This document shows, in pieces, positions 1 to 64,000 of a DNA stretch of 64,000 bases. Each line of letters starts with the position of its first letter. The stretch's first letter is position 1. The stretch comes from an uncultured Coriobacteriaceae bacterium (GTDB lineage: Bacteria > Actinomycetota > Coriobacteriia > Coriobacteriales > Atopobiaceae), in contig CAOJNB010000001.1 in the NCBI GenBank assembly GCA_948439405.1, positions 1 to 64,000 of the forward strand, given 5' to 3'. The position numbers were made by a program, and so were the translations under genes. The notes below the pieces were generated by a model. That model worked only from the letters and a program-made list of their open reading frames with translations, did not search any database and was not told where the DNA came from.

Positions 1-1539
1 CGCTGCCCGGTGCGCGGCTGCAAGTCCGAGAAGGCCTACGCCGACGAGTGCGACCAGGGCCACCAGTTCGAGCCCGAGGAGCTCATCGCCCCCGTCTCGC
101 AGCTCACCGGCACCACGCCCGAGCTGCGCCCGGTGGACAACTGGTACTTCGACCTCCCCGCCTTCCGCGACGAGCTCGAGCGCGTCGTCGAGGGCTGGGA
201 GGACGACCCGCAGGTGCGCCCCGTCGTCGCCAAGACGGTGCGCGAGTCCCTCGCCGCCCCGGCCGTCTACGTGCAGAGCACCTACCGCGAGGCCTTCGAC
301 GCCGTCGAGGCCGAGCTGCCCACCCACGAGCTGCGCGAGCCCCAGGGCAACCAGACCTCCTTCGTCGTCACCTTCGCAGGTTGGGAGGACCGCGACGCCG
401 CGCGCCCCGTCCTCGAGGCGGCCGGCGTGCGCTTCCGCACGGGCAAGACCCTGCTGCCCTTCCGCATCACCGGCAACATCGACTGGGGCGTCCCCGCGCC
501 CGAGCTCGAGGGCGGCTCCGGGCTCACCGTGTGGTGCTGGCCCGAGAGCCTGTGGGCGCCGATCTCGTTCACGCGGACGGTGCTCGCCGACGAGTCGTGC
601 GGCAAGTCCAGCCGCGACTGGCGCGACTGGTGGTGCGCCGGCGACGCGCAGGTGTTCCAGTTCATCGGGCAGGACAACATCTACTTCTACTGCGTGGCCC
701 AGCCGGCGCTGTGGGAGGCGCTGGGCTGGGGGCTGTTCCAGGACACGCCCGTGGCCAACCACCACGTCCTGTTCATGAACAGGAAGGCCTCGAGCTCGGG
801 GGCGGTGCGTCCGCCGATGGCCTCCGAGCTGCTCGACCACTACACCCCCGAGCAGCTGCGCGCCCACTGGCTCTCGCTGGCCCTCGACGCCAAGGCGGTG
901 TCCTTCTCGCCCAAGCCCTTCGACGACTCCGTGTCGCGCAGGGACAAGAGGACCGGCGAGGAGACCCTCGTGCGCGACGACCCGCGCGTGGTCGACCCCG
1001 TCCTCAAGGAGGGCACCTTCCTCACGAACATCCTGAACCGCCTGGCGCGCAGCTGCATGTACGGCGCGCAGAACGTCTGCGGCGGGCGGCTGCCCTCCCC
1101 CGAGCCGGCGGCCGAGGTGGTCGCCGCCTGCGACGAGGCGACCCTCGCCTTCGAGCGGCTCGCCCACGACCTCGACGTCCACGGCGCGCTCGCCGTCGCC
1201 GAGGAGTTCTGCCGCGACGCGAACCGGCGCTGGGACGAGGCGAGCAAGGCCGCCAAGGGCGACGACGCGGCCTACGAGGCGGCCCTCGCGGACGCCTTCC
1301 GCGCGCTGCGCACCGCGGCGCTGCTGTGGCACCCGGCCGCCCCGCGCGGGTGCGAGCTCGTCTGCGAGCACCTCGGCTTCGACGCGGAGGCCTTCTTCTC
1401 CTGGGACCACGCCTTCGAGGGCTGCCGCGAGCTGGCCGCCGCGCTCGGCGAGGATCCGGACGCCCACGAGCTCGTCGAGCTGCCGCCGCGCTTCGACTTC
1501 TTCGAGCGCCACCCGTCCCAGACAAGGCGCGGGAAGTAG
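1..1539 (+). CDS. Methionyl-tRNA synthetase-like class I aminoacyl-tRNA synthetase, 5' end outside the window
   Basis: The reading frame is open from base 1, so the N-terminus with the HIGH motif is missing. What remains (about 512 residues) begins in a MetRS zinc knuckle (CPVRGC, then a C-x3-H pair), followed by the conserved DWGVPAPE near residue 161 and FIGQDN near 221, both MetRS landmarks. Two things are odd. About 70 residues are inserted between the knuckle region and DWGVP. The catalytic KMSKS loop reads NRKASSS near residues 260-266 instead of a recognisable KMSKS. The C-terminal half is the helical anticodon-binding domain. It would charge tRNA with methionine in the cytoplasm, but the altered loop leaves open a specialised or inactive paralogue. 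An alpha/beta hydrolase follows 30 bp downstream. Confidence 0.8.
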   Translation, partial: RCPVRGCKSEKAYADECDQGHQFEPEELIAPVSQLTGTTPELRPVDNWYFDLPAFRDELERVVEGWEDDPQVRPVVAKTVRESLAAPAVYVQSTYREAFDAVEAELPTHELREPQGNQTSFVVTFAGWEDRDAARPVLEAAGVRFRTGKTLLPFRITGNIDWGVPAPELEGGSGLTVWCWPESLWAPISFTRTVLADESCGKSSRDWRDWWCAGDAQVFQFIGQDNIYFYCVAQPALWEALGWGLFQDTPVANHHVLFMNRKASSSGAVRPPMASELLDHYTPEQLRAHWLSLALDAKAVSFSPKPFDDSVSRRDKRTGEETLVRDDPRVVDPVLKEGTFLTNILNRLARSCMYGAQNVCGGRLPSPEPAAEVVAACDEATLAFERLAHDLDVHGALAVAEEFCRDANRRWDEASKAAKGDDAAYEAALADAFRALRTAALLWHPAAPRGCELVCEHLGFDAEAFFSWDHAFEGCRELAAALGEDPDAHELVELPPRFDFFERHPSQTRRGK

Positions 1540-1569
1540 CCGGGAGCGCCGAGAGCGAGGAGGACCCCC

Positions 1570-2355
1570 ATGAGCACGACGACCGACGCCGCCACCCAGG
1601 TCGCGCCCGTCCGCCCGACCGCGACCGTGTGTGAGACGCCCGACGGGGCGCGCCTCGCCGTCTTCGCCTGGTCGCCCGAGCTGCTCGGGGCGGGCCCCGA
1701 GCCCGTCCTGCTGCTGCACGGCAACGGCAGCTCGCACCACGCCTTCTGGCGCCTCGCGGCCGCCCTCGCGCCCGAGCGCTGCGTCATCGCGCCCGACATG
1801 CGCGACCAGGGCGTCTCGTCGCGCGGGACGGCGCCGCTCACCTACGAGCTGCTCGCCGACGACGCCGTGCGCGCGCTCGACGCGCTCGGCGCGGGGCGCG
1901 CCGTCGTGGTGGGCCACTCCGACGGCGGCATCGAGGCGCTCCTGATGGCGCGCGACCACGCCGACCGCGTCGCGGGCATCCTGGCGATGGGCGCGAACCT
2001 CACGCCCGACGGCCTCTCCGGGGAGGACCTCGCGGGCATGGAGGCCGACGAGGAGCTCTACCGCTCGCTCGCCGACCGCCTGCCGAAGGCGGCCTCCCAG
2101 GCCGAGCTCACCCGCCTCATGCTCGACCATCCCCACATCGACCCCGCGAGCCTCGCCGCGATCTCCTGCCCCGCCACCGTGATGGCCGGGGAGTTCGACA
2201 TGATCGCGGAGGAGGAGACCCGCGCCATCCGCGCGGCGGTCCCCGGGGCGCGGCTCGCGATCGCGGAGGGGGCGGGCCACTCGCTCATGCGCGAGGCGCC
2301 CGAGGCCGTCGAGGCCGAGACCCGCGCGCTGCTCGCGCGCGTCGAGGGGGCGTAG
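1570..2355 (+). CDS. Alpha/beta-hydrolase fold protein
   Basis: A 261-residue soluble alpha/beta hydrolase. The oxyanion-hole stretch LLLHGNGSS lies near residue 45, the nucleophile elbow GHSDGG puts the catalytic serine near residue 117, a likely acid lies in GEFDMI near 208, and the histidine in GAGHS near 236. This is the complete Ser-Asp-His layout of the family, with little or no cap domain. The ATG at 1570 follows a purine-rich GAGCGAGGAGGA. The substrate cannot be read from sequence; small-ester or lactone hydrolysis is typical for family members of this size. The next gene starts 4 bp after the stop, so the two are probably co-transcribed. Confidence 0.85.
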   Translation: MSTTTDAATQVAPVRPTATVCETPDGARLAVFAWSPELLGAGPEPVLLLHGNGSSHHAFWRLAAALAPERCVIAPDMRDQGVSSRGTAPLTYELLADDAVRALDALGAGRAVVVGHSDGGIEALLMARDHADRVAGILAMGANLTPDGLSGEDLAGMEADEELYRSLADRLPKAASQAELTRLMLDHPHIDPASLAAISCPATVMAGEFDMIAEEETRAIRAAVPGARLAIAEGAGHSLMREAPEAVEAETRALLARVEGA

Positions 2356-2359
2356 TGCC

Positions 2360-3217
2360 GTGCCCGTGCGCCTGGTCGCCTCGGACCTCGACGAGACCCT
2401 CATCCCGCCCGAGCGCGTCCTGCGCGGGCCGGTCCTCGACGCCGTGCGCGCCTGCCTCGGGGCGGGCGTGCCCTTCGTGCCCGCCACGGGCCGCAGCATG
2501 CTCGACATCCGGCCGACGCTCGAGCAGCTCGGGCTCGCCGGCAGGGCCGACCGCTACGCGATCACCCTCAACGGCTGCGTCGTGTCCGACTGCGCCGGCC
2601 GCGTCCTGCGCTTCCGCGGGATGCCCCGCGAGCTCGCCGAGCGCTGCTTCCGCATCGGGGCGGGGCTCGGCCTGCCGATGCACGTCGCCGGGCGCGACGG
2701 GACCGTGCTCATGTGGGGGCTCACCGACGAGGAGCGCGCCTACGTGGGCACGCGCGTCGTCTACCGCGAGATGGAGGGCGACTCGCTCGACGAGATGGGC
2801 GACGAGCCGATCGCGAAGCTGCTGTTCGTCGGGGAGAGCGAGGCGTGGCTGCGCGAACGGGTCGCCGCGCGCCCCGTGGTGGCCGAGCTCGCCGCGGACC
2901 TCGACCTCACCTACTCCTCCACCCGCTACCTCGAGTTCCAGCCGCGCGGCATCAACAAGGGCGACGGCCTGCGCTTCCTGTGCGAGCTGCTCGGAATCGA
3001 CGTCGCGGACGCGATGGCGCTCGGCGACTCCTCCAACGACGCGGAGATGCTCGAAGCCGCGGGCCTGGGCGTCGGCGTGGCCAACGTGACAGACGCGGCG
3101 CGAGCCGCCTGCGACGTCGTGTGCGACGCGCCCTGGGACGCCGGCGTCGCCGAGGCGCTGCGCCGCTTCGTGCCCGGCGTGGCCGAGGCGATGGATGCGG
3201 AGGGCGCGCGGGCCTAG
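2360..3217 (+). CDS. Cof-type HAD-superfamily phosphatase
   Basis: A 285-residue HAD hydrolase of the IIB (Cof) type. Motif I is DLDETL near the N-terminus, the conserved lysine lies in NKGDGLRFL near residue 198, and motif IV is GDSSNDAEML near residue 218. The long middle segment is the usual C2 cap. Such enzymes dephosphorylate small sugar phosphates or nucleotides in the cytoplasm; the substrate is unknown here. The GTG at 2360 is used because it lies just past the preceding stop; a second in-frame GTG at 2366 is possible. Its stop overlaps the stop of the convergent histidine kinase gene by 2 bp. Confidence 0.85.
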   Translation: MPVRLVASDLDETLIPPERVLRGPVLDAVRACLGAGVPFVPATGRSMLDIRPTLEQLGLAGRADRYAITLNGCVVSDCAGRVLRFRGMPRELAERCFRIGAGLGLPMHVAGRDGTVLMWGLTDEERAYVGTRVVYREMEGDSLDEMGDEPIAKLLFVGESEAWLRERVAARPVVAELAADLDLTYSSTRYLEFQPRGINKGDGLRFLCELLGIDVADAMALGDSSNDAEMLEAAGLGVGVANVTDAARAACDVVCDAPWDAGVAEALRRFVPGVAEAMDAEGARA

Positions 3218-4704
3218 CCGCGCGGCTGCGTCCTGCTGGGGATGTCCGGGTCCGTGCTGGGCAGCACGTAGCCCGCGGCAGGCCCGGAGGCGACCTCGGC
3301 GTCGCCGTGGGTGGCCGGGAAGGTCACCGTGACGGTGGTCCCCTCCCCCAGCTCGCTCTCCAGCGCGATCGAGGCGTCGTGGAAGTTCGCGGCGTGCTTC
3401 ACGATCGCGAGCCCCAGGCCCGTGCCCCCGAGCTCGCGCGAGCGGCTCGACTCGACGCGGTAGAAGCGCTCGAAGACCTTCGGCTGCTCCTCCTCGGCGA
3501 TGCCGCGGCCATCGTCGGCGACCTCCACGAACGGGTGCGTGCCGCGCACGCCGCAGCTCACGCGCACGTGGCAGCCCTCGCCCGAGTAGCGGATCGCGTT
3601 GTCGCAGAGGTTGTGGACGAGCTCGTCGAGCAGGCGCGGGTTGCCGAGCACCTGGACGGACTCGCCCTCCAGCCCGACGGTCACGCCCGCCCTGCGCGCC
3701 GCGTGCCCCAGCCTGCCCGTGACGTCGCGGCACACGGCGAGCAGGTCGCACGGCTCGGTCGAGCCCATGAAGCCGCGGTCGCCGCGGCGCTCCACCTCGT
3801 CGAGCTTCGAGAGGGTGAGGATGTCGCTGACGAGCGAGGTGAGCCGCATCGACTCCTTGTGGATGCGGGCGGCGAAGTCGGGGACGTCCTCCGGGCGCGC
3901 GATGCCGTCGCGGATGAGCTCGGCGGCCGCCGAGATGGAGGCGAGCGGGGTCTTGAGCTCGTGCGTGACGTTGGCGGTGAACTCCTGGCGCATCTCGTTG
4001 GCGCTGCGCAGCTCGTACATCTGGTCGTGGAGGCGGTCCTGCTGCAGGACGAGCCGGTCGACGACGGGCATGAGCTCGTCGTAGGACTCGGAGTCCTCGC
4101 GCGCCGCCCCCGGGTCCTTGGGGTCGATCGCCGTGATCGGCCCCATGATCCGCTCGGTCAGGACGCGGGCGAGCACCCAGCTCAGCGTGACGATGGCAAG
4201 GAAGAGCAGGGCGAGCAGCCACATGTCGCTCATGAGCGCCGTGCCCACCCCGCTGCGGTCGACCGAGAGGCGCAGCACGTTGCCGGAGGGCAGCCGCTCG
4301 GCGCGGTACACGCTCACGTTGCCGAGGGTGTCGCTCGAGCGCACCGACTCCCCCACCTGCCCGGCGAGGGCCTCGGCGACCTCGGGGCGGTCGCGGTGGT
4401 TGGGCATGGTGGCCTCGTCGCCGAGCGAGTCGTACAGGACCGTCCCGTCCGGGGCGACCAGTGTGGCGCGGACGTCGCCGAAGTCGCGGGAGGCCAGCTC
4501 GGCTATGTCGTCGGAGGGCCCGCCGCCGGCGAGGTCCTCGGCGACGACGTCGCTCTCGAGGGCGAGCACCGACTGCGTGCCCGAGACGAGCGACTCCTGG
4601 AAGACGAGGCCGGTGACGATCAGCGCGACCGCCGCGATCGCCACCGCGAGCAGCAGCAGCGTGCGGAACAGGCGGGCGCGCAGGGAGGGGTGCTGGCGGC
4701 TCAT
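3214..4704 (-). CDS. phoR: PhoR-like sensor histidine kinase
   Basis: A 496-residue membrane histidine kinase. One transmembrane helix spans about residues 14-34 and a second about 162-184, enclosing an extracytoplasmic sensor region of about 125 residues. A HAMP-like linker follows. The phosphoacceptor motif is THELKTPLAS (histidine near 247), the N box is HNLCDNAIRYS near 363, the G1 box is DDGRGI near 395 and the G2 box GTGLGLAIVKH near 423, so all catalytic motifs are intact. The gene overlaps the response regulator gene by 4 bp (ATGA) and ends a block of pst-phoU genes, which strongly suggests phosphate sensing. No PAS domain is obvious. The assignment to the Pho pathway is from context. 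Confidence 0.85.
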   Translation of the reverse strand: MSRQHPSLRARLFRTLLLLAVAIAAVALIVTGLVFQESLVSGTQSVLALESDVVAEDLAGGGPSDDIAELASRDFGDVRATLVAPDGTVLYDSLGDEATMPNHRDRPEVAEALAGQVGESVRSSDTLGNVSVYRAERLPSGNVLRLSVDRSGVGTALMSDMWLLALLFLAIVTLSWVLARVLTERIMGPITAIDPKDPGAAREDSESYDELMPVVDRLVLQQDRLHDQMYELRSANEMRQEFTANVTHELKTPLASISAAAELIRDGIARPEDVPDFAARIHKESMRLTSLVSDILTLSKLDEVERRGDRGFMGSTEPCDLLAVCRDVTGRLGHAARRAGVTVGLEGESVQVLGNPRLLDELVHNLCDNAIRYSGEGCHVRVSCGVRGTHPFVEVADDGRGIAEEEQPKVFERFYRVESSRSRELGGTGLGLAIVKHAANFHDASIALESELGEGTTVTVTFPATHGDAEVASGPAAGYVLPSTDPDIPSRTQPRG

Positions 4705-5387
4705 CGCTCGTCACGCAGCCGGTACCCCACGCCGCGCACGGTCTCGATCAGGTCGGAGTGCTCCCCGAGCTTGGCGCGCAGCGTCTGGACGTGGACGTCG
4801 ACGGTGCGGCTCCCGCCGTCGAAGTCCCACCCCCAGACGCGGCGCAGGAGCTCCTCGCGGGTGAAGACGATGCCGGGGCTGCGCATCAGGTACTCGAGCA
4901 GGGCGTACTCGCGGGCCGTGAGCTTGATCCGCTCGCCCTCGAGCCTCACCTCGTGGCGCTCGGGTGAGAGCTCGAGCGGGCCGTCGACGAGGTCGGCGTC
5001 GTGCTGGCGGGCGCGGCGCTGGGAGGCGGAGCGGCGCAGCAGGGCGCGCACCCTGCTGACCATCTCCATCATCCCGAACGGCTTCGAGAGGTAGTCGTCG
5101 GCGCCGGCGTCGAGCGCGCGCACCGTGTCGAGCTCGGTGTCGCGGGCGGTGAGCATCATCACGGGCACGTCGGCCATCGAGGCGGTGGAGCGGATGCGCT
5201 TCAGGATCTCGATGCCGTCGGTGTCCGGCAGCATGATGTCGAGCAGGACGGCGTCGGGGACGCGGCGCTCGCAGGCGGCGCGGAAGGTGACGTCGTCGGC
5301 GAAGCCCTCGCTCTCGATGCCCGACTGGGCGAGCGAGTACAGCGTGAGCTCGCGGATGTTGCGGTCGTCCTCGACGTAGTAGACCAT
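4701..5387 (-). CDS. OmpR/PhoB-family response regulator of the phosphate block
   Basis: The receiver domain starts MVYYVEDDRNIREL, with the phosphoacceptor aspartate in LLDIMLP near residue 51 and the conserved lysine in LSKPFG near 102. A C-terminal winged-helix DNA-binding domain follows (LTAREYALLEYL, then TVDVHVQTLRAKLG), giving 228 residues, the usual length for PhoB/RegX3/PhoP regulators. The ATG at 5387 is preferred because upstream in-frame sequence (to 5507) overlaps phoU and has no receiver-like residues. The kinase gene overlaps its 3' end. Likely role: phosphorylated by the adjacent kinase and binding Pho boxes such as those proposed upstream of pstS. Confidence 0.88.
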   Translation of the reverse strand: MVYYVEDDRNIRELTLYSLAQSGIESEGFADDVTFRAACERRVPDAVLLDIMLPDTDGIEILKRIRSTASMADVPVMMLTARDTELDTVRALDAGADDYLSKPFGMMEMVSRVRALLRRSASQRRARQHDADLVDGPLELSPERHEVRLEGERIKLTAREYALLEYLMRSPGIVFTREELLRRVWGWDFDGGSRTVDVHVQTLRAKLGEHSDLIETVRGVGYRLRDER

Positions 5388-5412
5388 CCTGCCCAAACCC
5401 CTCCCGATGCCG

Positions 5413-6090
5413 CTAGGCCTGGCCCAGCTGGTGACCCCTGTACGTGCCGGTGGCACGGAATATAGCCCAGTCGGCGACGCTCTGCGCGTGGTCGCCGATG
5501 CGCTCATAGTACTTCGCGATCATGAGGAGCTCGGGCGCGGTGCGCGCGGAGACGTCCTCCTCGTCGGAGCGCAGCTCGTCGACGATGGTGGCGCGCAGCG
5601 CGAGGAAGGCCTCGTCGACGCCGTTGTCCATCTCGAAGACCTGCTCGGCGACGTCGGCGTCGGAGGAGACGAAGGCGGAGAGCGCTGTCTCGACCATGTC
5701 GGCGGACTTCTCCGACAGGTCCCTCAGGCGCGAGCCGACGGTCTCGACGCTCTCGGTGTCCATCTCGTCCTCGAGCTCCGCGATGTCGAGCGCCATCTCG
5801 GCGATGCGACCGAGGTCGCTCACGGAGCGGAACGCCGAGGTGACGAAGCGCATGTCGCTCGCCATGGGCTGCTGGAGCAGCATCAAGCTCATGCAGCTGT
5901 CCTCGACGGTGCGGCGCAGCCGGTCGATGTCGCGGCGGCGCGCGATGATGTCCTCGGCGAGCCCCATGTCGCTGTTCGCGAGCATCTCGCCCGACTGCCG
6001 GATGCTCTTGAGCGTCTTCTCGCCCAGCTTGGCGATGGTCTCCCCCAGCTCAGCGAGCTGGGTCTTGTAGGCCTCTCGTGCGACAACCAT
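5413..6090 (-). CDS. phoU: Phosphate signalling protein PhoU
   Basis: A 225-residue all-helical protein with the two PhoU repeats. Each carries the metal-site type motif: AEMALDIAELEDEMD in the first half region and KYYERIGDHAQSVADWA near the C-terminus, where ERIGDHA is the family hallmark. PhoU links the Pst transporter to the PhoR-type kinase and represses the regulon when phosphate is ample. It follows the second pstB by 2 bp and precedes the response regulator by 25 bp, so the operon physically joins transporter, adaptor and two-component system. Confidence 0.95.
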   Translation of the reverse strand: MVVAREAYKTQLAELGETIAKLGEKTLKSIRQSGEMLANSDMGLAEDIIARRRDIDRLRRTVEDSCMSLMLLQQPMASDMRFVTSAFRSVSDLGRIAEMALDIAELEDEMDTESVETVGSRLRDLSEKSADMVETALSAFVSSDADVAEQVFEMDNGVDEAFLALRATIVDELRSDEEDVSARTAPELLMIAKYYERIGDHAQSVADWAIFRATGTYRGHQLGQA

Positions 6091-6092
6091 GG

Positions 6093-6857
6093 TTATCCGA
6101 ACCTCCCCGTGAGGTAGTCCTCGGTCCTCTTCTCCTTCGGGTTGACGAAGAGCTGCTGCGTGGGCCCCTCCTCGACAAGCTCACCCAGGTAGAAGAAGGC
6201 CGTCTTGTCCGCGATGCGCGCGGCCTGCTGCATGTTGTGGGTCACGATGACGATGGTGCGGCTCTTCGAGAGCTCGCTAGCGAGCTCCTCGACGAGCGAG
6301 GTCGAGATCGGGTCGAGCGCGGAGGTGGGCTCGTCCATGAGCAGCACCTCGGGCTCGACGGCGAGGGCGCGCGCGATGCAGAGGCGCTGCTGCTGGCCGC
6401 CGGAGATCCCCAGCCCGCTCTGCTTGAGCTTGTCCTTGACCTCGTCCCAGAGACCGGCGCGCACGAGGCAGTCGCGCACCAGGTCGTCGAGCTCGGAGCG
6501 CGAGACGTGGCCGTGCAGGCGCGGGCCGTAGGCGACGTTGTCGTAGATCGACATCGGGAAGGGGTTGGGGTGCTGGAACACCATCCCGACGCGCAACCGC
6601 AGGTCGTAGACGTCGATGTCGGCGAGGTCCTGGTCGCCCAGCTTGATCGTGCCGGTCACAACGCAGTCCTCGACGCGGTCGTTCATGCGGTTGAGGCAGC
6701 GCAGCAGGGTGGACTTGCCGCAGCCCGACGGCCCGATCATGGCCGTGACCTTGTTGGCGGGAAAGTCCAGCGTGACGTGCTTGAGCGCCTCGAACGAGCC
6801 GTAGTGCAGGCCGAGGTCCTCGACCCTCATCGGGGCCCCGTGCTTGGTCTCCTCCAT
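6093..6857 (-). CDS. pstB: Phosphate ABC transporter ATPase PstB, downstream copy
   Basis: A 254-residue ATP-binding subunit: Walker [10 protein letters not shown] near residue 40, signature ISGGQQQRL near 150, Walker [12 protein letters not shown] near 170, H-loop [11 protein letters not shown] near 202, and the typical PstB end [18 protein letters not shown]. It powers high-affinity phosphate import through PstA/PstC. The ATG at 6857 overlaps the stop of the preceding pstB (TAATG); the open frame upstream of it is the other gene in another frame. It is clearly a paralogue of the gene just before it, with similar but distinct sequence, so it is not a recent exact duplication. Confidence 0.93.
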
Positions 6858-7672
6858 TATCCGAACCTCCCCGTCAGGTAGTCGTCGGTCCTCTTGTCCT
6901 GCGGGTTCGAGAAGATCTGCTGGGTGGGACCGGTCTCGATCATGTCGCCCATCAGGAAGTAGGCGCAGCGGTCGGAGACGCGGGCGGCCTGCTCCATGTT
7001 GTGGGTCACGATGACGATGCAGATGCCGTCGCCCGCCATGTCCCGAATCGTGTCCTCGATCGCGAAGGTGGCGATGGGGTCGAGCGCCGAGCACGGCTCG
7101 TCCATCAGGACGACGTCCGGCTTCATCGCCAGCGTGCGGGCGATGCACAGGCGCTGCTGCTGGCCGCCGGAGAGCGCGAGCGCGCTCTGGGAGAGCTTGT
7201 CCTTGACCTCGTCCCACAGCGACGCCTGGCGCAGCGACGTCTCGACGAGCTCGTCCTGCTCGGCCTTGGTCCGCACGCGCCCGTGCTTCTTCGGGGCGAA
7301 CAGGATGTTCTCGCGGATGGACTTGCGGAAGGGCGTGGGCTGCTGGAAGACCATGCCGATGGACTTGCGCAGCTCGAACAGGTTCACCTGCGGCGTGTTC
7401 ACGTCCTCGCCGTGGTACCAGATGCGGCCCCCCACCGAGCAGCGCGGGATCTCGCGGTTCATGAGGTTCAGCGAGCGCAGGAAGGTGGACTTGCCGCAGC
7501 CCGACGGCCCGATGAGGGCGGTGACCTGGCCCTCGTCGAAGGAGAGCGAGGTGCCGTGCAGGGCCTCGTGCGTGAGGTCGTAGGTGACCGTCACGTCCTC
7601 GGTCCGCAGCAGCGGGTCGTCGGAGACCTGCGTCTTGTCGACGGCGGCGCCGGTGGTCGTGGTGTCCGTCAT
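6857..7672 (-). CDS. pstB: Phosphate ABC transporter ATPase PstB, upstream copy
   Basis: A 271-residue PstB with Walker [10 protein letters not shown], signature LSGGQQQRL, Walker [14 protein letters not shown]-loop [11 protein letters not shown] and the C-terminal [18 protein letters not shown]. Compared with the downstream copy it has about 15 extra polar N-terminal residues ([15 protein letters not shown]...) and a cysteine after the Walker B DEP. The start at 7672 overlaps the pstA stop by 4 bp. Both copies keep every catalytic motif, so PstB homodimers or a mixed dimer are both possible. Confidence 0.93.
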
Positions 7673-8577
7673 TCTGCCGTCAGCCTCCTCGAGAGCGCCT
7701 TGCCCAGCAGGCGGGCAAGCAGGTTGAACAGGAGCACGCAGGCGAGCAGGATCGTGGCGGTGCCCCACACGATCTCGGTCGAGCCAGCGGTCGGCTCGGA
7801 GGTGAGACGCCAGATGTAGACCGCGAGCGAGCAGGCGGGCCGGAAGATGTTGAACGGGCCGATCGGGCCGAACGGGTCGGCGAAGTTGAGGCGCGCCGGG
7901 GCGCTGCCGGCCGTGAAGATCAGGGCGGCGGCCTCGCCGAACACGCGGCCGGCCGAGATGACGACGCCCGTCACGATCGCCGGCATGGCGGCCGGGAGCA
8001 GCACGTTGACGGTGGTCTCCCAGCGGGTGAGCCCCATGGCGAGCGCCGCGTCGCGCTGGCTCGCCGGGACGTCCTCGAGCGCCTGCTGGATCGTGCGCAC
8101 CAGGATGGGGATGTTGAACATCGTGAGGGCGCAGGCGCCGGCGATGATCGAGATGCCCCAGCCGAGCGTCACCACGAAGAACAGCGAGCCGAACATGCCG
8201 ACGACGATGGAGGGCAGGCTCGAGAGCGTCTCGATGGCGGTCTTGGCGGCCGAGGTGACCCAGTTGTCAGGCGCGTACTCCACGAGGAAGATCGCCGCGC
8301 CCAGCGAGATGGGCACCGAGATCACGAGCGTCACCAGGAGCAGGTAGAACGAGTCGAACAGCTGGTAGGCGATGCCGGGGAGCACGGCGTCCGAGGACGT
8401 GTTCGTGAGGAACCCCGGCGTGAGGGCGCGGCCGGCGCCGCGCACGAGGATGTAGGCGATGATCGCGACGACGAGCACCATGACGAGGCCCACGATGACC
8501 GTGAGCACGCCGGTGGCGAACCTGTCCTGCGCGCCGATGCGCCGCGCGTGCGCCTCCCGGGAGGAGGTGTTAGCCAC
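7669..8577 (-). CDS. pstA: Phosphate ABC transporter permease PstA
   Basis: A 302-residue integral membrane permease with about six transmembrane helices and the binding-protein-dependent transport domain. The cytoplasmic EAA-type loop reads [28 protein letters not shown], where it contacts PstB. The start is GTG at 8577, which overlaps the pstC stop by 8 bp. The short N-terminal tail ([15 protein letters not shown]) is cytoplasmic. Together with PstC it forms the phosphate channel. Confidence 0.92.
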
Positions 8578-9469
8578 GAGCCTTCGCCCCCTTCCTGCCG
8601 ATGAGGTGGATGATCAGGATGAAGACCAGCGACATCGCGAGCAGCAGCAGGCCGAGGGTCCACAGGGCGTGGTAGTACACCGAGCCCGAGACGGCGTTGG
8701 TGAGGCCGGCCGTGAGCGCCGCGGTGAGCGTGGAGGCCGGGTCGAGCAGGCCGGAGGGCATGGAGCGCTCGACGCCGCCGATGACCATCTGGACGGCCAG
8801 GGTCTCGCCGAAGGCGCGCGTCATGCCGAGGATGACGGCGGTCATCAGCGAGGGCAGCGCGCTCTTGAGCACGACGTGCCAGATCGTCTGCCACCGGGTG
8901 CACCCCAGCGCGTACGAGCCGCTGCGGTACTCCTCGGGGACGGCGCGCAGGGCGTCGATCGACAGCGTCGTGACCGTCGGCAGGATCATGATGGCGAGCA
9001 CGAGCGAGCCCGACAGGATGCCGGCGCCCGTGCCCGCGGCGTCGCCGAAGATCGCGCGCATGAGCGAGTTGATCACGTAGAGGCCGAGGACGCCGTAGAC
9101 GACCGACGGGATGCCGACCAGCAGCTCGATGAAGGGCTGGAACACGCGGCGGCCGAAGCCCGGGGCGATCTCGACGACGAACATCGCCGACCCGATCGCG
9201 ACGGGCAGCGCGATGGCCGTCGAGAGCAACGTCACCGCGAAGGAGCCCACGATCATGGGCAGGGCGCCGTAGCGCTCCTGCTCGGGGATCCAGTTCTGGC
9301 CGGTGAAGAACGCCACCGGGTCGAGCCCGTCCACGAAGAACGTGGTGAGGCCCTGCTGGGCGACCATCACGATGAGCGTGACGACCACGAGCGCGACGAG
9401 CGCGACGCAGAACCCGGTGATCGAGAGCCCTATGTTCTCCAGCCTCCGCTTGGGCATGGGATTCGCCAT
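8570..9469 (-). CDS. pstC: Phosphate ABC transporter permease PstC
   Basis: A 299-residue permease. It starts MANPMPKRRLENIG and has a first helix of about residues 14-36, a periplasm-side loop with the typical FFVDGLDPVAFFTGQNWIPE, and five further helices. The EAA-type loop is SYALGCTRWQTIWHVVLKSALPSLMTAV. A strong RBS (GAGGAGGT rich) precedes the ATG at 9469. It is separated from pstS by 79 bp that contain a stable stem-loop. Confidence 0.93.
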   Translation of the reverse strand: MANPMPKRRLENIGLSITGFCVALVALVVVTLIVMVAQQGLTTFFVDGLDPVAFFTGQNWIPEQERYGALPMIVGSFAVTLLSTAIALPVAIGSAMFVVEIAPGFGRRVFQPFIELLVGIPSVVYGVLGLYVINSLMRAIFGDAAGTGAGILSGSLVLAIMILPTVTTLSIDALRAVPEEYRSGSYALGCTRWQTIWHVVLKSALPSLMTAVILGMTRAFGETLAVQMVIGGVERSMPSGLLDPASTLTAALTAGLTNAVSGSVYYHALWTLGLLLLAMSLVFILIIHLIGRKGAKARG

Positions 9470-9495
9470 GAGGAGGTGCCTTTCTCGTCATAGGT

Positions 9496-9529
9496 GCGGC
9501 GGCGCCCCGCAAGCGTGGGACGCCGCCGC
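9496..9529 (-). other. Intercistronic stem-loop between pstS and pstC
   Basis: GCGGCGGCG (9496-9504) pairs with CGCCGCCGC (9521-9529), and the stem continues inward after one mismatch to a small loop. There is no U-tract on the minus strand, so it looks less like a terminator and more like an mRNA-stabilising hairpin 3' of the binding-protein gene, allowing more PstS than permease. A similar hairpin follows phnD. Confidence 0.5.
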
Positions 9530-9548
9530 CAAGAGGGTCGTTCGGGTG

Positions 9549-10493
9549 CTAGGCCTCGGTGACGTTGCCCTCGGCGTCCTTCTTCACCTGCATGTCCGCG
9601 ACGGGGATGAAGCCCTGCTCGGGAACGAGGTTCTGCTGGACGTCCTCGGAGAGGAGGAACTCGATGAAGGCGTCGGTGACGGCCTTGGTCTCCTCGGCCT
9701 CGTCCTCGCGGGTGTACATGTGCTCGTAGGACCAGATCGCGAAGTCGCCGGACTCGACGCTCTCGCGGGTCGGCTCGACGCCGTCGACGGAGAGGGCCTT
9801 GATGCCGTCGTTCTCCATGTAGTTGAAGGCGACGTAGGAGATGGAGCCCTCGGTCTGGGCGACCTGCTCGATGACGGTGCCCGAGGAGTCGACCTCGGCG
9901 ACCGGGCGGAAGCTGTCCGGGGCGGTCTCGCCGGCGAGGACGGCGTCCTCGAAGGTGGCGCGGGTGCCGCTGCCGGCCTCGCGCTGGATCACCTGGATGG
10001 CGCCGGCGGTGCCGCCGACCTCCTCCCAGTCGGTGATCTCGCCCATGAAGATGCCCTTGAGCTGCTCGAGGGTGAGGTCGTCGACGTCGACGTCGGCGTG
10101 GACGATCGGCCCCATGCCGACGATGGCGACCTGGTGGTCGACGAGGCCGGCGAGCTGGTCCTCCTCGAGCTTCGCCTCGGCGAAGACGTCGGAGCGGCCG
10201 ATCTGGACGGAGCCCTCGGCGATCTGGGAGAGGCCCTGGCCGGAGCCGCCGGCGGAGATGGCGATCGAGACGTTCGGGTAGGTCTCGTAGAACTGCTCGG
10301 CGGCAGCCTCGACCAGCGGCTGGAACGAGGTGGCGCCGGAGCAGGAGATCGAGCCGGACAGGTCGGCGGCGGCGGAACCGGCGTCGCCGGTGTCAGAGCC
10401 GCTCGAGCAGCCGACCAGGCCGAGGCCCGCGACGACGGCCGCGGCAGTACCGGTCATGCCCAGGAACTGACGACGGGAAACGTTGGTGCTCAT
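9549..10493 (-). CDS. pstS: Phosphate-binding lipoprotein PstS
   Basis: A 314-residue substrate-binding protein. The N-terminus has a twin-arginine motif (SRRQFLGM), a hydrophobic h-region and a lipobox ending LVGCSS, so it is predicted to be exported by Tat and lipidated at that cysteine (near residue 29). The mature part has the PBP-like fold of PstS: GATSFQPLVEAAAEQF with the phosphate-binding SGS-type segment (SAGGSGQGLSQIAEG) and the REAGSGTRATFEDAVL signature. It captures phosphate at the cell surface for PstCA. First gene of the block. Confidence 0.94.
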   Translation of the reverse strand: MSTNVSRRQFLGMTGTAAAVVAGLGLVGCSSGSDTGDAGSAAADLSGSISCSGATSFQPLVEAAAEQFYETYPNVSIAISAGGSGQGLSQIAEGSVQIGRSDVFAEAKLEEDQLAGLVDHQVAIVGMGPIVHADVDVDDLTLEQLKGIFMGEITDWEEVGGTAGAIQVIQREAGSGTRATFEDAVLAGETAPDSFRPVAEVDSSGTVIEQVAQTEGSISYVAFNYMENDGIKALSVDGVEPTRESVESGDFAIWSYEHMYTREDEAEETKAVTDAFIEFLLSEDVQQNLVPEQGFIPVADMQVKKDAEGNVTEA

Positions 10494-10541
10494 GGAATGC
10501 GCTCCTTTCGGATGTGGGGACTCCTCCCCTCTCTCATGCGC

Positions 10542-10623
10542 ATCCTATGGGCACGCAGGGGGCCGCCGACGCTTCGTCAGCGACCCCTTACCTTCGTGTG
10601 ACAGGCGCTTACCTTCCGTTTAC
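10542..10623 (-). promoter_or_regulatory. Candidate Pho box and promoter of the pst operon
   Basis: On the minus strand GTAAACG, GTAAGCG, a weaker GTCACAC and GTAAGGG follow each other at steps of 11, 10 and 11 bp (10623 down to about 10585). This is the helical-repeat pattern expected for PhoP/PhoB-class regulators, which bind 11-bp direct repeats. A CATAGGAT sequence at 10542-10549 could be the -10 region, which would put the repeats around and above the -35. Seen: the repeats. Inferred: that the block's own response regulator binds them. Confidence 0.45.
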
Positions 10624-10668
10624 GAACGACATCAACACGCCTCTCACCTGCGCGGACGTCCGCAAGGC

Positions 10669-11421
10669 CTAGGCCGAGCCGAAGGGCTCGTCCCTGACCT
10701 CCCGGTAGCGCTCGGGCGTGACGCCGAGGACGGCGGGCACGCTCGTGCAGCCGATCCCCATGCGGTCCACGCCCAGGTTCACGAGCTCGATGACCTTCGC
10801 CTTGTCGCGGATCACGCTCGACGCCTTCACCTTGATGCGCCCCTCGGCCGCCTCGATCATCGTCCGGATCACCTCGGGCGTGGGACCGACGCGATGGTCG
10901 CTCTTGAGGTAGCCGGTCGAGGTCTTCACGAAGTCGACCCCGGCGTCCGCGGCGCACACGGTGGCGCGGCGCACCTCGTCGAGCGTGAGGGCGTCGGTCT
11001 CGATGATGACCTTGGAGGTGACGCCGTGCTCGCGGCACACGTCGGCGATGGCCCGCATGTCGTCAGTGACGGCGTCGTAGTTGTGGCTCGTGATCTGCCA
11101 GATGCGCGCCACGAAGTCGAGCTCGTCGACCTTGCCGGTGCGGCAGTAGCACTCCGCCTCGAGCAGGCGGGCCTCCGGCGTCCCCTGTCCGAAGGGGAAG
11201 TCGCACGACACGCCGACGCGCGTCCTGCTCCCGCGGCAGATCTCCGCCGTGAGGTCGAGCGGCGCCGGGTTCATCGCAGCCAGGGCACACTCGTAGGCCA
11301 CGGCCTGGCGCACGTAGCCGGCGACCGTCTCCTCCGTCCACGCGGGCTCCAGAATCGCGAAGTCGATCATCGCGGTGATCTCCGCGTAGGTCATCTCCTC
11401 GGCACGCTTGCGCTGCGTCAT
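10669..11421 (-). CDS. deoC: Deoxyribose-phosphate aldolase (DeoC)-family class I aldolase
   Basis: A 250-residue TIM-barrel aldolase. The Schiff-base lysine lies in FVKTSTGY near residue 168, the DeoC signature, and the second lysine in IKVKASSVIRD near 199, slightly different from the usual KASGGIR. DeoC cleaves 2-deoxyribose 5-phosphate to acetaldehyde and glyceraldehyde 3-phosphate in deoxynucleoside catabolism. The SSVI variation and a fairly divergent N-terminal third (CDFPFGQGTPEARLLEAECYCRTGK) mean a related aldol substrate is possible. It lies 21 bp downstream of a glutaredoxin gene on the same strand. The nucleoside genes usually found with deoC are absent here. Confidence 0.8.
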   Translation of the reverse strand: MTQRKRAEEMTYAEITAMIDFAILEPAWTEETVAGYVRQAVAYECALAAMNPAPLDLTAEICRGSRTRVGVSCDFPFGQGTPEARLLEAECYCRTGKVDELDFVARIWQITSHNYDAVTDDMRAIADVCREHGVTSKVIIETDALTLDEVRRATVCAADAGVDFVKTSTGYLKSDHRVGPTPEVIRTMIEAAEGRIKVKASSVIRDKAKVIELVNLGVDRMGIGCTSVPAVLGVTPERYREVRDEPFGSA

Positions 11422-11442
11422 GTCCGCTCCCCTCCCGCGCGC

Positions 11443-11679
11443 CTAGCGGCGCGCGAAGTAGTCGATGATGTCGCCGGACTCGTACATGGGCTCGCCGTCG
11501 ACGAACAGGCAGGGCACCTGCACCTTGCCGCCCACCCGCAGCAGCTCCTCGCGGTTCGCGGGGTCAGCGGTGATGTCGGCGTGGGGCACCTCGATGCCGT
11601 TCGCGGACAGGTAGTCGTCGACCCGGCGGCACCACGGGCAGCCGGGCATGACGAAGAGCTTGTAGACGTGGTCGGCCAT
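11443..11679 (-). CDS. Glutaredoxin-like thiol-redox protein
   Basis: A 78-residue thioredoxin-fold protein starting MADHVYKLFVMPGCPWCRR, with the CPWC active site near residues 14-17 and the cis-proline in KVQVPCLFVDG followed by the GSH-site-like SGDIIDYF. The ATG at 11679 was chosen over an upstream in-frame ATG at 11745 because the thioredoxin fold begins there and a GGGAGG-type RBS precedes it. A substrate or reductant cannot be named; with the CPWC site it may act on disulfides or glutathione-like thiols, or be the mycoredoxin-type partner. It is probably co-transcribed with deoC. Confidence 0.8.
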   Translation of the reverse strand: MADHVYKLFVMPGCPWCRRVDDYLSANGIEVPHADITADPANREELLRVGGKVQVPCLFVDGEPMYESGDIIDYFARR

Positions 11680-11802
11680 GGGCGTCTCCCTCCCGCCCGC
11701 GCGCCCGCGCGGGCCATGGGTCCATTCGTGGTGACGATAGGGCACGCGGGGGCCCGGCGACGGGGCGGCTCGGCGGACGGGCGGGGCGAGTCGGATGCGG
11801 TC

Positions 11803-12068
11803 CCTTGGCAGGCAATGTCGCCAAGTGCGGCGACCGACGCGACCGCTTGGCAGGCAATGTCGTTAAGTGCGGCGATCGACGCGATCGCTTGGCAGGCAAT
11901 GTCGTTACGTGCGCCCCCGAACGGAGCCACGCGACGTCCAGATGCGCAGAATCCGCCGCACTTGGTGGCAATACGTGGCAAAGCGGCGCCGCACGTGGCG
12001 CACTTGAGGGGGTTTCCTGCCACGTGACCTCTCAGACGAGCGCACTTGAGGGGGTTTCCTGCCACGTG
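11803..12068 (+). repeat. Intergenic array of about six 42-bp-period units, three in each orientation
   Basis: Direct units beginning TTGGCAGGCAATGTCG start at 11805, 11847 and 11889, exactly 42 bp apart; the remainder of each unit reads AAGTGCGGCGA then GACGCGA with only C/T changes. From about 11952 the same element recurs inverted: units ending at 11981 (GTGGCAA), 12023 and 12065 (CTGCCAC) are again exactly 42 bp apart, and the last two share a 29-bp identical block (11998-12026 and 12040-12068). The 734 bp between the glutaredoxin and phnD starts hold no credible gene. The same family occurs at 43304-43480. The frame is not kept between copies, so it is not a coding repeat. Confidence 0.85.
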
Positions 12069-12170
12069 GCCTCCCGAGAGAGAGCGGCGGCGGCAGAGGT
12101 CGGCAGGAGGATTGCAACAGGACCCCATGACTCGTGGGCGAAACCCCGCCGACCAATCCCGGTCGCTGAG

Positions 12171-12231
12171 GAACGTAAGCCGCTCCTTATGAACACATAC
12201 GACGCGCTTACGCACCGGGCCGGTTTGTAAG
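12171..12231 (+). promoter_or_regulatory. Candidate control region of the phn operon
   Basis: Three copies of GTAAGC lie here: 12174-12179 (plus), 12206-12211 (minus, as GCTTAC) and 12226-12231 (plus). The last two form a dyad with inner arms ACCGG/CCGGT, a possible operator or hairpin. The element resembles the GTAAGCG/GTAAACG steps upstream of pstS, which hints at shared control by phosphate. No convincing -35/-10 pair was found; the rest of the roughly 180-bp leader to phnD is GC-rich and otherwise unremarkable. Confidence 0.35.
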
Positions 12232-12413
12232 CACTCCCCCATCCTCCGTGCAAGGCGACGGCACGTTGCGTACGCCGTCGGCAAGGACCGGCGAACCGCA
12301 ACGTCCGCGCCCGGCGCGAGGCCGCATCCTCCCCAGCGGACGGACGGGCCGCCCGCACCCCGCGGGCCGCCGCGACCGAGAAACCCGAATCCGAACGTGA
12401 GGGAGAGACCATC

Positions 12414-13490
12414 ATGCAGAACACGAACATGTCCCGTCGCTCGTTCCTCGGCCTTGCCGGCGCCGCAGGCGCGGTCGTGGCCGGCCTGGGCCTGGCGGGC
12501 TGCAGCTCGGGCGACGACGCGGACGAGGCCGGCAGCGCCGCCTCGATCGACAAGATCACCATGGTGTGGCTGCCCAACGAGTCCGCCGCCGAGTTCGACG
12601 CGGGCCGCGAGGAGTTCGGCCGCGTGCTCTCCGAGTACGCCGGCGTCGAGGTCGAGCTCATGACCACCACCGACTACAACGTTGCCATCGAGGCCATCGC
12701 CTCCGGCGAGGCCCAGATGGCCAACCTGGGCGCCGAGGGCTACATCCAGGCCCAGCAGAAGAACGAGAACGTCCACTCCCTGTTTACCACCGCCGACACC
12801 AACGGCACCCTGGACAACGCCAAGTACTACAGCCGCATCGCCGTGCCCGCCGACGAGCTGGCCGACTATGAGGACGCCGAGAGCCCGACCGGCTACTCGA
12901 TCGCCAACATCAAGGGCAAGCGCATGAGCTTCGTGAGCCAGACCTCCACCTCCGGCTTCAAGGTCCCCTGCAACGCCATCATGGAGGCCTTCCCCGAGGA
13001 CGTCACCTCCACCGACGACCTCGCCCAGCCCGGCTTCTTCAGCGAGGTCCTCTTCGGCAACTCGCACCCCGGCTCCTGCGTCAACCTGCTCCAGGGCGAC
13101 GCCGACGTGGCCGCCTTCGACGACATCGACGTCGACATGTACCTGAAGGTGCCCGAGGGCGAGCGCGACGAGGTCAACCAGCCCGGCAACGTCTACGGCG
13201 TGGCCGACGGCGCCGAGCAGCCCTTCGACCGCGTCCAGGGCGCCGAGTTCGGCATCATCCAGTCCACCCCGGTCCTCAACGGCCCGATCGTCTACAACGC
13301 CGAGGTCCTGCCCGAGGACGTCAAGAACAAGATCCTCGAGGGCATGACCTCCGAGGACGTCGCCAACAACGAGCAGCTCTTCGCTCCCGAGGGCGCCGAG
13401 GACACCGGCTGCATCTGGAGCAAGGAGGACACCTCCGGCTTCATCGCGGTCGAGGACGAGTGGTACGACCCCATTCGCGAGCTCGCCTAG
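12414..13490 (+). CDS. phnD: Phosphonate-binding lipoprotein PhnD
   Basis: A 358-residue ABC-transporter binding protein. Tat-type motif SRRSFLGL and lipobox LAGCSS (cysteine near residue 30) predict Tat export and lipidation. The mature protein has the PhnD/phosphonate-binding family pattern: VWLPNESAAEF, a middle MANLGAEGYI, KGKRMSFVSQTSTSGFKVP near residue 165 (ligand-contacting Ser/Thr run) and PVLNGPIVYNAEVLPEDVKNKI. It delivers phosphonates, or possibly phosphite or phosphate esters, to PhnE. It heads an operon running to 23666. GAGGGAGAG lies just upstream of the ATG. Confidence 0.92.
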   Translation: MQNTNMSRRSFLGLAGAAGAVVAGLGLAGCSSGDDADEAGSAASIDKITMVWLPNESAAEFDAGREEFGRVLSEYAGVEVELMTTTDYNVAIEAIASGEAQMANLGAEGYIQAQQKNENVHSLFTTADTNGTLDNAKYYSRIAVPADELADYEDAESPTGYSIANIKGKRMSFVSQTSTSGFKVPCNAIMEAFPEDVTSTDDLAQPGFFSEVLFGNSHPGSCVNLLQGDADVAAFDDIDVDMYLKVPEGERDEVNQPGNVYGVADGAEQPFDRVQGAEFGIIQSTPVLNGPIVYNAEVLPEDVKNKILEGMTSEDVANNEQLFAPEGAEDTGCIWSKEDTSGFIAVEDEWYDPIRELA

Positions 13491-13508
13491 CCCGATAGCG
13501 CGCTCCTG

Positions 13509-13538
13509 GCCCGGCCGTGCCCTCGGGTGCGGCCGGGC
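13509..13538 (+). other. Intercistronic stem-loop between phnD and phnC
   Basis: GCCCGGCCG (13509-13517) and CGGCCGGGC (13530-13538) form a perfect 9-bp stem, with further pairing in the loop. No U-tract follows. Its place mirrors the hairpin after pstS and suggests differential expression of the binding protein over the rest of the transporter. Confidence 0.5.
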
Positions 13539-13610
13539 TCCTGTGAGCAGAGGGGCCGCACGCCCCGGCAGGCGCCCGTCGGGCGTCGTCGCATGAGAGA
13601 GGACTCCCCT

Positions 13611-14480
13611 ATGGACTCATCGTCACCGAAGCTGCTCGAGATACGCGGGCTGGGCAAGGCGTACGCCGCGCGCCGCGGCGACGACCAGGGCCGCCGCGCC
13701 ATCGAGGGCGTCGACTTCAGCTGCGGGGCCGGCGAGATGATCACCGTCATCGGCCCCTCGGGCGCGGGCAAGTCGACCTTCCTGCGCTGCATCAACCGCC
13801 TCATCGAGCCCACCGACGGCTCGATCGAGTTCCTCGGCCAGGACATCACCCACCTCAAGAGCGGGAAGCTGCGCCCCGTGCGCCGCCAGATCGCCATGAT
13901 CTTCCAGAACTACAACCTGGTCTACCGCCTCACCGCGATCCAGAACGTGCTGCACGGGCGCCTCGGCTACAAGGGCGCGATCGCCGGCAGCCTCGGGCTC
14001 TACACCGAGGAGGAGAAGGCGCGCGCCTTCGAGGTGCTCGACGAGGTCGGCCTCGGCGAGTTCGCCTACCAGCGCGCCGACCAGCTCTCCGGCGGCCAGA
14101 AGCAGCGCGTCGGCATCGCGCGCTCGCTCATGCAGGAGCCCCGCATCATGCTCTGCGACGAGCCGATCGCGAGCCTCGACCCCAAGAGCTCGCGCGTCGT
14201 GATGGAGCAGCTCCACGCCCTCACCCGCCAGCACGGAATCACCTGCATCGTGAACCTGCACCAGGTCGACTTCGCGCTGCAGTACTCCGACCGCATCGTC
14301 GGCCTGCGCGCGGGCCACAAGGTCTTCGAGGGAACGCCCGAGGAGGCGACCGCGGAGGTCATCCGCGGAATCTACGAGGGCGACGCGGAGGTCACCGTCG
14401 ACGTCGACGTCGCGAGCGGCTCCGAGAGCGGCGAGGTCCAGGCGCCCGTGGGGGCGCCTGCGGCAGGGAGCGCGCAGTGA
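13611..14480 (+). CDS. phnC: Phosphonate ABC transporter ATPase PhnC
   Basis: A 289-residue ATPase: Walker A GPSGAGKST near residue 48, signature LSGGQKQRV near 162, Walker B IMLCDEPIASLDP near 180 and H-loop NLHQVDFALQ. The motif pattern is that of PhnC. The ATG at 13611 follows GAGAGAGGA; an in-frame ATG at 13593 would add six residues but has a poorer RBS. The last 35 or so residues form an acidic Ser/Gly/Pro-rich tail that most PhnC proteins lack. The stop overlaps the phnE start (GTGA). Confidence 0.92.
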   Translation: MDSSSPKLLEIRGLGKAYAARRGDDQGRRAIEGVDFSCGAGEMITVIGPSGAGKSTFLRCINRLIEPTDGSIEFLGQDITHLKSGKLRPVRRQIAMIFQNYNLVYRLTAIQNVLHGRLGYKGAIAGSLGLYTEEEKARAFEVLDEVGLGEFAYQRADQLSGGQKQRVGIARSLMQEPRIMLCDEPIASLDPKSSRVVMEQLHALTRQHGITCIVNLHQVDFALQYSDRIVGLRAGHKVFEGTPEEATAEVIRGIYEGDAEVTVDVDVASGSESGEVQAPVGAPAAGSAQ

Positions 14481-15325
14481 GCGCCCCGGCCGAGGCCGCG
14501 GTCGGGCGCAGGGACGGCGAGCGCCCGCGCCCCCAGGTGGACCTCACCTGGTTCCGGCGCCGCCAGGCCCGCCTGGTCGTCGCCATGGTCGCGTGCGCCC
14601 TCGTGTTCGAGGCCTGCGCGCTGCTGTGCGAGTTCGACCTCCCGTTCGCGATCGCCTCCGTCCCCGAGGCCTTCGCGTGGATGCTCTCGAACTTCGTCCC
14701 GACGGCCGACTCGTTCCAGTACTTCCCGCTGATCGTCGAGCAGACGGTCTCGACCGCCCTCGACAGCGTCGCGGCCACCGTGCTCGCGGCCGTCGCCAGC
14801 ATCGCGCTCGCGGTGCTGGGCTCCTCGACGATCGGCGTCGAGCTCGGCCCGGTGCGCGGCCTCATCCGCGCCTTCGCGAGCGTGTTCCGCAACATCCCGA
14901 TGATCGCCTGGGCCCTGCTGCTGCTCCTCTCGTTCAAGCAGAACGAGTTCACCGGCTTCCTGGCGCTGTTCCTCACCACGCTCGGCCAGCTCATGCGCTT
15001 CTTCCTGGACACCTTCGACGAGATACCGGGCGGGCCCGTCGAGGCGCTGCGCAGCTGCGGGGCCTCGTACTGGCAGGTCGTCTTCCAGGCCGGGCTGCCG
15101 CTCGCCGTCGCCGACCTGATGAGCTGGATGCTCTACATGGTGGAGACCAACATCCGCTCCGCGACGCTGATCGGCCTGCTCACGGGCACGGGAATCGGCT
15201 TCGTCTTCAACCTGTACTACACGTCGTTCCGCTACGACACCGCCGGCCTCGTGATCATCGTCACAATCGCGTTCGTGCTGCTGATCGAGGCCGTCTCCAA
15301 CGTGGCGAGGAGGTCGATGATCTGA
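14477..15325 (+). CDS. phnE: Phosphonate ABC transporter permease PhnE, first copy
   Basis: A 282-residue inner-membrane permease with about six helices; the EAA-type cytoplasmic loop is EALRSCGASYWQVVFQAGLPLAVADLMSW. It starts at GTG 14477 inside the phnC stop, and its own stop overlaps the next gene (TGATG). The N-terminal 30 residues are cytoplasmic and basic (VDLTWFRRRQARL). It pairs with the second PhnE to form the channel. Confidence 0.9.
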   Translation: MSAPAEAAVGRRDGERPRPQVDLTWFRRRQARLVVAMVACALVFEACALLCEFDLPFAIASVPEAFAWMLSNFVPTADSFQYFPLIVEQTVSTALDSVAATVLAAVASIALAVLGSSTIGVELGPVRGLIRAFASVFRNIPMIAWALLLLLSFKQNEFTGFLALFLTTLGQLMRFFLDTFDEIPGGPVEALRSCGASYWQVVFQAGLPLAVADLMSWMLYMVETNIRSATLIGLLTGTGIGFVFNLYYTSFRYDTAGLVIIVTIAFVLLIEAVSNVARRSMI

Positions 15326-16203
15326 TGGCCACCGTCCAGCTCTCCAAGTCCGCCGCCGACGCGATCGAGCGCGACCGCGCGGGGCGCATCCGCCTCACCT
15401 CGAGGAGGGGCCGCAACGTCTCCGTCCAGCTCACCCTCGCGGTGCTCGTGGCCCTCACCGTCGTCACCTTCGTGCGCATGGACTACGGCGACGTGGACCT
15501 CGTCGAGGCGGGCCGCCTGGCGCTCTCGGACTTCTACGCGATGATGCTGCAGCCCGCCCTCGACCCACCGATGGGCGCGGGGCACTTCACCTGGGCGACC
15601 GTCCTCGAGAGCGCGCTGATCACGCTCGCGATCACCGCGATCTGCACCGTGCTGTCCGCCGTCGTCTCGTTCTTCCTGGCGCTCGCCGCCTCCGAGAACC
15701 TCTCGAGCCCGGCCGTCTCCAACGTCGTCAAGGGCGTCGTCGCCGTGGTCCGCTCGATTCCCACCATCCTGTGGGTGCTCGTGTTCACGGTCGCCATCGG
15801 GCTCGGCTCCGAGGCCGCGGTCCTCGGCATCTCCACCCACTCGATCGCCTACCTGGTGAAGAGCTACTCGGAGAGCTTCGAGGAGATCGACGCCGGCGTC
15901 ATCGAGGCCCTGCGCGCCAGCGGGGCGGGCTTCTGGCAGGTGGTGTTCCAGGCGATCACGCCGGCGACCATCACCAAGCTGCTGTCCTGGACCTTCATCC
16001 GCCTGGAGATCAACTTCACCAACGCCGTCGCCGTGGGCGCCTTCGCCGGCGCGGGCGGCATCGGCTTCCAGCTCTACCAGGCGGGCAGCCGCTACTACAA
16101 CCTGCACGAGGTCGGCGTGATCGTCTACGTGTGCCTTATCGCCGCGTTCGTGCTCGAGTACGTCTCCGTGCGCCTGCGCAGGCGCTACATCCTCGTCGAC
16201 TAG
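15325..16203 (+). CDS. phnE: Phosphonate ABC transporter permease PhnE, second copy
   Basis: A 292-residue permease, paralogous to the gene before it. The loop EALRASGAGFWQVVFQAITPATITKLLSWTF matches the first copy closely in this region but the rest diverges. Several transmembrane helices surround an IRSIPTILWVLVF-like segment. Two PhnE genes in tandem, giving a heterodimeric channel, are common in Gram-positive phosphonate operons. The start at 15325 uses the A of the preceding TGA. Confidence 0.9.
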   Translation: MATVQLSKSAADAIERDRAGRIRLTSRRGRNVSVQLTLAVLVALTVVTFVRMDYGDVDLVEAGRLALSDFYAMMLQPALDPPMGAGHFTWATVLESALITLAITAICTVLSAVVSFFLALAASENLSSPAVSNVVKGVVAVVRSIPTILWVLVFTVAIGLGSEAAVLGISTHSIAYLVKSYSESFEEIDAGVIEALRASGAGFWQVVFQAITPATITKLLSWTFIRLEINFTNAVAVGAFAGAGGIGFQLYQAGSRYYNLHEVGVIVYVCLIAAFVLEYVSVRLRRRYILVD

Positions 16204-16213
16204 GAGGTACCGC

Positions 16214-16675
16214 GTGATTTCGAGACGAAGGAGGACCGAGGTCCTCGTCGAGAGCGACCCCTCGCTCGCGACCGACCTCGCCGCGATCGTCGAGCGCGAG
16301 CTCGCCGTCGCGGACGTCGTCGAGCCCCACCAGGGACTCGTGATGTGCGACGTCCGCGAGACGGCCCGCAGCTCCCGCTTCTACCTGGGCGAGGCGCTCA
16401 TGACGGAGTGCCGCGTGCGCATCGGCGACGTCGAGGGGCTCGGCGTGGTGCTGGGCGGCGACGCCCGCCTCGCCCGCGCGCTCGCCGTGATCGACGCGGC
16501 CTTCGGGCTCCCCGAGCCGCCCGCCGTCCTCGGCGAGGTCGAGCGACGCGTCGAGGTGGCCGAGGCCGAGCTCGGGCGCGCCCGCGCCCGCGAGGCGGCG
16601 CAGGTCATGGCGTCGCGCGTGAGCTTCGACACCATGGGGGGCCAGGACATGAGCGTGCAGGCGGTGGTCAAGTGA
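16214..16675 (+). CDS. phnG: C-P lyase subunit PhnG
   Basis: A 153-residue protein with the PhnG features QGLVMCDVRETARSSRFYLGEALMTECRV and the C-terminal EAAQVMASRVSFDTMGGQDM, which contributes to the PhnGHIJ core complex. With PhnH and PhnI it makes the ribose 1-phosphonate 5-triphosphate on which PhnJ acts. The GTG at 16214 follows TAGGAGGTACC, a strong RBS. Its stop overlaps the phnH start (TGATG). Confidence 0.92.
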   Translation: MISRRRRTEVLVESDPSLATDLAAIVERELAVADVVEPHQGLVMCDVRETARSSRFYLGEALMTECRVRIGDVEGLGVVLGGDARLARALAVIDAAFGLPEPPAVLGEVERRVEVAEAELGRARAREAAQVMASRVSFDTMGGQDMSVQAVVK

Positions 16676-17376
16676 TGCGCGACGACGTCTTCGAGCGCGA
16701 CGCGGTCCTCGACGCGCGCGCCTTCCGGCTGCAGCGGGCCTTCCGGGCGCTGCTCGACGCCATGGCGCGCCCGGGCGAGGTCCGCGAGCTGCCCTCCCCC
16801 ACCCCCACCGCCTCCGACGACGCGGCCGCGGCCGGCCTCTTCCCCTCGACCGTGACCGTGGCCGACGTCCTGCTCGACGCGGCGACGACGCTCGCCTGCG
16901 CGGGCGGGGAGGCCTCCCGCGAGGCCGCGGGCCGCGCCCTCTCGCGCAGGACCCACGTCCTCGCCGCCGCCCCCGCCGCGGCCGCCTACGCCGTCGTCCC
17001 GCTCGGCGTCGACGGCTCCGAGGCGCGCGCCTTCGTGTCCGCCCTCACGCCGGGGACCCTGCTCGACCCGCAGCTGGGCGCGACCTGCGTCGTGGAGTGC
17101 GGCGTGCTGCTCGGCCGCGACGGCTCCGGCGCGCGCACCGGCTCCGCCTCGGGCTCGCGGCGCGCGCTGGGCTACGTCCTCGAGGGCCCCGGCATCGCCG
17201 GCACGGCGCGCCTCGAGTGCGACCGCGCCGACGTCCTGTCCGCCCGCGACGAGCGCCGCGACGAGTTCCCCTGCGGGATCGACCTCGTGCTCGTCGACCG
17301 CGCCGGCCACGTCGTGTGCCTGCCACGCACGACCCGCATCGTCTGGGAGGAGGAGGTGCCCTCATGGGATATGTAG
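16675..17376 (+). CDS. phnH: C-P lyase subunit PhnH
   Basis: A 233-residue PhnH. The family pattern is clear: FRLQRAFRALLDAMARPGEVRELP near the N-terminus, VADVLLDAATTLAC near residue 62, a central GTLLDPQLGATCVVE, then YVLEGPGIAGTARLECD and the C-terminal EFPCGIDLVLVDRAGHVVCLPRTTRI. It is a structural and catalytic partner in the PhnGHIJ complex. The 3' end overlaps phnI by 13 bp in a different frame. Confidence 0.93.
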   Translation: MRDDVFERDAVLDARAFRLQRAFRALLDAMARPGEVRELPSPTPTASDDAAAAGLFPSTVTVADVLLDAATTLACAGGEASREAAGRALSRRTHVLAAAPAAAAYAVVPLGVDGSEARAFVSALTPGTLLDPQLGATCVVECGVLLGRDGSGARTGSASGSRRALGYVLEGPGIAGTARLECDRADVLSARDERRDEFPCGIDLVLVDRAGHVVCLPRTTRIVWEEEVPSWDM

Positions 17377-18509
17377 CCGTCACCGGCGGCGAGGAGGCCA
17401 TCGAGGCCTCGCTCGACCTGCTGGAGCGCGCGCGACTCGCGTCGGGCCGCGCGCTCGACGTCGACCTCGTGCTCGGCTGCCTGCCCGAGCTCGTCGACCA
17501 GGTCCAGTCCGAGGGCTCCCTGTGGGCCCCCGAGGTCGCCGCCGTCGCCGTCAAGCAGGCGCGCGGCTCGGTGGAGGAGGCCGTGTTCCTGATGCGCGCC
17601 TACCGCTCCACCCTCGAGCGCCTCTACGTGTCGCGCACGATCGACACCGGGGAGATGCGCGTCGACCGCCGCATCTCAGCCGCGTTCAAGGACATCGAGG
17701 GCGGCCAGGTCCTGGGGGCGACCCGCGACTACTCGCACCGCCTGATCGAGTTCGACCTCGCCGACGAGACCGACGCCGCAGTGCGCGAGCGCCTGCGCGG
17801 GCTCGAAGCCGCCCTCGCGGCGGCGGGCGGGTCGTCCTGCGACGGGGAGGAGGCGGCGGCCCTGCTCGCGCGTGTGCCCCGCGTCTCCGACTACCTGCGC
17901 TCCATCGGGATGGTCCGCTCCTGGGAGCGCGACGACGCCGCACCCGTCGACGTCACGAAGACGCCGCTGTCCTTCCCCGCACCGCGCTCGGTGATCCTCC
18001 AGGCCCTCTCGCGCGGGCTCACCCAGGCCGTCGTCGCGATCGGCTACGCTGCCATCCGCGGATTCGGCCTCTCCCACCCCACCGTCGGAGAGCTGCGCCG
18101 CGGACGGGTGCCCGTCACCATCGACGCGCCCGGCGCCGAGGGCGCCGGCGATCCCGAGGACGCCTACTACCTCGGCTCGATCCCGGTCACCGAGGTCGAG
18201 AGCCTCATCGTCACCGACGAGCAGGCCGAGGACGGCAGCCACTACAGCGGCATCGACGTCGGCTACGGCCTCGTGATGGGCGGCGACGAGAGCAAGGCCA
18301 TCGCGATGAGCGTGCTCGACCACAGCCTGCGCGCCGACGACGTGCGCTACCCCACCCAGGACCAGGAGTTCGTGCTCTACCACATCGACGGGGTCGAGGC
18401 GACGGGCTTCATCAGCCACCTCAAGCTGCCCCACTACGTCACCTTCCAGAGCAAGCTCGACTCCACCGTGCGCTCCATGCGCGAGAAGGGAGGCGAGGGA
18501 CGTGCGTAG
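17364..18509 (+). CDS. phnI: C-P lyase subunit PhnI
   Basis: A 381-residue PhnI beginning MGYVAVTGGEEAIEASLDLLERARL, the family N-terminus. The middle holds RVSDYLRSIGMV, and the C-terminal half carries SHYSGIDVGYGLVMGGDESKAIAMSVLD and EFVLYHIDGVEATGFISHLKLPHYVTFQSKLDS-type conserved segments. PhnI has nucleosidase activity and, with PhnG and PhnH, joins the phosphonate to ribose triphosphate. It overlaps phnH by 13 bp and phnJ by 8 bp. Confidence 0.94.
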   Translation: MGYVAVTGGEEAIEASLDLLERARLASGRALDVDLVLGCLPELVDQVQSEGSLWAPEVAAVAVKQARGSVEEAVFLMRAYRSTLERLYVSRTIDTGEMRVDRRISAAFKDIEGGQVLGATRDYSHRLIEFDLADETDAAVRERLRGLEAALAAAGGSSCDGEEAAALLARVPRVSDYLRSIGMVRSWERDDAAPVDVTKTPLSFPAPRSVILQALSRGLTQAVVAIGYAAIRGFGLSHPTVGELRRGRVPVTIDAPGAEGAGDPEDAYYLGSIPVTEVESLIVTDEQAEDGSHYSGIDVGYGLVMGGDESKAIAMSVLDHSLRADDVRYPTQDQEFVLYHIDGVEATGFISHLKLPHYVTFQSKLDSTVRSMREKGGEGRA

Positions 18510-19374
18510 GAACTACAACTTCGCCTTCCTCGACGAGGGCTCCAAGCGCGAGATCCGCCGCGCGATCCTCAAGGGCGTGGCCATCCCCGGCTACCAGGTG
18601 CCCTTCGCGAGCCGCGAGATGCCGATCGGGCGCGGTTGGGGCACGGGAGGCCTGCAGATCACGCTGTCCTGCATAGGCCCCGACGACGTCCTCAAGGTCA
18701 TCGACCAGGGCTCCGACGCCAGCGTGAACGCCGTCTCGATCCGCGGGCTCGTCCAGCAGACGACCGGCGTCGACACCACGACGCGCACCGAGGAGGCCAC
18801 CCTCGTCCAGAGCCGCCACCGCATCCCTGAGCGCAGGCTCCGGCGCGACCAGCTGCTCGTGCTCCAGGTGCCCATGCCCGAGCCGCTGCGCACCTACGAG
18901 GCGCGCGAGTCGGTCACCAAGCGCCTGCACGCGGAGGCCGAGTACACCGGCGCCTACCTCGAGCTCTTCGAGCAGGTGGTGCGCTACGGCACCACGACCA
19001 CCGGCGCCGACCACCCCGTGATGGTGGGCGGGCGCTACGTGATGGCACCGAGCCCCATCCCGCGCTTCGACAACCACAAGCTCGACGACGCGGACAACCT
19101 CACGCTGCTGGGCGCGGGCCGCGAGAAGAAGATCTACGCCGTGCCGCCCCACACGAGGGTCGAGTCGCTCGCCTTCGAGGACCACCCCTTCGTGACCGAG
19201 GAGTTCGACGGGGCGAGCTGCTGCCTGTGCGGCGCGACCGACACCTACCTCACCCAGACCACCGACCCGGCGACCGGCGAGAGCGTGTGGATGTGCTCGG
19301 ACACCGACGCGTGCTCCCAGCGCCTCGAGCGCGCCCGCCTCGCGACCGGGCAGAAGGGAGGCGACGCCCGATGA
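18502..19374 (+). CDS. phnJ: Carbon-phosphorus lyase PhnJ (radical SAM)
   Basis: A 290-residue PhnJ, the subunit that breaks the C-P bond. Cysteines 240, 243, 265 and 271 have exactly the spacing (x2, x21, x5) of the E. coli cluster and radical cysteines 241, 244, 266 and 272, so the enzyme should be active. The N-terminus NYNFAFLDEGSKREIRRAILKG and GWGTGGLQITLS are family hallmarks. Products are ribose 1,2-cyclic phosphate 5-phosphate and the alkane. The start is GTG at 18502; the stop overlaps phnK (ATGA). An anaerobic or low-oxygen setting fits the oxygen-sensitive cluster. Confidence 0.95.
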   Translation: MRRNYNFAFLDEGSKREIRRAILKGVAIPGYQVPFASREMPIGRGWGTGGLQITLSCIGPDDVLKVIDQGSDASVNAVSIRGLVQQTTGVDTTTRTEEATLVQSRHRIPERRLRRDQLLVLQVPMPEPLRTYEARESVTKRLHAEAEYTGAYLELFEQVVRYGTTTTGADHPVMVGGRYVMAPSPIPRFDNHKLDDADNLTLLGAGREKKIYAVPPHTRVESLAFEDHPFVTEEFDGASCCLCGATDTYLTQTTDPATGESVWMCSDTDACSQRLERARLATGQKGGDAR

Positions 19375-20258
19375 GCCCCACCGCACCGACGACGCTGCCG
19401 GAGCCCGTCCGGCACGTCTACGCCGACGAGGCGCCCGTCCTGAGCGTCGCGGGCCTCGCGAAGCAGTACGGCCCGGGATGCGACTGGTGCCGCGACCCGG
19501 AGGCGCCCCTCGAGCGCAACATCTGCCCGCGGTGCGGGACGGTGCACGCCGTGCGCGGCGTCTCGCTCGAGGTGCACCCCGGCGAGATCCTCGGCATCGT
19601 GGGCGAGTCCGGCTCGGGCAAGTCGACGCTGATGCAGTGCCTCTACTTCGACCAGGAGCCCACCGCAGGCGACATGCGCGTCACGGCCTACGACGGCGGC
19701 GAGGCGAACTGCTTCGGGCTCTCGCGCCAGCAGAAGCGCTTCATCCGCGACCGCATCTTCGGCATGGTCTACCAGAACCCCTACCTCGGCCTGCGCATGA
19801 CCTTCTCGGCCCTCTCCAACATCGCCGAGAAGCAGATCGCGGCGGGCTGCCGCACCGTCTCGACGATGGTGGCGCGCGGCGAGGAGCTGCTGGGGCGCGT
19901 CAACATCCCGCTGAGGCGCGCCGGTGACGCCCCGCGCGACTTCTCCGGCGGCATGCAGCAGCGCGTCCAGATCGCCAAGGCGCTCTCCAACGAGCCGCCC
20001 GTGCTCTTCCTCGACGAGGTGACCACCGGCCTCGACCTCTCCGTCCAGGCCCGCGTCCTCGACCTCATCCTGCAGCTGCGCCGCGACCTCGGCGTCTCGA
20101 TGGTCGTCGTCAGCCACGACCTCGGCGTCATCCGCCTGCTGGCGGACCGCACGGTCGTGATGCTCGACGGCCGCGTGATCGAGCACGGCCTCACCGACCA
20201 GGTCATGCAGGACCCCCAGCACGCCTACACGCAGGAACTCGTCTACTCGCTCCTCTAG
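19371..20258 (+). CDS. phnK: C-P lyase-associated ABC-type ATPase PhnK
   Basis: A 295-residue ATPase: Walker A GESGSGKST near residue 79, signature FSGGMQQRV near 187, Walker B VLFLDEVTTGLDLS near 210, and VVSHDLGVIRLLADRTVVM. PhnK binds PhnJ in the C-P lyase core. Compared with E. coli PhnK it has an insert of about 25 residues before Walker A with two cysteine pairs (C-D-W-C and C-P-R-C), which looks like a small zinc ribbon. I believe such inserts are found in other PhnK proteins too. ATGA overlap with phnJ; phnM follows 9 bp later. Confidence 0.92.
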   Translation: MSPTAPTTLPEPVRHVYADEAPVLSVAGLAKQYGPGCDWCRDPEAPLERNICPRCGTVHAVRGVSLEVHPGEILGIVGESGSGKSTLMQCLYFDQEPTAGDMRVTAYDGGEANCFGLSRQQKRFIRDRIFGMVYQNPYLGLRMTFSALSNIAEKQIAAGCRTVSTMVARGEELLGRVNIPLRRAGDAPRDFSGGMQQRVQIAKALSNEPPVLFLDEVTTGLDLSVQARVLDLILQLRRDLGVSMVVVSHDLGVIRLLADRTVVMLDGRVIEHGLTDQVMQDPQHAYTQELVYSLL

Positions 20259-20267
20259 GAGGACCCC

Positions 20268-21545
20268 ATGTACGTCATCCGAAACGGCATCATCGTCCAG
20301 CCCGACCGGCTGCTGTTCGGCTACGAGCTCGTCGTCGACGAGGACCGCATCGCGGCCATCCAGCGCCAGGGCGCCCTCGACGCCGAGGCGGCCGGCGCCG
20401 GCATCATCGACGCCCACGGCGGCTACGTCGTGCCCGGCCTCGTCGACATCCACTCCGACTACATCGAGACGGTCATCTCGCCGCGCCCGACGGTGCTGAT
20501 GGACCTGCCCACCGCCTTCTTCGAGGCCGAGCGCGAGCTGCTCGCCCACGGCATCACGACCATGTACCACTCGCTGTCGGTGTACCGCCACGACATGATG
20601 GACGTGAAGCCGGTGCGCCAGTGGGAGCGCACCCAGGAGCTCATGGCGCTCATCTCCTCCACCAAGCGCACCGAGGGGCGCAACGCCCACCTCATCCGCC
20701 ACCGCCTGCACCTGCGCCTCGAGGTCGACAACGTCCACATGGTCGACCAGGTGGAAGGCTACCTGCGCGACGGCACGATCGACGAGCTGTCGTTCATGGA
20801 CCACACCCCGGGGCAGGGCCAGTACCGCGACATGGAGGTGTGGCGCAGGTCCTTCCGCGGGCGCGACCCGCTCTCGGAGGAGGAGGCGGCACGGATGGCC
20901 AGCGAGCGCCAGGACGCCCCCAAGCTCACCTACGAGCAGCTCGACTACCTGGCGGGGATCGCGCGCGAGCGCGGCATCGCGCTCGCCAGCCACGACGACG
21001 ACTCGACCGAGAAGCTCGAGATGATGCGCGAGCTGGGCTGCACCATCTCGGAGTTCCCCGTGACCCTCGAGGTGGCGCAGGCCGCCGTGGCGCTGGGCCA
21101 GCACACCGTCATGGGCACGCCGAACATCCTGCTGGGCAAGAGCCACTCGGGCAACCTCAGCGCGCGCGAGGCCGTGCGAAACGGCGTGGCGACCTGCCTG
21201 TGCTCCGACTACTACCCCACCGCGATGCTGCAGAGCGCCTTCGTGCTGCACCGCGACTTCAAGCTCCCGCTCGAGCAGGCCTTCGCGATGCTCACGATCG
21301 GCCCGGCCCGCGCCGTGCGCGCCGACGGCGAGATCGGCAGCCTCGAGGAGGGCAAGAAGGCCGACGTCCTCGTCGTGCGCGAGGTCGAGGAGGGGCAGCG
21401 CTCCTACCCCGTCATCACCGCCACGCTCGTGGACGGGCGCGTCGTGAGCCGCATGTGGTACCCGTCGCTGCCCAGCATGTCGGCCCGCTTCGCCGTCGAC
21501 GCGGCGACCCGCGCCGAGACCCTCGCCGACGAGGAGGTGCGCTAG
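20268..21545 (+). CDS. phnM: Ribose 1-methylphosphonate 5-triphosphate diphosphatase PhnM
   Basis: A 425-residue amidohydrolase-superfamily protein starting MYVIRNGIIVQPDRLLFGYELVV. Metal-binding features: DIHSDYIETVI near residue 63, GITTMYHSLSVYR near 100, ASHDDDSTEKLEMMRELG near 242 and CSDYYPTAML near 315. PhnM removes pyrophosphate from the triphosphate intermediate before PhnJ acts. An AGGAGG site lies just upstream of the ATG. It is somewhat longer than E. coli PhnM (378 residues), mainly in the middle. It lies between phnK and phnL instead of after phnL. Confidence 0.93.
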   Translation: MYVIRNGIIVQPDRLLFGYELVVDEDRIAAIQRQGALDAEAAGAGIIDAHGGYVVPGLVDIHSDYIETVISPRPTVLMDLPTAFFEAERELLAHGITTMYHSLSVYRHDMMDVKPVRQWERTQELMALISSTKRTEGRNAHLIRHRLHLRLEVDNVHMVDQVEGYLRDGTIDELSFMDHTPGQGQYRDMEVWRRSFRGRDPLSEEEAARMASERQDAPKLTYEQLDYLAGIARERGIALASHDDDSTEKLEMMRELGCTISEFPVTLEVAQAAVALGQHTVMGTPNILLGKSHSGNLSAREAVRNGVATCLCSDYYPTAMLQSAFVLHRDFKLPLEQAFAMLTIGPARAVRADGEIGSLEEGKKADVLVVREVEEGQRSYPVITATLVDGRVVSRMWYPSLPSMSARFAVDAATRAETLADEEVR

Positions 21546-22277
21546 ATGGACGCCGTCCGCCCGCTGCTCGACATCCGCGACCTGTCCAAGGGCTTCACCC
21601 TGCACGCCGCGAACCGCCGCGTGCGCGGCTGCGAGTCCGTCTCGCTGCGCGTGATGCCCGGCGAGTTCGTCGGCGTCACGGGGCGCTCGGGGTCGGGCAA
21701 GTCCACGATCCTCAAGTGCCTGTACCGCACGAACCTGCCGGAGGCCGGCGAGATCTGGTACGACTCCGAGGCCTTCAGGCCCGTCGACCTCGCGACCCTC
21801 GACGAGCGCCGCGTGATCTACCTGCGTAGCTACGAGATCGGCTACGTCTCGCAGTTCCTCGACGCGGTGCCGCGCACCACGGCCTACGAGATCGTGCGCT
21901 CGAGCGCCGCCGAGGCCTTCGCCGACGAGGAGGCGATCGAGGGCGAGACGCGCCGCATGCTCGAGCACTTCGACTTCCCCCGCCCGCTGTGGGACCTCTA
22001 CCCCAACACCTTCTCCGGCGGCGAGAAGCTGCGCCTCAACATCGCCCGCGCGATGGTGCGCCGCCCGCGCCTGCTGCTGCTCGACGAGCCGACCGCGAGC
22101 CTGGACGACGCGAGCAAGGCGAAGGTGCGCGACCTGATCGAGCAGCTCAAGGCCGGAGGCACCACGATGCTCGGCATCTTCCACGACCTCGAGTTCATGG
22201 AGGGCGTCTGCGACCGCGAGTACAACATGCAGGCCGGCGGCTTCGTCGGGGAGGGCGCGCATGCGACCCTGGCCTGA
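21546..22277 (+). CDS. phnL: C-P lyase-associated ABC-type ATPase PhnL
   Basis: A 243-residue ATPase: Walker A GRSGSGKST near residue 46, signature FSGGEKLRLNIARAM near 155, Walker B LLLLDEPTASLD near 178, and the family end IFHDLEFMEGVCDREYNM. PhnL is the second ATPase that docks on PhnK in the C-P lyase complex. It begins directly after the phnM stop (TAGATG) and overlaps the acetyltransferase gene by 17 bp. Confidence 0.93.
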   Translation: MDAVRPLLDIRDLSKGFTLHAANRRVRGCESVSLRVMPGEFVGVTGRSGSGKSTILKCLYRTNLPEAGEIWYDSEAFRPVDLATLDERRVIYLRSYEIGYVSQFLDAVPRTTAYEIVRSSAAEAFADEEAIEGETRRMLEHFDFPRPLWDLYPNTFSGGEKLRLNIARAMVRRPRLLLLDEPTASLDDASKAKVRDLIEQLKAGGTTMLGIFHDLEFMEGVCDREYNMQAGGFVGEGAHATLA

Positions 22278-22743
22278 GGCCCCCGACGAGCACGGCGTGC
22301 TGGTGCGCCCCGCGGCGCCCGGGGACGCGGCGGCGGCCCACGCCCTCGTGTGCGAGCTCGAGGGAAGGGCCCTCTACCCGACGTCGTTCCGCAAGCGCTA
22401 CCGCGCCCTCGTGGCCGACGACCGCTACCTGTGCCTGGTCGCCGAGCGCAACGGAGCCGTCGTCGGCGCCCTGGACGTGCGCGTCGAGCGCCAGCCCCAC
22501 CACGACCGACCCGTCGCCGAGATCATCGAGTTCGTCGTCGACGCGGGCGAGCGCGGGCGCGGACTCGGCGCGAGGATGTTCGGGGTGGCCTGCGAGCTCG
22601 CCCGGGAGCGCGGCTGCGAGCTGATCGAGGTCCACTCGAGGCGGGACCGCATCCGGGCCCACGGGTTCTACGAGGGCCTCGGGATGTCGCCCACGCACGT
22701 GCACCTCACCATGTCGCTCGACCGGGACGGAGGGGACCGATGA
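22261..22743 (+). CDS. phnO: PhnO-like GNAT N-acetyltransferase
   Basis: A 160-residue GNAT protein. The acetyl-CoA loop is ERGRGLGARMFGVACELARERGCE, preceded by the strand AEIIEFVVDAG and followed by RIRAHGFYEGLGM and HVHLTMSL, closely following the E. coli PhnO pattern (EIQELVV, RG-x3-GSKLL, AHRFY, H-x-RFTK). PhnO acetylates aminoalkylphosphonates, which widens or detoxifies the C-P lyase substrate range. Its overlaps with phnL and the next gene put it firmly in the operon. Confidence 0.82.
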   Translation: MRPWPEAPDEHGVLVRPAAPGDAAAAHALVCELEGRALYPTSFRKRYRALVADDRYLCLVAERNGAVVGALDVRVERQPHHDRPVAEIIEFVVDAGERGRGLGARMFGVACELARERGCELIEVHSRRDRIRAHGFYEGLGMSPTHVHLTMSLDRDGGDR

Positions 22744-23666
22744 CTGACGGAGCCCGCGAGGCAGCCTCCTACGACCTGCACGTCCACTCGACCTTCTCCG
22801 ACGGCACGGAGCCGGTCGCCGCGCTCGTCCTCCGGGCGCGCCGGGAGGGCCTCGCCGCGATCGCGGTGTGCGACCACGACTCGCTCGCCCAGCTCGCCGC
22901 GGTGCGCCACGAGGCGCACGAGCTCGGCTTTCCCGTGCTCGCCGGCGTCGAGGCCTCGTGCTGGGACCCGGCCACCGGGCGCAAGGTCCACGTCCTGGGC
23001 CTCGGGCTCGAGGCGACGCCGGACGCCTCCGGCCCGCTCGAGCGCATCGTCGGCGAGACCCTCGCGCGGCGCAGCGCGAACACGCTCTGGCAGGCCTGGC
23101 GCATCCGCCGCGCGCTCGACGAGGGGGCCCTGGGGGTGCCGGAGGAGTGCATGCCCTGCGTCGACGACCTCTTCTCTCTGGACGGGGTCGTCGACGAGGC
23201 CGAGGGGAGCACCGGCCTCTACAAGCAGCACGTGATGGACGAGCTGTGCCACCTCCCCTACCTCGACCCCACCTACCAGGCCGTCTACCGTGCCGTCTTC
23301 AAGGGGGGCGGCGTCGCGGACCGCGACATCCCCTACCCCGACGCCCGCGACGTCGTCCGAGCGATGCGCGAGCAGGGAGGGCACCCCGTGCTCGCCCATC
23401 CCGGCCAGATGGACTCCTGGGCGAGCGTCGCCGACCTCGTCGCGGCGGGCCTCGAGGGCATCGAGTGCCACCACCCCGACCACACGGCCGCCCACGTGCG
23501 CATGGCGCGCGAGGCCGCGCGCGAGCACGGGCTCTTCCTCACGGGCGGCAGCGACTACCACGGCACCCACGGCGCGCCCGCCTGCCCGGGCGTCTGCCGC
23601 ATCGGGGCGGAGGAGGCCGGCGAGGTCGTCGCCGCGCTCCTCGAGGCCGAGGGGAGCCTCTGCTAG
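22740..23666 (+). CDS. phnPP: PHP-family cyclic phosphodiesterase (PhnPP type)
   Basis: A 308-residue PHP-domain protein. Metal ligands are visible in DLHVHSTFSDGT (residue 12 on), CDHDS near 43, GVEAS near 68, LAHPG near 220, CHHPDH near 243 and GSDYHG near 271. The last gene of a phn operon that has no phnP or phnN in this window. A PHP-type cyclic phosphate dihydrolase from Eggerthella lenta is known to hydrolyse 5-phosphoribosyl 1,2-cyclic phosphate, the PhnJ product, to ribose 5-phosphate and phosphate; this is very likely its counterpart. The ATG overlaps the phnO stop (ATGA). Other PHP functions are less likely given the context. Confidence 0.85.
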   Translation: MTDGAREAASYDLHVHSTFSDGTEPVAALVLRARREGLAAIAVCDHDSLAQLAAVRHEAHELGFPVLAGVEASCWDPATGRKVHVLGLGLEATPDASGPLERIVGETLARRSANTLWQAWRIRRALDEGALGVPEECMPCVDDLFSLDGVVDEAEGSTGLYKQHVMDELCHLPYLDPTYQAVYRAVFKGGGVADRDIPYPDARDVVRAMREQGGHPVLAHPGQMDSWASVADLVAAGLEGIECHHPDHTAAHVRMAREAAREHGLFLTGGSDYHGTHGAPACPGVCRIGAEEAGEVVAALLEAEGSLC

Positions 23667-23705
23667 ACGGGCCTCCCACCTGCTCGTATGTCATCCGGAT
23701 GGAGA

Positions 23706-23770
23706 CACCTTAGGCACCTAAGGAATATTCCTTAGGTGCCTTGACATCCCCTTTCGCGCGCGATTAGAGT
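23706..23770 (+). promoter_or_regulatory. Promoter and palindromic operator of the marR-ABC exporter operon
   Basis: A perfect 26-bp palindrome at 23714-23739, centred on GGAATATTCC with arms GCACCTAAGG/CCTTAGGTGC, ends one base before a consensus -35, TTGACA (23741-23746). A -10 candidate TTAGAG or TAGAGT lies at 23764-23770, 17-18 bp further. A third half-site, CCTTAGG at 23708-23714, forms a second smaller dyad with the palindrome's left arm. This is a classic place for MarR autorepression, and the AT-rich centre stands out in the GC-rich background. Confidence 0.8.
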
Positions 23771-23813
23771 ACACGGCGTAACCATACGCTTCGGTACCTA
23801 CGGATTGGGGTGC

Positions 23814-24260
23814 ATGCTGACGAAGGACACCGCGAAGGCACCCCGCGAGGACGGGGTCGAGGCCCGGATCATGGGCTCGGTCCTCGCCGGGGGTCGCTAC
23901 CTCCGCCTCCACCTGGGAGGCCGGGGAGGCAAGCTCCCCGTGCTCTCGGAGCTCTACCGCGCGGGCGGCACGGCCACCCAGGCGGAGCTGCTCGAGAGCT
24001 TCGGCGTGAAGAACGCCACGCTCTCCGAGACCCTCTCGAAGCTCGAGTGCAAGGGCCTCATCACCCGCGGACGCGACGGCGACGACCGCCGCCGCGGCAC
24101 GGTGTCGCTCACCGAGGCCGGCTGCGAGCTCGCCCGGGAGAGCGCCGAGCGATTCCGCGACTTCGAGGACCGCGGCTTCTCCTGCCTCTCCGAGGAGGAG
24201 AAGGAGGTCCTCCTCGAGCTGCTCGAACGCGTCATCGACCACTGGAAGGAGGGGATCTGA
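23814..24260 (+). CDS. MarR-family transcriptional regulator
   Basis: A 148-residue winged-helix protein. The HTH reads AELLESFGVKNATLSETLSKLECKGLITRGRDGDDRRRGTVSLTEAG, where the D-D-R-R-x-G wing is the MarR hallmark; helices at both ends form the dimer. The ATG at 23814 is used; an in-frame TTG at 23805 is possible. The gene overlaps the next ABC exporter gene (TGATG) and lies behind a palindromic operator, so it likely represses itself and the exporter until a small ligand binds. Confidence 0.9.
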   Translation: MLTKDTAKAPREDGVEARIMGSVLAGGRYLRLHLGGRGGKLPVLSELYRAGGTATQAELLESFGVKNATLSETLSKLECKGLITRGRDGDDRRRGTVSLTEAGCELARESAERFRDFEDRGFSCLSEEEKEVLLELLERVIDHWKEGI

Positions 24261-26116
24261 TGGAGCAGGACGCCGCCGCGCGCCGCGAGCGCTACCACGA
24301 CTACACCATCGGCCAGATCCTCCGCACGCTCGCGGGCTCGCTGCGCGAGTACACGACCGTCTCGCTCGTCACGCCGCTGTTCATGATCGCGGAGGTCGTG
24401 ATCGAGTGCATCATCCCGTTCTACACCTCGGACCTCATCGACCGCATCACGGAGGGCGCGGGCATGGAGGTCGTGGCAAGCCACTCCGCCACCCTCATCC
24501 TGCTGGCCCTCGTCTCGCTGGCGATGGGCACGGGCGGCGGCATCACGGCCTCGAAGGCCTCGGCGGGCCTCGCCAAGAACCTCAGGCACGACATGTACGC
24601 CAGCATCCAGTCGTTCAGCTTCTCCAACATCGACCACTTCACCACGAGCTCGCTGGTGACGCGCCTCACGACGGACACCACCAACGTGCAGATGGCCTAC
24701 ATGATGCTCGTGCGCTCCGCCATGCGCGGCCCGCTCATGTGCGTGTTCGCCATCGTCATGGCCTTCGTCACGGCCGGCCCGCTCGCCTCGATCTTCCTGG
24801 TGTGCGGCTTCGTGCTCGGCGGCGTGATCTTCGGCATCGCCGCCTGGGCCATGCCGATCTTCCGCAAGATCTTCCGCCGCTACGATGCGCTCAACGACTC
24901 GGTCAAGGAGAACATCGACGGCATCCGCGTCGTGAAGAGCTACGTGCGCGAGGACCACGAGCGCGACAAGTTCGGCCGCGCCTCCGGCTCGCTGTTCCGC
25001 GACTTCTTCCACGTCGAGCGCATCCTGGCGCTCAACCAGCCGGTCATGTCACTGTGCCTGGACGTCGTCTTCTTCGTCGTCATCTACTTCGGGTGCCGCA
25101 CGATCGTGACCACCCAGGGCGCCGCCATGCAGATCGGCAACGTCAACGCGCTGCTCACCTACAGCTTCTCGATGATGAGCTCGCTGATGATGCTCTCGAT
25201 GGTCTTCGTCATGGTCACCATGGCCGAGGAGAGCGCACGCCGCATCTGCGAGGTGCTGCTCGAGGAGCCCGACATCGCCGACCCCGAGGACCCCGTCACG
25301 GAGGTCGCCGACGGCTCCGTCGACTTCAACCACGTGACCTTCGCCTACGAGGGCCGCGAGGCCAACCCGGCGCTCACCGACATCGACCTGCACATCAGGA
25401 GCGGCGAGGTCATCGGCGTGATCGGCACCACCGGCTCGTCGAAGACGACGCTCATCCAGCTCATCAGCCGCCTCTACGACGTGACCGAGGGCTCGGTCGA
25501 GGTGGGCGGCGTGGACGTGCGCCGCTACGACCTGGAGACCCTGCGCAACAAGGTCGCGGTCGTGCTCCAGCGCAACCAGCTGTTCAGCGGCACCATCAAG
25601 GACAACCTGCGCTGGGGCAACCCGGACGCCACCGACGAGCAGATGGTCGAGGCCTGCAGGCTCGCCCAGGCCGACGAGTTCGTCCGGGGCTTCCCCGACG
25701 GCTACGACACCTACATCACCCAGGGCGGCACGAACGTCTCCGGCGGCCAGAAGCAGCGCCTGTGCATCGCGCGCGCCCTGCTGAAGGACCCGAAGGTGCT
25801 CGTCCTCGACGACTCGACGAGCGCGGTCGACACCAACACCGACCACCTCATCCGCGAGGGCTTCCGCTCCTACATCCCGTCGGTCACCAAGATCATCATC
25901 GCGGAGCGCACCAGCTCGGTCGACGACGCGGACCGCATCGTGGTGATGGACGAGGGCAGGATCGTGGCGATCGGCACGCAGGACGAGCTGCTGCGCACCA
26001 ACGACATCTACCGCGAGATCTACCTCACGCAGAACAAGGAGTCCCACGACGTCAGGCTCGAGGCGATGGACGCCGAGGCGGACGCCCAGGAAGGCGAGGT
26101 GAGGGGCGATGAGTAA
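24260..26116 (+). CDS. ABC exporter half-transporter with degenerate catalytic site
   Basis: A 618-residue protein with an N-terminal six-helix membrane domain (residues about 35-320) and a C-terminal ATPase. Walker A is GTTGSSKTT near 390, signature VSGGQ near 493. The Walker B end reads LVLDDSTSAVD, so the catalytic glutamate is aspartate. This pattern marks the non-catalytic half of heterodimeric exporters (TM287/288 type). The partner gene overlaps by 8 bp. The pair probably expels drugs, lipids or peptides, under the upstream MarR regulator. Confidence 0.88.
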   Translation: MEQDAAARRERYHDYTIGQILRTLAGSLREYTTVSLVTPLFMIAEVVIECIIPFYTSDLIDRITEGAGMEVVASHSATLILLALVSLAMGTGGGITASKASAGLAKNLRHDMYASIQSFSFSNIDHFTTSSLVTRLTTDTTNVQMAYMMLVRSAMRGPLMCVFAIVMAFVTAGPLASIFLVCGFVLGGVIFGIAAWAMPIFRKIFRRYDALNDSVKENIDGIRVVKSYVREDHERDKFGRASGSLFRDFFHVERILALNQPVMSLCLDVVFFVVIYFGCRTIVTTQGAAMQIGNVNALLTYSFSMMSSLMMLSMVFVMVTMAEESARRICEVLLEEPDIADPEDPVTEVADGSVDFNHVTFAYEGREANPALTDIDLHIRSGEVIGVIGTTGSSKTTLIQLISRLYDVTEGSVEVGGVDVRRYDLETLRNKVAVVLQRNQLFSGTIKDNLRWGNPDATDEQMVEACRLAQADEFVRGFPDGYDTYITQGGTNVSGGQKQRLCIARALLKDPKVLVLDDSTSAVDTNTDHLIREGFRSYIPSVTKIIIAERTSSVDDADRIVVMDEGRIVAIGTQDELLRTNDIYREIYLTQNKESHDVRLEAMDAEADAQEGEVRGDE

Positions 26117-28064
26117 GGACGCCGTCCGCGACGCCGCCGTCGAGGAACTGCCCGAGGGCAGCCGGAACAAGGGCAAGAGCGCGCGCAACCCGATGGGGAC
26201 CTTCCTCCGCCTGCTGCGGATGACGTTCTCGTTCTACCCGGTGCTGCTCGTCGTCATGTTCGCCTGCGTGCTCGTCTCGGCCGTCTCCTCGATGTTCCCG
26301 CTGTTCTGCATGCAGCAGGCCATCGTCGTGGTCGAGGACACCTGGGCGACGGGCGACTGGGCGACGGCCTCCGTGCCGCTCGGGCAGCTCGGGCTCGCCC
26401 TGGTCGTCTCCTTCGTGATCCACGTGGGTTCGAACCTCGCCTACTGCGAGATCGGCGCGCTCATCACCCAGGGCTCGCTCAGGAACTTCCGCGACCTGAT
26501 GTTCAACCACATGGAGACGCTGCCGATCCGCTACTTCGACCGCAACGCCCACGGCGACATCATGTCGTACTACACCAACGACGTCGACGCGATCCGCCAG
26601 TTCATCGGGCAGTCCCTGCCCAACCTGCTGCTCACGGCCTTCAACATGGTCTGCGCCCTGTGCGCCATGCTCTACTTCTCCGTGTGGATGACGCTCGTGG
26701 TGTGCTCGGTCATGGCGGTCATGGTCGCGCTGCTCAAGGTCTTCGGCGGGCGCTCCTCGCGCTACTTCCTCGCGCAGCAGCGCGCCATCGCCCGGACGGA
26801 AGGCGCGGCCGAGGAGGCCATGAACGGCATGAAGGTCATCAAGGTCTTCACGCACGAGCGCGAGAGCCAGGAGGCCTTCGACGAGGTGAACGAGGAGCTC
26901 TTCGAGTCCTCCTACAACGCGAACCTCTACGCGAACATCCTCGGCCCGATCCTGATGAACCTGGGCAACCTCTGCTACGTGCTCGTGGCCCTCTCCGGGT
27001 CCGCGCTGCTGCTGCTGGGCGCGCCCAACCTCTCGATCTCGGGCGTCGTGTTCGGCATCGACATCATCGTGACCTTCCTCTCGCTCACCAAGCGCTTCGC
27101 CGGCGCGATCGGGCAGGTCTCGATGCAGGTGAACGCGGTCGTCATGGGCCTCGCGGGCGCCGAGCGCATCTTCACCCTGCTCGACGAGCGTCCCGAGGAG
27201 GACGAGGGCTACGTGACCCTCGTCAACGTCGACAGCTCCACCGGCGAGCTCGTCGAGACCCACGAGCAGACGGGCGAGTGGGCCTGGCGCCACCCGCACC
27301 ACGCCGACGGCTCCGTCGAGCTCGTCCCGATGCGCGGCGACGTGCGCCTCTCGGAGGTCGACTTCGGCTACGACGTCGGCCACGAGGTGCTCCACGACAT
27401 CTCGCTGTTCGCGAAGCCCGGGCAGAAGGTCGCCTTCGTCGGCGCGACGGGCGCGGGCAAGACGACGATCACCAACCTGCTCAACCGCTTCTACGACATC
27501 TCCGACGGCAAGATCCGCTTCGACGGCATCAACATCCACAAGATCCGCAAGGACGACCTGCGGCGCGCGATGGGGATGGTCCTGCAGGACACGAACCTGT
27601 TCACGGGCACCATCATGGACAACATCCGCTACGGGCGCCTCGACGCCACGGACGGCGAGTGCAGGGCGGCCGCGCGCCTGGCCGGCGCCAGCTCCTTCAT
27701 CGAGAAGCTGCCGGACGGCTACGACACGATGCTCACCGACAACGGCGTCTCGCTGTCGCAGGGCCAGCGCCAGCTGCTCTCGATCGCCCGCGCCGCCGTC
27801 GCCGACCCGCCCGTCATGATCCTGGACGAGGCCACGTCGAGCATCGACACGCGCACCGAGCAGGTCGTGCAGCGCGGCATGGACATGCTCATGCAGGGCA
27901 GGACGACCTTCGTGATCGCCCACCGGCTCTCCACCGTGCGCAACGCCGACGTGATCATCGTGCTCGACCACGGCCGCATCATCGAGCGCGGCACGCACGA
28001 CGAGCTGATCGCCCAGCGCGGCACCTACTACCACCTGTACACGGGCGCCTTCGAGCTCGAGTAG
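26109..28064 (+). CDS. ABC exporter half-transporter, catalytic partner
   Basis: A 651-residue half-transporter: membrane domain about residues 35-340, Walker A GATGAGKTT near 444, signature LSQGQ near 548, Walker B MILDEATSSID near 571 (glutamate present), H-loop VIAHRLSTV. Together with the preceding gene it would form a heterodimer with one full and one degenerate ATP site. Between membrane and ATPase domains is an insert of about 50 residues (355-415: VDSSTGELVETHEQTGEW...HHADGSVELVPMRG), as known in some Gram-positive partners. A terminator follows at 28091. Confidence 0.9.
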   Translation: MSKDAVRDAAVEELPEGSRNKGKSARNPMGTFLRLLRMTFSFYPVLLVVMFACVLVSAVSSMFPLFCMQQAIVVVEDTWATGDWATASVPLGQLGLALVVSFVIHVGSNLAYCEIGALITQGSLRNFRDLMFNHMETLPIRYFDRNAHGDIMSYYTNDVDAIRQFIGQSLPNLLLTAFNMVCALCAMLYFSVWMTLVVCSVMAVMVALLKVFGGRSSRYFLAQQRAIARTEGAAEEAMNGMKVIKVFTHERESQEAFDEVNEELFESSYNANLYANILGPILMNLGNLCYVLVALSGSALLLLGAPNLSISGVVFGIDIIVTFLSLTKRFAGAIGQVSMQVNAVVMGLAGAERIFTLLDERPEEDEGYVTLVNVDSSTGELVETHEQTGEWAWRHPHHADGSVELVPMRGDVRLSEVDFGYDVGHEVLHDISLFAKPGQKVAFVGATGAGKTTITNLLNRFYDISDGKIRFDGINIHKIRKDDLRRAMGMVLQDTNLFTGTIMDNIRYGRLDATDGECRAAARLAGASSFIEKLPDGYDTMLTDNGVSLSQGQRQLLSIARAAVADPPVMILDEATSSIDTRTEQVVQRGMDMLMQGRTTFVIAHRLSTVRNADVIIVLDHGRIIERGTHDELIAQRGTYYHLYTGAFELE

Positions 28065-28090
28065 CCCGCGGCGGGAGGCGTGACGAGCGG

Positions 28091-28124
28091 AGCCCCCGGG
28101 ACCCGGTCCCGGGGGCTCCTTCCT
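28091..28124 (+). terminator. Rho-independent terminator of the marR-ABC operon
   Basis: AGCCCCCGGGACC and GGTCCCGGGGGCT form a near-perfect stem (28091-28117) followed by a pyrimidine run CCTTCCTC. It lies 26 bp after the exporter stop and could also serve the convergent HAD gene on the other strand. Confidence 0.75.
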
Positions 28125-28159
28125 CTCTCGGGGAAATCCGGCGCGCGGGCGCCCCTCCC

Positions 28160-28849
28160 CTACATCCCCAGCAGCGAGCGCAGCTCCGCGAAGGAGGACG
28201 CCATGAGGTCGCAGCCGGCCTCGGAGAGCTCCCCGACGCCGCCGATGCCCCACAGGCAGCCGATGCAGGGGATGCCCCAGGCGTGCGCCATCTCGACGTC
28301 GTAGGAGCGGTCGCCCACGGCGACGCAGTCGTCCGCGGAGACGCCGTAGTCCTCGAGGACCTTGCCGACGAGCGTGACCTTGCCGGCCTGGGTGGGGTCG
28401 TCCTGCCCGTAGATCGCGTCGAAGCGCCCCGTGACGCCCTTGGCGTCGCACACCATCGTGACGTGGCTCGTGTTGCGGGAGGTCACGAGTATCGGGGTGC
28501 GGCGCGGGTCCGCGTCGAGGTCCGCGAGGAAGTCCTCGGCGCCGTCGAACATGTCGAAGGCCGTCTCGGACTCCTCGGTGCGCAGGCCGCGCGAGAGCTC
28601 AGTGACGCGGCGGGCGTCGGCCTCGTCCATCCCGTAGACCTTGACGAAGCCCGCCGGCCAGGGAGGGCCCACGAGGCGCGTCGGGTCGCCGATCATCTCG
28701 TCGTCCCAGCCGAAGGCGCGCAGGGCGGCGTAGGCCTGCCCCGCGAGGAGGGCGGAGGTGTCGCCGAGGGTGCCGTCGAAGTCGAGCAGCAGGTGGGTGC
28801 GGCCGGGCAGGCTCTCGACGAGGCCCTCCGGCGCGGTGTAGTCCGTCAT
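28160..28849 (-). CDS. HAD-superfamily hydrolase, phosphoglycolate-phosphatase-like
   Basis: A 229-residue HAD enzyme with a small helical cap. Motif I is LLLDFDGTLGDTS near residue 20, motif II is ILVTSRN near 120, the lysine lies in AGKVTLVGKVLED near 162, and motif IV is CVAVGDRSYDVEMA near 178. This is the Gph/PpaX-like layout; the substrate is not clear. The ATG at 28849 follows GGAGGACGC on the minus strand; an upstream in-frame extension to 29023 runs into the divergent gene's leader and was rejected. Confidence 0.85.
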   Translation of the reverse strand: MTDYTAPEGLVESLPGRTHLLLDFDGTLGDTSALLAGQAYAALRAFGWDDEMIGDPTRLVGPPWPAGFVKVYGMDEADARRVTELSRGLRTEESETAFDMFDGAEDFLADLDADPRRTPILVTSRNTSHVTMVCDAKGVTGRFDAIYGQDDPTQAGKVTLVGKVLEDYGVSADDCVAVGDRSYDVEMAHAWGIPCIGCLWGIGGVGELSEAGCDLMASSFAELRSLLGM

Positions 28850-28988
28850 GCGTCCTCCGTCCGCGCGCTGGATGCGGCAAGTCCTGCCGCGACCCTTGCA
28901 CGATAGCACGCGCGGCGACGGGCGCAGGCCGACCGCGCCCGCCCAGGTTGTATCCTTAACTGACGCTGACGCCGACGGAGGGACGCGC

Positions 28989-30194
28989 ATGAGGTTCGAA
29001 CCGCTCACGCTCACGAGGCCCACGCCCGAGTCCGCAGCCCGCTTCTGCGCCCTGCCCTACGACGTGTTCGACCGCGCCGAGGCGCGGGCCTACGTCGAGG
29101 CGCACCCCGGCTCCTTCCTCGAGATCGACCGCGCGGAGACGTCGTTCCCGCCCGACCACGACATGTACGCCCCCGAGGTCTACGCGCGCGCCGCGGAGCT
29201 GCTGGCCGAGCGCGAGGCCGACGGGACCCTCGTCGAGGAGGACGCGCCGCGCTACTTCCTGTACCGGCAGCGCACGCCGTCCGGCCACGTCCAGACCGGG
29301 ATCGTCGGCGGCTTCTCGACCGCCGACTACGACGCCGGGCTGGTGAGGCGCCACGAGCGCATCCGCCCGGAGAAGCTCGGCGACCGCATCGCCCACATCG
29401 GCGCCTGCCGCGCGCAGACGGGGCCCATCTTCCTCACCTACCGCGACAGCCCCGCCGTGGACGCCGTCGTCGACCGCGTCGCGCAGGGCGCGCCCCTGCT
29501 CTCCTTCGACGCTTGCGACGGGGTCGCCACCTCCGTGTGGCGCGTGGGCGACCCCACCGACGAGGAGGCCCTGCGCCGCGGGCTCGCCGACGTGTCCGGC
29601 GCCTACATCGCCGACGGCCACCACCGCTGCGCGGCCGCCGTGGAGACGGCCCGGCGCGCGGGCGCGGACGGGCTCGTCCTCGCCGTGCTCTACCCCGCCG
29701 GCCAGCTCGCCTGCCTGCCCTACAACCGCGTGGTCGCCGACGCAGCGGGGCTCTCGCCGGCAGGGCTCGCGGACGCCGTGCGCGCGGCCGGCTTCGAGGT
29801 CGCGCCCGCGGACGGGCCGGTCGAGCCGGAGGGGCCCGGGCGCTACGGGATGTACCACGCGGGCCGCTGGTGGCGCCTGCGCGCCGAGGGGCGCCCCGCC
29901 TGCGGGGACCCGGTGGCCGCGCTGGACGCCCAGGTCCTGCAGGACCGCGTCCTCGCCCCCGTCCTCGGCGTCGAGGACCCGGCGAGCTCGCCGCGCATCG
30001 AGTTCGTGGGCGGCGTGCGAGGCCTGGGCGAGCTCGAGCGGCGCGCGGGCGCCTCCGGGGTCGCCTTCAGCCTGCACGCCACCACCATCGCCCAGCTCAT
30101 GGACGTCGCCGACGCCGGCCGCCTCATGCCGCCGAAGTCGACGTGGTTCGAGCCGAAGATCCTGAGCGGGCTGTTCGCCCACCGCATCGGCTAG
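28989..30194 (+). CDS. DUF1015-family protein
   Basis: A 401-residue protein of the DUF1015 family, whose function is unproven. Family marks are CALPYDVFDRAEARAYV near the N-terminus, RHERIRPEKLGDRIAHI near 118, GAYIADGHHRCAAA near 205 and FCS-like FVGGVRGLGELERRA near 338, with PPKSTWFEPKILSGL at the end. In other Coriobacteriia-like and Firmicute genomes such genes lie near D-3-phosphoglycerate dehydrogenase/serine genes, but not here. The ATG at 28989 follows GACGGAGGGACGCGC. It is divergent from the HAD gene, and a TATCCT 35 bp upstream may be its -10. Confidence 0.88.
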   Translation: MRFEPLTLTRPTPESAARFCALPYDVFDRAEARAYVEAHPGSFLEIDRAETSFPPDHDMYAPEVYARAAELLAEREADGTLVEEDAPRYFLYRQRTPSGHVQTGIVGGFSTADYDAGLVRRHERIRPEKLGDRIAHIGACRAQTGPIFLTYRDSPAVDAVVDRVAQGAPLLSFDACDGVATSVWRVGDPTDEEALRRGLADVSGAYIADGHHRCAAAVETARRAGADGLVLAVLYPAGQLACLPYNRVVADAAGLSPAGLADAVRAAGFEVAPADGPVEPEGPGRYGMYHAGRWWRLRAEGRPACGDPVAALDAQVLQDRVLAPVLGVEDPASSPRIEFVGGVRGLGELERRAGASGVAFSLHATTIAQLMDVADAGRLMPPKSTWFEPKILSGLFAHRIG

Positions 30195-30211
30195 GAGGGG
30201 ATGATCGAGAC

Positions 30212-30673
30212 ATGGAGCAGGGAAGCACGAACTGGGGCAAGTCCGTCGGCGTCGTCGTGTGGCGCGACGGGCGGGTCCTGCTCGGCCGCCACACCTACGG
30301 CAACGGGCGGGGCAACCTGATCCTGCCCGGGGGCTACCTCGAGGAGGGCGAGACCGCCGAGGAGGCGGCCCGCCGCGAGGTCATGGAGGAGACGGGCGTC
30401 GCCTGCGAGGTCGAGCGCCTCGTGTCCTGCCGGCTCAACAGCCGCGAGTTCTACCTGATCTTCCAGGCGCGCTGGGTCTCGGGCGAGGGGCAGCCCGCCG
30501 ACGAGGAGAACTCCGAGGTGCTCTGGCTCGACCCCGAGGAGGCGCTCGGGCGCGACGACGTCGCCCTGCTCACGCAGTACGCGATCAGGTCCTCCGCCGA
30601 GGGCCACGGCGTCGACCCCGTTCCCTACGTCTCCAAGCACAACCCGGGCGTCGCCAACACCTACTACGGCTAG
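30212..30673 (+). CDS. Nudix hydrolase
   Basis: A 153-residue Nudix protein. The box GGYLEEGETAEEAARREVMEETGV (about residues 41-64) has the Mg-binding REVMEE core. The N-terminus GVVVWRDGRVLLGRHTYGNGRGNLILP is typical of ADP-ribose or nucleoside-diphosphate-X hydrolases. The C-terminal 25 residues (EGHGVDPVPYVSKHNPGVANTYYG) are not part of the usual fold. The ATG at 30212 is 11 bp from an AGGAGGGG; a closer ATG at 30201 is out of frame. Substrate unknown. Confidence 0.88.
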   Translation: MEQGSTNWGKSVGVVVWRDGRVLLGRHTYGNGRGNLILPGGYLEEGETAEEAARREVMEETGVACEVERLVSCRLNSREFYLIFQARWVSGEGQPADEENSEVLWLDPEEALGRDDVALLTQYAIRSSAEGHGVDPVPYVSKHNPGVANTYYG

Positions 30674-30688
30674 GCGCCCGGGCGCGCC

Positions 30689-32536
30689 CTACATCGCCTG
30701 GGGCGCGGACACCCCCACGAGCGAGAGCGTGAGCGCGAGCACGCGGCGCACGGCGTCGCAGGCCGCCAGGCGCGCTCGGCTGAGCTCGGGCGAGACGTCG
30801 CGGGAGCCGCCGGCGAGCACCGGGCAGCTCGAGTAGAAGCTGTGGAAGTCGGCGGCGAGCTCCTCGGCGTAGTGCGTCAGGCGGAACGGGGCGCGGTCGC
30901 GCGCGCAGCCCTCCACGAGGCCGGCGAAGCCGTCGAGCTTGCGGGCGAGGGCCTCCTCGGCGGGCTCGACGAGCAGCGAGAGGTCGTAGCCCTCCCCCAG
31001 CGCGGAGGCGGCGACGGCGTCCATGTCTGGCTCGGGGGCGCCCTCGACGAGCTCGACGCCCGCGGCGCGGCGCAGGATCGAGCAGATCCTGGCATGGGCA
31101 TACTGCACGTAGTAGACGGGGTTGTCCATCGCGCGGCGCTTGGCGGCCTCGATGTCGAAGTCGATCGCCTGGTTCGAGGACTTGGAGATCAGGGTGTAGC
31201 GCACGGCGTCGGCGCCCACCTCCTCGAGCAGCTCGTCGAAGGTCACCATCGTGCCCTTGCGCTTGGACATGCGCACGGGGCGGCCGTCGCGCAGCAGGTT
31301 CACGAGCTGGCCGAGGACCACCTCGAAGCGGCCCGGGTAGCCGAGGGCCGCGCACGCGGAGTCCACGCGCTTGATGTAGCCGTGATGGTCGGCGCCCCAC
31401 AGGTCGATCACGTGGTCGACGCGCTGGAACTTGTCCCAGTGGTAGGCGACGTCGCTGGCGAAGTAGGTGTACTCGCCGTTCGACTTCACGAGCACGCGGT
31501 CCTTGTCGTCGCCGAAGTCCGTGGAGCGGAACCACAGGGCCCCGTCGTCCGTGCGGTAGAGGTAGCCCTCCCCGTCGAGGCGGGCGAAGGCGCGCGAGAC
31601 GGCGGTGGAGCCGTCGGCGGCCGGCTCGTAGAGCGAGCGCTCGGAGAACCACACGTCGAAGTCGCAGCGGGCCCCGTGGCAGGTGGCGCGAATCGAGTCG
31701 AGCATCATCCGGTAGCCGCGCTCGCGCAGCTCGAGGACGCGCTCGGCGTCGTCCATCGCCATCAGGCGGTCGCCGTCGGAATCCCAGAAGGCGCGCGCGA
31801 GGTCGATCACGTAGGCGCCGCCGTAGGAGTTCTCTCCGCAGGCGGCGGTGAAGGCGTCGGAGAGCGGGTGGGTCTCGGGGCGGGTGCCGTCCTCGTCCTC
31901 GACGAGGGCGACGCGGTCGGCCTCGAGGGCGTCGCAGGCGGCGTCGAGGTCGCAGCCGCACGCGGCCATCAGCTCGCCGATCTGGACGTAGCGCACCGAG
32001 ACGGAGGTGCCGAACACGTCCATCTGGCTGCCGTGGTCGTTGATGTAGTACTCGCGCTCGACCTCGTAGCCGGCGTGCTCGAGCACGCGGCACAGCGAGT
32101 CGCCCAGCGCCGCCCAGCGCCCGTGGCCGACGTGCATCGGCCCGACCGGGTTGGCGGAGACGAACTCCACCTGCATCCTCGTGCCCTCCCCCATCCGGGA
32201 GCGGCCGAAGTCGGCGCCCCGCTCGATGGCGGTGCGGAACACCTCGTTGGCGGCGGCCGCGGAGAGGTAGAAGTTCACGAAGCCCGGGCCCGCCACCTCG
32301 ACGCGCTCGACGGAGGCGTCGGCGGGCAGGTGGGCCACGAGCGCCTCGGCGATGGCGCGCGGCGCCATGCGCGCGAGCTTGGCCGAGCGCAGCGCCGCCG
32401 TGCTCGTCCAGTCGCCGTTGCCGGCGTCGTTGGGGCGCTCGATCCCCAGGTCGTCGATCTCGAAGGCGGGAAGGGTCCCGTCGGCCTGGGCCGCCTCGAG
32501 GGCGGCCCTCACCAGCTGCTCGATCTGCTCGGGCAT
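30689..32536 (-). CDS. argS: Arginyl-tRNA synthetase
   Basis: A 615-residue class I synthetase. The N-terminal Add-1 domain (residues 1-110) contains the ArgRS pattern VAGPGFVNFYLS; HIGH appears as GPMHVGHGRWAALGDSL near 135; KMSKS as RMSKRKGTMVTFDELL near 421; the C-terminal DALR anticodon domain starts near NPVYYVQYAHARICSIL. It is slightly longer than most bacterial ArgRS (about 550-590), with extra residues around the DGTRPETHPLSD region. The ATG at 32536 has a GGGAG 5 bp upstream; ATG at 32548 is an alternative without an RBS. pncB lies 41 bp upstream on the same strand. Confidence 0.95.
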   Translation of the reverse strand: MPEQIEQLVRAALEAAQADGTLPAFEIDDLGIERPNDAGNGDWTSTAALRSAKLARMAPRAIAEALVAHLPADASVERVEVAGPGFVNFYLSAAAANEVFRTAIERGADFGRSRMGEGTRMQVEFVSANPVGPMHVGHGRWAALGDSLCRVLEHAGYEVEREYYINDHGSQMDVFGTSVSVRYVQIGELMAACGCDLDAACDALEADRVALVEDEDGTRPETHPLSDAFTAACGENSYGGAYVIDLARAFWDSDGDRLMAMDDAERVLELRERGYRMMLDSIRATCHGARCDFDVWFSERSLYEPAADGSTAVSRAFARLDGEGYLYRTDDGALWFRSTDFGDDKDRVLVKSNGEYTYFASDVAYHWDKFQRVDHVIDLWGADHHGYIKRVDSACAALGYPGRFEVVLGQLVNLLRDGRPVRMSKRKGTMVTFDELLEEVGADAVRYTLISKSSNQAIDFDIEAAKRRAMDNPVYYVQYAHARICSILRRAAGVELVEGAPEPDMDAVAASALGEGYDLSLLVEPAEEALARKLDGFAGLVEGCARDRAPFRLTHYAEELAADFHSFYSSCPVLAGGSRDVSPELSRARLAACDAVRRVLALTLSLVGVSAPQAM

Positions 32537-32577
32537 GTGATCTCCCATCGTGTCTCGTGCGTCGGGCTCGGCGCCGC

Positions 32578-34056
32578 TCAGCGCCCGGAGGTCTCGTGCT
32601 CCCTGGTCGCCAGCTCGCGGCGCAGGTCCGCGAGTCCGCGCTGGATGCCCACCGGGTAGGCCTGCGGGTTCAGGAAGCGGCGGATGCCGGGGTCGAGGCG
32701 CATCAGGGCGTCGCGGCAGCGGCGCTTCGAGCCCTCGAGGTCCCAGCGCACGTCCGTTGCCTCCCCCTCGTCCACGATCTGCTCGAGCAGCTCGTGGGAC
32801 TCGTAGCGCGACAGGTCGTAGGTGGTCATGGAGTCCATCACGTCCACCGCGCACGCCGGGTCGCCGACGAGGTAGGCGTCGTCGAGGATGACGTCGCCCA
32901 TCGGGCGGCCCTCCTCGTCCACGTAGCGGCGCACGTGCTGGCGGCCGGGGATGGTGCGCTTGTAGGCCTGCTCCGACAGCTTCATCGTGGGCGTCCACTC
33001 CCGCTCGCCGTCCTTGCGCACGGCGGAGAGCTTGTAGACGCCGCCCAGCGAGGGCTGGGGGTCGCAGGTGGCGAGCTTCGTGCCCACGCCGAACGAGTCG
33101 ATCGGGGCTCCCTGCGCGAACAGGGACTGAATCGTGTACTCGTCCAGGTCGTTGGACGCCGAGATCCTCACGTAGGGCAGGCCGGCGTCGTCGAAGGCCT
33201 TGCGGGTGTACTTGGACAGCTTGGCGAGGTCGCCGGAGTCGATGCGCACGGCGGAGAGGCGCTCGCCGGCCTCCTCCATCTCGCGGGCGACCGTGATGGC
33301 GTTGCGCACGCCCTCGCGCACGTCGTAGGTGTCGACGAGCAGGACGCAGTTCCGAGGGCTCGACTTCGCGAACGCGCGGAAGGCCTCGAGCTCGGTGGGG
33401 AACGCCATCACCCAAGAGTGGGCGTGGGTGCCGAACACGGGGATGCCGTAGATGCGGCCGGCCAGCACGTTGGAGGTCGAGTTGCAGCCGCCCACGTAGG
33501 AGGCGCGCGCCACCGCGAGCCCGCCGTCGGGGCCCTGGGCGCGCCTGAGGCCGAAGTCCGAGACGCCGTGGCCCTCGGCCGCCTGGACCACGCGGGCGGC
33601 CTTCGTGGCGACGAGCGTCTGGAAGTTCACGAGGTTGAGCAGGGCCGTCTCGATGAGCTGGCAGTCGATGACGGGGCCCTCGACGCGCACGAGCGGCTCG
33701 CGCGGGAACACGACCTGCCCCTCGGGGACCGCCCAGATCGAGACGCGCGGGCGGAAGCCGCGCAGGAACTCCAGGAAGCCGGGCTTGAACAGCGTCCCGC
33801 CGCCGGGGGCCTCGAGGCCGGCGAGGTAGTCGACCGCCTCGTCGTCGAAGACGAAGTTCTCGACGAGGTCCTGGATCTGGGCGGTGCCGCAGCTCACCGC
33901 GTAGCCCCCGCCGAACGGGTTCTCGCGGAAGAAGACGTTGAAGCAGGCGTGGGAGCCGGTGAAGCCGGACTCCCAGAACCCCTGGGCCATCGTGAGCTCG
34001 TAGAGGTCCGTGTTGAGGGCGACGTCCGTCGGCTTGGTGCAGTCTGTCAGAGACAT
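32578..34056 (-). CDS. pncB: Nicotinate phosphoribosyltransferase
   Basis: A 492-residue NAPRTase starting with NTDLYELTMAQGFWESG, the family N-terminus. It carries the type II PRTase barrel features: SDFGLRRAQGPDG near 190 (phosphate binding, RRAQG), GTHAHSWVMAF near 235, VRIDSGDLAKLSKYTRKAFD near 300, and DSFGVGTKLATC near 355. It makes nicotinate mononucleotide from nicotinate and PRPP, with ATP hydrolysis, for NAD salvage in the cytoplasm. It is probably co-transcribed with argS, and a small tail-anchored protein gene lies 10 bp upstream. Confidence 0.94.
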   Translation of the reverse strand: MSLTDCTKPTDVALNTDLYELTMAQGFWESGFTGSHACFNVFFRENPFGGGYAVSCGTAQIQDLVENFVFDDEAVDYLAGLEAPGGGTLFKPGFLEFLRGFRPRVSIWAVPEGQVVFPREPLVRVEGPVIDCQLIETALLNLVNFQTLVATKAARVVQAAEGHGVSDFGLRRAQGPDGGLAVARASYVGGCNSTSNVLAGRIYGIPVFGTHAHSWVMAFPTELEAFRAFAKSSPRNCVLLVDTYDVREGVRNAITVAREMEEAGERLSAVRIDSGDLAKLSKYTRKAFDDAGLPYVRISASNDLDEYTIQSLFAQGAPIDSFGVGTKLATCDPQPSLGGVYKLSAVRKDGEREWTPTMKLSEQAYKRTIPGRQHVRRYVDEEGRPMGDVILDDAYLVGDPACAVDVMDSMTTYDLSRYESHELLEQIVDEGEATDVRWDLEGSKRRCRDALMRLDPGIRRFLNPQAYPVGIQRGLADLRRELATREHETSGR

Positions 34057-34066
34057 CTCGTTCTCC

Positions 34067-34369
34067 CTAGCCCCTCGTGGCGAAGTAGACGACGGCCGCG
34101 ACGACGATCAGCGCGAGGACCGCCAGCACGACCTTCTGGGCGGGCGGCATGTTGAGGTCCTCGTCGGGCTCCATCGCCCGGCGGTTGCGCTCGCGCACCT
34201 CCGCGACGCGCGCGTCGTACTCAGCGCGCTCCCGCTCGGCGCGCAGCCGCTCGAGCTCGGCGCGCTCGGCCCGGTCGCGCTCCGCGCGCTCCCGCTCGGC
34301 CTTCTCGGCGCGCAGCCGCTCGAGCTCGGCGCGCTCCTGCTCGCTGAGGCCCTGCGTTCCCTCGGACAT
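34067..34369 (-). CDS. Small charged helical protein with C-terminal membrane anchor
   Basis: A 100-residue protein with no recognised family. After MSEGTQGLSEQERAEL, a run of about 55 residues is almost only Arg, Glu, Ala and Leu, with the unit ERAELERLRAE occurring twice, which predicts a single long charged helix or coiled coil. Residues 80-98 (KVVLAVLALIVVAAVVYFATRG) form one transmembrane helix at the extreme C-terminus, so it is a tail-anchored protein with its helix in the cytoplasm. The ATG at 34369 has GGGGAGCGGAG just upstream; the upstream in-frame stretch was rejected as lacking helix character. A larger protein of the same design is encoded at 60132. Confidence 0.75.
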   Translation of the reverse strand: MSEGTQGLSEQERAELERLRAEKAERERAERDRAERAELERLRAERERAEYDARVAEVRERNRRAMEPDEDLNMPPAQKVVLAVLALIVVAAVVYFATRG

Positions 34370-34433
34370 CTCCGCTCCCCACTCTCGCGTACAAGGCACC
34401 ATCATAGGACAACGGGCGTCCCGGCGAGGCGTC

Positions 34434-35405
34434 CTAGCTGCGATGACACGACCCCGACGCACCCTCGCCGCGCCCCTCGGCGGCCAGGACGCCCGTGAGG
34501 TCGAAGGCGGGCACGAAGCTCTCCGACACGGTGCCGCCCTCCTGCCACCACAGCGGGTCGAAGCCGAGCTCGTCGGCGCGGTCGAGCACCGTCTCGTACT
34601 CCTCCCCCGTCACCGCGCGGGCGAGCTCGCCGCCGGCCTCGCGGCAGCGCGCGTTGGGGGTGTACTGGTTCATCACCGAGAGGTCGCACGCGCCCCCCGT
34701 GACCTCGCGCACCACGTCGAGCACGGCGAGCGAGTCGTCGACGTGGCCGGGCAGCACCAGGTGGCGCACGACGAGGCCGCCCAGCATCTGGCCCGCCTCC
34801 CCCCGGCGCCTGCCGCCGGCCGCGCGGACGGCGGCGGACATCTCGGCGAGGGCGGCCACGGCGACCTCCGGGTAGTCCGGCGCGGCCGAGAGCTCGCCGG
34901 CGAGCGCGGGCGAGGCGTACTTGAAGTCCGTGAGCCACACGTCGACGACCTCCGCCATCGCGCGGACGGCCTCGGGCAGCTCGTAGCCGGAGGTGTTGCA
35001 CACGATCGGCAGCGAGAGGCCACGCGAGCGGGCCAGGCGCACCGCCTCGACGACGTGCGGGGCGAAGTGCGTCGGCGTGACGAGGTTGACGTTGAGCGCG
35101 CCCTGGGCCTGCAGCTCCAGCATCATCCCCGCGAGGCGCTCCGCGTCCACCTCGGCGCCGAAGCCGCCCTGGCTTATCTCGAGATTCTGGCAGAAGACGC
35201 AGCGCAGCGAGCAGCCGCTGAAGAAGATCGCTCCCGACCCGGACTCCCCGGAGATGGGAGGCTCCTCCCACATGTGCAGGGCCGCGCGAGCGACGCGCAG
35301 GCGAGCGTCCATGCCGCAGGCGCCGGGGACCCCGGCGGCGCGGGCGGCACGGCAGCGGCGCGGGCACAGCTCGCAGGACTCGTAGGCGGAGGGAGAGAGA
35401 TCCAT
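34434..35405 (-). CDS. Radical SAM protein, pyruvate-formate-lyase-activase-like
   Basis: A 323-residue radical SAM protein. The cluster motif C-x3-C-x2-C reads CSLRCVFC near residue 67, followed by QNLEISQGGFG. An N-terminal CELCPRRC motif (residues 11-18) is a second Cys set typical of this activase-like subfamily. DVWLTDFKY near 160 and MNQYTPNARC near 247 are also family features. The activated partner is not encoded nearby, so the target is unknown. The gene lies between a tRNA-Ala terminator and the small anchored protein, transcribed on the minus strand. Confidence 0.85.
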   Translation of the reverse strand: MDLSPSAYESCELCPRRCRAARAAGVPGACGMDARLRVARAALHMWEEPPISGESGSGAIFFSGCSLRCVFCQNLEISQGGFGAEVDAERLAGMMLELQAQGALNVNLVTPTHFAPHVVEAVRLARSRGLSLPIVCNTSGYELPEAVRAMAEVVDVWLTDFKYASPALAGELSAAPDYPEVAVAALAEMSAAVRAAGGRRRGEAGQMLGGLVVRHLVLPGHVDDSLAVLDVVREVTGGACDLSVMNQYTPNARCREAGGELARAVTGEEYETVLDRADELGFDPLWWQEGGTVSESFVPAFDLTGVLAAEGRGEGASGSCHRS

Positions 35406-35421
35406 GGCGGCCCCCGGACGA

Positions 35422-35451
35422 GAAAGGGGCCGGACGTCGCCGCCCGGCCCC
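35422..35451 (-). terminator. Rho-independent terminator after tRNA-Ala
   Basis: On the minus strand GGGGCCGG (35451-35444) pairs with CCGGCCCC (35433-35426), loop 10, followed by TTTCTCG. It sits 12 bp after the tRNA 3' end and just before the radical SAM start, whose transcription would then need its own promoter or read-through. Confidence 0.7.
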
Positions 35452-35462
35452 CGTACGTGGCG

Positions 35463-35538
35463 TGGTGGAGATGATGGGACTTGAACCCACGGCCTCTGCC
35501 TTGCGAAGGCAGCGCTCTCCCAGCTGAGCTACATCCCC
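35463..35538 (-). tRNA. tRNA-Ala (anticodon CGC)
   Basis: The minus strand folds into a full cloverleaf: acceptor GGGGATG/CATCTCC with one G-U pair, D arm GCTC/GAGC, anticodon stem CTGCC/GGCAG around loop TTCGCAA (anticodon CGC, codon GCG), T arm GTGGG/CCCAT-type with TTCAAGT. Discriminator A and an encoded CCA (35463-35465). GCG is a major alanine codon in this GC-rich genome. Confidence 0.95.
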
Positions 35539-35633
35539 GGATGCGTGGTGCACAGGGAATTTTGGCAGTCGAGGGCGCGCGTGTCAACTCACGCCCCCGC
35601 GCGCGATGGTCGCCGTCGGAGTACCGCCAACGG

Positions 35634-35680
35634 GAAACACGCGACCGGCGACATGACGCTGTGTTTCACTAAAGCGTGAG
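35634..35680 (+). promoter_or_regulatory. Inverted repeat upstream of the HTH gene
   Basis: GAAACAC (35634-35640) and GTGTTTC (35661-35667) form a dyad separated by 20 bp, and a second, shorter dyad TCAC-N6-GTGA overlaps its right arm (35666-35679). These AT-richer elements between tRNA-Ala and the HTH gene could be its operator. No clear promoter hexamers were found in 35539-35739. Confidence 0.3.
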
Positions 35681-35739
35681 GACACCGCCCGCGCCGCCGC
35701 GGATTCGGCGCCGATCCGACAGCCGAGAGGAGGGGACGC

Positions 35740-36018
35740 ATGAATCTCTCGGACGCACTCAGGGACATCATCGCCAGCAGGGGAAAGACGCAGTCCTCGA
35801 TAGCGCGGGAGCTCGGCGTGAGCCAGCCCGCCGTCGCGTCCGTGCTCTCGGTGGGCAACCCCCAGACGCGCGTGCTCTGCTCGCTGCTCTCGACGCTCGA
35901 CTACCGCCTCGTGGCCGTCCCCAAGGACGCGCCGCTCCCCGAGGGGTCCTACGAGCTCGAGGTGTCCCGCAACAGGCCGCAGCCCGAGGGCCGGGACCGG
36001 GAGCGCCCCGTCGCCTAG
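35740..36018 (+). CDS. Small XRE-type helix-turn-helix protein
   Basis: A 92-residue protein whose first 65 residues form a Cro/XRE helix-turn-helix: MNLSDALRDIIASRGKTQSSIARELGVSQPAVASVLS, followed by two more helices and the strand YRLVAVPK. The C-terminal 25 residues are polar and probably disordered. It is the size of an antitoxin or a small autoregulator, but no toxin-like gene is adjacent. GAGAGGAGGGG precedes the ATG. Its stop overlaps the convergent acyltransferase stop. Confidence 0.8.
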   Translation: MNLSDALRDIIASRGKTQSSIARELGVSQPAVASVLSVGNPQTRVLCSLLSTLDYRLVAVPKDAPLPEGSYELEVSRNRPQPEGRDRERPVA

Positions 36019-38474
36019 GCCTGCTGCGCGCCGCCCTCGGCCGCGAGCGCCGAGGAGACGAGCTCCGCGTAGGCGGCCGCCCCGCGGTCGCTGAGGTGGA
36101 TGCCGTCGGCCTCGAGGTAGCCCTCCGCGCCCTCGCTCTCCCCGTACCAGTCGACGAGGCGCACGTTGTCGCGCTCGGAGGCGACCCGCGCGAGCACGGC
36201 GTTGTTGTCCGCGGCCCACGCCTCGGGGACGCGCACGCCCACCAGCCACACGCGGCGGTCCTCGCCGACGGCGTCCACCGCCCGCTCGACCTCGTCGCGG
36301 GTGAGCGGGGCCTGGCTGCCCATGCACAGGACGACGTCGTCGCCGACCACGCCCTGCTCCTCGTAGGTGGCGTAGACGTCGGGGAAGTCGGCCGGGGTGC
36401 GCCCCGCCGCGGCGTCGACGGCGCCGCCCGGGAAGGCGGCGGCGAGCTCGTCGGCGGCCGAGAGCGCGACGTCGTCGCCGATCACGAGGGCCTCGTAGCG
36501 GGTGTTCTCCGCCGTGGGCTCCTCGTAGCCGGTCGCCTGGAGCATCAGCTGGGCGTAGGCGTCGCGGCCCGCCTGGACCGGGTGGGTCCCGTCAGCCTCG
36601 AACCAGTCGTCGTGGCCCTGCGAGGCGCCGTACCAGTCGACCACGTGGACGTTGTCGTGCGCGTCGGCGCACTCCTGGATGAGGCGGTTGTTGCCCTCGA
36701 CCCAGTCCACCGGGGCGCGGTTGTTCACCAGGTACAGCTCGCGGTCCGGGCCCACCGCCGCGACGACCTGCTCGAGCAGGTCCTGGGTGAGCGCGCCGTT
36801 CGTGCCCACGGCGAACACGACGACGTCGCCCGCGACGCCGCGGTCGCGGTAGCCCTCGAACACGGCGAGGGCCTGCGAGGCCTGCCGGCTCACCTGGCCG
36901 TCGACGACGCCGTGCGGGAAGGCGGCGGAGATCTCCGCGTAGGCGTTGAGGGTCACCGAGTCGCCCACGACCACGACGTCGTAGACGCCGTCCACGAGCG
37001 GGCGCTGGAGCGACGCCTGGGAGACGCGGGCGTCGTCGAGCTGGCCGCCCGCCGCGGAGACGGGCGGGACGAGCAGCGAGCCGCCCACGGCGACGGCGAG
37101 GACGACGGCGCAGAGGGCGGGGACCACCAGCCCGAGACGCCCGTGCGGCCCTCCCCCGCCCGCGGTCTCGCGCACGGCGGCCGCGCGCCCGGCGAGCCAG
37201 CGCCCGACGCCCTCGCGGCGGCACGGCTCCTCGACGAGGCGGAGGGAGAGCTCCGCGAGCACGAGCGTGACCGCGATCTCGAGGGCGTAGCGCAGCAGGC
37301 TCGGCGGCGCCGTCGAGCTCGCCGGGTCCAGCAGCTCGACGACGGGGTAGTGCCACAGGTAGACGGCGAACGAGCGCTCCCCCAGCCAGCGCAGGGGACG
37401 CGCGGAGAGCAGGCGCGCGAGCGGCGTCTCCTGCGTCATGAGCGTCGCGACCGCGAGCACCGAGAGGACGCCGACGAGCAGGATGCCGCCGTAGTAGGAG
37501 AAGGAGGTGTAGCCGCGCGTGACCCCCATCATCGCGAGCAGCGCGGCGACGCTGGCGGCCGAGACCACCGTCACGGCCGCGCGGTGCGACGTCCCGTCGC
37601 CCTCCATCACGAGGTCGCGCCCGCGCTCGAGCGGCAGCACCAGGGCGAGCGCGGAGCCGAGGAACAGGCTCTGCACGCGGGTGTCGGTGCCGTAGTAGGC
37701 GCGGGTGGGGTCGGCGCCGGGGACGTAGAGCACGGCCATCAGCACGGCGGACGCCAGCGCGGCGACGACGAGGCCCAGGGCGACCCGCTCGCGGCGGACC
37801 CCGCGGCGCAGCAGCACGGCGAGCACGGGGGCCCAGAGGAGGTAGAACTGGAACTCGATCGCGAGCGACCAGAAGTGCGTGAGCGGGCTGGGGCTGCCCG
37901 CGGCGGCGAAGTAGGACTCGTTCGCCAGGATCTTCGTCCAGTTGATGACCATGAGCAGCGCCGGCGCCACGTCGGGGCGCATCTTGGTGAGCAGCACGTG
38001 GTCGAAGGCCGTCATCGCGGCGAGCGTGACCGCCACGAAGACGACGCAGGAGGGCAGCAGGCGGCGCAGGCGCCCGAGGTAGTAGCGGCCCACCGAGACC
38101 GAGCCGTCGGCGTCGAAGGCGCGGCAGATGCCGTAGGTCGCGAGGTAGCCAGAGAGCACGAACAGCACGGTCACGCCGAGCAGGCCGCCCTGGCACCAGG
38201 AGACGCCCATGTGGTAGAGGACGACGCCGGCGACGCAGAGGGCGCGCAGCCCGTCGAGCGCCTCGGCGTGCGGACGCGGGGCGCGCGCGGCATCCCGGCC
38301 CCTCGCGGCGACGGGGGGCGCGGGCGGGTTCGCCGTCCTCGCGGGCCTCGCGGGGGCGGGGGCGGCGTGGCGCGCCTGCCTCGCGGCAGGGCGACGCGAC
38401 GCGTCCGCCCGCCTCGTGGCGACGGGCCTCGCCGCATGCCTGCCGGGACTTCTCTTCGCGCTCACTCGCATCAT
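36015..38474 (-). CDS. OafA-type membrane acyltransferase with two C-terminal SGNH-like domains
   Basis: An 819-residue protein. Residues 1-68 are an Arg/Ala/Pro-rich cytoplasmic tail. Residues about 70-430 are an acyltransferase-3 membrane domain of about ten helices (ALDGLRALCVAGVVLYHMG, with the conserved histidine, and FWSLAIEFQFYLLW). Two SGNH-hydrolase-like domains follow, clearly duplicates: the first has GDSVTL near 503, GTNGALT near 550 and DGTHPVQAG near 628; the second has GDDVAL near 665, GSQAPLT near 715 and DGIHLSD near 787. The second has lost the serine nucleophile. Such enzymes O-acetylate cell-surface polysaccharides or peptidoglycan. Start: ATG at 38474, or the next ATG (38471), which is better spaced from AGGAG. 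Confidence 0.88.
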   Translation of the reverse strand: MMRVSAKRSPGRHAARPVATRRADASRRPAARQARHAAPAPARPARTANPPAPPVAARGRDAARAPRPHAEALDGLRALCVAGVVLYHMGVSWCQGGLLGVTVLFVLSGYLATYGICRAFDADGSVSVGRYYLGRLRRLLPSCVVFVAVTLAAMTAFDHVLLTKMRPDVAPALLMVINWTKILANESYFAAAGSPSPLTHFWSLAIEFQFYLLWAPVLAVLLRRGVRRERVALGLVVAALASAVLMAVLYVPGADPTRAYYGTDTRVQSLFLGSALALVLPLERGRDLVMEGDGTSHRAAVTVVSAASVAALLAMMGVTRGYTSFSYYGGILLVGVLSVLAVATLMTQETPLARLLSARPLRWLGERSFAVYLWHYPVVELLDPASSTAPPSLLRYALEIAVTLVLAELSLRLVEEPCRREGVGRWLAGRAAAVRETAGGGGPHGRLGLVVPALCAVVLAVAVGGSLLVPPVSAAGGQLDDARVSQASLQRPLVDGVYDVVVVGDSVTLNAYAEISAAFPHGVVDGQVSRQASQALAVFEGYRDRGVAGDVVVFAVGTNGALTQDLLEQVVAAVGPDRELYLVNNRAPVDWVEGNNRLIQECADAHDNVHVVDWYGASQGHDDWFEADGTHPVQAGRDAYAQLMLQATGYEEPTAENTRYEALVIGDDVALSAADELAAAFPGGAVDAAAGRTPADFPDVYATYEEQGVVGDDVVLCMGSQAPLTRDEVERAVDAVGEDRRVWLVGVRVPEAWAADNNAVLARVASERDNVRLVDWYGESEGAEGYLEADGIHLSDRGAAAYAELVSSALAAEGGAQQA

Positions 38475-38661
38475 TCTCCTGCAGGGGCCGGCCCCCGCGA
38501 CCTTGTCATGAACCCACCCCTCGCAGGTGGGTGTCCTCGTCGTCTCTTCCAGCTTCCTCAGCAGCGGAGGATACCTGTACTGGGAGCGAGATCTGGACTC
38601 CCTCAGAACATGTGACGGTTCACCCAGTTGGAGCCGCGGGGTGCCGGCACGAACATCATAG

Positions 38662-38695
38662 GCGACTCGCCCCGCTCGCGTGCGGGGCGGGTCGC
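38662..38695 (-). terminator. Stem-loop, possible terminator of the FAD oxidoreductase operon
   Basis: A 14-bp stem (GCGAC...CCCCGC with GCGGGG...GTCGC, one G-U pair) closes a 6-nt loop 27 bp after the DUF1667 stop. The U-tract is weak, so termination may be Rho-dependent or bidirectional. The other 185 bp up to the acyltransferase start hold no gene I can support and one smaller hairpin (ACCCACC/GGTGGGT, 38512-38532). Confidence 0.5.
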
Positions 38696-38721
38696 GAACG
38701 GACCCGTATGGGCGCCGGCCC

Positions 38722-39087
38722 CTAGGCGGTGCGCGACTTCGTGCACACGACGTCCACGCCGGTGCCCGCGACGTCGGCGATCACCACGTCCCCGATGGAG
38801 ACGGGCGGCTCGACGGTCGTGGCGCTGATCTGGTCGAGGACGTCGTCGACGCGCTCCTTGGGCACGGGGCCCGCGGTCTTGACGCTCACGGGGTGGTAGT
38901 CTCCCGCCACGCCGACGAGCGAGGTCACGACGCGCTCGGGGTGCGTGGCCTCGGCGGCGCCGTACTTCGCGCCGCGCGGGCAGGTGTTGCCGGCGACGCC
39001 GGTGACGGCGCCGTCCTCGAGGGTGACGGTCAGCGGGCAGCCCATGGGGCACTGCACGCAGGTGAAGCTGCGGGTTTCGACGGCCAT
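38722..39087 (-). CDS. DUF1667 protein, partner of FAD oxidoreductases
   Basis: A 121-residue DUF1667 protein. N-terminal cysteines CVQCPMGCPL (residues 10-18) plus CPRGAKYG near 36 suggest an iron-sulfur or zinc site. The family is found encoded with GlpA-like and NAD(FAD)-dependent oxidoreductases, as here: the FAD gene lies 4 bp upstream. It may be an electron-carrier subunit of that complex. Last gene of the three-gene operon. Confidence 0.88.
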   Translation of the reverse strand: MAVETRSFTCVQCPMGCPLTVTLEDGAVTGVAGNTCPRGAKYGAAEATHPERVVTSLVGVAGDYHPVSVKTAGPVPKERVDDVLDQISATTVEPPVSIGDVVIADVAGTGVDVVCTKSRTA

Positions 39088-39091
39088 GCGC

Positions 39092-40387
39092 CTACGCCTC
39101 CTTCCCAGCGGCCCCGACCGGGGTGCACGAGACCTCGATGGGCCCGGCGACCTTGGCGAGGTCGTCGGCCGTGAGCTCGACGGTCTGCATCTCGGAGGGG
39201 ACCACGATCATGCGGCGCGCCCGCTTGACGAGCTCGCCACCGCTCGTGACGGTGATCTGCGCGCCCTGGATGCGGCGGCGCGGGCGGAAGCGGATCGTCA
39301 CGTGGTCCGCGGTGCCGGTCACGTGCTGCGGGGTGATGCCGCCCACGTTCTCGCCCTTCACGACCGCCACGTCGCCGGTCGCCTCGCCGCGCAGGCCCAG
39401 GGCGTGCGCCGCCGCGTTGCGCCCGGCCTGCTCGCCCTCCTCGCTCACATAGTCCGCGAGGTCGTGGACGTGCAGCTCGTTGCCGGCCACGAAGATGCCG
39501 GGGACGCTCGTCTCGAGGGACTCGTCGACGGCGGGGCCGGAGGTGGCGGGGTCGATCTCGACGCCGATGGTCTTGGCGACCTCGTTCTCGGGGATGAGGC
39601 CGACGGAGAGCAGCAGGGTGTCGCACTCGACGCGCTGCTCGGTGCCGGGGATCGGGCGCATGGTCTCCGGGTCCACGTCCGCGAGCTCGACGGCCTCGAG
39701 GCGGTCGTGGCCGAACACCTGGGTGACGGTGCGCGACAGGTACAGCGGGATGCCGTTGTCGTCCAGGCACTGGGAGATGTTGCGGCGCAGGCCGCCGGGC
39801 TCGGCGGCGAGCTCGCACACCATGAGGACCTTCGCGCCCTCCCAGGTCATGCGGCGGGCCATGATGAGGCCGATGTCGCCGGAGCCCAGGATCACGACGC
39901 GGCGGCCCACCAGGGCGCCGTCGACGTTGATGAGCTTCTGGGCCGAGCCCGCGGTGAAGACGCCGGCCGGCCTGCCGCCCGCGATGTTGATCTGCCCGCG
40001 GGTGCGCTCGCGGCAGCCGCAGGCCAGCACGACCGCGCCGCAGCTGGCGTGCGCCAGGCCGAGCTCCTCGCTCGCGAGGGTCGCGTCGATGCGCTCGCCG
40101 TCGTGGGCGAGCGAGAGCACGGAGCAGCCGAGCTCGACGTCGACCTTGTCGGACGCCAGCACGCGGACGATGTCGCGGTTGGCGAACTCGGGGCCGGTGA
40201 GCTCCTCGCCGAAGCGGTGGAGGCCGAAGCCGTTGTGGATGCACTGGTTCAAGATGCCGCCGAGCTCGCGCTCGCGCTCGACGACCAGGACGCTCGCGCC
40301 CGCCTCCGCGGCCGAGGCGGCGGCCGAAAGCCCGGCCGCCCCGCCGCCGATGACGAGCACGTCGCAGCTCAGGTTACGCACGCTCAT
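39092..40387 (-). CDS. FAD-dependent pyridine-nucleotide oxidoreductase
   Basis: A 431-residue flavoprotein: dinucleotide-binding VLVIGGGAAGLSAAASAAEAG at the N-terminus, GGILNQCIHNGFGLHRFGEELTGPEF characteristic of the GlpB-like/sarcosine-oxidase-alpha-like group, CGCRERTRGQINIAGGRPAGVFTAG near 150, a second nucleotide motif VVILGSGDIGLIMARRM near 190, and FVAGNELHVHDLADYVSEEG near 315. With the GlpA-like and DUF1667 proteins it likely forms a membrane-peripheral or soluble complex moving electrons from glycerol 3-phosphate or a similar hydroxy acid. Start ATG 40387 lies within the upstream gene's 3' end (14-bp overlap). Confidence 0.88.
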   Translation of the reverse strand: MSVRNLSCDVLVIGGGAAGLSAAASAAEAGASVLVVERERELGGILNQCIHNGFGLHRFGEELTGPEFANRDIVRVLASDKVDVELGCSVLSLAHDGERIDATLASEELGLAHASCGAVVLACGCRERTRGQINIAGGRPAGVFTAGSAQKLINVDGALVGRRVVILGSGDIGLIMARRMTWEGAKVLMVCELAAEPGGLRRNISQCLDDNGIPLYLSRTVTQVFGHDRLEAVELADVDPETMRPIPGTEQRVECDTLLLSVGLIPENEVAKTIGVEIDPATSGPAVDESLETSVPGIFVAGNELHVHDLADYVSEEGEQAGRNAAAHALGLRGEATGDVAVVKGENVGGITPQHVTGTADHVTIRFRPRRRIQGAQITVTSGGELVKRARRMIVVPSEMQTVELTADDLAKVAGPIEVSCTPVGAAGKEA

Positions 40388-41840
40388 GGCGCACCTCCCC
40401 GCGCAGGTAGGGGGCGATCTCGGAGCCGGGGCCCTGCAGGAGGACCTCGTTGAGCCCGATGCCCAGCTCACGGCAGATGATCTCGGAGACGATGGGGGTG
40501 CAGAAGCCGCCCTGGCACCTGCCCATGCCCGCGCGGCAGCGGCGCTTCACGCCGGAGACCGTGGTCGCGGGGATGGGGGCGTGGATGGCGGCGAGCACCT
40601 CGGCCTCGCTCACGTGCTCGCAGCGGCACACGATGTGGCCGAAGGCCGGGTCGCGCTCGATGGCGGCGCGGCGCTCCTCCTCGCTCATCTCGAGGAAGCG
40701 CGGCGGCATGTCGCGGTGCCCGTCGAAGGAGGGGTTCTCCTCAGCCGAGAGGTAGGCGGCCACCTGGCCGGCGACGTCGGCGGCGACGGCCGGGGCGCTC
40801 GTGAGGCCGGGGGACTCGAAGGCGGCGATGTCGAAGAAGCCGGGGGCGTCGTCGGGCTGGCCGATCACGAAGTCGCCGTGGGCGCCCGTGGGGCGCACGC
40901 CGGCGAAGTTCACGATGACCTCGCGGCCGTTGTAGTCCGGCCAGGTGCGCTTGGCCTGCTCGACCACGTGCGCGAGTCCGGAGGGCCGGGTGGCGGTGTC
41001 CTCGGGGTCGTCCACGTCGATCGCGTCGGGGCCGACGATGAGGTTGCCCTCGGTCGTCGGGCTCACCAGGACGCCCTTGCCGAGCTCGTTGGGCGTCTGG
41101 AACATGGTGTGGTGGAAGGTCTCGCCCATGTCGCGCGACATGATCACGTACTCGCCCAGGCGCGGGTGGGACTCGAGCCGGTCCGCGGAGACCTGGTTGT
41201 GCAGGTCGATCGCGTGCACGCCGGCCGCGTTGACGACGGCGCGGGCGCGCACGGCGGTGCCGTCGGACAGCGAGAGGACCCATGCGTCCCCGTCGCGCTC
41301 GACCTTCTCCACCCTCGTGCGGAAGGTGAACTCGACGCCGTTCGTGACGGCGTTCTCGGCGAAGGCCACGACCATGCCGAACGGGTCGACGATGCCCGAG
41401 GACTCGCACAGGAGCGCGCCGCGCGCCTCCGGGCTGAGGTTGGGCTCCATGGCGAGGAGCTCCTCGCGCTCGACGTAGCGGACGTCGTCCACGCCGTTCT
41501 CGGCGCCGCGGGCGACGAGGCTGCGCACGTGGTCGACCTCGGAGTCGGCGAAGGCGACCACCATCGAGCCGTTGTTGACGTAGCGGAAGCCCAGCTCCTC
41601 GGCGAGGGCCGGCATCATCCTGGCGCCCTCGACGTTGTAGCGGGCCTTCTTGGTCCCCGGCTCGGGGTCGTAGCCGCCGTGGACGATGCCCGAGTTCGTC
41701 CGCGACGCGCCGCAGGCCACGTCGTAGCCCGCCTCGATGACCCCGATGTCGAGCTTGTAGCGGGCGAGCTCGCGCGCCGTCGCGCTCCCCGCGACGCCCG
41801 CGCCGACGACGCAGACGTCCAGCGTCCGTTCCTTGCTCAC
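40374..41840 (-). CDS. GlpA-like FAD-dependent dehydrogenase with BFD [2Fe-2S] domain
   Basis: A 488-residue protein: FAD-binding VCVVGAGVAGSATARELARY at the start, the DAO fold with SRTNSGIVHGGYDPEPGTKKARYNVEGARMM near residue 46, and a C-terminal BFD-like domain with cysteines CRCEHVSEAEV near 415 and CRAGMGRCQGGFC near 447. This is the layout of anaerobic glycerol-3-phosphate dehydrogenase subunit A and of related L-2-hydroxyglutarate-oxidase-like proteins, so glycerol 3-phosphate is the likeliest but not the only substrate. First gene of the operon, divergent from the WecA-like gene. Confidence 0.85.
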   Translation of the reverse strand: MSKERTLDVCVVGAGVAGSATARELARYKLDIGVIEAGYDVACGASRTNSGIVHGGYDPEPGTKKARYNVEGARMMPALAEELGFRYVNNGSMVVAFADSEVDHVRSLVARGAENGVDDVRYVEREELLAMEPNLSPEARGALLCESSGIVDPFGMVVAFAENAVTNGVEFTFRTRVEKVERDGDAWVLSLSDGTAVRARAVVNAAGVHAIDLHNQVSADRLESHPRLGEYVIMSRDMGETFHHTMFQTPNELGKGVLVSPTTEGNLIVGPDAIDVDDPEDTATRPSGLAHVVEQAKRTWPDYNGREVIVNFAGVRPTGAHGDFVIGQPDDAPGFFDIAAFESPGLTSAPAVAADVAGQVAAYLSAEENPSFDGHRDMPPRFLEMSEEERRAAIERDPAFGHIVCRCEHVSEAEVLAAIHAPIPATTVSGVKRRCRAGMGRCQGGFCTPIVSEIICRELGIGLNEVLLQGPGSEIAPYLRGEVRHERA

Positions 41841-41990
41841 GTTGCCTCCCCTTCCCCAGGCCGCGTGCTTCCTTCATTCATCTAATATACCGTTGCCCAC
41901 GGGCTGAGCAGGCCGGATGTGGGGCCCGATTCCCAATCCGCTACTATGGGTGGCACGGTACCGGCCGAGCGAGGGGGTGGACGCCCGCGC

Positions 41991-43232
41991 ATGGACATCT
42001 GGGTCACGCCCTTCGCGACGCTGCTCGTCGTCGCGCTCGCGACCTCCGCCCTGCTGACGCCCGTCGCCCGCCGCGTCGCCGTGCGCCTGGACGCCGTCGA
42101 CTACCCCAGCGCCCGGCGTATCAACACCAGGCCCGTGCCCCGCATGGGCGGCATCGCCCTGTTCTGCGCGCTCGTCGCCGCGGCGGCCTTCATGCGCTAC
42201 CTCGGCCCGAGCCTGGGCTGGCCCGTGATCCTCGTGCGCCACATCGACGCGAACCTGGACTACCGCCTCGTCGCCGTCGGGTTCCTGATCATCTTCCTCA
42301 CCGGGGCGGTCGACGACGTGGTGCAGCTCAAGCCGGTCCCGAAGCTGTGCGGGCAGGTCGCGGCCGCGTGCGTCGCCTGCGCGGGCGGCCTCGTGATCGG
42401 CGACGTCGTGAACCCCTTCGCCCACGGGGAGGTCTCGCTCGGCTGGCTCGCCTACCCGCTCACCGTGGCGTACCTCGTGGCCTACGTGAACATCATCAAC
42501 CTGATCGACGGGCTCGACGGGCTCGCGACCGGCATCGGGTGCATCGCCTCCGTCACCATCGCCGTGCTCGCGCTCATGGGCGGGCACCTCGACGCCGCGG
42601 CCCTCGCCGTCGTGACGGCCGGCGCGGCCCTGGGGTTCCTCCCCTACAACTTCAGCCCGGCCTCGATCTTCCTGGGCGACTGCGGCTCGCTGCTGCTCGG
42701 GTTCTCGCTGGGCACGATGTCAATCCTCAACGTGACGCGCCTCGCCGGCCTCACCACGATCATCGTCCCGCTCGTCGTCGCGGGCATCCCGATCATCGAC
42801 ACCCTCTCGGCGATCGTCCGCAGGCGCCGCGCCCACGTGAGCGTGGGCCAGGCGGACCGCGGCCACATCCACCACCGCCTCATCGCCGAGGGCTTCGACC
42901 AGCGCCAGGCGGTCCTGCTCATCTACGCCTGGACGCTGCTGCTGTGCGCGGGTGCCGTCGTCATGACGCAGGTGGACACCTGGCCGCGCGTGATCATCTT
43001 CGCGGCTCTGCTCGTGCTCTCGTTCCTCTTCGCGAACCACCTGCACCTGTTCGAGCCGGTCCTGCGCCACCACTGGGACCCCGAGGCGCGCGAGGACGTG
43101 CTCGTGACGCCTGACGACCCCGCCTTCGGCGTGGAGAAGCGCCGCGACGAGCGTCGCGCCGAGGCGATCCGCGCCGTGCGGCGCCGGAAGGTGCGCGAGT
43201 GGCTGCGCGGCGGGAGGGACGCCCGGGACTGA
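41991..43232 (+). CDS. WecA/TagO-like undecaprenyl-phosphate sugar-1-phosphate transferase
   Basis: A 413-residue glycosyl-transferase-4 family membrane protein of about eleven helices. Conserved cytoplasmic motifs: RRINTRPVPRMGGIA near 42, GAVDDVVQLKPVPKLCGQ near 104, NIINLIDGLDGLATG near 167, LGDCGSLLLGFSLG near 227 and VSVGQADRGHIHHRLIAEGFDQRQ near 284, where HIHH is the GT4 carbohydrate-site signature. It starts the lipid-linked assembly of a wall teichoic acid, O-antigen-like or other surface glycan. The hydrophilic C-terminal 60 residues are Arg-rich. ATG 41991 follows GAGGGGGTGG; TACTAT at 41942-41947 may be a -10. Confidence 0.9.
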   Translation: MDIWVTPFATLLVVALATSALLTPVARRVAVRLDAVDYPSARRINTRPVPRMGGIALFCALVAAAAFMRYLGPSLGWPVILVRHIDANLDYRLVAVGFLIIFLTGAVDDVVQLKPVPKLCGQVAAACVACAGGLVIGDVVNPFAHGEVSLGWLAYPLTVAYLVAYVNIINLIDGLDGLATGIGCIASVTIAVLALMGGHLDAAALAVVTAGAALGFLPYNFSPASIFLGDCGSLLLGFSLGTMSILNVTRLAGLTTIIVPLVVAGIPIIDTLSAIVRRRRAHVSVGQADRGHIHHRLIAEGFDQRQAVLLIYAWTLLLCAGAVVMTQVDTWPRVIIFAALLVLSFLFANHLHLFEPVLRHHWDPEAREDVLVTPDDPAFGVEKRRDERRAEAIRAVRRRKVREWLRGGRDARD

Positions 43233-43303
43233 GGCCAGGCGGCGGCGCCCCGGCGCGACGGTTGCCAACTTATGCCTTCTTGTGCGTGCTTTTTTCGGAG
43301 GCG

Positions 43304-43480
43304 TTGGCAGGCAATGGCGTTAAGTGAGGCGCCTTCCTGCTCCTTCGAGCGCCCCGAGGTCGAAAATCCACCGCACAACGGGCCCTTTCCTGGCAAAGTC
43401 ACGAGGTCTCTCGCGCACTTGGCGGCATTGCCTGCCAAGGCGTTCGCGAATCCGCCGCACAACAGGCCCTTGCCTGGCAA
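43304..43480 (-). repeat. Second 42-bp-period repeat array, four units
   Basis: One direct unit begins TTGGCAGGCAATGGCG at 43304. Three inverted units follow, ending CTGGCAA at 43396, CTGCCAA at 43438 and CTGGCAA at 43480, exactly 42 bp apart; their other ends read CCGCACAACGGGCCC, GCGCACTTGGCGGCA and CCGCACAACAGGCCC. Same family and period as 11803-12068. It fills most of the 332-bp space between the convergent WecA-like and ferritin genes; the rest (43233-43300, 43481-43564) contains only the ferritin terminator. Confidence 0.85.
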
Positions 43481-43504
43481 GCCGCTCCCTCCCCGCACGA
43501 AGAC

Positions 43505-43540
43505 GGGAAGGCCCCGCCCCGCGTGCACGGGACGGGGCCT
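43505..43540 (-). terminator. Terminator of the ferritin gene
   Basis: AGGCCCCG and CGGGGCCT (outer stem, 43509-43540) with inner CCCG/CGGG arms, followed on the minus strand by TTCCCGTCTTCG. It lies 25 bp after the ferritin stop. Confidence 0.7.
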
Positions 43541-43564
43541 CGGGGAAGCCGTGGGACCTGCGGG

Positions 43565-44083
43565 CTACATCGGCAGCGCGGTGAGCGCGACGTAGGTGCG
43601 GGCCTGGTACTCGCGGTCCAGGTTGAACAGGCCCTTGGGGTCGGAGCCGAACAGCTCCATGTCGGTGATCATGTCTCGGGCGTTGGTCTCCTCCTCGCCC
43701 TGCTCGGAGACGAACCAGTCCAGGAACTTCTTGGTGCGGACGTCGTGGGCGGCGTCGGCGACTTCGTAGCAGTGGTGGATCAGGCTGGTGACGTACTCCT
43801 CGTGCTCGAGGCCGGCCTTGAGCGGCGCCATGTCGTCCGCGAAGGTCTTGTCCGGCTTGGCGATGGCCTCCATGGTGGGCTTGAAGTCGTTGTCGAGCAG
43901 GTAGCGGCGGATCGCCATCGCGTGGTCGAGCTCCTCCTTGGCCTGGACCTCGTACCAGTTGGCGAAGCCCTTGAGGCCGCGGTCGTCGTAGTAGTCCGCG
44001 AAGGTCATGTACAGGTAGGAGGAGTAGAGCTCCTTGTTGATCTGCTCGTTGAGGATGCTGGTGACCTCGTCGGTGAGAGCCAT
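43565..44083 (-). CDS. ftnA: Bacterial non-haem ferritin
   Basis: A 172-residue four-helix ferritin. Ferroxidase ligands are visible: INKELYSSYLYM near residue 18, AKEELDHAMAI with Glu and His near 51-54, GLEHEEYVTSL near 92-95 and SEQGEEETNARDM near 127-131. The length matches FtnA, and no haem-ligand methionine of bacterioferritin type is evident. It stores iron as a 24-mer. The promoter region is AT-rich; on the minus strand TATAAC at 44140-44135 is a possible -10. Confidence 0.95.
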   Translation of the reverse strand: MALTDEVTSILNEQINKELYSSYLYMTFADYYDDRGLKGFANWYEVQAKEELDHAMAIRRYLLDNDFKPTMEAIAKPDKTFADDMAPLKAGLEHEEYVTSLIHHCYEVADAAHDVRTKKFLDWFVSEQGEEETNARDMITDMELFGSDPKGLFNLDREYQARTYVALTALPM

Positions 44084-44185
44084 GGTGGAATCCCTTCCCT
44101 CGTGTCGCGTGCGCGTCGGTTAATTGCCACTACAGTTATAGCATTTTATCCGGCGAGACGGGGCGAGATTCCCGGATCGGCACGA

Positions 44186-44214
44186 AAAAGGGCCCGCCTC
44201 GGAGAGGCGGGCCC
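44186..44214 (-). terminator. Rho-independent terminator of infC-rpmI-rplT
   Basis: GGGCCCGCCTC (44190-44200), loop GGA, GAGGCGGGCCC (44204-44214): a perfect 11-bp stem followed by a TTTTT run on the minus strand (forward AAAAA, 44185-44189). It lies 23 bp after the rplT stop. Confidence 0.92.
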
Positions 44215-44236
44215 CGGTCGTGCGAGAGGGAGGGAG

Positions 44237-44596
44237 CTAGGCCTCGAGGGCCTTCTTGGCGACCTCGACGAGCTGCGCGAAGGCGGCCTCGTCCTCGTAG
44301 GCGATCTGGGAGAGGACCTTGCGGTCGAGCTCCACGCCGGCGACCTTCAGGCCGTGCATGAAGGTCGAGTAGCTCATGCCGTTCGCGCGGGTCGCGGCGT
44401 TGATGCGCTGGATCCAGAGGCGGCGGATCTCGCGCTTCTTGTTGCGGCGGTCGCGGTAGGCGTACTGGAGCGAGTGGCGGGACTGCTCCTTCATGCCGCG
44501 CAGGGTGCGCGAGGAGGTGCCGTAGTAGCCCTTGGTGCGCTCCTGGAGGGTGCGGCGGCGCTTCTTGGCGTTAACTGCACGCTTGACTCGTGCCAT
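44237..44596 (-). CDS. rplT: 50S ribosomal protein L20
   Basis: A 119-residue L20 with [37 protein letters not shown] at the N-terminus and the central [34 protein letters not shown]. It binds 23S rRNA early in assembly and in many bacteria represses its own operon by binding the leader RNA. It lies 42 bp after rpmI. Confidence 0.97.
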
Positions 44597-44638
44597 GGTG
44601 AATCACTCCTTGGGGTTGGTACGTAGGTGCAGCTGCGC

Positions 44639-44836
44639 CTAGTGATTGTTGAGACGGGCGGCGACGTTCTTGGCGTCGGCCTCGGAGACGACGGTCTCCT
44701 TGCGGAAGTTGCGGATGCGCTTCTGCGACTTCTTGGTGAGGATGTGGCTCTTGAAGGCCTTGGCGCGCATCAGCTTGCCGGTGCCGGTGCGACGGAAGCG
44801 CTTGGCCGTCCCCTTGTGGGTCTTCATCTTGGGCAT
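44639..44836 (-). CDS. rpmI: 50S ribosomal protein L35
   Basis: A 65-residue basic protein starting [33 protein letters not shown], diagnostic for L35, ending VAARLNNH. It starts one base after the infC stop, as is usual in the conserved infC-rpmI-rplT operon. Confidence 0.97.
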
Positions 44837-44837
44837 G

Positions 44838-45434
44838 CTAGTTCTCCTTCTTCGCCTTCGCGTCGCCGGACGCCTTCGCGTCCCCCTCCGACTCCTCGTC
44901 GAAGGCGCCCTTGATGGGGGCGACGAGCATGTGCATGTTGCGACCCTCGAGCTTGGGCTGCGACTCGACGGTGGCATAGGGCTTGAGGTCGTCGGCGAGG
45001 CGCTCGAGGACGTTGAGCCCCTGCTCGGGGTGGGCCATCTCGCGACCGCGGAACATGATCGTGATCTTCACGCGCGCGCCCTTCTTGAGGAAGCGCATCA
45101 CGTGGCCCTTCTTGGTCTCGTAGTCGCCGACGTCGATCTTGGGCCGGAACTTCATCTCCTTGACCTCGACCTTGGCCTGGTTCTTGCGGGCGGCCTTGGC
45201 CTTGCGGTCCTGCTCGTACTTGTACTTGCGGTAGTCCATCACCCGGCAGACCGGGGGATCGGCGTTGGGCGCGATCTCGACGAGGTCGAGCCCCTGCTCG
45301 TCGGCGACGCGCTGGGCGTCGTCGACGCCGAACACGCCGAGCTGGGAGCCGTCGACGGCGATGAGGCGCACCGGCCCCTGCGGAATGGCCTCGTTGATGC
45401 GGGGCCCGTCCTGACGCTTGGCTATCTTGGCCAC
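44838..45434 (-). CDS. infC: Translation initiation factor IF-3
   Basis: A 198-residue IF-3: N-domain [64 protein letters not shown], lysine-rich linker, then the C-domain [43 protein letters not shown]. The C-terminal 25 residues are an acidic/basic extension ([18 protein letters not shown]). The GTG at 45434 follows GGAGAAGGGAAG; the open frame continues upstream to 45638 but that part covers the terminator-containing leader and is not coding. Confidence 0.95.
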
Positions 45435-45464
45435 CTTCCCTTCTCCGCGGCTGCCGCCGCATAG

Positions 45465-45497
45465 AAAAACTCCCGGTACCCATGCGGCACCCGGGAG
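45465..45497 (-). promoter_or_regulatory. Attenuator hairpin in the infC leader
   Basis: On the minus strand CTCCCGG (45497-45491) and CCGGGAG (45476-45470) form a stem directly followed by TTTTT (45469-45465): an intrinsic terminator inside the untranslated leader, 31 bp before the infC start. In Firmicutes infC operons are controlled by early termination with L20; a similar scheme is inferred here. The leader from about 45603 is about 170 nt and holds other dyads that could compete with this hairpin. Confidence 0.65.
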
Positions 45498-45609
45498 CAG
45501 AGGACCGCCCGCGCGAGACGGGCGTGCTGTTCGTCTTCTGACCAGGCAGCTGCCCGCAGGCGCCGCGTAGGTGGGGGCTCGCGCCCCGCTTGGAAAATCA
45601 CACCGGAAA

Positions 45610-45638
45610 AGAATAGACCCTCGGAGGGTCCGGCGCAA
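45610..45638 (-). promoter_or_regulatory. Promoter of the infC operon
   Basis: On the minus strand TTGCGC (45638-45633), a 17-bp spacer and TATTCT (45615-45610) make a good sigma-70-type promoter. A CCCTCCGAGGG dyad lies inside the spacer. Predicted transcription start is about 45603. Confidence 0.6.
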
Positions 45639-45656
45639 GCCCTCCTCGAAAGCGCC

Positions 45657-45944
45657 TCACTCGCCGAACAGGCGGGCGAAGTGCTCCTTGAGGTCGGGGT
45701 GGTTCACCGCGTAGCTGATCGCGACCCTGCCCCCGGTCGCCTCGACGAGGCGGTCGGCGCCGGCGCGCTTGAAGGCGCCGCACACCTCGATGTCGTCGAT
45801 CCCCTCGTCGACGAGGCGGCGCGCCACCTCGCAGGCGGCGTCGAGGTCGGGCACGCCGATGATCTGCGCGGAGCCCCCGCCGATCGAGGCGCGGTCGCGC
45901 TCGGGGTCGTAGTGCGAGCCCATGATGAGGTAGGCGAACTTCAT
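45657..45944 (-). CDS. Small conserved protein, DUF6506-like
   Basis: A 95-residue protein starting MKFAYLIMGSHYDPERDRASI, with a middle VPDLDAACEVARRLVDEGIDDIEVCGAF and end VAISYAVNHPDLKEHFARLFGE. I associate this pattern with the DUF6506 family of unknown function; the alternating strands and helices look like a small ferredoxin-like or Rossmann-like fold. The ATG at 45944 follows GGAGGCACC. The huge upstream in-frame extension to 48761 is a shadow of the opposite-strand genes. Single gene between tRNA-Leu and the infC promoter. Confidence 0.75.
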   Translation of the reverse strand: MKFAYLIMGSHYDPERDRASIGGGSAQIIGVPDLDAACEVARRLVDEGIDDIEVCGAFKRAGADRLVEATGGRVAISYAVNHPDLKEHFARLFGE

Positions 45945-45965
45945 GCGGTGCCTCCCGGAGCTGAG

Positions 45966-46051
45966 TGGTGCCCGAGGTGGGATTCGAACCCACACTCCCT
46001 TGCGGGAAGAGGTTTTTGAGACCCCCACGTCTGCCGTTCCGTCACTCGGGC
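45966..46051 (-). tRNA. tRNA-Leu (anticodon CAA)
   Basis: Acceptor GCCCGAG/CTCGGGC, discriminator A, encoded CCA (45966-45968). The anticodon stem closes loop CTCAAAA (anticodon CAA, codon TTG), and a long class II variable arm TTCCCGCAAGGGA follows. T loop TTCGAAT. Total 86 nt. Confidence 0.95.
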
Positions 46052-46136
46052 CGAGCGATGCATCGACTATACCAGCCGCCCCGCCCGGCGGCGCTACACT
46101 TGGCGCAGCAACGTGACGGCACGGAAAGGGGACAAC

Positions 46137-47339
46137 GTGGCACAGGACTTCAGGACGGTCGCGGACGCGGCCATCGACGCGCGCACGGACCACTTCTGGG
46201 AGGTCGCGCAGGGCATGTTCGACAACCCGCAGGTCCACTTCGAGGAGACCTACGCGGCCGGCGTCTCCCGCGAGGAGCTCGCCGCGGCCGGCCTCGAGGT
46301 GAGCCTCCCCTGCGACCGGCTCCCGACCTCGTTCGAGGGCACCTTCTCGACCGGCGACGGCCCCACGGTCGCGATCCTGTGCGAGTACGACGCCCTGCCC
46401 AAGATCGGGCACGCGTGCGGCCACCCCATCATCTGCACCTCGGGCCTGCTCGCGGGCATCGCCTGCCGCGAGGCCATGGAGGCGTGCGGCATCAAGGGCA
46501 CCGTCCGCGTCATCGGCACGCCCGCCGAGGAGGACGGCGCCGGCAAGCAGATCATGCTCGAGGACGGCTGCTTCGAGGGGTGCGACGCGGCGCTGCTGAG
46601 CCATCCCACCACGAAGATGACGCGCGTCGCGGGCGGCTGCTGCTCCTCGATGTGGGCGCGCGCGACCTTCACCGGCAGGCCCGCCCAGTCCCAGTCCCAC
46701 CCGGACCAGGGCGTCAACGCGCTCGACGCCGTCGCGCTGTGCCAGACGGCGCTCGGCGTCGCCCGCCAGCAGCTGCCCGACGACGTCCACGTCGGCACCG
46801 GCGTCGTCGAGTGCCCCTACGACGGCATCTCGATCCCCGACCACGCCGTCTTCGAGTTCCACGTCTCCAGCACCGGCGGCAACGGCCACCTCATGCGCGG
46901 CATGGACGTGTGCCGCCGCGTCGCCGAGGGCATGGCCCTGGCGACGGGCTGCGAGCTCTCCTACGAGGTCCAGCAGGACGCCTTCTACCTGGGGCGCCTC
47001 GCCAACGAGACGATCGGCGCGGTCATGCGCGAGGAGACGCGCGCCATCGGCGAGCCCTGCCAGGACGGCCTGCCGATCGACCAGGGCGGCGAGGACTTCG
47101 GCAACGTGACCCGCGTCGTCCCGGGCGTGCAGATCTTCGGCTCGCTGCTGCTCGAGCGCAAGGTCTCCGGCCACAGCGAGGAGTTCCTCGGGCTCGCCCG
47201 CAGCGAGGCCGGCAGGCACTGCATGGTGGTGTGCGCGAAGGCGATGGCGCGCACCGCGCTGGCCCTCATGGACGACCCCGCCCTCGTGGAGGCGGCGAAG
47301 GACGAGATGCGCGAGCGGCTCGCGCAGGAGGAGGAGTAG
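46137..47339 (+). CDS. M20-family metallo-amidohydrolase, AbgB-like
   Basis: A 400-residue M20 peptidase-family protein. Metal and catalytic features: AILCEYDALPKIGHACGHPIICTSGLLAG near residue 80, GTPAEEDGAGKQIMLEDGCFEG near 128, and the dimerisation-domain histidine region QSQSHPDQGVNALDAVALC near 180, then GGEDFGNVTRVVPGVQIFGS near 315. Closest in style to p-aminobenzoyl-glutamate or aminoacyl-amide hydrolases (AbgB/PepT-like amidohydrolase group). GTG 46137 has GGAAAGGGG upstream; TACACT at 46094-46099 may be its -10. gnd follows 3 bp after. Confidence 0.85.
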   Translation: MAQDFRTVADAAIDARTDHFWEVAQGMFDNPQVHFEETYAAGVSREELAAAGLEVSLPCDRLPTSFEGTFSTGDGPTVAILCEYDALPKIGHACGHPIICTSGLLAGIACREAMEACGIKGTVRVIGTPAEEDGAGKQIMLEDGCFEGCDAALLSHPTTKMTRVAGGCCSSMWARATFTGRPAQSQSHPDQGVNALDAVALCQTALGVARQQLPDDVHVGTGVVECPYDGISIPDHAVFEFHVSSTGGNGHLMRGMDVCRRVAEGMALATGCELSYEVQQDAFYLGRLANETIGAVMREETRAIGEPCQDGLPIDQGGEDFGNVTRVVPGVQIFGSLLLERKVSGHSEEFLGLARSEAGRHCMVVCAKAMARTALALMDDPALVEAAKDEMRERLAQEEE

Positions 47340-47342
47340 GGC

Positions 47343-48797
47343 ATGGACCGCAAGGCTGACATCGGGCTCATCGGCCTCGCCGTGATGGGCGAGAACCTCG
47401 TCATGAACATGGAGTCGCACGGCTTCCGCGTCGCCGTGTTCAACCGGACAACCTCGAAGGTCGACGCCTTCTGCGAGGGCCGCGCGAAGGGCCGCGACAT
47501 CGTGGGCTGCCACTCGCTCGCCGAGCTCGTGGACTCCCTCGAGCGCCCGCGCAAGGTGATGATGATGGTGCGCGCCGGCTCCGCCGTCGACGACACGATC
47601 GCCCAGCTCGTCGACCTGCTCGACGAGGGCGACGTCATCATCGACGGGGGCAACTCCCGCTTCACCGACACCATGCGCCGCTGCGAGCTCGTCGAGTCGC
47701 ACGGGATGCTCTACGTGGGCTGCGGCGTGTCCGGCGGCGAGGAGGGCGCGCTCAACGGGCCCTCGCTCATGCCCGGCGGCTCCCCCGCCGCCTGGCCGAT
47801 CGTCTCCCCCGTGTTCCAGGCGATCTGCGCCAAGGTCGACGACGGCTCGCCCTGCTGCGCCTGGGTGGGCGAGAACGGCGCGGGTCACTTCGTGAAGATG
47901 GTCCACAACGGCATTGAGTACGGCGACATGCAGCTCATCTGCGAGGCCTACCAGCTCATGCGCGACGGTCTCGGCATGACGAACGACGAGATGGCCGACG
48001 TCTTCGCCGCCTGGAACGAGACGGAGCTCGACAGCTACCTCATCGAGATCACCGCCGCCGTGCTGCGCCACCGCGAGGAGGACGGCACCCACACCGTCGA
48101 CCTCATCCTCGACACCGCCGGCCAGAAGGGCACCGGCAAGTGGACCGCGATCGAGGCCCTGGACGAGGGTGCGCCGCTCACCCTGATCGGCGAGGCCGTC
48201 TTCGCGCGCTGCCTGTCCGCCCTGAAGGAGCAGCGCGTGGCCGCCTCCGAGGTCTACCCGCGCGAGGCGCCGCGCCTCGACGCGGACCGCGACGCCTTCG
48301 TCGAGGCGATCCGCCAGGCGCTCTACGCCTCCAAGATCGTCTCCTACGCGCAGGGCTACGAGCTGATGCGCCTCGCCGCCGAGCACCACGGCTGGAACCT
48401 GGACTACGGCGGGATCGCGCTGATGTGGCGCGGCGGCTGCATCATCCGCTCCGCCTTCCTGGGCAGGATCGAGCAGGCGTTCCGCACCCGCCCGGACCTG
48501 CCGAACCTGCTGGTCGACGACTACTTCGCCGACCAGGTGCGCGCCCTCGTGCCCGGCTGGCGCGAGGTCGTCTCCCGGGCGGCGCTCGCCGGCGTCCCGA
48601 TGCCCGCCACGAGCTCCGCGCTCGCCTACTTCGACGGCTACACCTCGCGCGACCTGCCCGCCAACCTGCTGCAGGCCCAGCGCGACTACTTCGGCGCCCA
48701 CACCTACGAGCGCCGCGACGCCGCGCGCGGCGAGTTCTTCCACACCGACTGGACGGGCCACGGCGGGGCCACCTCGGCCTCGACGTACAGCGCCTAG
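47343..48797 (+). CDS. gnd: 6-phosphogluconate dehydrogenase, decarboxylating
   Basis: A 484-residue 6PGDH. The NADP-binding DIGLIGLAVMGENLVMNMESHGFRVAVFNRT, substrate-site VSGGEEGALNGPSLMPGG near 128, catalytic lysine in NGAGHFVKMVHNGIEYGDMQL near 183, and the C-terminal FHTDWTGHGGATSASTYSA are all present; the arginine after NRT is consistent with NADP(H). It converts 6-phosphogluconate to ribulose 5-phosphate, CO2 and NADPH, which also supplies the ribose used by other pathways. A strong terminator follows at 48824. Confidence 0.96.
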   Translation: MDRKADIGLIGLAVMGENLVMNMESHGFRVAVFNRTTSKVDAFCEGRAKGRDIVGCHSLAELVDSLERPRKVMMMVRAGSAVDDTIAQLVDLLDEGDVIIDGGNSRFTDTMRRCELVESHGMLYVGCGVSGGEEGALNGPSLMPGGSPAAWPIVSPVFQAICAKVDDGSPCCAWVGENGAGHFVKMVHNGIEYGDMQLICEAYQLMRDGLGMTNDEMADVFAAWNETELDSYLIEITAAVLRHREEDGTHTVDLILDTAGQKGTGKWTAIEALDEGAPLTLIGEAVFARCLSALKEQRVAASEVYPREAPRLDADRDAFVEAIRQALYASKIVSYAQGYELMRLAAEHHGWNLDYGGIALMWRGGCIIRSAFLGRIEQAFRTRPDLPNLLVDDYFADQVRALVPGWREVVSRAALAGVPMPATSSALAYFDGYTSRDLPANLLQAQRDYFGAHTYERRDAARGEFFHTDWTGHGGATSASTYSA

Positions 48798-48823
48798 CGC
48801 ACCCGCGACGCGACCCGCACGCG

Positions 48824-48858
48824 GAGGGGCCCCGGCGACGGCCGGGGCCCCTCTCTCG
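48824..48858 (+). terminator. Terminator after gnd, probably bidirectional
   Basis: GAGGGGCCCCGGC (48824-48836) and GCCGGGGCCCCTC (48841-48853) form a perfect 13-bp stem with a 4-nt loop, followed by TCTCGTG. It lies between the convergent gnd and metallo-hydrolase genes and can serve both. Confidence 0.75.
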
Positions 48859-48878
48859 TGCCCGAGGCGGGCCCGAGG

Positions 48879-49541
48879 CTACGCCTCGTCGTGCCTGAGC
48901 GCGCGAAGCAGGTAGGGGTTGGAGCGCCGCTCGTCGGCCATCGTCGTCTCCGGGCCGTGCCCGGGCAGGACGACGCACGCGTCGCCGAGCTCGCGCCCCA
49001 GGCGGGCGACGGAGGCCATGAGCGTGCGGGCGCTGCCGCCGGGCAGGTCCGTCCGGCCCACCGAGCCCGCGAACAGGGTGTCGCCCACGAAGGCGACGTC
49101 GGCGGCGCTGCCCCGGCCGATCAGGCACACGCCCCCCGGGGTGTGCCCGGGCGTCTCGACGACGAGGAAGCTCGCGCTGCCGAGCTCGAGCACGTCGCCC
49201 TCCGCGACGAGCCGGTCGGGCGCGGGGGCGTCGCCGTCCACGGGCAGCGGGATCGAGGGGTCATGGGCGCAGCGCCGGGCCGCCTCGGCGTCGGCGGCGT
49301 GCAGCAGGAACGGGGCCCCGCTCGCCCGCTTGAGGGCGGCCACGCCGCCCACGTGGTCGGGATGCCCGTGGGTGCCCACGATGAGCGAGACCTCGAGGCC
49401 CTCGTCGGCGAGCAGGGCGGCCACGCGGTCGCCCTCCCCCGCCGGGTCCACCACCATGGCCTTGCCGTCGCACGCGTACACGTAGGTGTTCGTCTGGATG
49501 GGGCCGGTCAGCAGATGCAGGATGCGGTCCTTGTCGTCCAC
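48879..49541 (-). CDS. Metallo-beta-lactamase-fold hydrolase, glyoxalase II-like
   Basis: A 220-residue MBL-fold enzyme. Metal ligands: THGHPDHVGG near residue 57 (HxHxDH), VETPGHTPGG near 127, FVGDTLFAGSVGRTDL near 151 and LPGHGPETTM near 192. The GRTDLPGG pattern and DxTxx context resemble the YcbL/glyoxalase II group that hydrolyses thioesters. It starts 2 bp after the rel stop and so ends the operon that includes rel and recJ, as in several Firmicutes. Substrate not determined. Confidence 0.88.
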   Translation of the reverse strand: MDDKDRILHLLTGPIQTNTYVYACDGKAMVVDPAGEGDRVAALLADEGLEVSLIVGTHGHPDHVGGVAALKRASGAPFLLHAADAEAARRCAHDPSIPLPVDGDAPAPDRLVAEGDVLELGSASFLVVETPGHTPGGVCLIGRGSAADVAFVGDTLFAGSVGRTDLPGGSARTLMASVARLGRELGDACVVLPGHGPETTMADERRSNPYLLRALRHDEA

Positions 49542-49542
49542 G

Positions 49543-51918
49543 CTAGACCCTCCTCTTCATCTGCCGCGCGCCCTCGCCGGGCATGATGCGGCGGGCGTCG
49601 TAGACGCTCGGCACGCGGCTCACGGTCACGAGCAGCGGGTCGAGCAGGCTCGCGTCGGAGATGGCGATCATGAAGCGCAGGCGCGCCAGCCCGCGCGACG
49701 AGGTCTGGGTGGCCGCCGAGAGGATGTTGGCGCCGGCGTCGCCGATCGCGGTCGTCACGTCGCGCAGCAGTCCCGTGCGGTCCGCCGCCTCGACCACGAT
49801 CTCGACCTGGAACAGGGTGTCGCCCGAGGTGTCCCACTCGACCTCGATCATGCGCTCGGGGTTGCCCATCAGGCTCTTCACGTTGGGGCAGCTCGTGCGG
49901 TGCACGGACACGCCGCGGCCGCGGGTGACGAACCCCACGATCTCGTCGCCGGCGACCGGGTTGCAGCACTTGGCGAGGTGGACGAGGAGGTCCGGGTCGC
50001 CCTTGGCGACGACGCCGGAGGTGTTGCGGCGCCTGCGGTGCGCCTCGCCGCGGCGCTGGCGGTTGTCGAGCGTCTGGTTCGGGCGGAAGGCGATGTCCTC
50101 GAGGAACTGGCGCTCGCGCTCGGCCTCGCGCTCGGCCTCGCGGGCCTTCTCGGCCAGCCGCTCGGGCGAGCCCTCCTCGATCACGTCGACCATGCGGTTG
50201 GCGACCTGGCGCACCGAGAGCTTGCCGGTGGCGATCGCGGCGAGCAGGTCGTCGTCGGTGCGGTACTTGAGCTGCTCGCGCACCCGGTCCATCGCCTTCA
50301 CGGAGCGCTGGGTGGAGATGCCGTAGCCGGCCTTGCGCAGCTCGCGTGCGAGCTGCGAGCGGCCCGCCTCGGCGTCGTCGGACTTGGTGGCGGAGGCGAA
50401 GTACTTGCGGATCTTCGAGCGCGCCGAGGGCGTCTTGACGATGCCGAGCCAGTCGCGCGAGGGGTGCGAGTTCTTGTTGGTGAGGATCTCCACGCGGTCG
50501 CCGGAGGCGAGGCTCGTGGTGAGCGGGGCCACCTTGCCGTTGACCTTGGCGCCCACGCACCTGTTGCCGACCTCGGTGTGGACGGCGTAGGCGAAGTCGA
50601 GCGGGGTGGACCCCTTGCGCAGGCTCATGACCTCGCCCTTGGGGGTGAACACGAAGATCTCGTCCTCGTAGAGGTCCACGCGCAGGCTGTTCAGGTAGTC
50701 GTGGGCGTCCTCGATCTCGCCCTCGGTCGCCCAGTCCAGGCTGTGGCGGATCCAGTTGATCTGGTCCTCGACGGCGCGCTCGTCGCGGCTCATCTCGCCC
50801 TTCGAGTTGCCGGAGGACTTGTACAGCCAGTGCGAGGCGATGCCGTTCTCGGCGCGGTCGTGCATCTCCTCGGTGCGGATCTGGATCTCGAAGGGGCGCG
50901 CGTCCGGGCCGACGACCGTGGTGTGCAGCGACTGGTAACCGTTCGCCTTGGGCGTGGCGACGTAGTCCTTGAAGCGGCCGGGCAGCGGGTGCCACAGGGC
51001 GTGGACGGCGCCGAGCACCGAGTAGCAGTCCGCGACCGTCTTGGTGATCACGCGCAGCGCGATCAGGTCGTAGATGTCGGTGAAGTCCTTGTCGAAGCGC
51101 TTCATCTTCTGGTAGATCGACCACAGGTGCTTCGGGCGCCCCGAGATCTGGAACCCGGAGAGGCCGACGCGGCGCAGCTCGCGGTCGAGCCGGGCGATGG
51201 CCTCCTCCGTCTCCCGGCTGCGCTGCTCGCGCGTGTCCTGGACCATGCGGGCCATGCGCTGGTACTCGTCGGGCTCGAGGTAGAAGAAGGCGAGGTCCTC
51301 GAGCTCCCACTTGATCGAGAAGATGCCGAGGCGGTCCGCGAGCGGGGCGTAGACGTCCATCGTCTCGCGGGCCTTGAACTGGCGGCGGTCGGGGGCGAGC
51401 GCGGCGAGGGTGCGCATGTTGTGCAGGCGGTCGGCCAGCTTGATGATCACGACGCGGATGTCCTTGGACATCGCGAAGAACATCTTGCGCAGGTTGAGGG
51501 CCTGCTTCTCGTCCATCGAGGAGACCTCGATGGAGGTGAGCTTGGTGACGCCGTCGACGAGCTCGGCCACGGTGGGCCCGAACTGGGCCTCCACGTCGGC
51601 GAGCGTCTCCGCGGTGTCCTCGACGGTGTCGTGCAGGATCGCCGCGCAGATCGCGTCGGCGTCCATGTGCAGGTCCACGGCGAGGATCAGGGCGACCTCG
51701 ACGGGGTGGTTGATGTAGGGCTCGCCGCTGCGGCGCTTCTGGCCCGCGTGGCGGTCGCAGGCCGTGGCGTAGGCCTCGGCGATGCGGGCGCACTCCTCGG
51801 CCGGCAGGTAGCGGACGCACGCCTTCTCGAGCTTGTGCCAGTTGTCGGCCGTGGGCGCGCCCCGGTCGGGCTCGCGCTCCTCGGCGGCGACGGCCGCGTC
51901 CCTCGTCGCGTCGCTCAT
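49543..51918 (-). CDS. rel: Bifunctional (p)ppGpp synthetase/hydrolase (Rel)
   Basis: A 791-residue RelA/SpoT homologue. HD hydrolase domain with HDTVED near residue 94; synthetase domain with the RVITKTVADCYSVLGAVHALWHPLPGRFKDYVATPKANGYQSLHTTV block near 280-328; TGS domain VFTPKGEVMSLRKGSTPLDFAYAVHTEVGN near 421-450; a zinc-finger/CC region with HLAKCCNPVAGDEIVGFVTRGRGVSVHR near 635; ACT domain at the C-terminus. Both catalytic centres look intact, so it can make and degrade the alarmone in the stringent response. ATGA overlap with the upstream recJ-recQ gene. Confidence 0.96.
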   Translation of the reverse strand: MSDATRDAAVAAEEREPDRGAPTADNWHKLEKACVRYLPAEECARIAEAYATACDRHAGQKRRSGEPYINHPVEVALILAVDLHMDADAICAAILHDTVEDTAETLADVEAQFGPTVAELVDGVTKLTSIEVSSMDEKQALNLRKMFFAMSKDIRVVIIKLADRLHNMRTLAALAPDRRQFKARETMDVYAPLADRLGIFSIKWELEDLAFFYLEPDEYQRMARMVQDTREQRSRETEEAIARLDRELRRVGLSGFQISGRPKHLWSIYQKMKRFDKDFTDIYDLIALRVITKTVADCYSVLGAVHALWHPLPGRFKDYVATPKANGYQSLHTTVVGPDARPFEIQIRTEEMHDRAENGIASHWLYKSSGNSKGEMSRDERAVEDQINWIRHSLDWATEGEIEDAHDYLNSLRVDLYEDEIFVFTPKGEVMSLRKGSTPLDFAYAVHTEVGNRCVGAKVNGKVAPLTTSLASGDRVEILTNKNSHPSRDWLGIVKTPSARSKIRKYFASATKSDDAEAGRSQLARELRKAGYGISTQRSVKAMDRVREQLKYRTDDDLLAAIATGKLSVRQVANRMVDVIEEGSPERLAEKAREAEREAERERQFLEDIAFRPNQTLDNRQRRGEAHRRRRNTSGVVAKGDPDLLVHLAKCCNPVAGDEIVGFVTRGRGVSVHRTSCPNVKSLMGNPERMIEVEWDTSGDTLFQVEIVVEAADRTGLLRDVTTAIGDAGANILSAATQTSSRGLARLRFMIAISDASLLDPLLVTVSRVPSVYDARRIMPGEGARQMKRRV

Positions 51919-54900
51919 GAGGTCCTCCCCTCCCCGACGACCTGCCCGAAGGAGGGCACGATCGGGCGGTTCACGTGCTCGAGCATCTCCTGCGCCGGGC
52001 TCGAGAGGGCCCAGTCGCGGAAGACGTCGAACTCCTGGCGCAGGCGCATGCCCTCAAGGTAGCGGATGGAGCTCGTCAGCTGCACGCGCGCGGGCGAGCT
52101 CTCCGTGCGGATGCGGCGCGCCGAGCCGTAGCCCGAGGTCTCGAGCAGCCCGAGCTCCCGGAAGACGGAGATGCCGCACGACACGGTCCCCTCGTCCAGG
52201 CGGGTCGAGGGGTCCACGCCGAGGGCGGCGTCGGCGATGTCGGCGTTGGCCATCGAGAACGAGTCCTCCCCCGTCGATTGCGCGTGCCCGCGCCCCAGCG
52301 AGACGAGGGTGCGCCACAGCGTCGCCAGGTCGTCGCGCGAGGGCGCAGTCGAGGTGAGGATGCGCTCGTTGATGCGGGCGTCGCGCGCGCCGAACAGCAG
52401 GTGGATGGCGGCGGGGGCGCCGTCGCGGCCGGCCCGTCCGCTCATCTGGTTGAACTCGACCGCGTCGAAGGGCATGTGGTAGAGGACCACGTTGCGGATG
52501 TCGGGCAGGTTCACGCCCTCGCCGAAGGCGCTCGTCGAGACGATGCACGACAGCTCGCCGGCGCGGAAGGCGCGCTCGACGCGGGTGCGGTCGCAGCGCT
52601 TGAGGCCCGCGTTGTAGAAGGCGATGCGCTGGCCGAGGTCCGGGATGGCGTGGCGCAGCATGCGGGCGAGCACGACCGTCTGCTCCCGGGAGTTCACGTA
52701 GATGACCGTCTTCTCGCCCGACGCCACGATCGAGACGAGCGCCGCCTCGCGGTCGCGCGTCTCGCGGCCGTCCCGGACCCGCAGGTTCTCGCGGACGCTC
52801 GGGTCCACGACGACGTCGCCGGGCGCCACGCCGAGCAGGCCGCACACGTCGCGCGCGGCCTCGTCCGAGCAGGTGGCCGTGACCGCGAGGACCGTGGGGT
52901 CGCCCAGGGCCCGCAGGACCTGCGGCATGCTGCGGTAGGCGGTCCTGCCGCCGGCGGTGGCGCCCGCGGCGTGGTGCGCCTCGTCGACGACGACGAAGCC
53001 CACCCTCCCCGACTCGGCGAAGCGGTCGGCGTGGATGGCGAGGTACTCGGGGGTGGTGAGGACGATGTCGACCTGGCCGGAGCGCAGCTCGCACATGATC
53101 GCCTCGCGGGCGTCGCGCGGCGTCTCGCCGGTGAGCATGCGCACGCCGATGCCGAGGTTGGCCAGCGACTCCGCGAGGTGGAAGGACTGGTCGGTCACGA
53201 GGGCGCGCAGCGGGTAGACGAACACGCTCGCCCTCCCGCGGGCGATGGCCTCGCGGGCCGCGTGGACGTGGAAGACGAGCGACTTGCCGCGCCCGGTCGC
53301 CATCACGCACAGGCAGCTGCGCCCGGCGGCGAGCCGCTCGAGGGCGGCGGCCTGGGCGGGCAGGAGGGGCGCGTCGCCGATCATCGCGCGGCGGAGCTCG
53401 TCGGTGAGCTCGGCCTCGCCGAGCCCCGAGAGCCGCTCGCGCTCCTCGCGGCTCGCGTTGAGCTCGCGGCTGCCGATCGTGCCGGTGGCCCCGACGCGCT
53501 CCACGCGGACGTTGACCCCCATCGTCCGCTCGCCGCCGCCGGTGACCTCGAGCACGTGGGCGACGTAGCGGGTCCCGGCGTCCATGACGGGGGCGAGGGC
53601 CTCGGCGATCTGGCGCCGCAGGAAGCCCACCTGCTCGCCGGTGCCGCGGGCGAGGGCGATGGCGTTCGGGTCGCTCGGGTTGGACGGCTGGCGCGCCACG
53701 ACGAGGGCCTCGTCGCGCACGAGCTTGCCCACGACCTCCTGGCGCCCCTCGAACGAGACGCCCATGACCTTGGTGACGAAGCTCTCCGCCTCGGCGATGC
53801 CCTGGTACTCCCCGCGCGCCAGGATCTGGGGGACCTGGCCGAACAGGTCGTCGACGAGCGAGGGCGCGTCGGGGGGCGCGGCGGCGTCGGGGGTGCGGCG
53901 GATGACGTCGCGGACCATGAGCTGGACCTTCGTGCGGCCCTGCCAGGTCTCCACGACGGGCTCGAACACGAGGTCGACGGCCCCGCCGTAGCGGCTGAGC
54001 CGCTCGATGTCGGGGGCGTTGAACATGATCGCGGGAAGCGAGGACCTGCCGTCGGTGGCCTGGAAGCGCAGGTGGTTGTTGCGCGCGCCCACGCACGAGC
54101 AGGCGCGCATGGAGACGCCGGTGGCCGCGAGCAGCGGCTTGCGGTTCGCCTGGCCGAACGGCTGCATGATCTCGAGGGCGTCGACGGAGGTCATGCTGAT
54201 CTCGTCGAGGGAGACGACGGCGGCGACCTCCCCGCGGTCCTCGAAGTCCTCCGGGGGCAGCTGGGAGAGCACCTCCTCCATCCGCTCGCGGAAGGCGGGG
54301 ATGTTGGCTGCCTCGAGCGTGACGCCCACCGCGCCGGCGTGCCCGCCGAAGCGCATGAGCAGGTCCTGGCACTGCTCGACGACGTGGAAGAGGTCGATCT
54401 GGCCCACGGTGCGCCCCGAGCCCTTCGCGACGCCCTCGGAGACCGTGAACAGCAGGACGGGGACGTGGAAGCGGTTCACGAGGTGGCTCGCGACGATGCC
54501 CTTGACGCCCTCGTGCCACCCCTCGCCCGCCACGACGATGACCTTGCCGCCCTCGTAGGTGGACTCGGCCTGCGCCATCGCCTCGTTGGTGAGCTCGGCC
54601 TCGATCTCGCGCCGGTGGGAGTTGATCGTCTCCAGGCGCTCGGCGAGCGCGGTCGCCTCGGCGTAGTCGTCGCTCAGCAGCAGGTCGAAGGCGAGGTCGG
54701 ACTCGCCCATGCGCCCCGCGGCGTTCAGGCGCGGGATCAGGGAGAACGGCATCTGGTCGCTCGTGACGGAGGAGAGCTCGACGTCGGCGGCGGAGGCCAG
54801 GGCGCGGATGCCGGGACGCGCGCTGCGCCGCATGCGGGCGACGCCGTCGGCCACGAGCGCCCGGTTCTCCCCCTCGAGCGGCATCATGTCGGACACGGTG

Positions 54901-55598
54901 CCCAGGGCCGCGATGTCGGTGAAGCGGCGCCACAGGTCCTCGTCGCCCATGCGCCGCCCGAGCTCGCAGACGAGCTTGAGGGCGACGCCGGCGCCGGCGA
55001 GCTCGTGGGAGGGGCACGCCGGGTCGAGCTTGGGGTCCGCGACGGGAACGCCGCGCGGCACGAGGTTGCCGGGCTCGTGGTGGTCGGTCACGACGACGTC
55101 GATGCCGCGCGCGAGCAGCCCCTCCACCTCGCGGGCCGCGGAGATCCCGTTGTCCACCGTGACCACGAGGTCGGGGGCGCAGTCCTCGATCACGCGGTCG
55201 AGGGCGACCGGCGAGAGCCCGTAGCCCTCGTTGAAGCGGTTGGGGATGTAGGAGCGCACCTCCGCGCCGAGGTGGCGCAGCGCGAGCGTGAGCAGGCTGG
55301 CCGCCGTCATGCCGTCGACGTCGAAGTCGCCGAAGATCGCGATGCGCTCGCCGTCGCGCACGGCGCGCTCGACGCGGTCCGCGGCGGCGGGGAGGCCGGG
55401 GATGCGGGAGGGGTCGGCCCAGTCGCGCTCGAGCGAGGGGGTGAGGAAGGCCCGGACGGCGTCCGGGTCGCCCATCCCGCGGGCGGCGAGGACGCGCGCG
55501 ACGAGCGGCGCGCAGCCGACGGACTCGACGAGGCGCGCCTCGGACGCGGGGTCCGCGGGCAGGACGTCCCAGCGGGCGGACTCGTAGAGGCCGGCCAT
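51915..55598 (-). CDS. recJ: RecJ-HIRAN-RecQ fusion: ssDNA exonuclease joined to a DEAH helicase
   Basis: A 1227-residue protein, about twice the usual RecJ length. Residues 1-580 are RecJ: GDFDVDGMTAA near 78, TDHH near 172, GGHAGAVG near 415, then the OB-like nucleic-acid domain. Residues about 600-690 match a HIRAN domain (MGVSFEGRQEVV...NPSDPNAIALARG...QVGFLRRQIAEAL...VTGGG). Residues about 740-1100 are a RecQ-like superfamily 2 helicase: TGRGKS near 766, VVDEAHH near 868, VTATCSD, FGEGVNLPD near 1025 and QMSGRAGRDG near 1049. The last 120 residues match no RQC or HRDC domain I recognise. ATG 55598 chosen at the start of the RecJ fold. It would couple 5'-3' ssDNA resection with unwinding. 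Confidence 0.88.
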   Translation of the reverse strand: MAGLYESARWDVLPADPASEARLVESVGCAPLVARVLAARGMGDPDAVRAFLTPSLERDWADPSRIPGLPAAADRVERAVRDGERIAIFGDFDVDGMTAASLLTLALRHLGAEVRSYIPNRFNEGYGLSPVALDRVIEDCAPDLVVTVDNGISAAREVEGLLARGIDVVVTDHHEPGNLVPRGVPVADPKLDPACPSHELAGAGVALKLVCELGRRMGDEDLWRRFTDIAALGTVSDMMPLEGENRALVADGVARMRRSARPGIRALASAADVELSSVTSDQMPFSLIPRLNAAGRMGESDLAFDLLLSDDYAEATALAERLETINSHRREIEAELTNEAMAQAESTYEGGKVIVVAGEGWHEGVKGIVASHLVNRFHVPVLLFTVSEGVAKGSGRTVGQIDLFHVVEQCQDLLMRFGGHAGAVGVTLEAANIPAFRERMEEVLSQLPPEDFEDRGEVAAVVSLDEISMTSVDALEIMQPFGQANRKPLLAATGVSMRACSCVGARNNHLRFQATDGRSSLPAIMFNAPDIERLSRYGGAVDLVFEPVVETWQGRTKVQLMVRDVIRRTPDAAAPPDAPSLVDDLFGQVPQILARGEYQGIAEAESFVTKVMGVSFEGRQEVVGKLVRDEALVVARQPSNPSDPNAIALARGTGEQVGFLRRQIAEALAPVMDAGTRYVAHVLEVTGGGERTMGVNVRVERVGATGTIGSRELNASREERERLSGLGEAELTDELRRAMIGDAPLLPAQAAALERLAAGRSCLCVMATGRGKSLVFHVHAAREAIARGRASVFVYPLRALVTDQSFHLAESLANLGIGVRMLTGETPRDAREAIMCELRSGQVDIVLTTPEYLAIHADRFAESGRVGFVVVDEAHHAAGATAGGRTAYRSMPQVLRALGDPTVLAVTATCSDEAARDVCGLLGVAPGDVVVDPSVRENLRVRDGRETRDREAALVSIVASGEKTVIYVNSREQTVVLARMLRHAIPDLGQRIAFYNAGLKRCDRTRVERAFRAGELSCIVSTSAFGEGVNLPDIRNVVLYHMPFDAVEFNQMSGRAGRDGAPAAIHLLFGARDARINERILTSTAPSRDDLATLWRTLVSLGRGHAQSTGEDSFSMANADIADAALGVDPSTRLDEGTVSCGISVFRELGLLETSGYGSARRIRTESSPARVQLTSSIRYLEGMRLRQEFDVFRDWALSSPAQEMLEHVNRPIVPSFGQVVGEGRTS

Positions 55599-55599
55599 C

Positions 55600-57570
55600 C
55601 TACTCCCCCTCCCCGTCGCGCGGGCGGGACGGCACGGGAGCCGCGAGGGAGAGCGCCGCCCCGGCGAGCGGGACCGCGCCGGAGGCCGCCACGCCGGCGA
55701 CGCCGAGCGCGAGGCCCGCCCAGGCGAGCAGCGCAACCCAGGCGGCGGAGGCGAGCAGCGCGCAGGCCAGCGCCGCGGCCGCGGCGCGCGGCGAGAGCCA
55801 CACGCCGAGCCAGGCGAGGCCCACGAGGCAGGCGGCGAGCAGCGAGAGGCCCATGAGGGCGACGTCGTCGGCCGACCACGCGGCGCCGAGCACGGACACC
55901 GCGAAGCCGCCCCCGCCGATCCCCGTCGCGGAGGACGCGGCGGCGGCCAGGCCGCGGGCCTCGTCCTCCGAGGCGAGCGGGAGGTCGGCGAGGACGCCGT
56001 GGACGGCGTCCTGGGACGTCCCGCGCACGAGCGCGGAGCGCGCGCCCGCGTCCGCGAGGGCGTCCGCGACCTCCTCCGCGGAGGCCCCGGCCGCGTCGGG
56101 CGCCCAGACGCGCGCGCCGCCCGCCACCTCGGCGCCCACGGGCAGGCCGCGGAGCGCGACGCCCGCGACGCAGGCGACGGCGACCAGGGCCGCCGCGACG
56201 GCGAGCGCGCGCGGGGAGGCGGCCCGGGGCGCCGCCGGGACGGAGAGGCCCCACGCCGCCGGCACGCGCTCCCCCGGCCCCTGCGCCAGGAAGCGCATGA
56301 GGGGCACGCGGAGGAGGGCCGTGCAGAGGGCGTCGACCAGGACGCCGACGACGAGGGCCTCGCCCGCCGAGGCGAGCGGGCCGCCGAAGAGCGAGAGGGC
56401 GACGGCGCAGGCGAGCCAGACGGGCCCGTAGGCGCCCAGGTCCCGCAGGGCGCGCGACCCAGCGGCGAGCGAGGCCGCCTCGGGCGCCCTGCCGGCGGCG
56501 GACTCGGAGCGCAGGCGGGCGAGAAGGAGCGCGGAGGAGGCGAGCGAGAGCGCGCAGGCCGCGGCGACGCCGCCTGCTGCCGCCTGGTCGGCCGCGATGA
56601 CCCCGCGGCCCGCGAGCAGCGTGCAGAGGCCCGCCGTCGAGACGCCGCCGGCGACGGCGGCCGCGAGGGCGACCACGGCCATCGCGCGGTGGCGCGCGGC
56701 GAGGGCGGCCAGCGCGGCGACGGTGGCGGCGGCCAGCCCGACGCCGACCGCGGCGAGCGCGCCGGCGCCGGCGGCGGGCTCCGTGCGGTACGTCTGGTCG
56801 AGGGAGAGCGTGACGGGCGAGGTCCCGCCCGAGAGCATGCCGGCGAGCGCCGCCGCCTCCTGGGCGGAGGACGTCGTGAGGCTCACCTCGCCGTCCTCCA
56901 TGGCGTAGTACACCGTGGGCATGGCGGCGACCGTGCCGTCCACCACGACGGCGACCTGGCCGTAGGTGGTCGCGAGGTCGGCGGAGACGTCGGCGAACAG
57001 CTCGGCGCCCTCGTCGTCGAGGTGGATGGTGACCACGTGGTAGCCGCCCGTCTCGACCCAGTCCGCGCCCTCGACGCGCGAGCCGTCCATGAACGGCTCG
57101 TAGGTGCCCGGCTCGAGCGAGGCGCCGAGCGTTCCGGAGTTGAGCAGGGCCATCGCGTCCGCGTCGCCGATCGAGTCCGAGCGGACGAACTCGACCTCGC
57201 CGCGACCCCCGAGGGCCGCGACGACGGTGGCGGCGTCGTCGAGCGAGGAGGTCTCGACGGCCGCGGAGGAGGCTCCCTGCCGGCGGACCGTCGCGTCCGC
57301 GTCAAGGGAGCGGACGCGCTCGCGCAGCGCGGCGACGGCCTGGTCCATCTCCTCGTCGGAGGGGACCGCGCCGTCCTCGCCGGCGACGGCCGAGAGCACC
57401 ACGACGGTCGAGCCGTCGGGCGCGAGGGAGCCGAGCAGCGAGGGCAGCCCCTGGACGAGCGCCAGCGCGCACACCGCGCACAGCGCGGCCATCATCGCGA
57501 CCTGCAGGAGGTAGCCGCTCCGCTCCTCGCCCAGGCGTCGTCCCCTACCCGGTCCGTTCCTCTTCGCCAT
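55600..57570 (-). CDS. Divergent SecDF-like membrane protein
   Basis: A 656-residue protein in the secDF position (tgt, secDF, recJ, rel). One helix at residues 22-46 is followed by an external region of about 220 residues whose end matches the SecD P1 domain: VVVDGTVAAMPTVYYAMEDGEVSLTTSSAQEAAALAGMLSGGTSPVTL. A membrane domain then follows, including VGVLVDALCTALLRVPLMRFLA (the SecD/MMPL-type helix). A second external loop and a shorter set of helices make the SecF-like half. The sequence is highly alanine-rich and lacks clear SecF motifs, so it is a remodelled SecDF homologue whose role in protein export is uncertain. It ends 1 bp before recJ. Confidence 0.65.
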   Translation of the reverse strand: MAKRNGPGRGRRLGEERSGYLLQVAMMAALCAVCALALVQGLPSLLGSLAPDGSTVVVLSAVAGEDGAVPSDEEMDQAVAALRERVRSLDADATVRRQGASSAAVETSSLDDAATVVAALGGRGEVEFVRSDSIGDADAMALLNSGTLGASLEPGTYEPFMDGSRVEGADWVETGGYHVVTIHLDDEGAELFADVSADLATTYGQVAVVVDGTVAAMPTVYYAMEDGEVSLTTSSAQEAAALAGMLSGGTSPVTLSLDQTYRTEPAAGAGALAAVGVGLAAATVAALAALAARHRAMAVVALAAAVAGGVSTAGLCTLLAGRGVIAADQAAAGGVAAACALSLASSALLLARLRSESAAGRAPEAASLAAGSRALRDLGAYGPVWLACAVALSLFGGPLASAGEALVVGVLVDALCTALLRVPLMRFLAQGPGERVPAAWGLSVPAAPRAASPRALAVAAALVAVACVAGVALRGLPVGAEVAGGARVWAPDAAGASAEEVADALADAGARSALVRGTSQDAVHGVLADLPLASEDEARGLAAAASSATGIGGGGFAVSVLGAAWSADDVALMGLSLLAACLVGLAWLGVWLSPRAAAAALACALLASAAWVALLAWAGLALGVAGVAASGAVPLAGAALSLAAPVPSRPRDGEGE

Positions 57571-57635
57571 GGCTCACCCGCGCTCCCCGCGCGCGCCGGC
57601 AGGAGCGCGCGCCGTCAAGTTTTCTCAAGCTAATA

Positions 57636-57664
57636 AGTATACCCGTAGGGGAGCCGCGCCCGCG
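57636..57664 (-). promoter_or_regulatory. Possible promoter of the secDF-recJ-rel operon
   Basis: An AT-rich island (57617-57644) in the GC-rich 109-bp gap between tgt and the SecDF-like gene contains, on the minus strand, TATACT (57641-57636) as a -10 candidate; the -35 region is poor. A TCAAG-N5-TCAAG direct repeat (57615-57629, plus) lies within it. Confidence 0.35.
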
Positions 57665-57679
57665 CGCCGCCCGGGAGCG

Positions 57680-58822
57680 TCAGTAGTCCTCGCAGGCCTC
57701 CGACGCGAGCCAATCGGCCTCGAAGCGCGCGTACTCGCCCGCGAGTACCGCGGCGCGCGCCCGGCGCATGAGGTCGAGCAGGAAGAACACGTTGTGCTGC
57801 GAGAGCAGCACCGCGGCGCCCATCTCGCGCTGGCGCACGAGGTGGTGCAGGTAGGCGCGCGAGTAGCCGCGGCGGCACACCGGGCAGCCGCAGCGCTCGT
57901 CGAGCGGGCGGTCGTCCTCGCGGAAGCGCGCGTTGCGCAGGTTGAGGCGGCCCTCGCTCGAGAAGGCCGTGCCGGTGCGGGCGGTGCGCGTGGGCAGCAC
58001 GCAGTCGAACATGTCCACGCCGCAGGCGACCGCGCGCACGAGCGTGGTCGGGTTGCCCACGCCCATCAGGTAGCGGGGCTTGCCCTCGGGCATGTGCTCG
58101 GAGGCGAGCGGCGCGAGCGACTCGAACATGACGTCGTGCTCCTCGCCCACCGAGTAGCCGCCGATCCCGTAGCCCGGGAAGTCGCCGCACGACTCGAGGT
58201 GCGCGAGCGAGCGCAGGCGCAGCGACAGGTCCATGCCTCCCTGGACGATGCCGAAGAGCGCCTGGTCCTCCCTCGTGTGCGCGCGCCAGCAGCGCTCCGC
58301 CCAGCGGCTCGAGAGCTCGACGGAGCGCTCGAGGACGGCGCGCTCGACGGGATAGCCCACGCACTGGTCGAGCTGCATGCACACGTCCGAGCCGAGGGCC
58401 TGGGCGATCTCCATGTTGCGCTCGGGGGTCCAGGCGACGCGCGACCCGTCGTAGTCCACGGCGCGGAACTCCACCCCGTCGTCGCGGAACGTGAAGTGCT
58501 CGGAGAGGCTGAACGCCTGGAAGCCGCCCGAGTCCGTGAGCACGGGACGGTCCCAGCGCATGAAGCCGTGGACGCCGCCCAGCCGCTCCACGAGGCGCTC
58601 GCCGGGGCGCTGGGAGAGGTGGTAGGTGTTGGAGAGGATGATCTGGGCGCCGAGCTCCTCGAGCATCGGCGGGGTGAGCCCCTTGACGGCCGCCTTGGTG
58701 CCGACCGGCATGAACACCGGGGTCTCGACGTCGCCGTGGGCCGTGTGGAACACGCCGGCGCGCGCCGAGGTGCGCGGGTCGCGGGCCACCACGTCGAAGG
58801 TGAACAGCTCTGGCACGGTCAT
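57680..58822 (-). CDS. tgt: tRNA-guanine transglycosylase
   Basis: A 380-residue Tgt: TPVFMPVGTKAAVKGLTPPMLEELGAQIILSNTYHL near the start, VLTDSGGFQAFSL near 93 (catalytic Asp), GIVQGGMDLSLR near 212, GGYSVGE near 242, FDCVLPTRTARTGTAF near 290 (nucleophile Asp) and the zinc site CGCPVCRRGYSRAYLHHL near 330. It exchanges guanine 34 for preQ1 in GUN-anticodon tRNAs. The ATG at 58822 overlaps the stop of the upstream degenerate HAD gene (ATGA). queA and queH for the next steps lie 2.6 kb away. Confidence 0.95.
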   Translation of the reverse strand: MTVPELFTFDVVARDPRTSARAGVFHTAHGDVETPVFMPVGTKAAVKGLTPPMLEELGAQIILSNTYHLSQRPGERLVERLGGVHGFMRWDRPVLTDSGGFQAFSLSEHFTFRDDGVEFRAVDYDGSRVAWTPERNMEIAQALGSDVCMQLDQCVGYPVERAVLERSVELSSRWAERCWRAHTREDQALFGIVQGGMDLSLRLRSLAHLESCGDFPGYGIGGYSVGEEHDVMFESLAPLASEHMPEGKPRYLMGVGNPTTLVRAVACGVDMFDCVLPTRTARTGTAFSSEGRLNLRNARFREDDRPLDERCGCPVCRRGYSRAYLHHLVRQREMGAAVLLSQHNVFFLLDLMRRARAAVLAGEYARFEADWLASEACEDY

Positions 58823-59706
58823 CCCTTCCCTCCTGGTTCCTCCGCCGCGAGCTCCTCCGCGAGCGCCACGGCTCCGCGGGGCCCGTCGGCGACGAGCGTG
58901 CGGTCCGCCTCGTCGGCGAGCCCCTCCTCGCCGCCGGCGGGCTCGGCGCCCACCACGGCGACGACGCGCCCCTCGGCGACCCCGAGGTGCCGCCTGAGCG
59001 CGCGGGCAGAGGCCGCGTGGCCCGCCGAGCCCGAGCTCACCCGGAGGCCCGCCTCGCCCGTCCTCCGGCACGCGAGCCCGCGATGGAGCAGCAGCACCGT
59101 CGCGGCGCGGTCGCGGGCCTCCCGGTCCGCGAAGGTCGCCTCGAGCCCGAGGACCGGCACGTCCCCCTCCTCGAGCTCGCGCACGAGCAGGGAGGCCGAG
59201 CGTACCGGCCAGCTGCCGCGGGCGGGTGCCATCGAGCGCCCCACCGCCGCGAGCACCCGCAGCGGGGCCGCGGGCGCGTGCGAGCGGTAGAGGGGCTCGG
59301 CGACCTCGAAGTAGGCCCCGTCGGGCGTCAGGACCCGCCAGGCGGGACGCAGCTCGGCGAGGCGCGAGAGCGCCTCGAGGGCGCGGGTATGGGAGAGCGG
59401 GCGGGAGGCGAGCTCCCTGAGCGTCCTCGCGCGCAGCAGCAGGGCGCCGCCCGCGCAGGAGAGCCAGCCCGACGCGCGGCGGCCCGTCATGGGGGCCGGC
59501 AGCGTCGCCGGCACCCCGTCGACGCACAGGCAGGTTCGCCAGCCCGCGCGCCTCAGCCGAACGAGGGCCTCCGCCGCATCCCCGGAGACGCCGCGGCGGG
59601 CGTCGACGAGGCGGGAGGAGGCCCCGAACAAGACGAGCCCGACGCCTTGCGGCGTGCGGGCCTCCGTCTCGCGTGCTATGCGGTCGTGTGGGAGGCTACT
59701 CGCCAA
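58819..59706 (-). CDS. HAD-like protein without catalytic residues
   Basis: About 295 residues that look like a Cof-type HAD phosphatase worn down in all active-site motifs. Motif I is replaced by LVLFGASSRLVDARRG (no DxD); the middle resembles a cap domain (CAGGALLLRARTLRELA); the usual lysine is missing; and the GDxxND region reads VVAVVGAEPAGGEEGLADEADRTLVADGPRGAVALAEEL. The overall length and the placement of the LGVAEGRVVAVVG strand still fit the fold. It overlaps both neighbours (HPr by 11 bp, tgt by 4 bp). The start (TTG 59706) is uncertain, since no ATG or GTG with an RBS lies near. It could be a binding or regulatory protein, or a decaying gene. Confidence 0.6.
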   Translation of the reverse strand: MASSLPHDRIARETEARTPQGVGLVLFGASSRLVDARRGVSGDAAEALVRLRRAGWRTCLCVDGVPATLPAPMTGRRASGWLSCAGGALLLRARTLRELASRPLSHTRALEALSRLAELRPAWRVLTPDGAYFEVAEPLYRSHAPAAPLRVLAAVGRSMAPARGSWPVRSASLLVRELEEGDVPVLGLEATFADREARDRAATVLLLHRGLACRRTGEAGLRVSSGSAGHAASARALRRHLGVAEGRVVAVVGAEPAGGEEGLADEADRTLVADGPRGAVALAEELAAEEPGGKG

Positions 59707-59968
59707 GGCCGCTGTCGACCAGGGCGACCAGGGCGTCGAGGGCCTCCTGCTCGTCCTCGCCGTCGCAGGTGATCTCGACGACGGTGCCGGTGCCGAGGCC
59801 GGCGGCGAGCAGCATCATGATCGACTTGGCGTTGGTGGGGGGCACGTCCTTGTCGACGTTCTTGATGGTGACCTTGCTCTTGAACTTCTTGGCCTCGGCG
59901 ACGAAGGTCGAGGCGGGGCGGGCGTGGAGGCCGGTGGCGTTCACGATCGTCGTCTGCTTGGAAACCAT
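59696..59968 (-). CDS. ptsH: Phosphocarrier protein HPr
   Basis: A 90-residue HPr. The PEP-phosphorylated histidine lies in ATGLHARPAS (residue 15 area) and the HPr-kinase type serine in NAKSIMMLLAAG near residue 48. It carries phosphate from enzyme I to sugar-specific PTS components. No other PTS gene is in the window. GAGAAGGAGC precedes the ATG. Confidence 0.96.
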   Translation of the reverse strand: MVSKQTTIVNATGLHARPASTFVAEAKKFKSKVTIKNVDKDVPPTNAKSIMMLLAAGLGTGTVVEITCDGEDEQEALDALVALVDSGLGE

Positions 59969-60131
59969 GGCGTGCTCCTTCTCCTGTGACGGCCAAGTCG
60001 GGCCGGTTCAACGTGATACGCGTAATGATAGCGAAAAGCCCTCGGCGGGGGCCAACCGTCCGCGCGACTGGCTACCATGGTGTCCATGGACACATCCGCC
60101 CGCGCGAGGGCGTGCACCCGAGGAGGAAGCC

Positions 60132-61394
60132 ATGTCCGATCTCGACACCAAGGACCGCGAGCCCGACGACTCCCGCGACGAGACGCGGGAGTCGTCCCCC
60201 GCACCCCGCTCCGACGAGGCCTCCGACCTCGGCCGCAAGGCCGCCGGGGCGGTCGCCGGGGGCGCCAGCGCCGCCGGCAGGACGCTGCGCGAGGGCTACT
60301 CCGCGATGGCGGACGTCCACCGCGCCGCCCGCGAGCACAGCGCCGCCCGCTCCAGCCTCGAGGAGCTGCGCCGCGAGACGGAGGAGCGCCAGGCGGAGCT
60401 CGCCCACCGCGAGGACGTGGAGGGCCGCTACGACGAGCTCGTCGCCGAGCTCGAGGGGCGCATCAAGGACGCCGAGGACGAGCTCTCCGCCACGGAGGGC
60501 CGCATCGCCGAGCTCGAGGGCGAGCGCGACGACCTCTCGGCGCAGCTCAAGGAGATGAAGGAGCGCCACGAGCGCGAGATCCGCCCCTACCGCGAGCTCA
60601 TGGAGAGCGCCCAGGGGCGCGCCGAGGACGCCGCGAAGCTCCTGAGCGAGGCGAAGCGCTCCGCCAAGAACGCGGAGACCCAGCTCAACGGCCTCACGGA
60701 GCGCCGCGACTCCCGCATCTCCGCGCTCAACCGCTCCGCGGAGAACTCCAAGGCCCGCCTCGAGGAGCTCAACAGCAACCTCGAGCGCATCAAGGCGGAC
60801 CCGGACGCCAAGCCCGAGGCCGCCGGCGAGGTCGAGGCCGCAATCATGACCGAGCAGGCCCACCTCGAGGAGGCCCAGCGCAAGGTCGACGAGGTGGCCG
60901 ACGAGATGAAGCGCTCGGTCGACAGCGCCCAGACGCACCTGTGGACCCAGCGCAAGTCCGTCGAGGAGGCAGAGCGCGCCAACGACGCCGCCAAGGCCGA
61001 GGCCCAGATCAGGCGCGAGGACCACGACAAGATGCGCCAGGACGCCGAGACCGACGAGGCCGTCCTCGACAACGCCATCATCGAGCGGGAGATGGGGCTG
61101 CGCGACGCCAACAAGGAGCGCGACGCGATCTCCGAGCGTCTCGAGGCCGACCGCGCCGAGCTCGACGACGCCCGCGACATCCACGCGACCCCCGAGCGCA
61201 CGAGGCAGGTCCGCGACCAGATCGTGGAGAACCAGGCCTCGATGGAGGCCAAGCAGCGCGAGGTGGACGACCTCGCCGCCACGGAGCGCAGCCTGCGCGA
61301 GTCCACCCGCGGGCAGCGCGGGGCCTTCATGTGCGTCGTGGTCGCGGCCGCGCTCGTCGTCGTGCTCCTCGTCTGGCTGATCTTCCTCCGCTAG
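60132..61394 (+). CDS. Long coiled-coil protein with C-terminal membrane anchor
   Basis: A 420-residue protein with no recognised family. An acidic, probably disordered N-terminus (1-35) and a short Gly/Ala stretch (GRKAAGAVAGGASAAGRTL) precede about 340 residues of nearly unbroken heptad-like helix rich in Glu, Arg, Ala and Leu (for example EDELSATEGRIAELEGERDDLSAQLKEMKERHERE). A single helix at residues 399-418 (FMCVVVAAALVVVLLVWLIFLR) ends the protein, so it is tail-anchored with a long cytoplasmic rod. It could tether or space something at the membrane. AGGAGGAAG precedes the ATG; TACCAT at 60072 may be a -10. Same design as the small protein at 34067. Confidence 0.75.
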   Translation: MSDLDTKDREPDDSRDETRESSPAPRSDEASDLGRKAAGAVAGGASAAGRTLREGYSAMADVHRAAREHSAARSSLEELRRETEERQAELAHREDVEGRYDELVAELEGRIKDAEDELSATEGRIAELEGERDDLSAQLKEMKERHEREIRPYRELMESAQGRAEDAAKLLSEAKRSAKNAETQLNGLTERRDSRISALNRSAENSKARLEELNSNLERIKADPDAKPEAAGEVEAAIMTEQAHLEEAQRKVDEVADEMKRSVDSAQTHLWTQRKSVEEAERANDAAKAEAQIRREDHDKMRQDAETDEAVLDNAIIEREMGLRDANKERDAISERLEADRAELDDARDIHATPERTRQVRDQIVENQASMEAKQREVDDLAATERSLRESTRGQRGAFMCVVVAAALVVVLLVWLIFLR

Positions 61395-61416
61395 GCGACG
61401 GGGCGCCGCGCGCCCG

Positions 61417-62553
61417 CTAGAGGATCAGCATCGCGTCGCCGAAGCTGAGGAAGCGGTAGCGCTCGCGCACCGCCTCGGCGTAGGCGTCGCGGATCTGCTC
61501 GGTCGAGGCCAACGCAGAGACGAGCATCATCAGCGTCGAGCGCGGCACGTGGAAGTTCGTCACGAGGGCGTCGACCACGTGGAAGGTGGAGCCCGGCAGC
61601 AGGTAGAGGTCGGTGGTCGCGCTCTCGCGGGCGACGACGTCGCCGGGCTCGGCCGGGAAGCGCCGCGCCGAGACGGGCGGCTCCCAGCTCGCGGCCTCCG
61701 GGTCCCAGGCGCTCTCGAGCGAGCGCACCGAGGTGGTGCCCACGGCCACGACGTGGCGGCCCGCGGCCTTGGTCGCGTGCACGGCGTCGACCACGCGCTG
61801 CGGCACGTGGTAGCGCTCGGTATGCATCACGTGCCGCTCGGGGTCGTCCTCCTCGACCAGCCGGAAGGTGTCGATGCCCACCTCGAGCTCGAGGGCCTCC
61901 CACGCCACGCCGCGCTCGCCCAGCCGCGCGATGAGCTCGGGCGTGAAGTGCAGGCCCGCCGTCGGCGCCGCGGCCGAGTGCTCCTCGCGCATCGCGTAGA
62001 CGGTCTGGTACTTCTCGGAGTCGCCCCGGTACGAGGTGATGTAGGGCGGCAGCGGCACGTTGCCCGCCTCGTGGACGGCCTCGTCGAGCGAGCGCCCTCC
62101 CGCCGGCTCGAAGCGCACGAGCCTGCCGCCGCGGCTGTCGTCGACGAAGTCGACCACCTCGGCGAGCAGCACCGGCTCGGCGTCCCCGTCGCGGGCCCCG
62201 CCCGCGCAGAACTCCAGCCGCGCCCCCTGGCGCAGGCGGCGGCCGGGGTGGACGAGGCACTCCCACACCGCGCCCGTCGCGTCGACGTCCTCGCGGCGCC
62301 GCAGCAGCAGGACCTCCGCGAGCCCGCCCGTGCCGCGCTTGCGCCCCAGCAGGCGGGCGGGCAGCACGCGCGTCTCGTTGGCGACGAGCAGGTCGCCGGG
62401 GTCCAGGTAGTCGACGATGTCGGTGAACGCGCGGTGCTCGACCTCCCCGGTGTCGCGGTGCAGCACGAGCAGGCGGCACGAGTCGCGCGGCTCCGCGGGC
62501 GCCTGGGCGATCAGCTCCTCGGGAAGGTCGTAGTCGAAGTCATCGGTTCGCAT
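61417..62553 (-). CDS. queA: S-adenosylmethionine:tRNA ribosyltransferase-isomerase QueA
   Basis: A 378-residue QueA starting MRTDDFDYDLPEELIAQAPAEPRDSCRLLVL, with DLLVANETRVLPARL near 55, GNVPLPPYI near 167, the EEHSAAAPTAGLHFTPEL block near 190, and HTERYHVP near 245. It moves the ribosyl group of SAM to preQ1-modified tRNA to give epoxyqueuosine. Its start lies 14 bp inside the 3' end of queH, so both are co-transcribed. Confidence 0.95.
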   Translation of the reverse strand: MRTDDFDYDLPEELIAQAPAEPRDSCRLLVLHRDTGEVEHRAFTDIVDYLDPGDLLVANETRVLPARLLGRKRGTGGLAEVLLLRRREDVDATGAVWECLVHPGRRLRQGARLEFCAGGARDGDAEPVLLAEVVDFVDDSRGGRLVRFEPAGGRSLDEAVHEAGNVPLPPYITSYRGDSEKYQTVYAMREEHSAAAPTAGLHFTPELIARLGERGVAWEALELEVGIDTFRLVEEDDPERHVMHTERYHVPQRVVDAVHATKAAGRHVVAVGTTSVRSLESAWDPEAASWEPPVSARRFPAEPGDVVARESATTDLYLLPGSTFHVVDALVTNFHVPRSTLMMLVSALASTEQIRDAYAEAVRERYRFLSFGDAMLIL

Positions 62554-63130
62554 GGGCTCGCTCCTCGCGGCGGGCGTCGCGCGCGGCCTGGCGCTGCAGC
62601 GCGGCCTCGGCCGCCGAGAAGCGGCACCCGCAGTAGCTCTGTCGGTACATCCCCAGCTCGCGCGACCTCCGCGTGGCCTCGGGGTAGCGCGGGCGGAAGT
62701 CGCGCCACACGGGCTCGAGGCCGTACGCCGCGCACAGCCGCCGCAGCTCGCGCCCGCAGGCGTCGAAGAGCTGCCAGGGCGAGACGGCGAGGGTGGTCGT
62801 GAGGCAGTCGAACCCCAGCCCGCGCGCCACGCGGCACGACTCCTCGAGCCGCAGCGCGTAGCAGGCCGCGCAGCGCGCCTCGCGGCACGTCCCGTGCCGG
62901 GCGACCCGGCGCTCCCAGGCCTCCCGGTCGCAGGCGCCCTCGACGACGGGAATCCCCTCCCCCGCCGCCCAGGCGCGCAGGGTCCGCAGGCGCAGGTCGT
63001 GCTCGGAGGCGGGCTGGACGTTGGGGTTCACCCAGCACAGCGTCGGCTCGAACCCCTCCTCGGCGAGCAGGCGGACCGGCTCGAGCGAGCAGGGCCCGCA
63101 GCACGCGTGTATGAGCAGGGGACGTCCCAC
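62540..63130 (-). CDS. queH: Epoxyqueuosine reductase QueH
   Basis: A 196-residue QueH (formerly DUF208). Conserved cysteines: HACCGPCS near residues 8-14, RCAACYALRL near 85-94 and YCGC near 168, which hold an iron-sulfur cluster and metal in the family. It reduces epoxyqueuosine to queuosine in tRNA; it is the oxygen-sensitive substitute for QueG. With queA and tgt it completes the last three steps of Q synthesis, while the preQ1-making enzymes are not in this window. Confidence 0.93.
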   Translation of the reverse strand: MGRPLLIHACCGPCSLEPVRLLAEEGFEPTLCWVNPNVQPASEHDLRLRTLRAWAAGEGIPVVEGACDREAWERRVARHGTCREARCAACYALRLEESCRVARGLGFDCLTTTLAVSPWQLFDACGRELRRLCAAYGLEPVWRDFRPRYPEATRRSRELGMYRQSYCGCRFSAAEAALQRQAARDARREERAHANR

Positions 63131-63160
63131 GCGACCTCCAATCGCGTCCGGCCCACCATT

Positions 63161-64000
63161 CTAGCCGGCCGAGAAGAAGGCGGCGTCGGCGGGGCGCCAG
63201 GCCGTGAGGCGGGAGGGGTCGGCCTCCGTGTGCGCCATGGCTCCCGCCTCGTCCCAGGGCACCGGATGTCCCGCGCCGTGCGAGCAGAACACCGAGCCCG
63301 GCGGGGCGTCGAGGTCCGCGAGCGGGTCGTAGGCGGCGCGCGCGACGACGTCGTCCGCGTCGTGGCAGGCGTCGTAGCCCGCGGGCGCGAGCGAGAGGGT
63401 GCCGCGCCCTCCCGTGTAGCGCGCCACCTCGAGGGCGTACTCCCCCACCTCGGAGGCGGGGACCTCGCCGGAGACGACGGCGACCCCGCCGGCGACCTCC
63501 GGGGCCCCCAGGCGCGCCGACATGCGCCGCAGGTCCGACATCGCCCGGCCCACGCGCTCGGCCGGCACCGAGAGGCGCAGGCGGTACCAGGGCTCGAGCA
63601 GCTCGACGGCGCCCGCCGCGCGGGCCTGCATGAGGGCCTGGCGGATCGCGCGCCAGGCGGCCTGGCGGAAGTCGCCCCCCTCGGTGTGCTTGGGGTGGGC
63701 GCGGCCCGCGACGAGCGTGACGCGGACGTCGTCGAGCGGGAACCCCGCGAGCGTGCCGGGGTGCTCGCGCTCCATCGCGCAGGACAGGATCAGCCGCTGC
63801 CAGTTGCGCGCGAGGTCGTCCTCCGGGCAGCGCGAGCCGTAGACGACGCCGGAGCCGCGCGGGAGGGGCTCGACGAGCAGGCGCGCCTCGGCGTAGTGGC
63901 GCAGCGGCTCGAAGTGGCCCACGCCCTCGAAGGCCGCCGTGACCGTCTCGCGGTAGAGCACGCCGCCCGGCCCGAAGCCCACCTCGAGGCCGTGGCGCTC
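63161..64000 (-). CDS. TetM-like ribosomal protection protein, C-terminal part
   Basis: The frame is open to the window end, so only the last 279 or so residues are seen. They match EF-G-like domains IV and V of TetM-type proteins: TAAFEGVGHFEPLRHYAEARLLVEP, DVRVTLVAGRAHPKHTEGGDFRQAAWRAIRQAL, ELLEPWYRLRLSVPAERVGRAMSDLRRM, VAVVSGEVPASEVGEYALEVARYTGGRGTLSL and a C-terminal tail. The N-terminal GTPase is outside. It releases ribosomes, and tetracycline resistance is typical of the family, but many chromosomal homologues in Gram-positive bacteria have no proven resistance role. Confidence 0.8.
   Translation of the reverse strand, partial: ERHGLEVGFGPGGVLYRETVTAAFEGVGHFEPLRHYAEARLLVEPLPRGSGVVYGSRCPEDDLARNWQRLILSCAMEREHPGTLAGFPLDDVRVTLVAGRAHPKHTEGGDFRQAAWRAIRQALMQARAAGAVELLEPWYRLRLSVPAERVGRAMSDLRRMSARLGAPEVAGGVAVVSGEVPASEVGEYALEVARYTGGRGTLSLAPAGYDACHDADDVVARAAYDPLADLDAPPGSVFCSHGAGHPVPWDEAGAMAHTEADPSRLTAWRPADAAFFSAG

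Follow-up and report, generated by a model that had tools for sequence, protein, structure and literature searches.

Intergenic repeat families of bacteria are usually palindromic elements of the REP type. Sites of a different build are found at the ends of Tn7, Mu and IS21, where each end carries two or more asymmetric sites of about 22 bp, in inverted orientation, that are bound by a two-domain protein. In the lambda-type attP intasome, arm-type sites lie on either side of a core that must bend, and in AraC looping and ParR/parC, in-phase direct repeats in two clusters are combined with DNA looping. For REP and REPIN, we follow the published definitions (PMC3116915, PMC3733652).

The arrays described here were found in a stretch of 64,000 nucleotides from an uncultured Coriobacteriaceae bacterium of the Atopobiaceae (the window), and a literature search, largely outside subscription journals, found no published description of such arrays. 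Like REP, BIME and REPIN elements with their RAYT transposases (PMC3116915, PMC3733652, PMC2817692), they are intergenic, consist of short units in opposite orientations and are species-specific; they also occur in many copies per genome, possibly in several families per genome, with no target-site duplication seen here. Unlike REP and REPIN, whose unit is an imperfect palindrome, the longest perfect stem is 2-4 bp in five consensus units, the units were not found beside RAYT-type genes, and PF01797, the REP transposase family, has no match in two array-bearing genomes, the host genome (G000, 87% complete) and the complete G114. On these two findings, palindrome and RAYT, membership of the REP/REPIN class was rejected. 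Further differences from this class are the rigid spacing (40-42 bp), the number of units (4-6 or more) and the retention of loci while the motif changes. Unlike the ends of Tn7, Mu and IS21 and the MITEs derived from them, no transposase or target-site duplication was found for the arrays, their units are constrained at fixed loci and their centre measures only 43-111 bp. They differ from lambda attP in having about 10-30 dispersed copies per genome, with no integrase linked and no rearrangement seen at the compared loci, and from AraC and ParR/parC in being tied to neither one promoter nor one plasmid, with no common function among target genes.

Arrays in the host genome

A first-pass annotation of the window had described three direct and three inverted copies of one element with an exact 42-bp period, lying between divergent glutaredoxin and phnD genes. 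Both the arrangement, with 24-bp units and 42 bp in every same-strand step, and the location, by Pfam, were confirmed (Table 1). In sequence the inverted units depart slightly from the forward ones (TGGCAGGAAACCCCCTCAAGTGCG). Sites with three or fewer mismatches number 10 in the window, compared to 0.24 expected from shuffled sequence, and none of 100 shuffles reached 10; a second array (43263-43479) accounts for 4 of these sites and adds one weaker unit. The annotation had further held that coding frame is not kept, for which the period is no argument, 42 being a multiple of 3, while the non-coding nature of the array stands, since the units lie on both strands, the spacers are free of constraint and a reading frame that is conserved was not seen. 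A promoter-like signal was sought at this array and none was found.

Table 1. Units of the two arrays in the window, with the genes flanking the first.
Feature	Position	Strand	Observation
Flanking gene, glutaredoxin (context)	11443..11679	-	Pfam PF00462, E 4e-15
Forward unit +2	11806..11829	+	0 mismatches to TGGCAGGNAANNNNNNNAAGTGCG; model R1 25.8 bits
Forward unit +1	11848..11871	+	0 mismatches; 42 bp after unit +2
Forward unit +0 (innermost)	11890..11913	+	1 mismatch
Centre, 43 bp	11914..11956	.	Equal length in the host's ten arrays; sequence unconserved except unit tails
Inverted unit -0 (degenerate)	11957..11980	-	3 mismatches; model R1 18.7 bits
Inverted unit -1	11999..12022	-	0 mismatches
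Inverted unit -2	12041..12064	-	0 mismatches
Flanking gene, phosphonate-type substrate-binding protein (context)	12414..13490	+	Pfam PF12974, E 1e-35
Second array, forward unit +1 (weak)	43263..43286	+	In register, 42 bp before unit +0
Second array, forward unit +0	43305..43328	+	1 mismatch
Second array, centre, 43 bp	43329..43371	.	
Second array, inverted unit -0, TGCC...TTGTGCG subtype	43372..43395	-	3 mismatches; model R1 E 5e-5
Second array, inverted unit -1	43414..43437	-	0 mismatches
Second array, inverted unit -2, TGCC...TTGTGCG subtype	43456..43479	-	3 mismatches; model R1 E 3e-5

Across the host genome (1.54 Mb in 34 contigs), the unit model R1 found 51 units, all inside ten intergenic arrays, and one stray weak match besides, while the reversed unit pattern, used as a control, had no matches. 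The unit can be written TGSCAGG[AC]A[AG]N7[AT][AT]GTGCG, and the conserved text extends as TGSCAGG[AC]A[AG]...C[GC][TC][CT][AT][AT]GTGCGG, the remainder of the 42-bp period being near random. Geometry is invariant: neighbouring units on one strand are 42 bp apart in all 32 pairs, and in all ten arrays the first inverted unit follows the last forward one at a step of 67 bp. Units are conserved and the spacers of different arrays are unrelated. One array that is split between two contigs (end of C9, start of C19) was counted once; assembly breaks inside arrays also occur in a related genome (G124, contigs C1, C2, C6 and C22), probably because of the repeated, inverted structure.

Had the units been absent elsewhere and unconserved in relatives, the first-pass annotation would have read them as a chance local duplication; the profile search beyond the locus gave instead the ten arrays above, in a layout that recurs in relatives. 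In favour of a functionless array made by local tandem duplication and inversion, some forward repeats within one array are near-identical, spacers included (W1, C9), but ten arrays share one geometry although their spacers are unrelated, and other species have this layout too. This explanation is left with a negligible chance, and the genome-wide search refutes it. A CRISPR array was likewise rejected, given two opposite orientations at ten loci; no cas genes were recognised on inspection of the translations of the ordinary neighbour genes.

The first-pass annotation had also named a structured RNA, and such a structure, or paired hairpins in transcripts, is in our judgment highly improbable. 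The overall imperfect palindrome folds somewhat better than shuffled sequence (z -2.2 on the forward strand, -1.5 on the reverse), but this is expected from inverted repeats alone, and left and right spacers are non-complementary in most arrays (mean 52% within arrays, 41% between). Two unit subtypes exist, TGGCAGG..AAGTGCG and TGCCAGG..TTGTGCG, whose linked changes are not base-pair compatible; the covariation analysis that had been proposed found no compensatory changes, the strongest linkage within the unit (G3/C3 with A18/T18) being non-Watson-Crick. Rfam gave no match in the window's array region, and its sole weak match, beside another array, fell below the family cut-off.

The genes adjoining the host arrays are ordinary and functionally unrelated, and arrays are found between convergent, tandem and divergent genes, which makes a classical operator or a dedicated terminator unlikely. 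Arrays often start about 20-40 bp past a stop codon, but a terminator role was rejected because gene orientations are mixed, especially in relatives.

Arrays in related genomes

A search of 60 relatives with the exact host motif returned no arrays and only chance single matches, and among the family's 139 other genomes model R1 gave one weak single match. The layout of forward units, centre and inverted units recurs, with other motifs, in one other genus of the family, Thermophilibacter (g4). When phnD loci were scanned without a preset motif, Olsenella uli An733 and Thermophilibacter provencensis (Atopobiaceae) proved to have such arrays, built from a different motif. No array was seen in 184 kb of a congeneric genome (G001), where about one was expected, nor in three further genera at 200 kb each. 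In a viral collection searched with four motifs there were none or single matches per contig, which we read as chance, and the array sequence was not found in phage and plasmid collections.

Each Thermophilibacter motif is common to one or a few genomes, and a few genomes have a second motif. M1, GCAAAAN4CGYTCGTGTGATG (GCAAAA...TCGTGTGATG), has 53, 47 and 40 units in G036, G138 and G134, with no matches to the reversed patterns; M2, GCAATCANNGGGATAGTGYGAA (GCAATCA..GGGATAGTG), has 45 units in G117 and 58 in G124; M4, GCAAAAN5CTTCRRTCCAT, has 123, 70, 65 and 18 units in G121, G131, G127 and G004; and M3, GCAGTTTGGGCCTTCGNYRCACG, forms two arrays within 200 kb of G114. Of 96 same-strand pairs listed for the M1 and M4 genomes, 95 are spaced at 40 bp. 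Forward-to-inverted offsets cluster near 114, 124 and 136 bp for M1 and M4 (113-116, 123-127 and 136) and at 116 and 126-127 bp for M2, so that centre length varies in steps of 10-11 bp, or one helical turn. Phase concentration of the offsets at 10.5 bp is R 0.84 (n=32) and 0.90 (n=23), values that include orthologous arrays, whose points are not independent. The same step separates the orthologous pair L122/L116, where the offset is 116 bp in one species versus 127 bp in the other, 11 bp apart. Gene orientations beside the arrays are mixed in these relatives too.

A loose AT-rich asymmetric stretch is present in the centre of many M1 and some M2 arrays and is not found in the 43-bp centre of the host arrays. 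A conserved centre core (CAAAANSCCWGTTG-like) was considered and rejected as too loose, 17 of 28 arrays having it with up to 2 mismatches. In T. provencensis (L036), near phnD, an IS110-family transposase gene (395-1480; Pfam Transposase_20 and DEDD_Tnp_IS110) lies inside an array centre, between units at 145-206 and 1787-1848; it is absent from the orthologous array of O. uli An733 (L035).

Conservation and motif turnover

Arrays of G117 have counterparts at orthologous loci in sister species, several with flanks about 90% identical or more. In nine aligned orthologous pairs, identity is 94% for units (672/716), 81% for spacers, 75% for centres and 89% for flanks; the unit value is biased upward, since only arrays that fit the motif in both species were chosen, yet units still stand far above spacers and centres. 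An internal deletion has left one array as remnants in the comparison of L142 with L134. We regard the arrays of the compared species as behaving like constrained, positionally stable elements with a changing recognition code.

Six loci bear an array in both M1 and M2 genomes; their flanks can be aligned on at least one side (69-93% identity), the arrays themselves cannot. At the DAHP-synthase locus, 9 of the 14 species compared have an array, in at least 7 motif versions and with a reduced remnant in G004, and the other 5 have no array or something else. We take the sharing of loci by different motifs as the probable result of motif change in trans with the loci kept; alternatively, arrays could have been replaced at favoured spots. 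Between the host and Thermophilibacter, shared array positions are limited to the phnD neighbourhood, which was the bait of the search, and one doubtful case, so loci are not kept between genera.

A foreign-type array in G111 suggests introgression, since its segment is 95.8% identical to G117, whereas the DAHP-synthase gene is 87% identical. Upstream of DAHP synthase in G122 (L149), GCAAAAAAGTACCCAACA-like copies occur in a different arrangement that is not the usual array.

Proposed protein docking

The ten host arrays, taken with the arrays of like design but other motifs in relatives, point to a family of putative protein docking sites whose recognition code changes between species. Our main reading, to which we assign a probability of roughly 0.6, is that the arrays are multi-site docking platforms for a sequence-specific DNA-binding protein acting in trans, which assembles into a two-armed, helically phased complex. 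The motif, its geometry and phasing, the constraint on units and the turnover of motifs at loci that persist are observations; a binding protein, its looped assembly and a function in the cell are inferred. A protein encoded elsewhere in the genome would dock on each array. It, or a fixed pair of domains, would carry two DNA-reading parts, as suggested by a non-palindromic unit of 22-25 bp whose two conserved blocks are separated by about two turns. Copies of this protein would sit on one face of the DNA at two or three units, each four helical turns from the next, and the oppositely oriented set would occupy the other arm, so that the arms point at each other; the DNA of the centre would then bend and the arms meet in one looped complex. 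Between species the specificity of the protein would drift and its roughly 50-120 sites follow, with the result that motifs differ while spacing and, within Thermophilibacter, loci persist.

Repeated binding of a protein along one side of the helix, another suggestion of the first-pass annotation, is well supported at the level of sequence by the exact, indel-free spacing, the phased centres in relatives and the constraint on units and not on spacers. In four arrays the left spacers are inverted copies of the right ones, exactly or nearly so, which counts against docking. No trans-acting protein was identified in this analysis, and since the genes adjoining the arrays share no common function and their orientations are mixed, no cellular role follows; chromosome organisation, also named earlier, is a possible candidate.

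A more far-reaching proposal is that about 10-30 two-armed docking stations are maintained chromosome-wide by the host and served by a fast-evolving protein, whose specificity would have been rewritten several times within one genus, with about 50-120 sites changing in step while loci and helical geometry were kept. This we advance tentatively and consider less likely than not. If true, such co-evolution of docking stations would be a bacterial counterpart of the concerted cis-trans co-evolution of a genome-wide binding system. The interest of the arrays lies in the combination of non-palindromic sites with a rigid, helically phased, two-armed geometry, in which the motif turns over between close species and positions persist. 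Were a host protein responsible, the species of gut Atopobiaceae would form a natural series in which the joint change of a DNA-binding protein and its dozens of sites could be followed, and would also provide a chromosome-wide complex for study.

A possible mobile-element origin and multiple array families

The chief alternative, partly compatible with protein docking, is a mobile-element origin. The arrays would be miniature non-autonomous elements of REPIN or MITE type, the units would be bound at the element ends by a transposase or recombinase supplied in trans, and the rigid spacing would serve the synapsis of short-element ends. The intergenic scatter and inverted ends fit such an origin, as do a copy number of 0 to about 30 arrays per motif and genome, the occurrence of several families in one genome, and the loss of arrays at orthologous loci. 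Against it, flank repeats are no longer than in random pairing in three families, and on this lack of target-site duplication a MITE assignment was rejected; eight RAYT-type loci examined had no good unit match, and the PF01797 result above weighs in the same direction. Furthermore, loci are long kept, arrays are lost through deletions within them, and constraint on the units acts at each locus separately. A search for PF09299 (Mu-type transposase) found no match in 12 genomes, the control genomes being negative too. We consider this origin rather unlikely. If a mobile-element protein were responsible, the arrays would represent a further class of repeats, one able to spread with no target-site duplication and, it seems, with no RAYT. 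Several Thermophilibacter genomes (G117, G124, G139 and G111) have 4-6 divergent Y1 (RAYT-type) transposase genes.

The evidence that bears most on this alternative comes from G113, in which 400 kb gave 23 detector matches, mostly arrays of at least four families differing in motif and geometry (A, 41/46/41; B, 41; C, 42; D, 40/124/40). Family A, GGGTTARAAMTACCGCRTCGTCCC, forms 13 arrays of three or four units in the 400 kb (L302, L326, L327, L328). Three of its array pairs are 91-96% identical inside, with a left-flank identity of only 33-53%, and in the pair printed in full the match ends at the outer unit edges. Near-identical interiors in unrelated left flanks imply that arrays can be copied, and these apparently copied arrays are the strongest evidence for a mobile-element origin. 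For a comparison with MITEs, in which copies with similar interiors in unrelated flanks are expected, the evidence is divided: such similarity was seen in these three pairs, and spacers of the host arrays are unrelated from one array to another. Family B, CGTCCCRGAATCGGCGANGTTCCC, makes longer arrays, of eight units at most, spaced at 41 bp apart from 46/31-bp steps about the centre (L306, L308, L321, L329). A third family, GCTTARGAAATCGGGGTTGTTGTAG, occurs at L302 6690-6950, L305 6250-6520, L307 12005-12260 and L329 17695-17960. Family D lies at a locus common with M1 genomes, families A and B lie off the M1 and M2 loci, and G113 is without an array at the DAHP locus. To judge from their differing geometry, the four or more families of this genome look more like repeat-element families than one host system.

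Two further observations concern G113. The central text of one array of the third family, CAAAACGCCTGTTG, is also present in the centres of unrelated M2 arrays. In addition, a short motif, GTTCTTCTCGGCG / CTTCTCGCC, is met repeatedly in the spacers and flanks that belong to several of its array families (for example at L306 17946-18000) and may be a further repeat.
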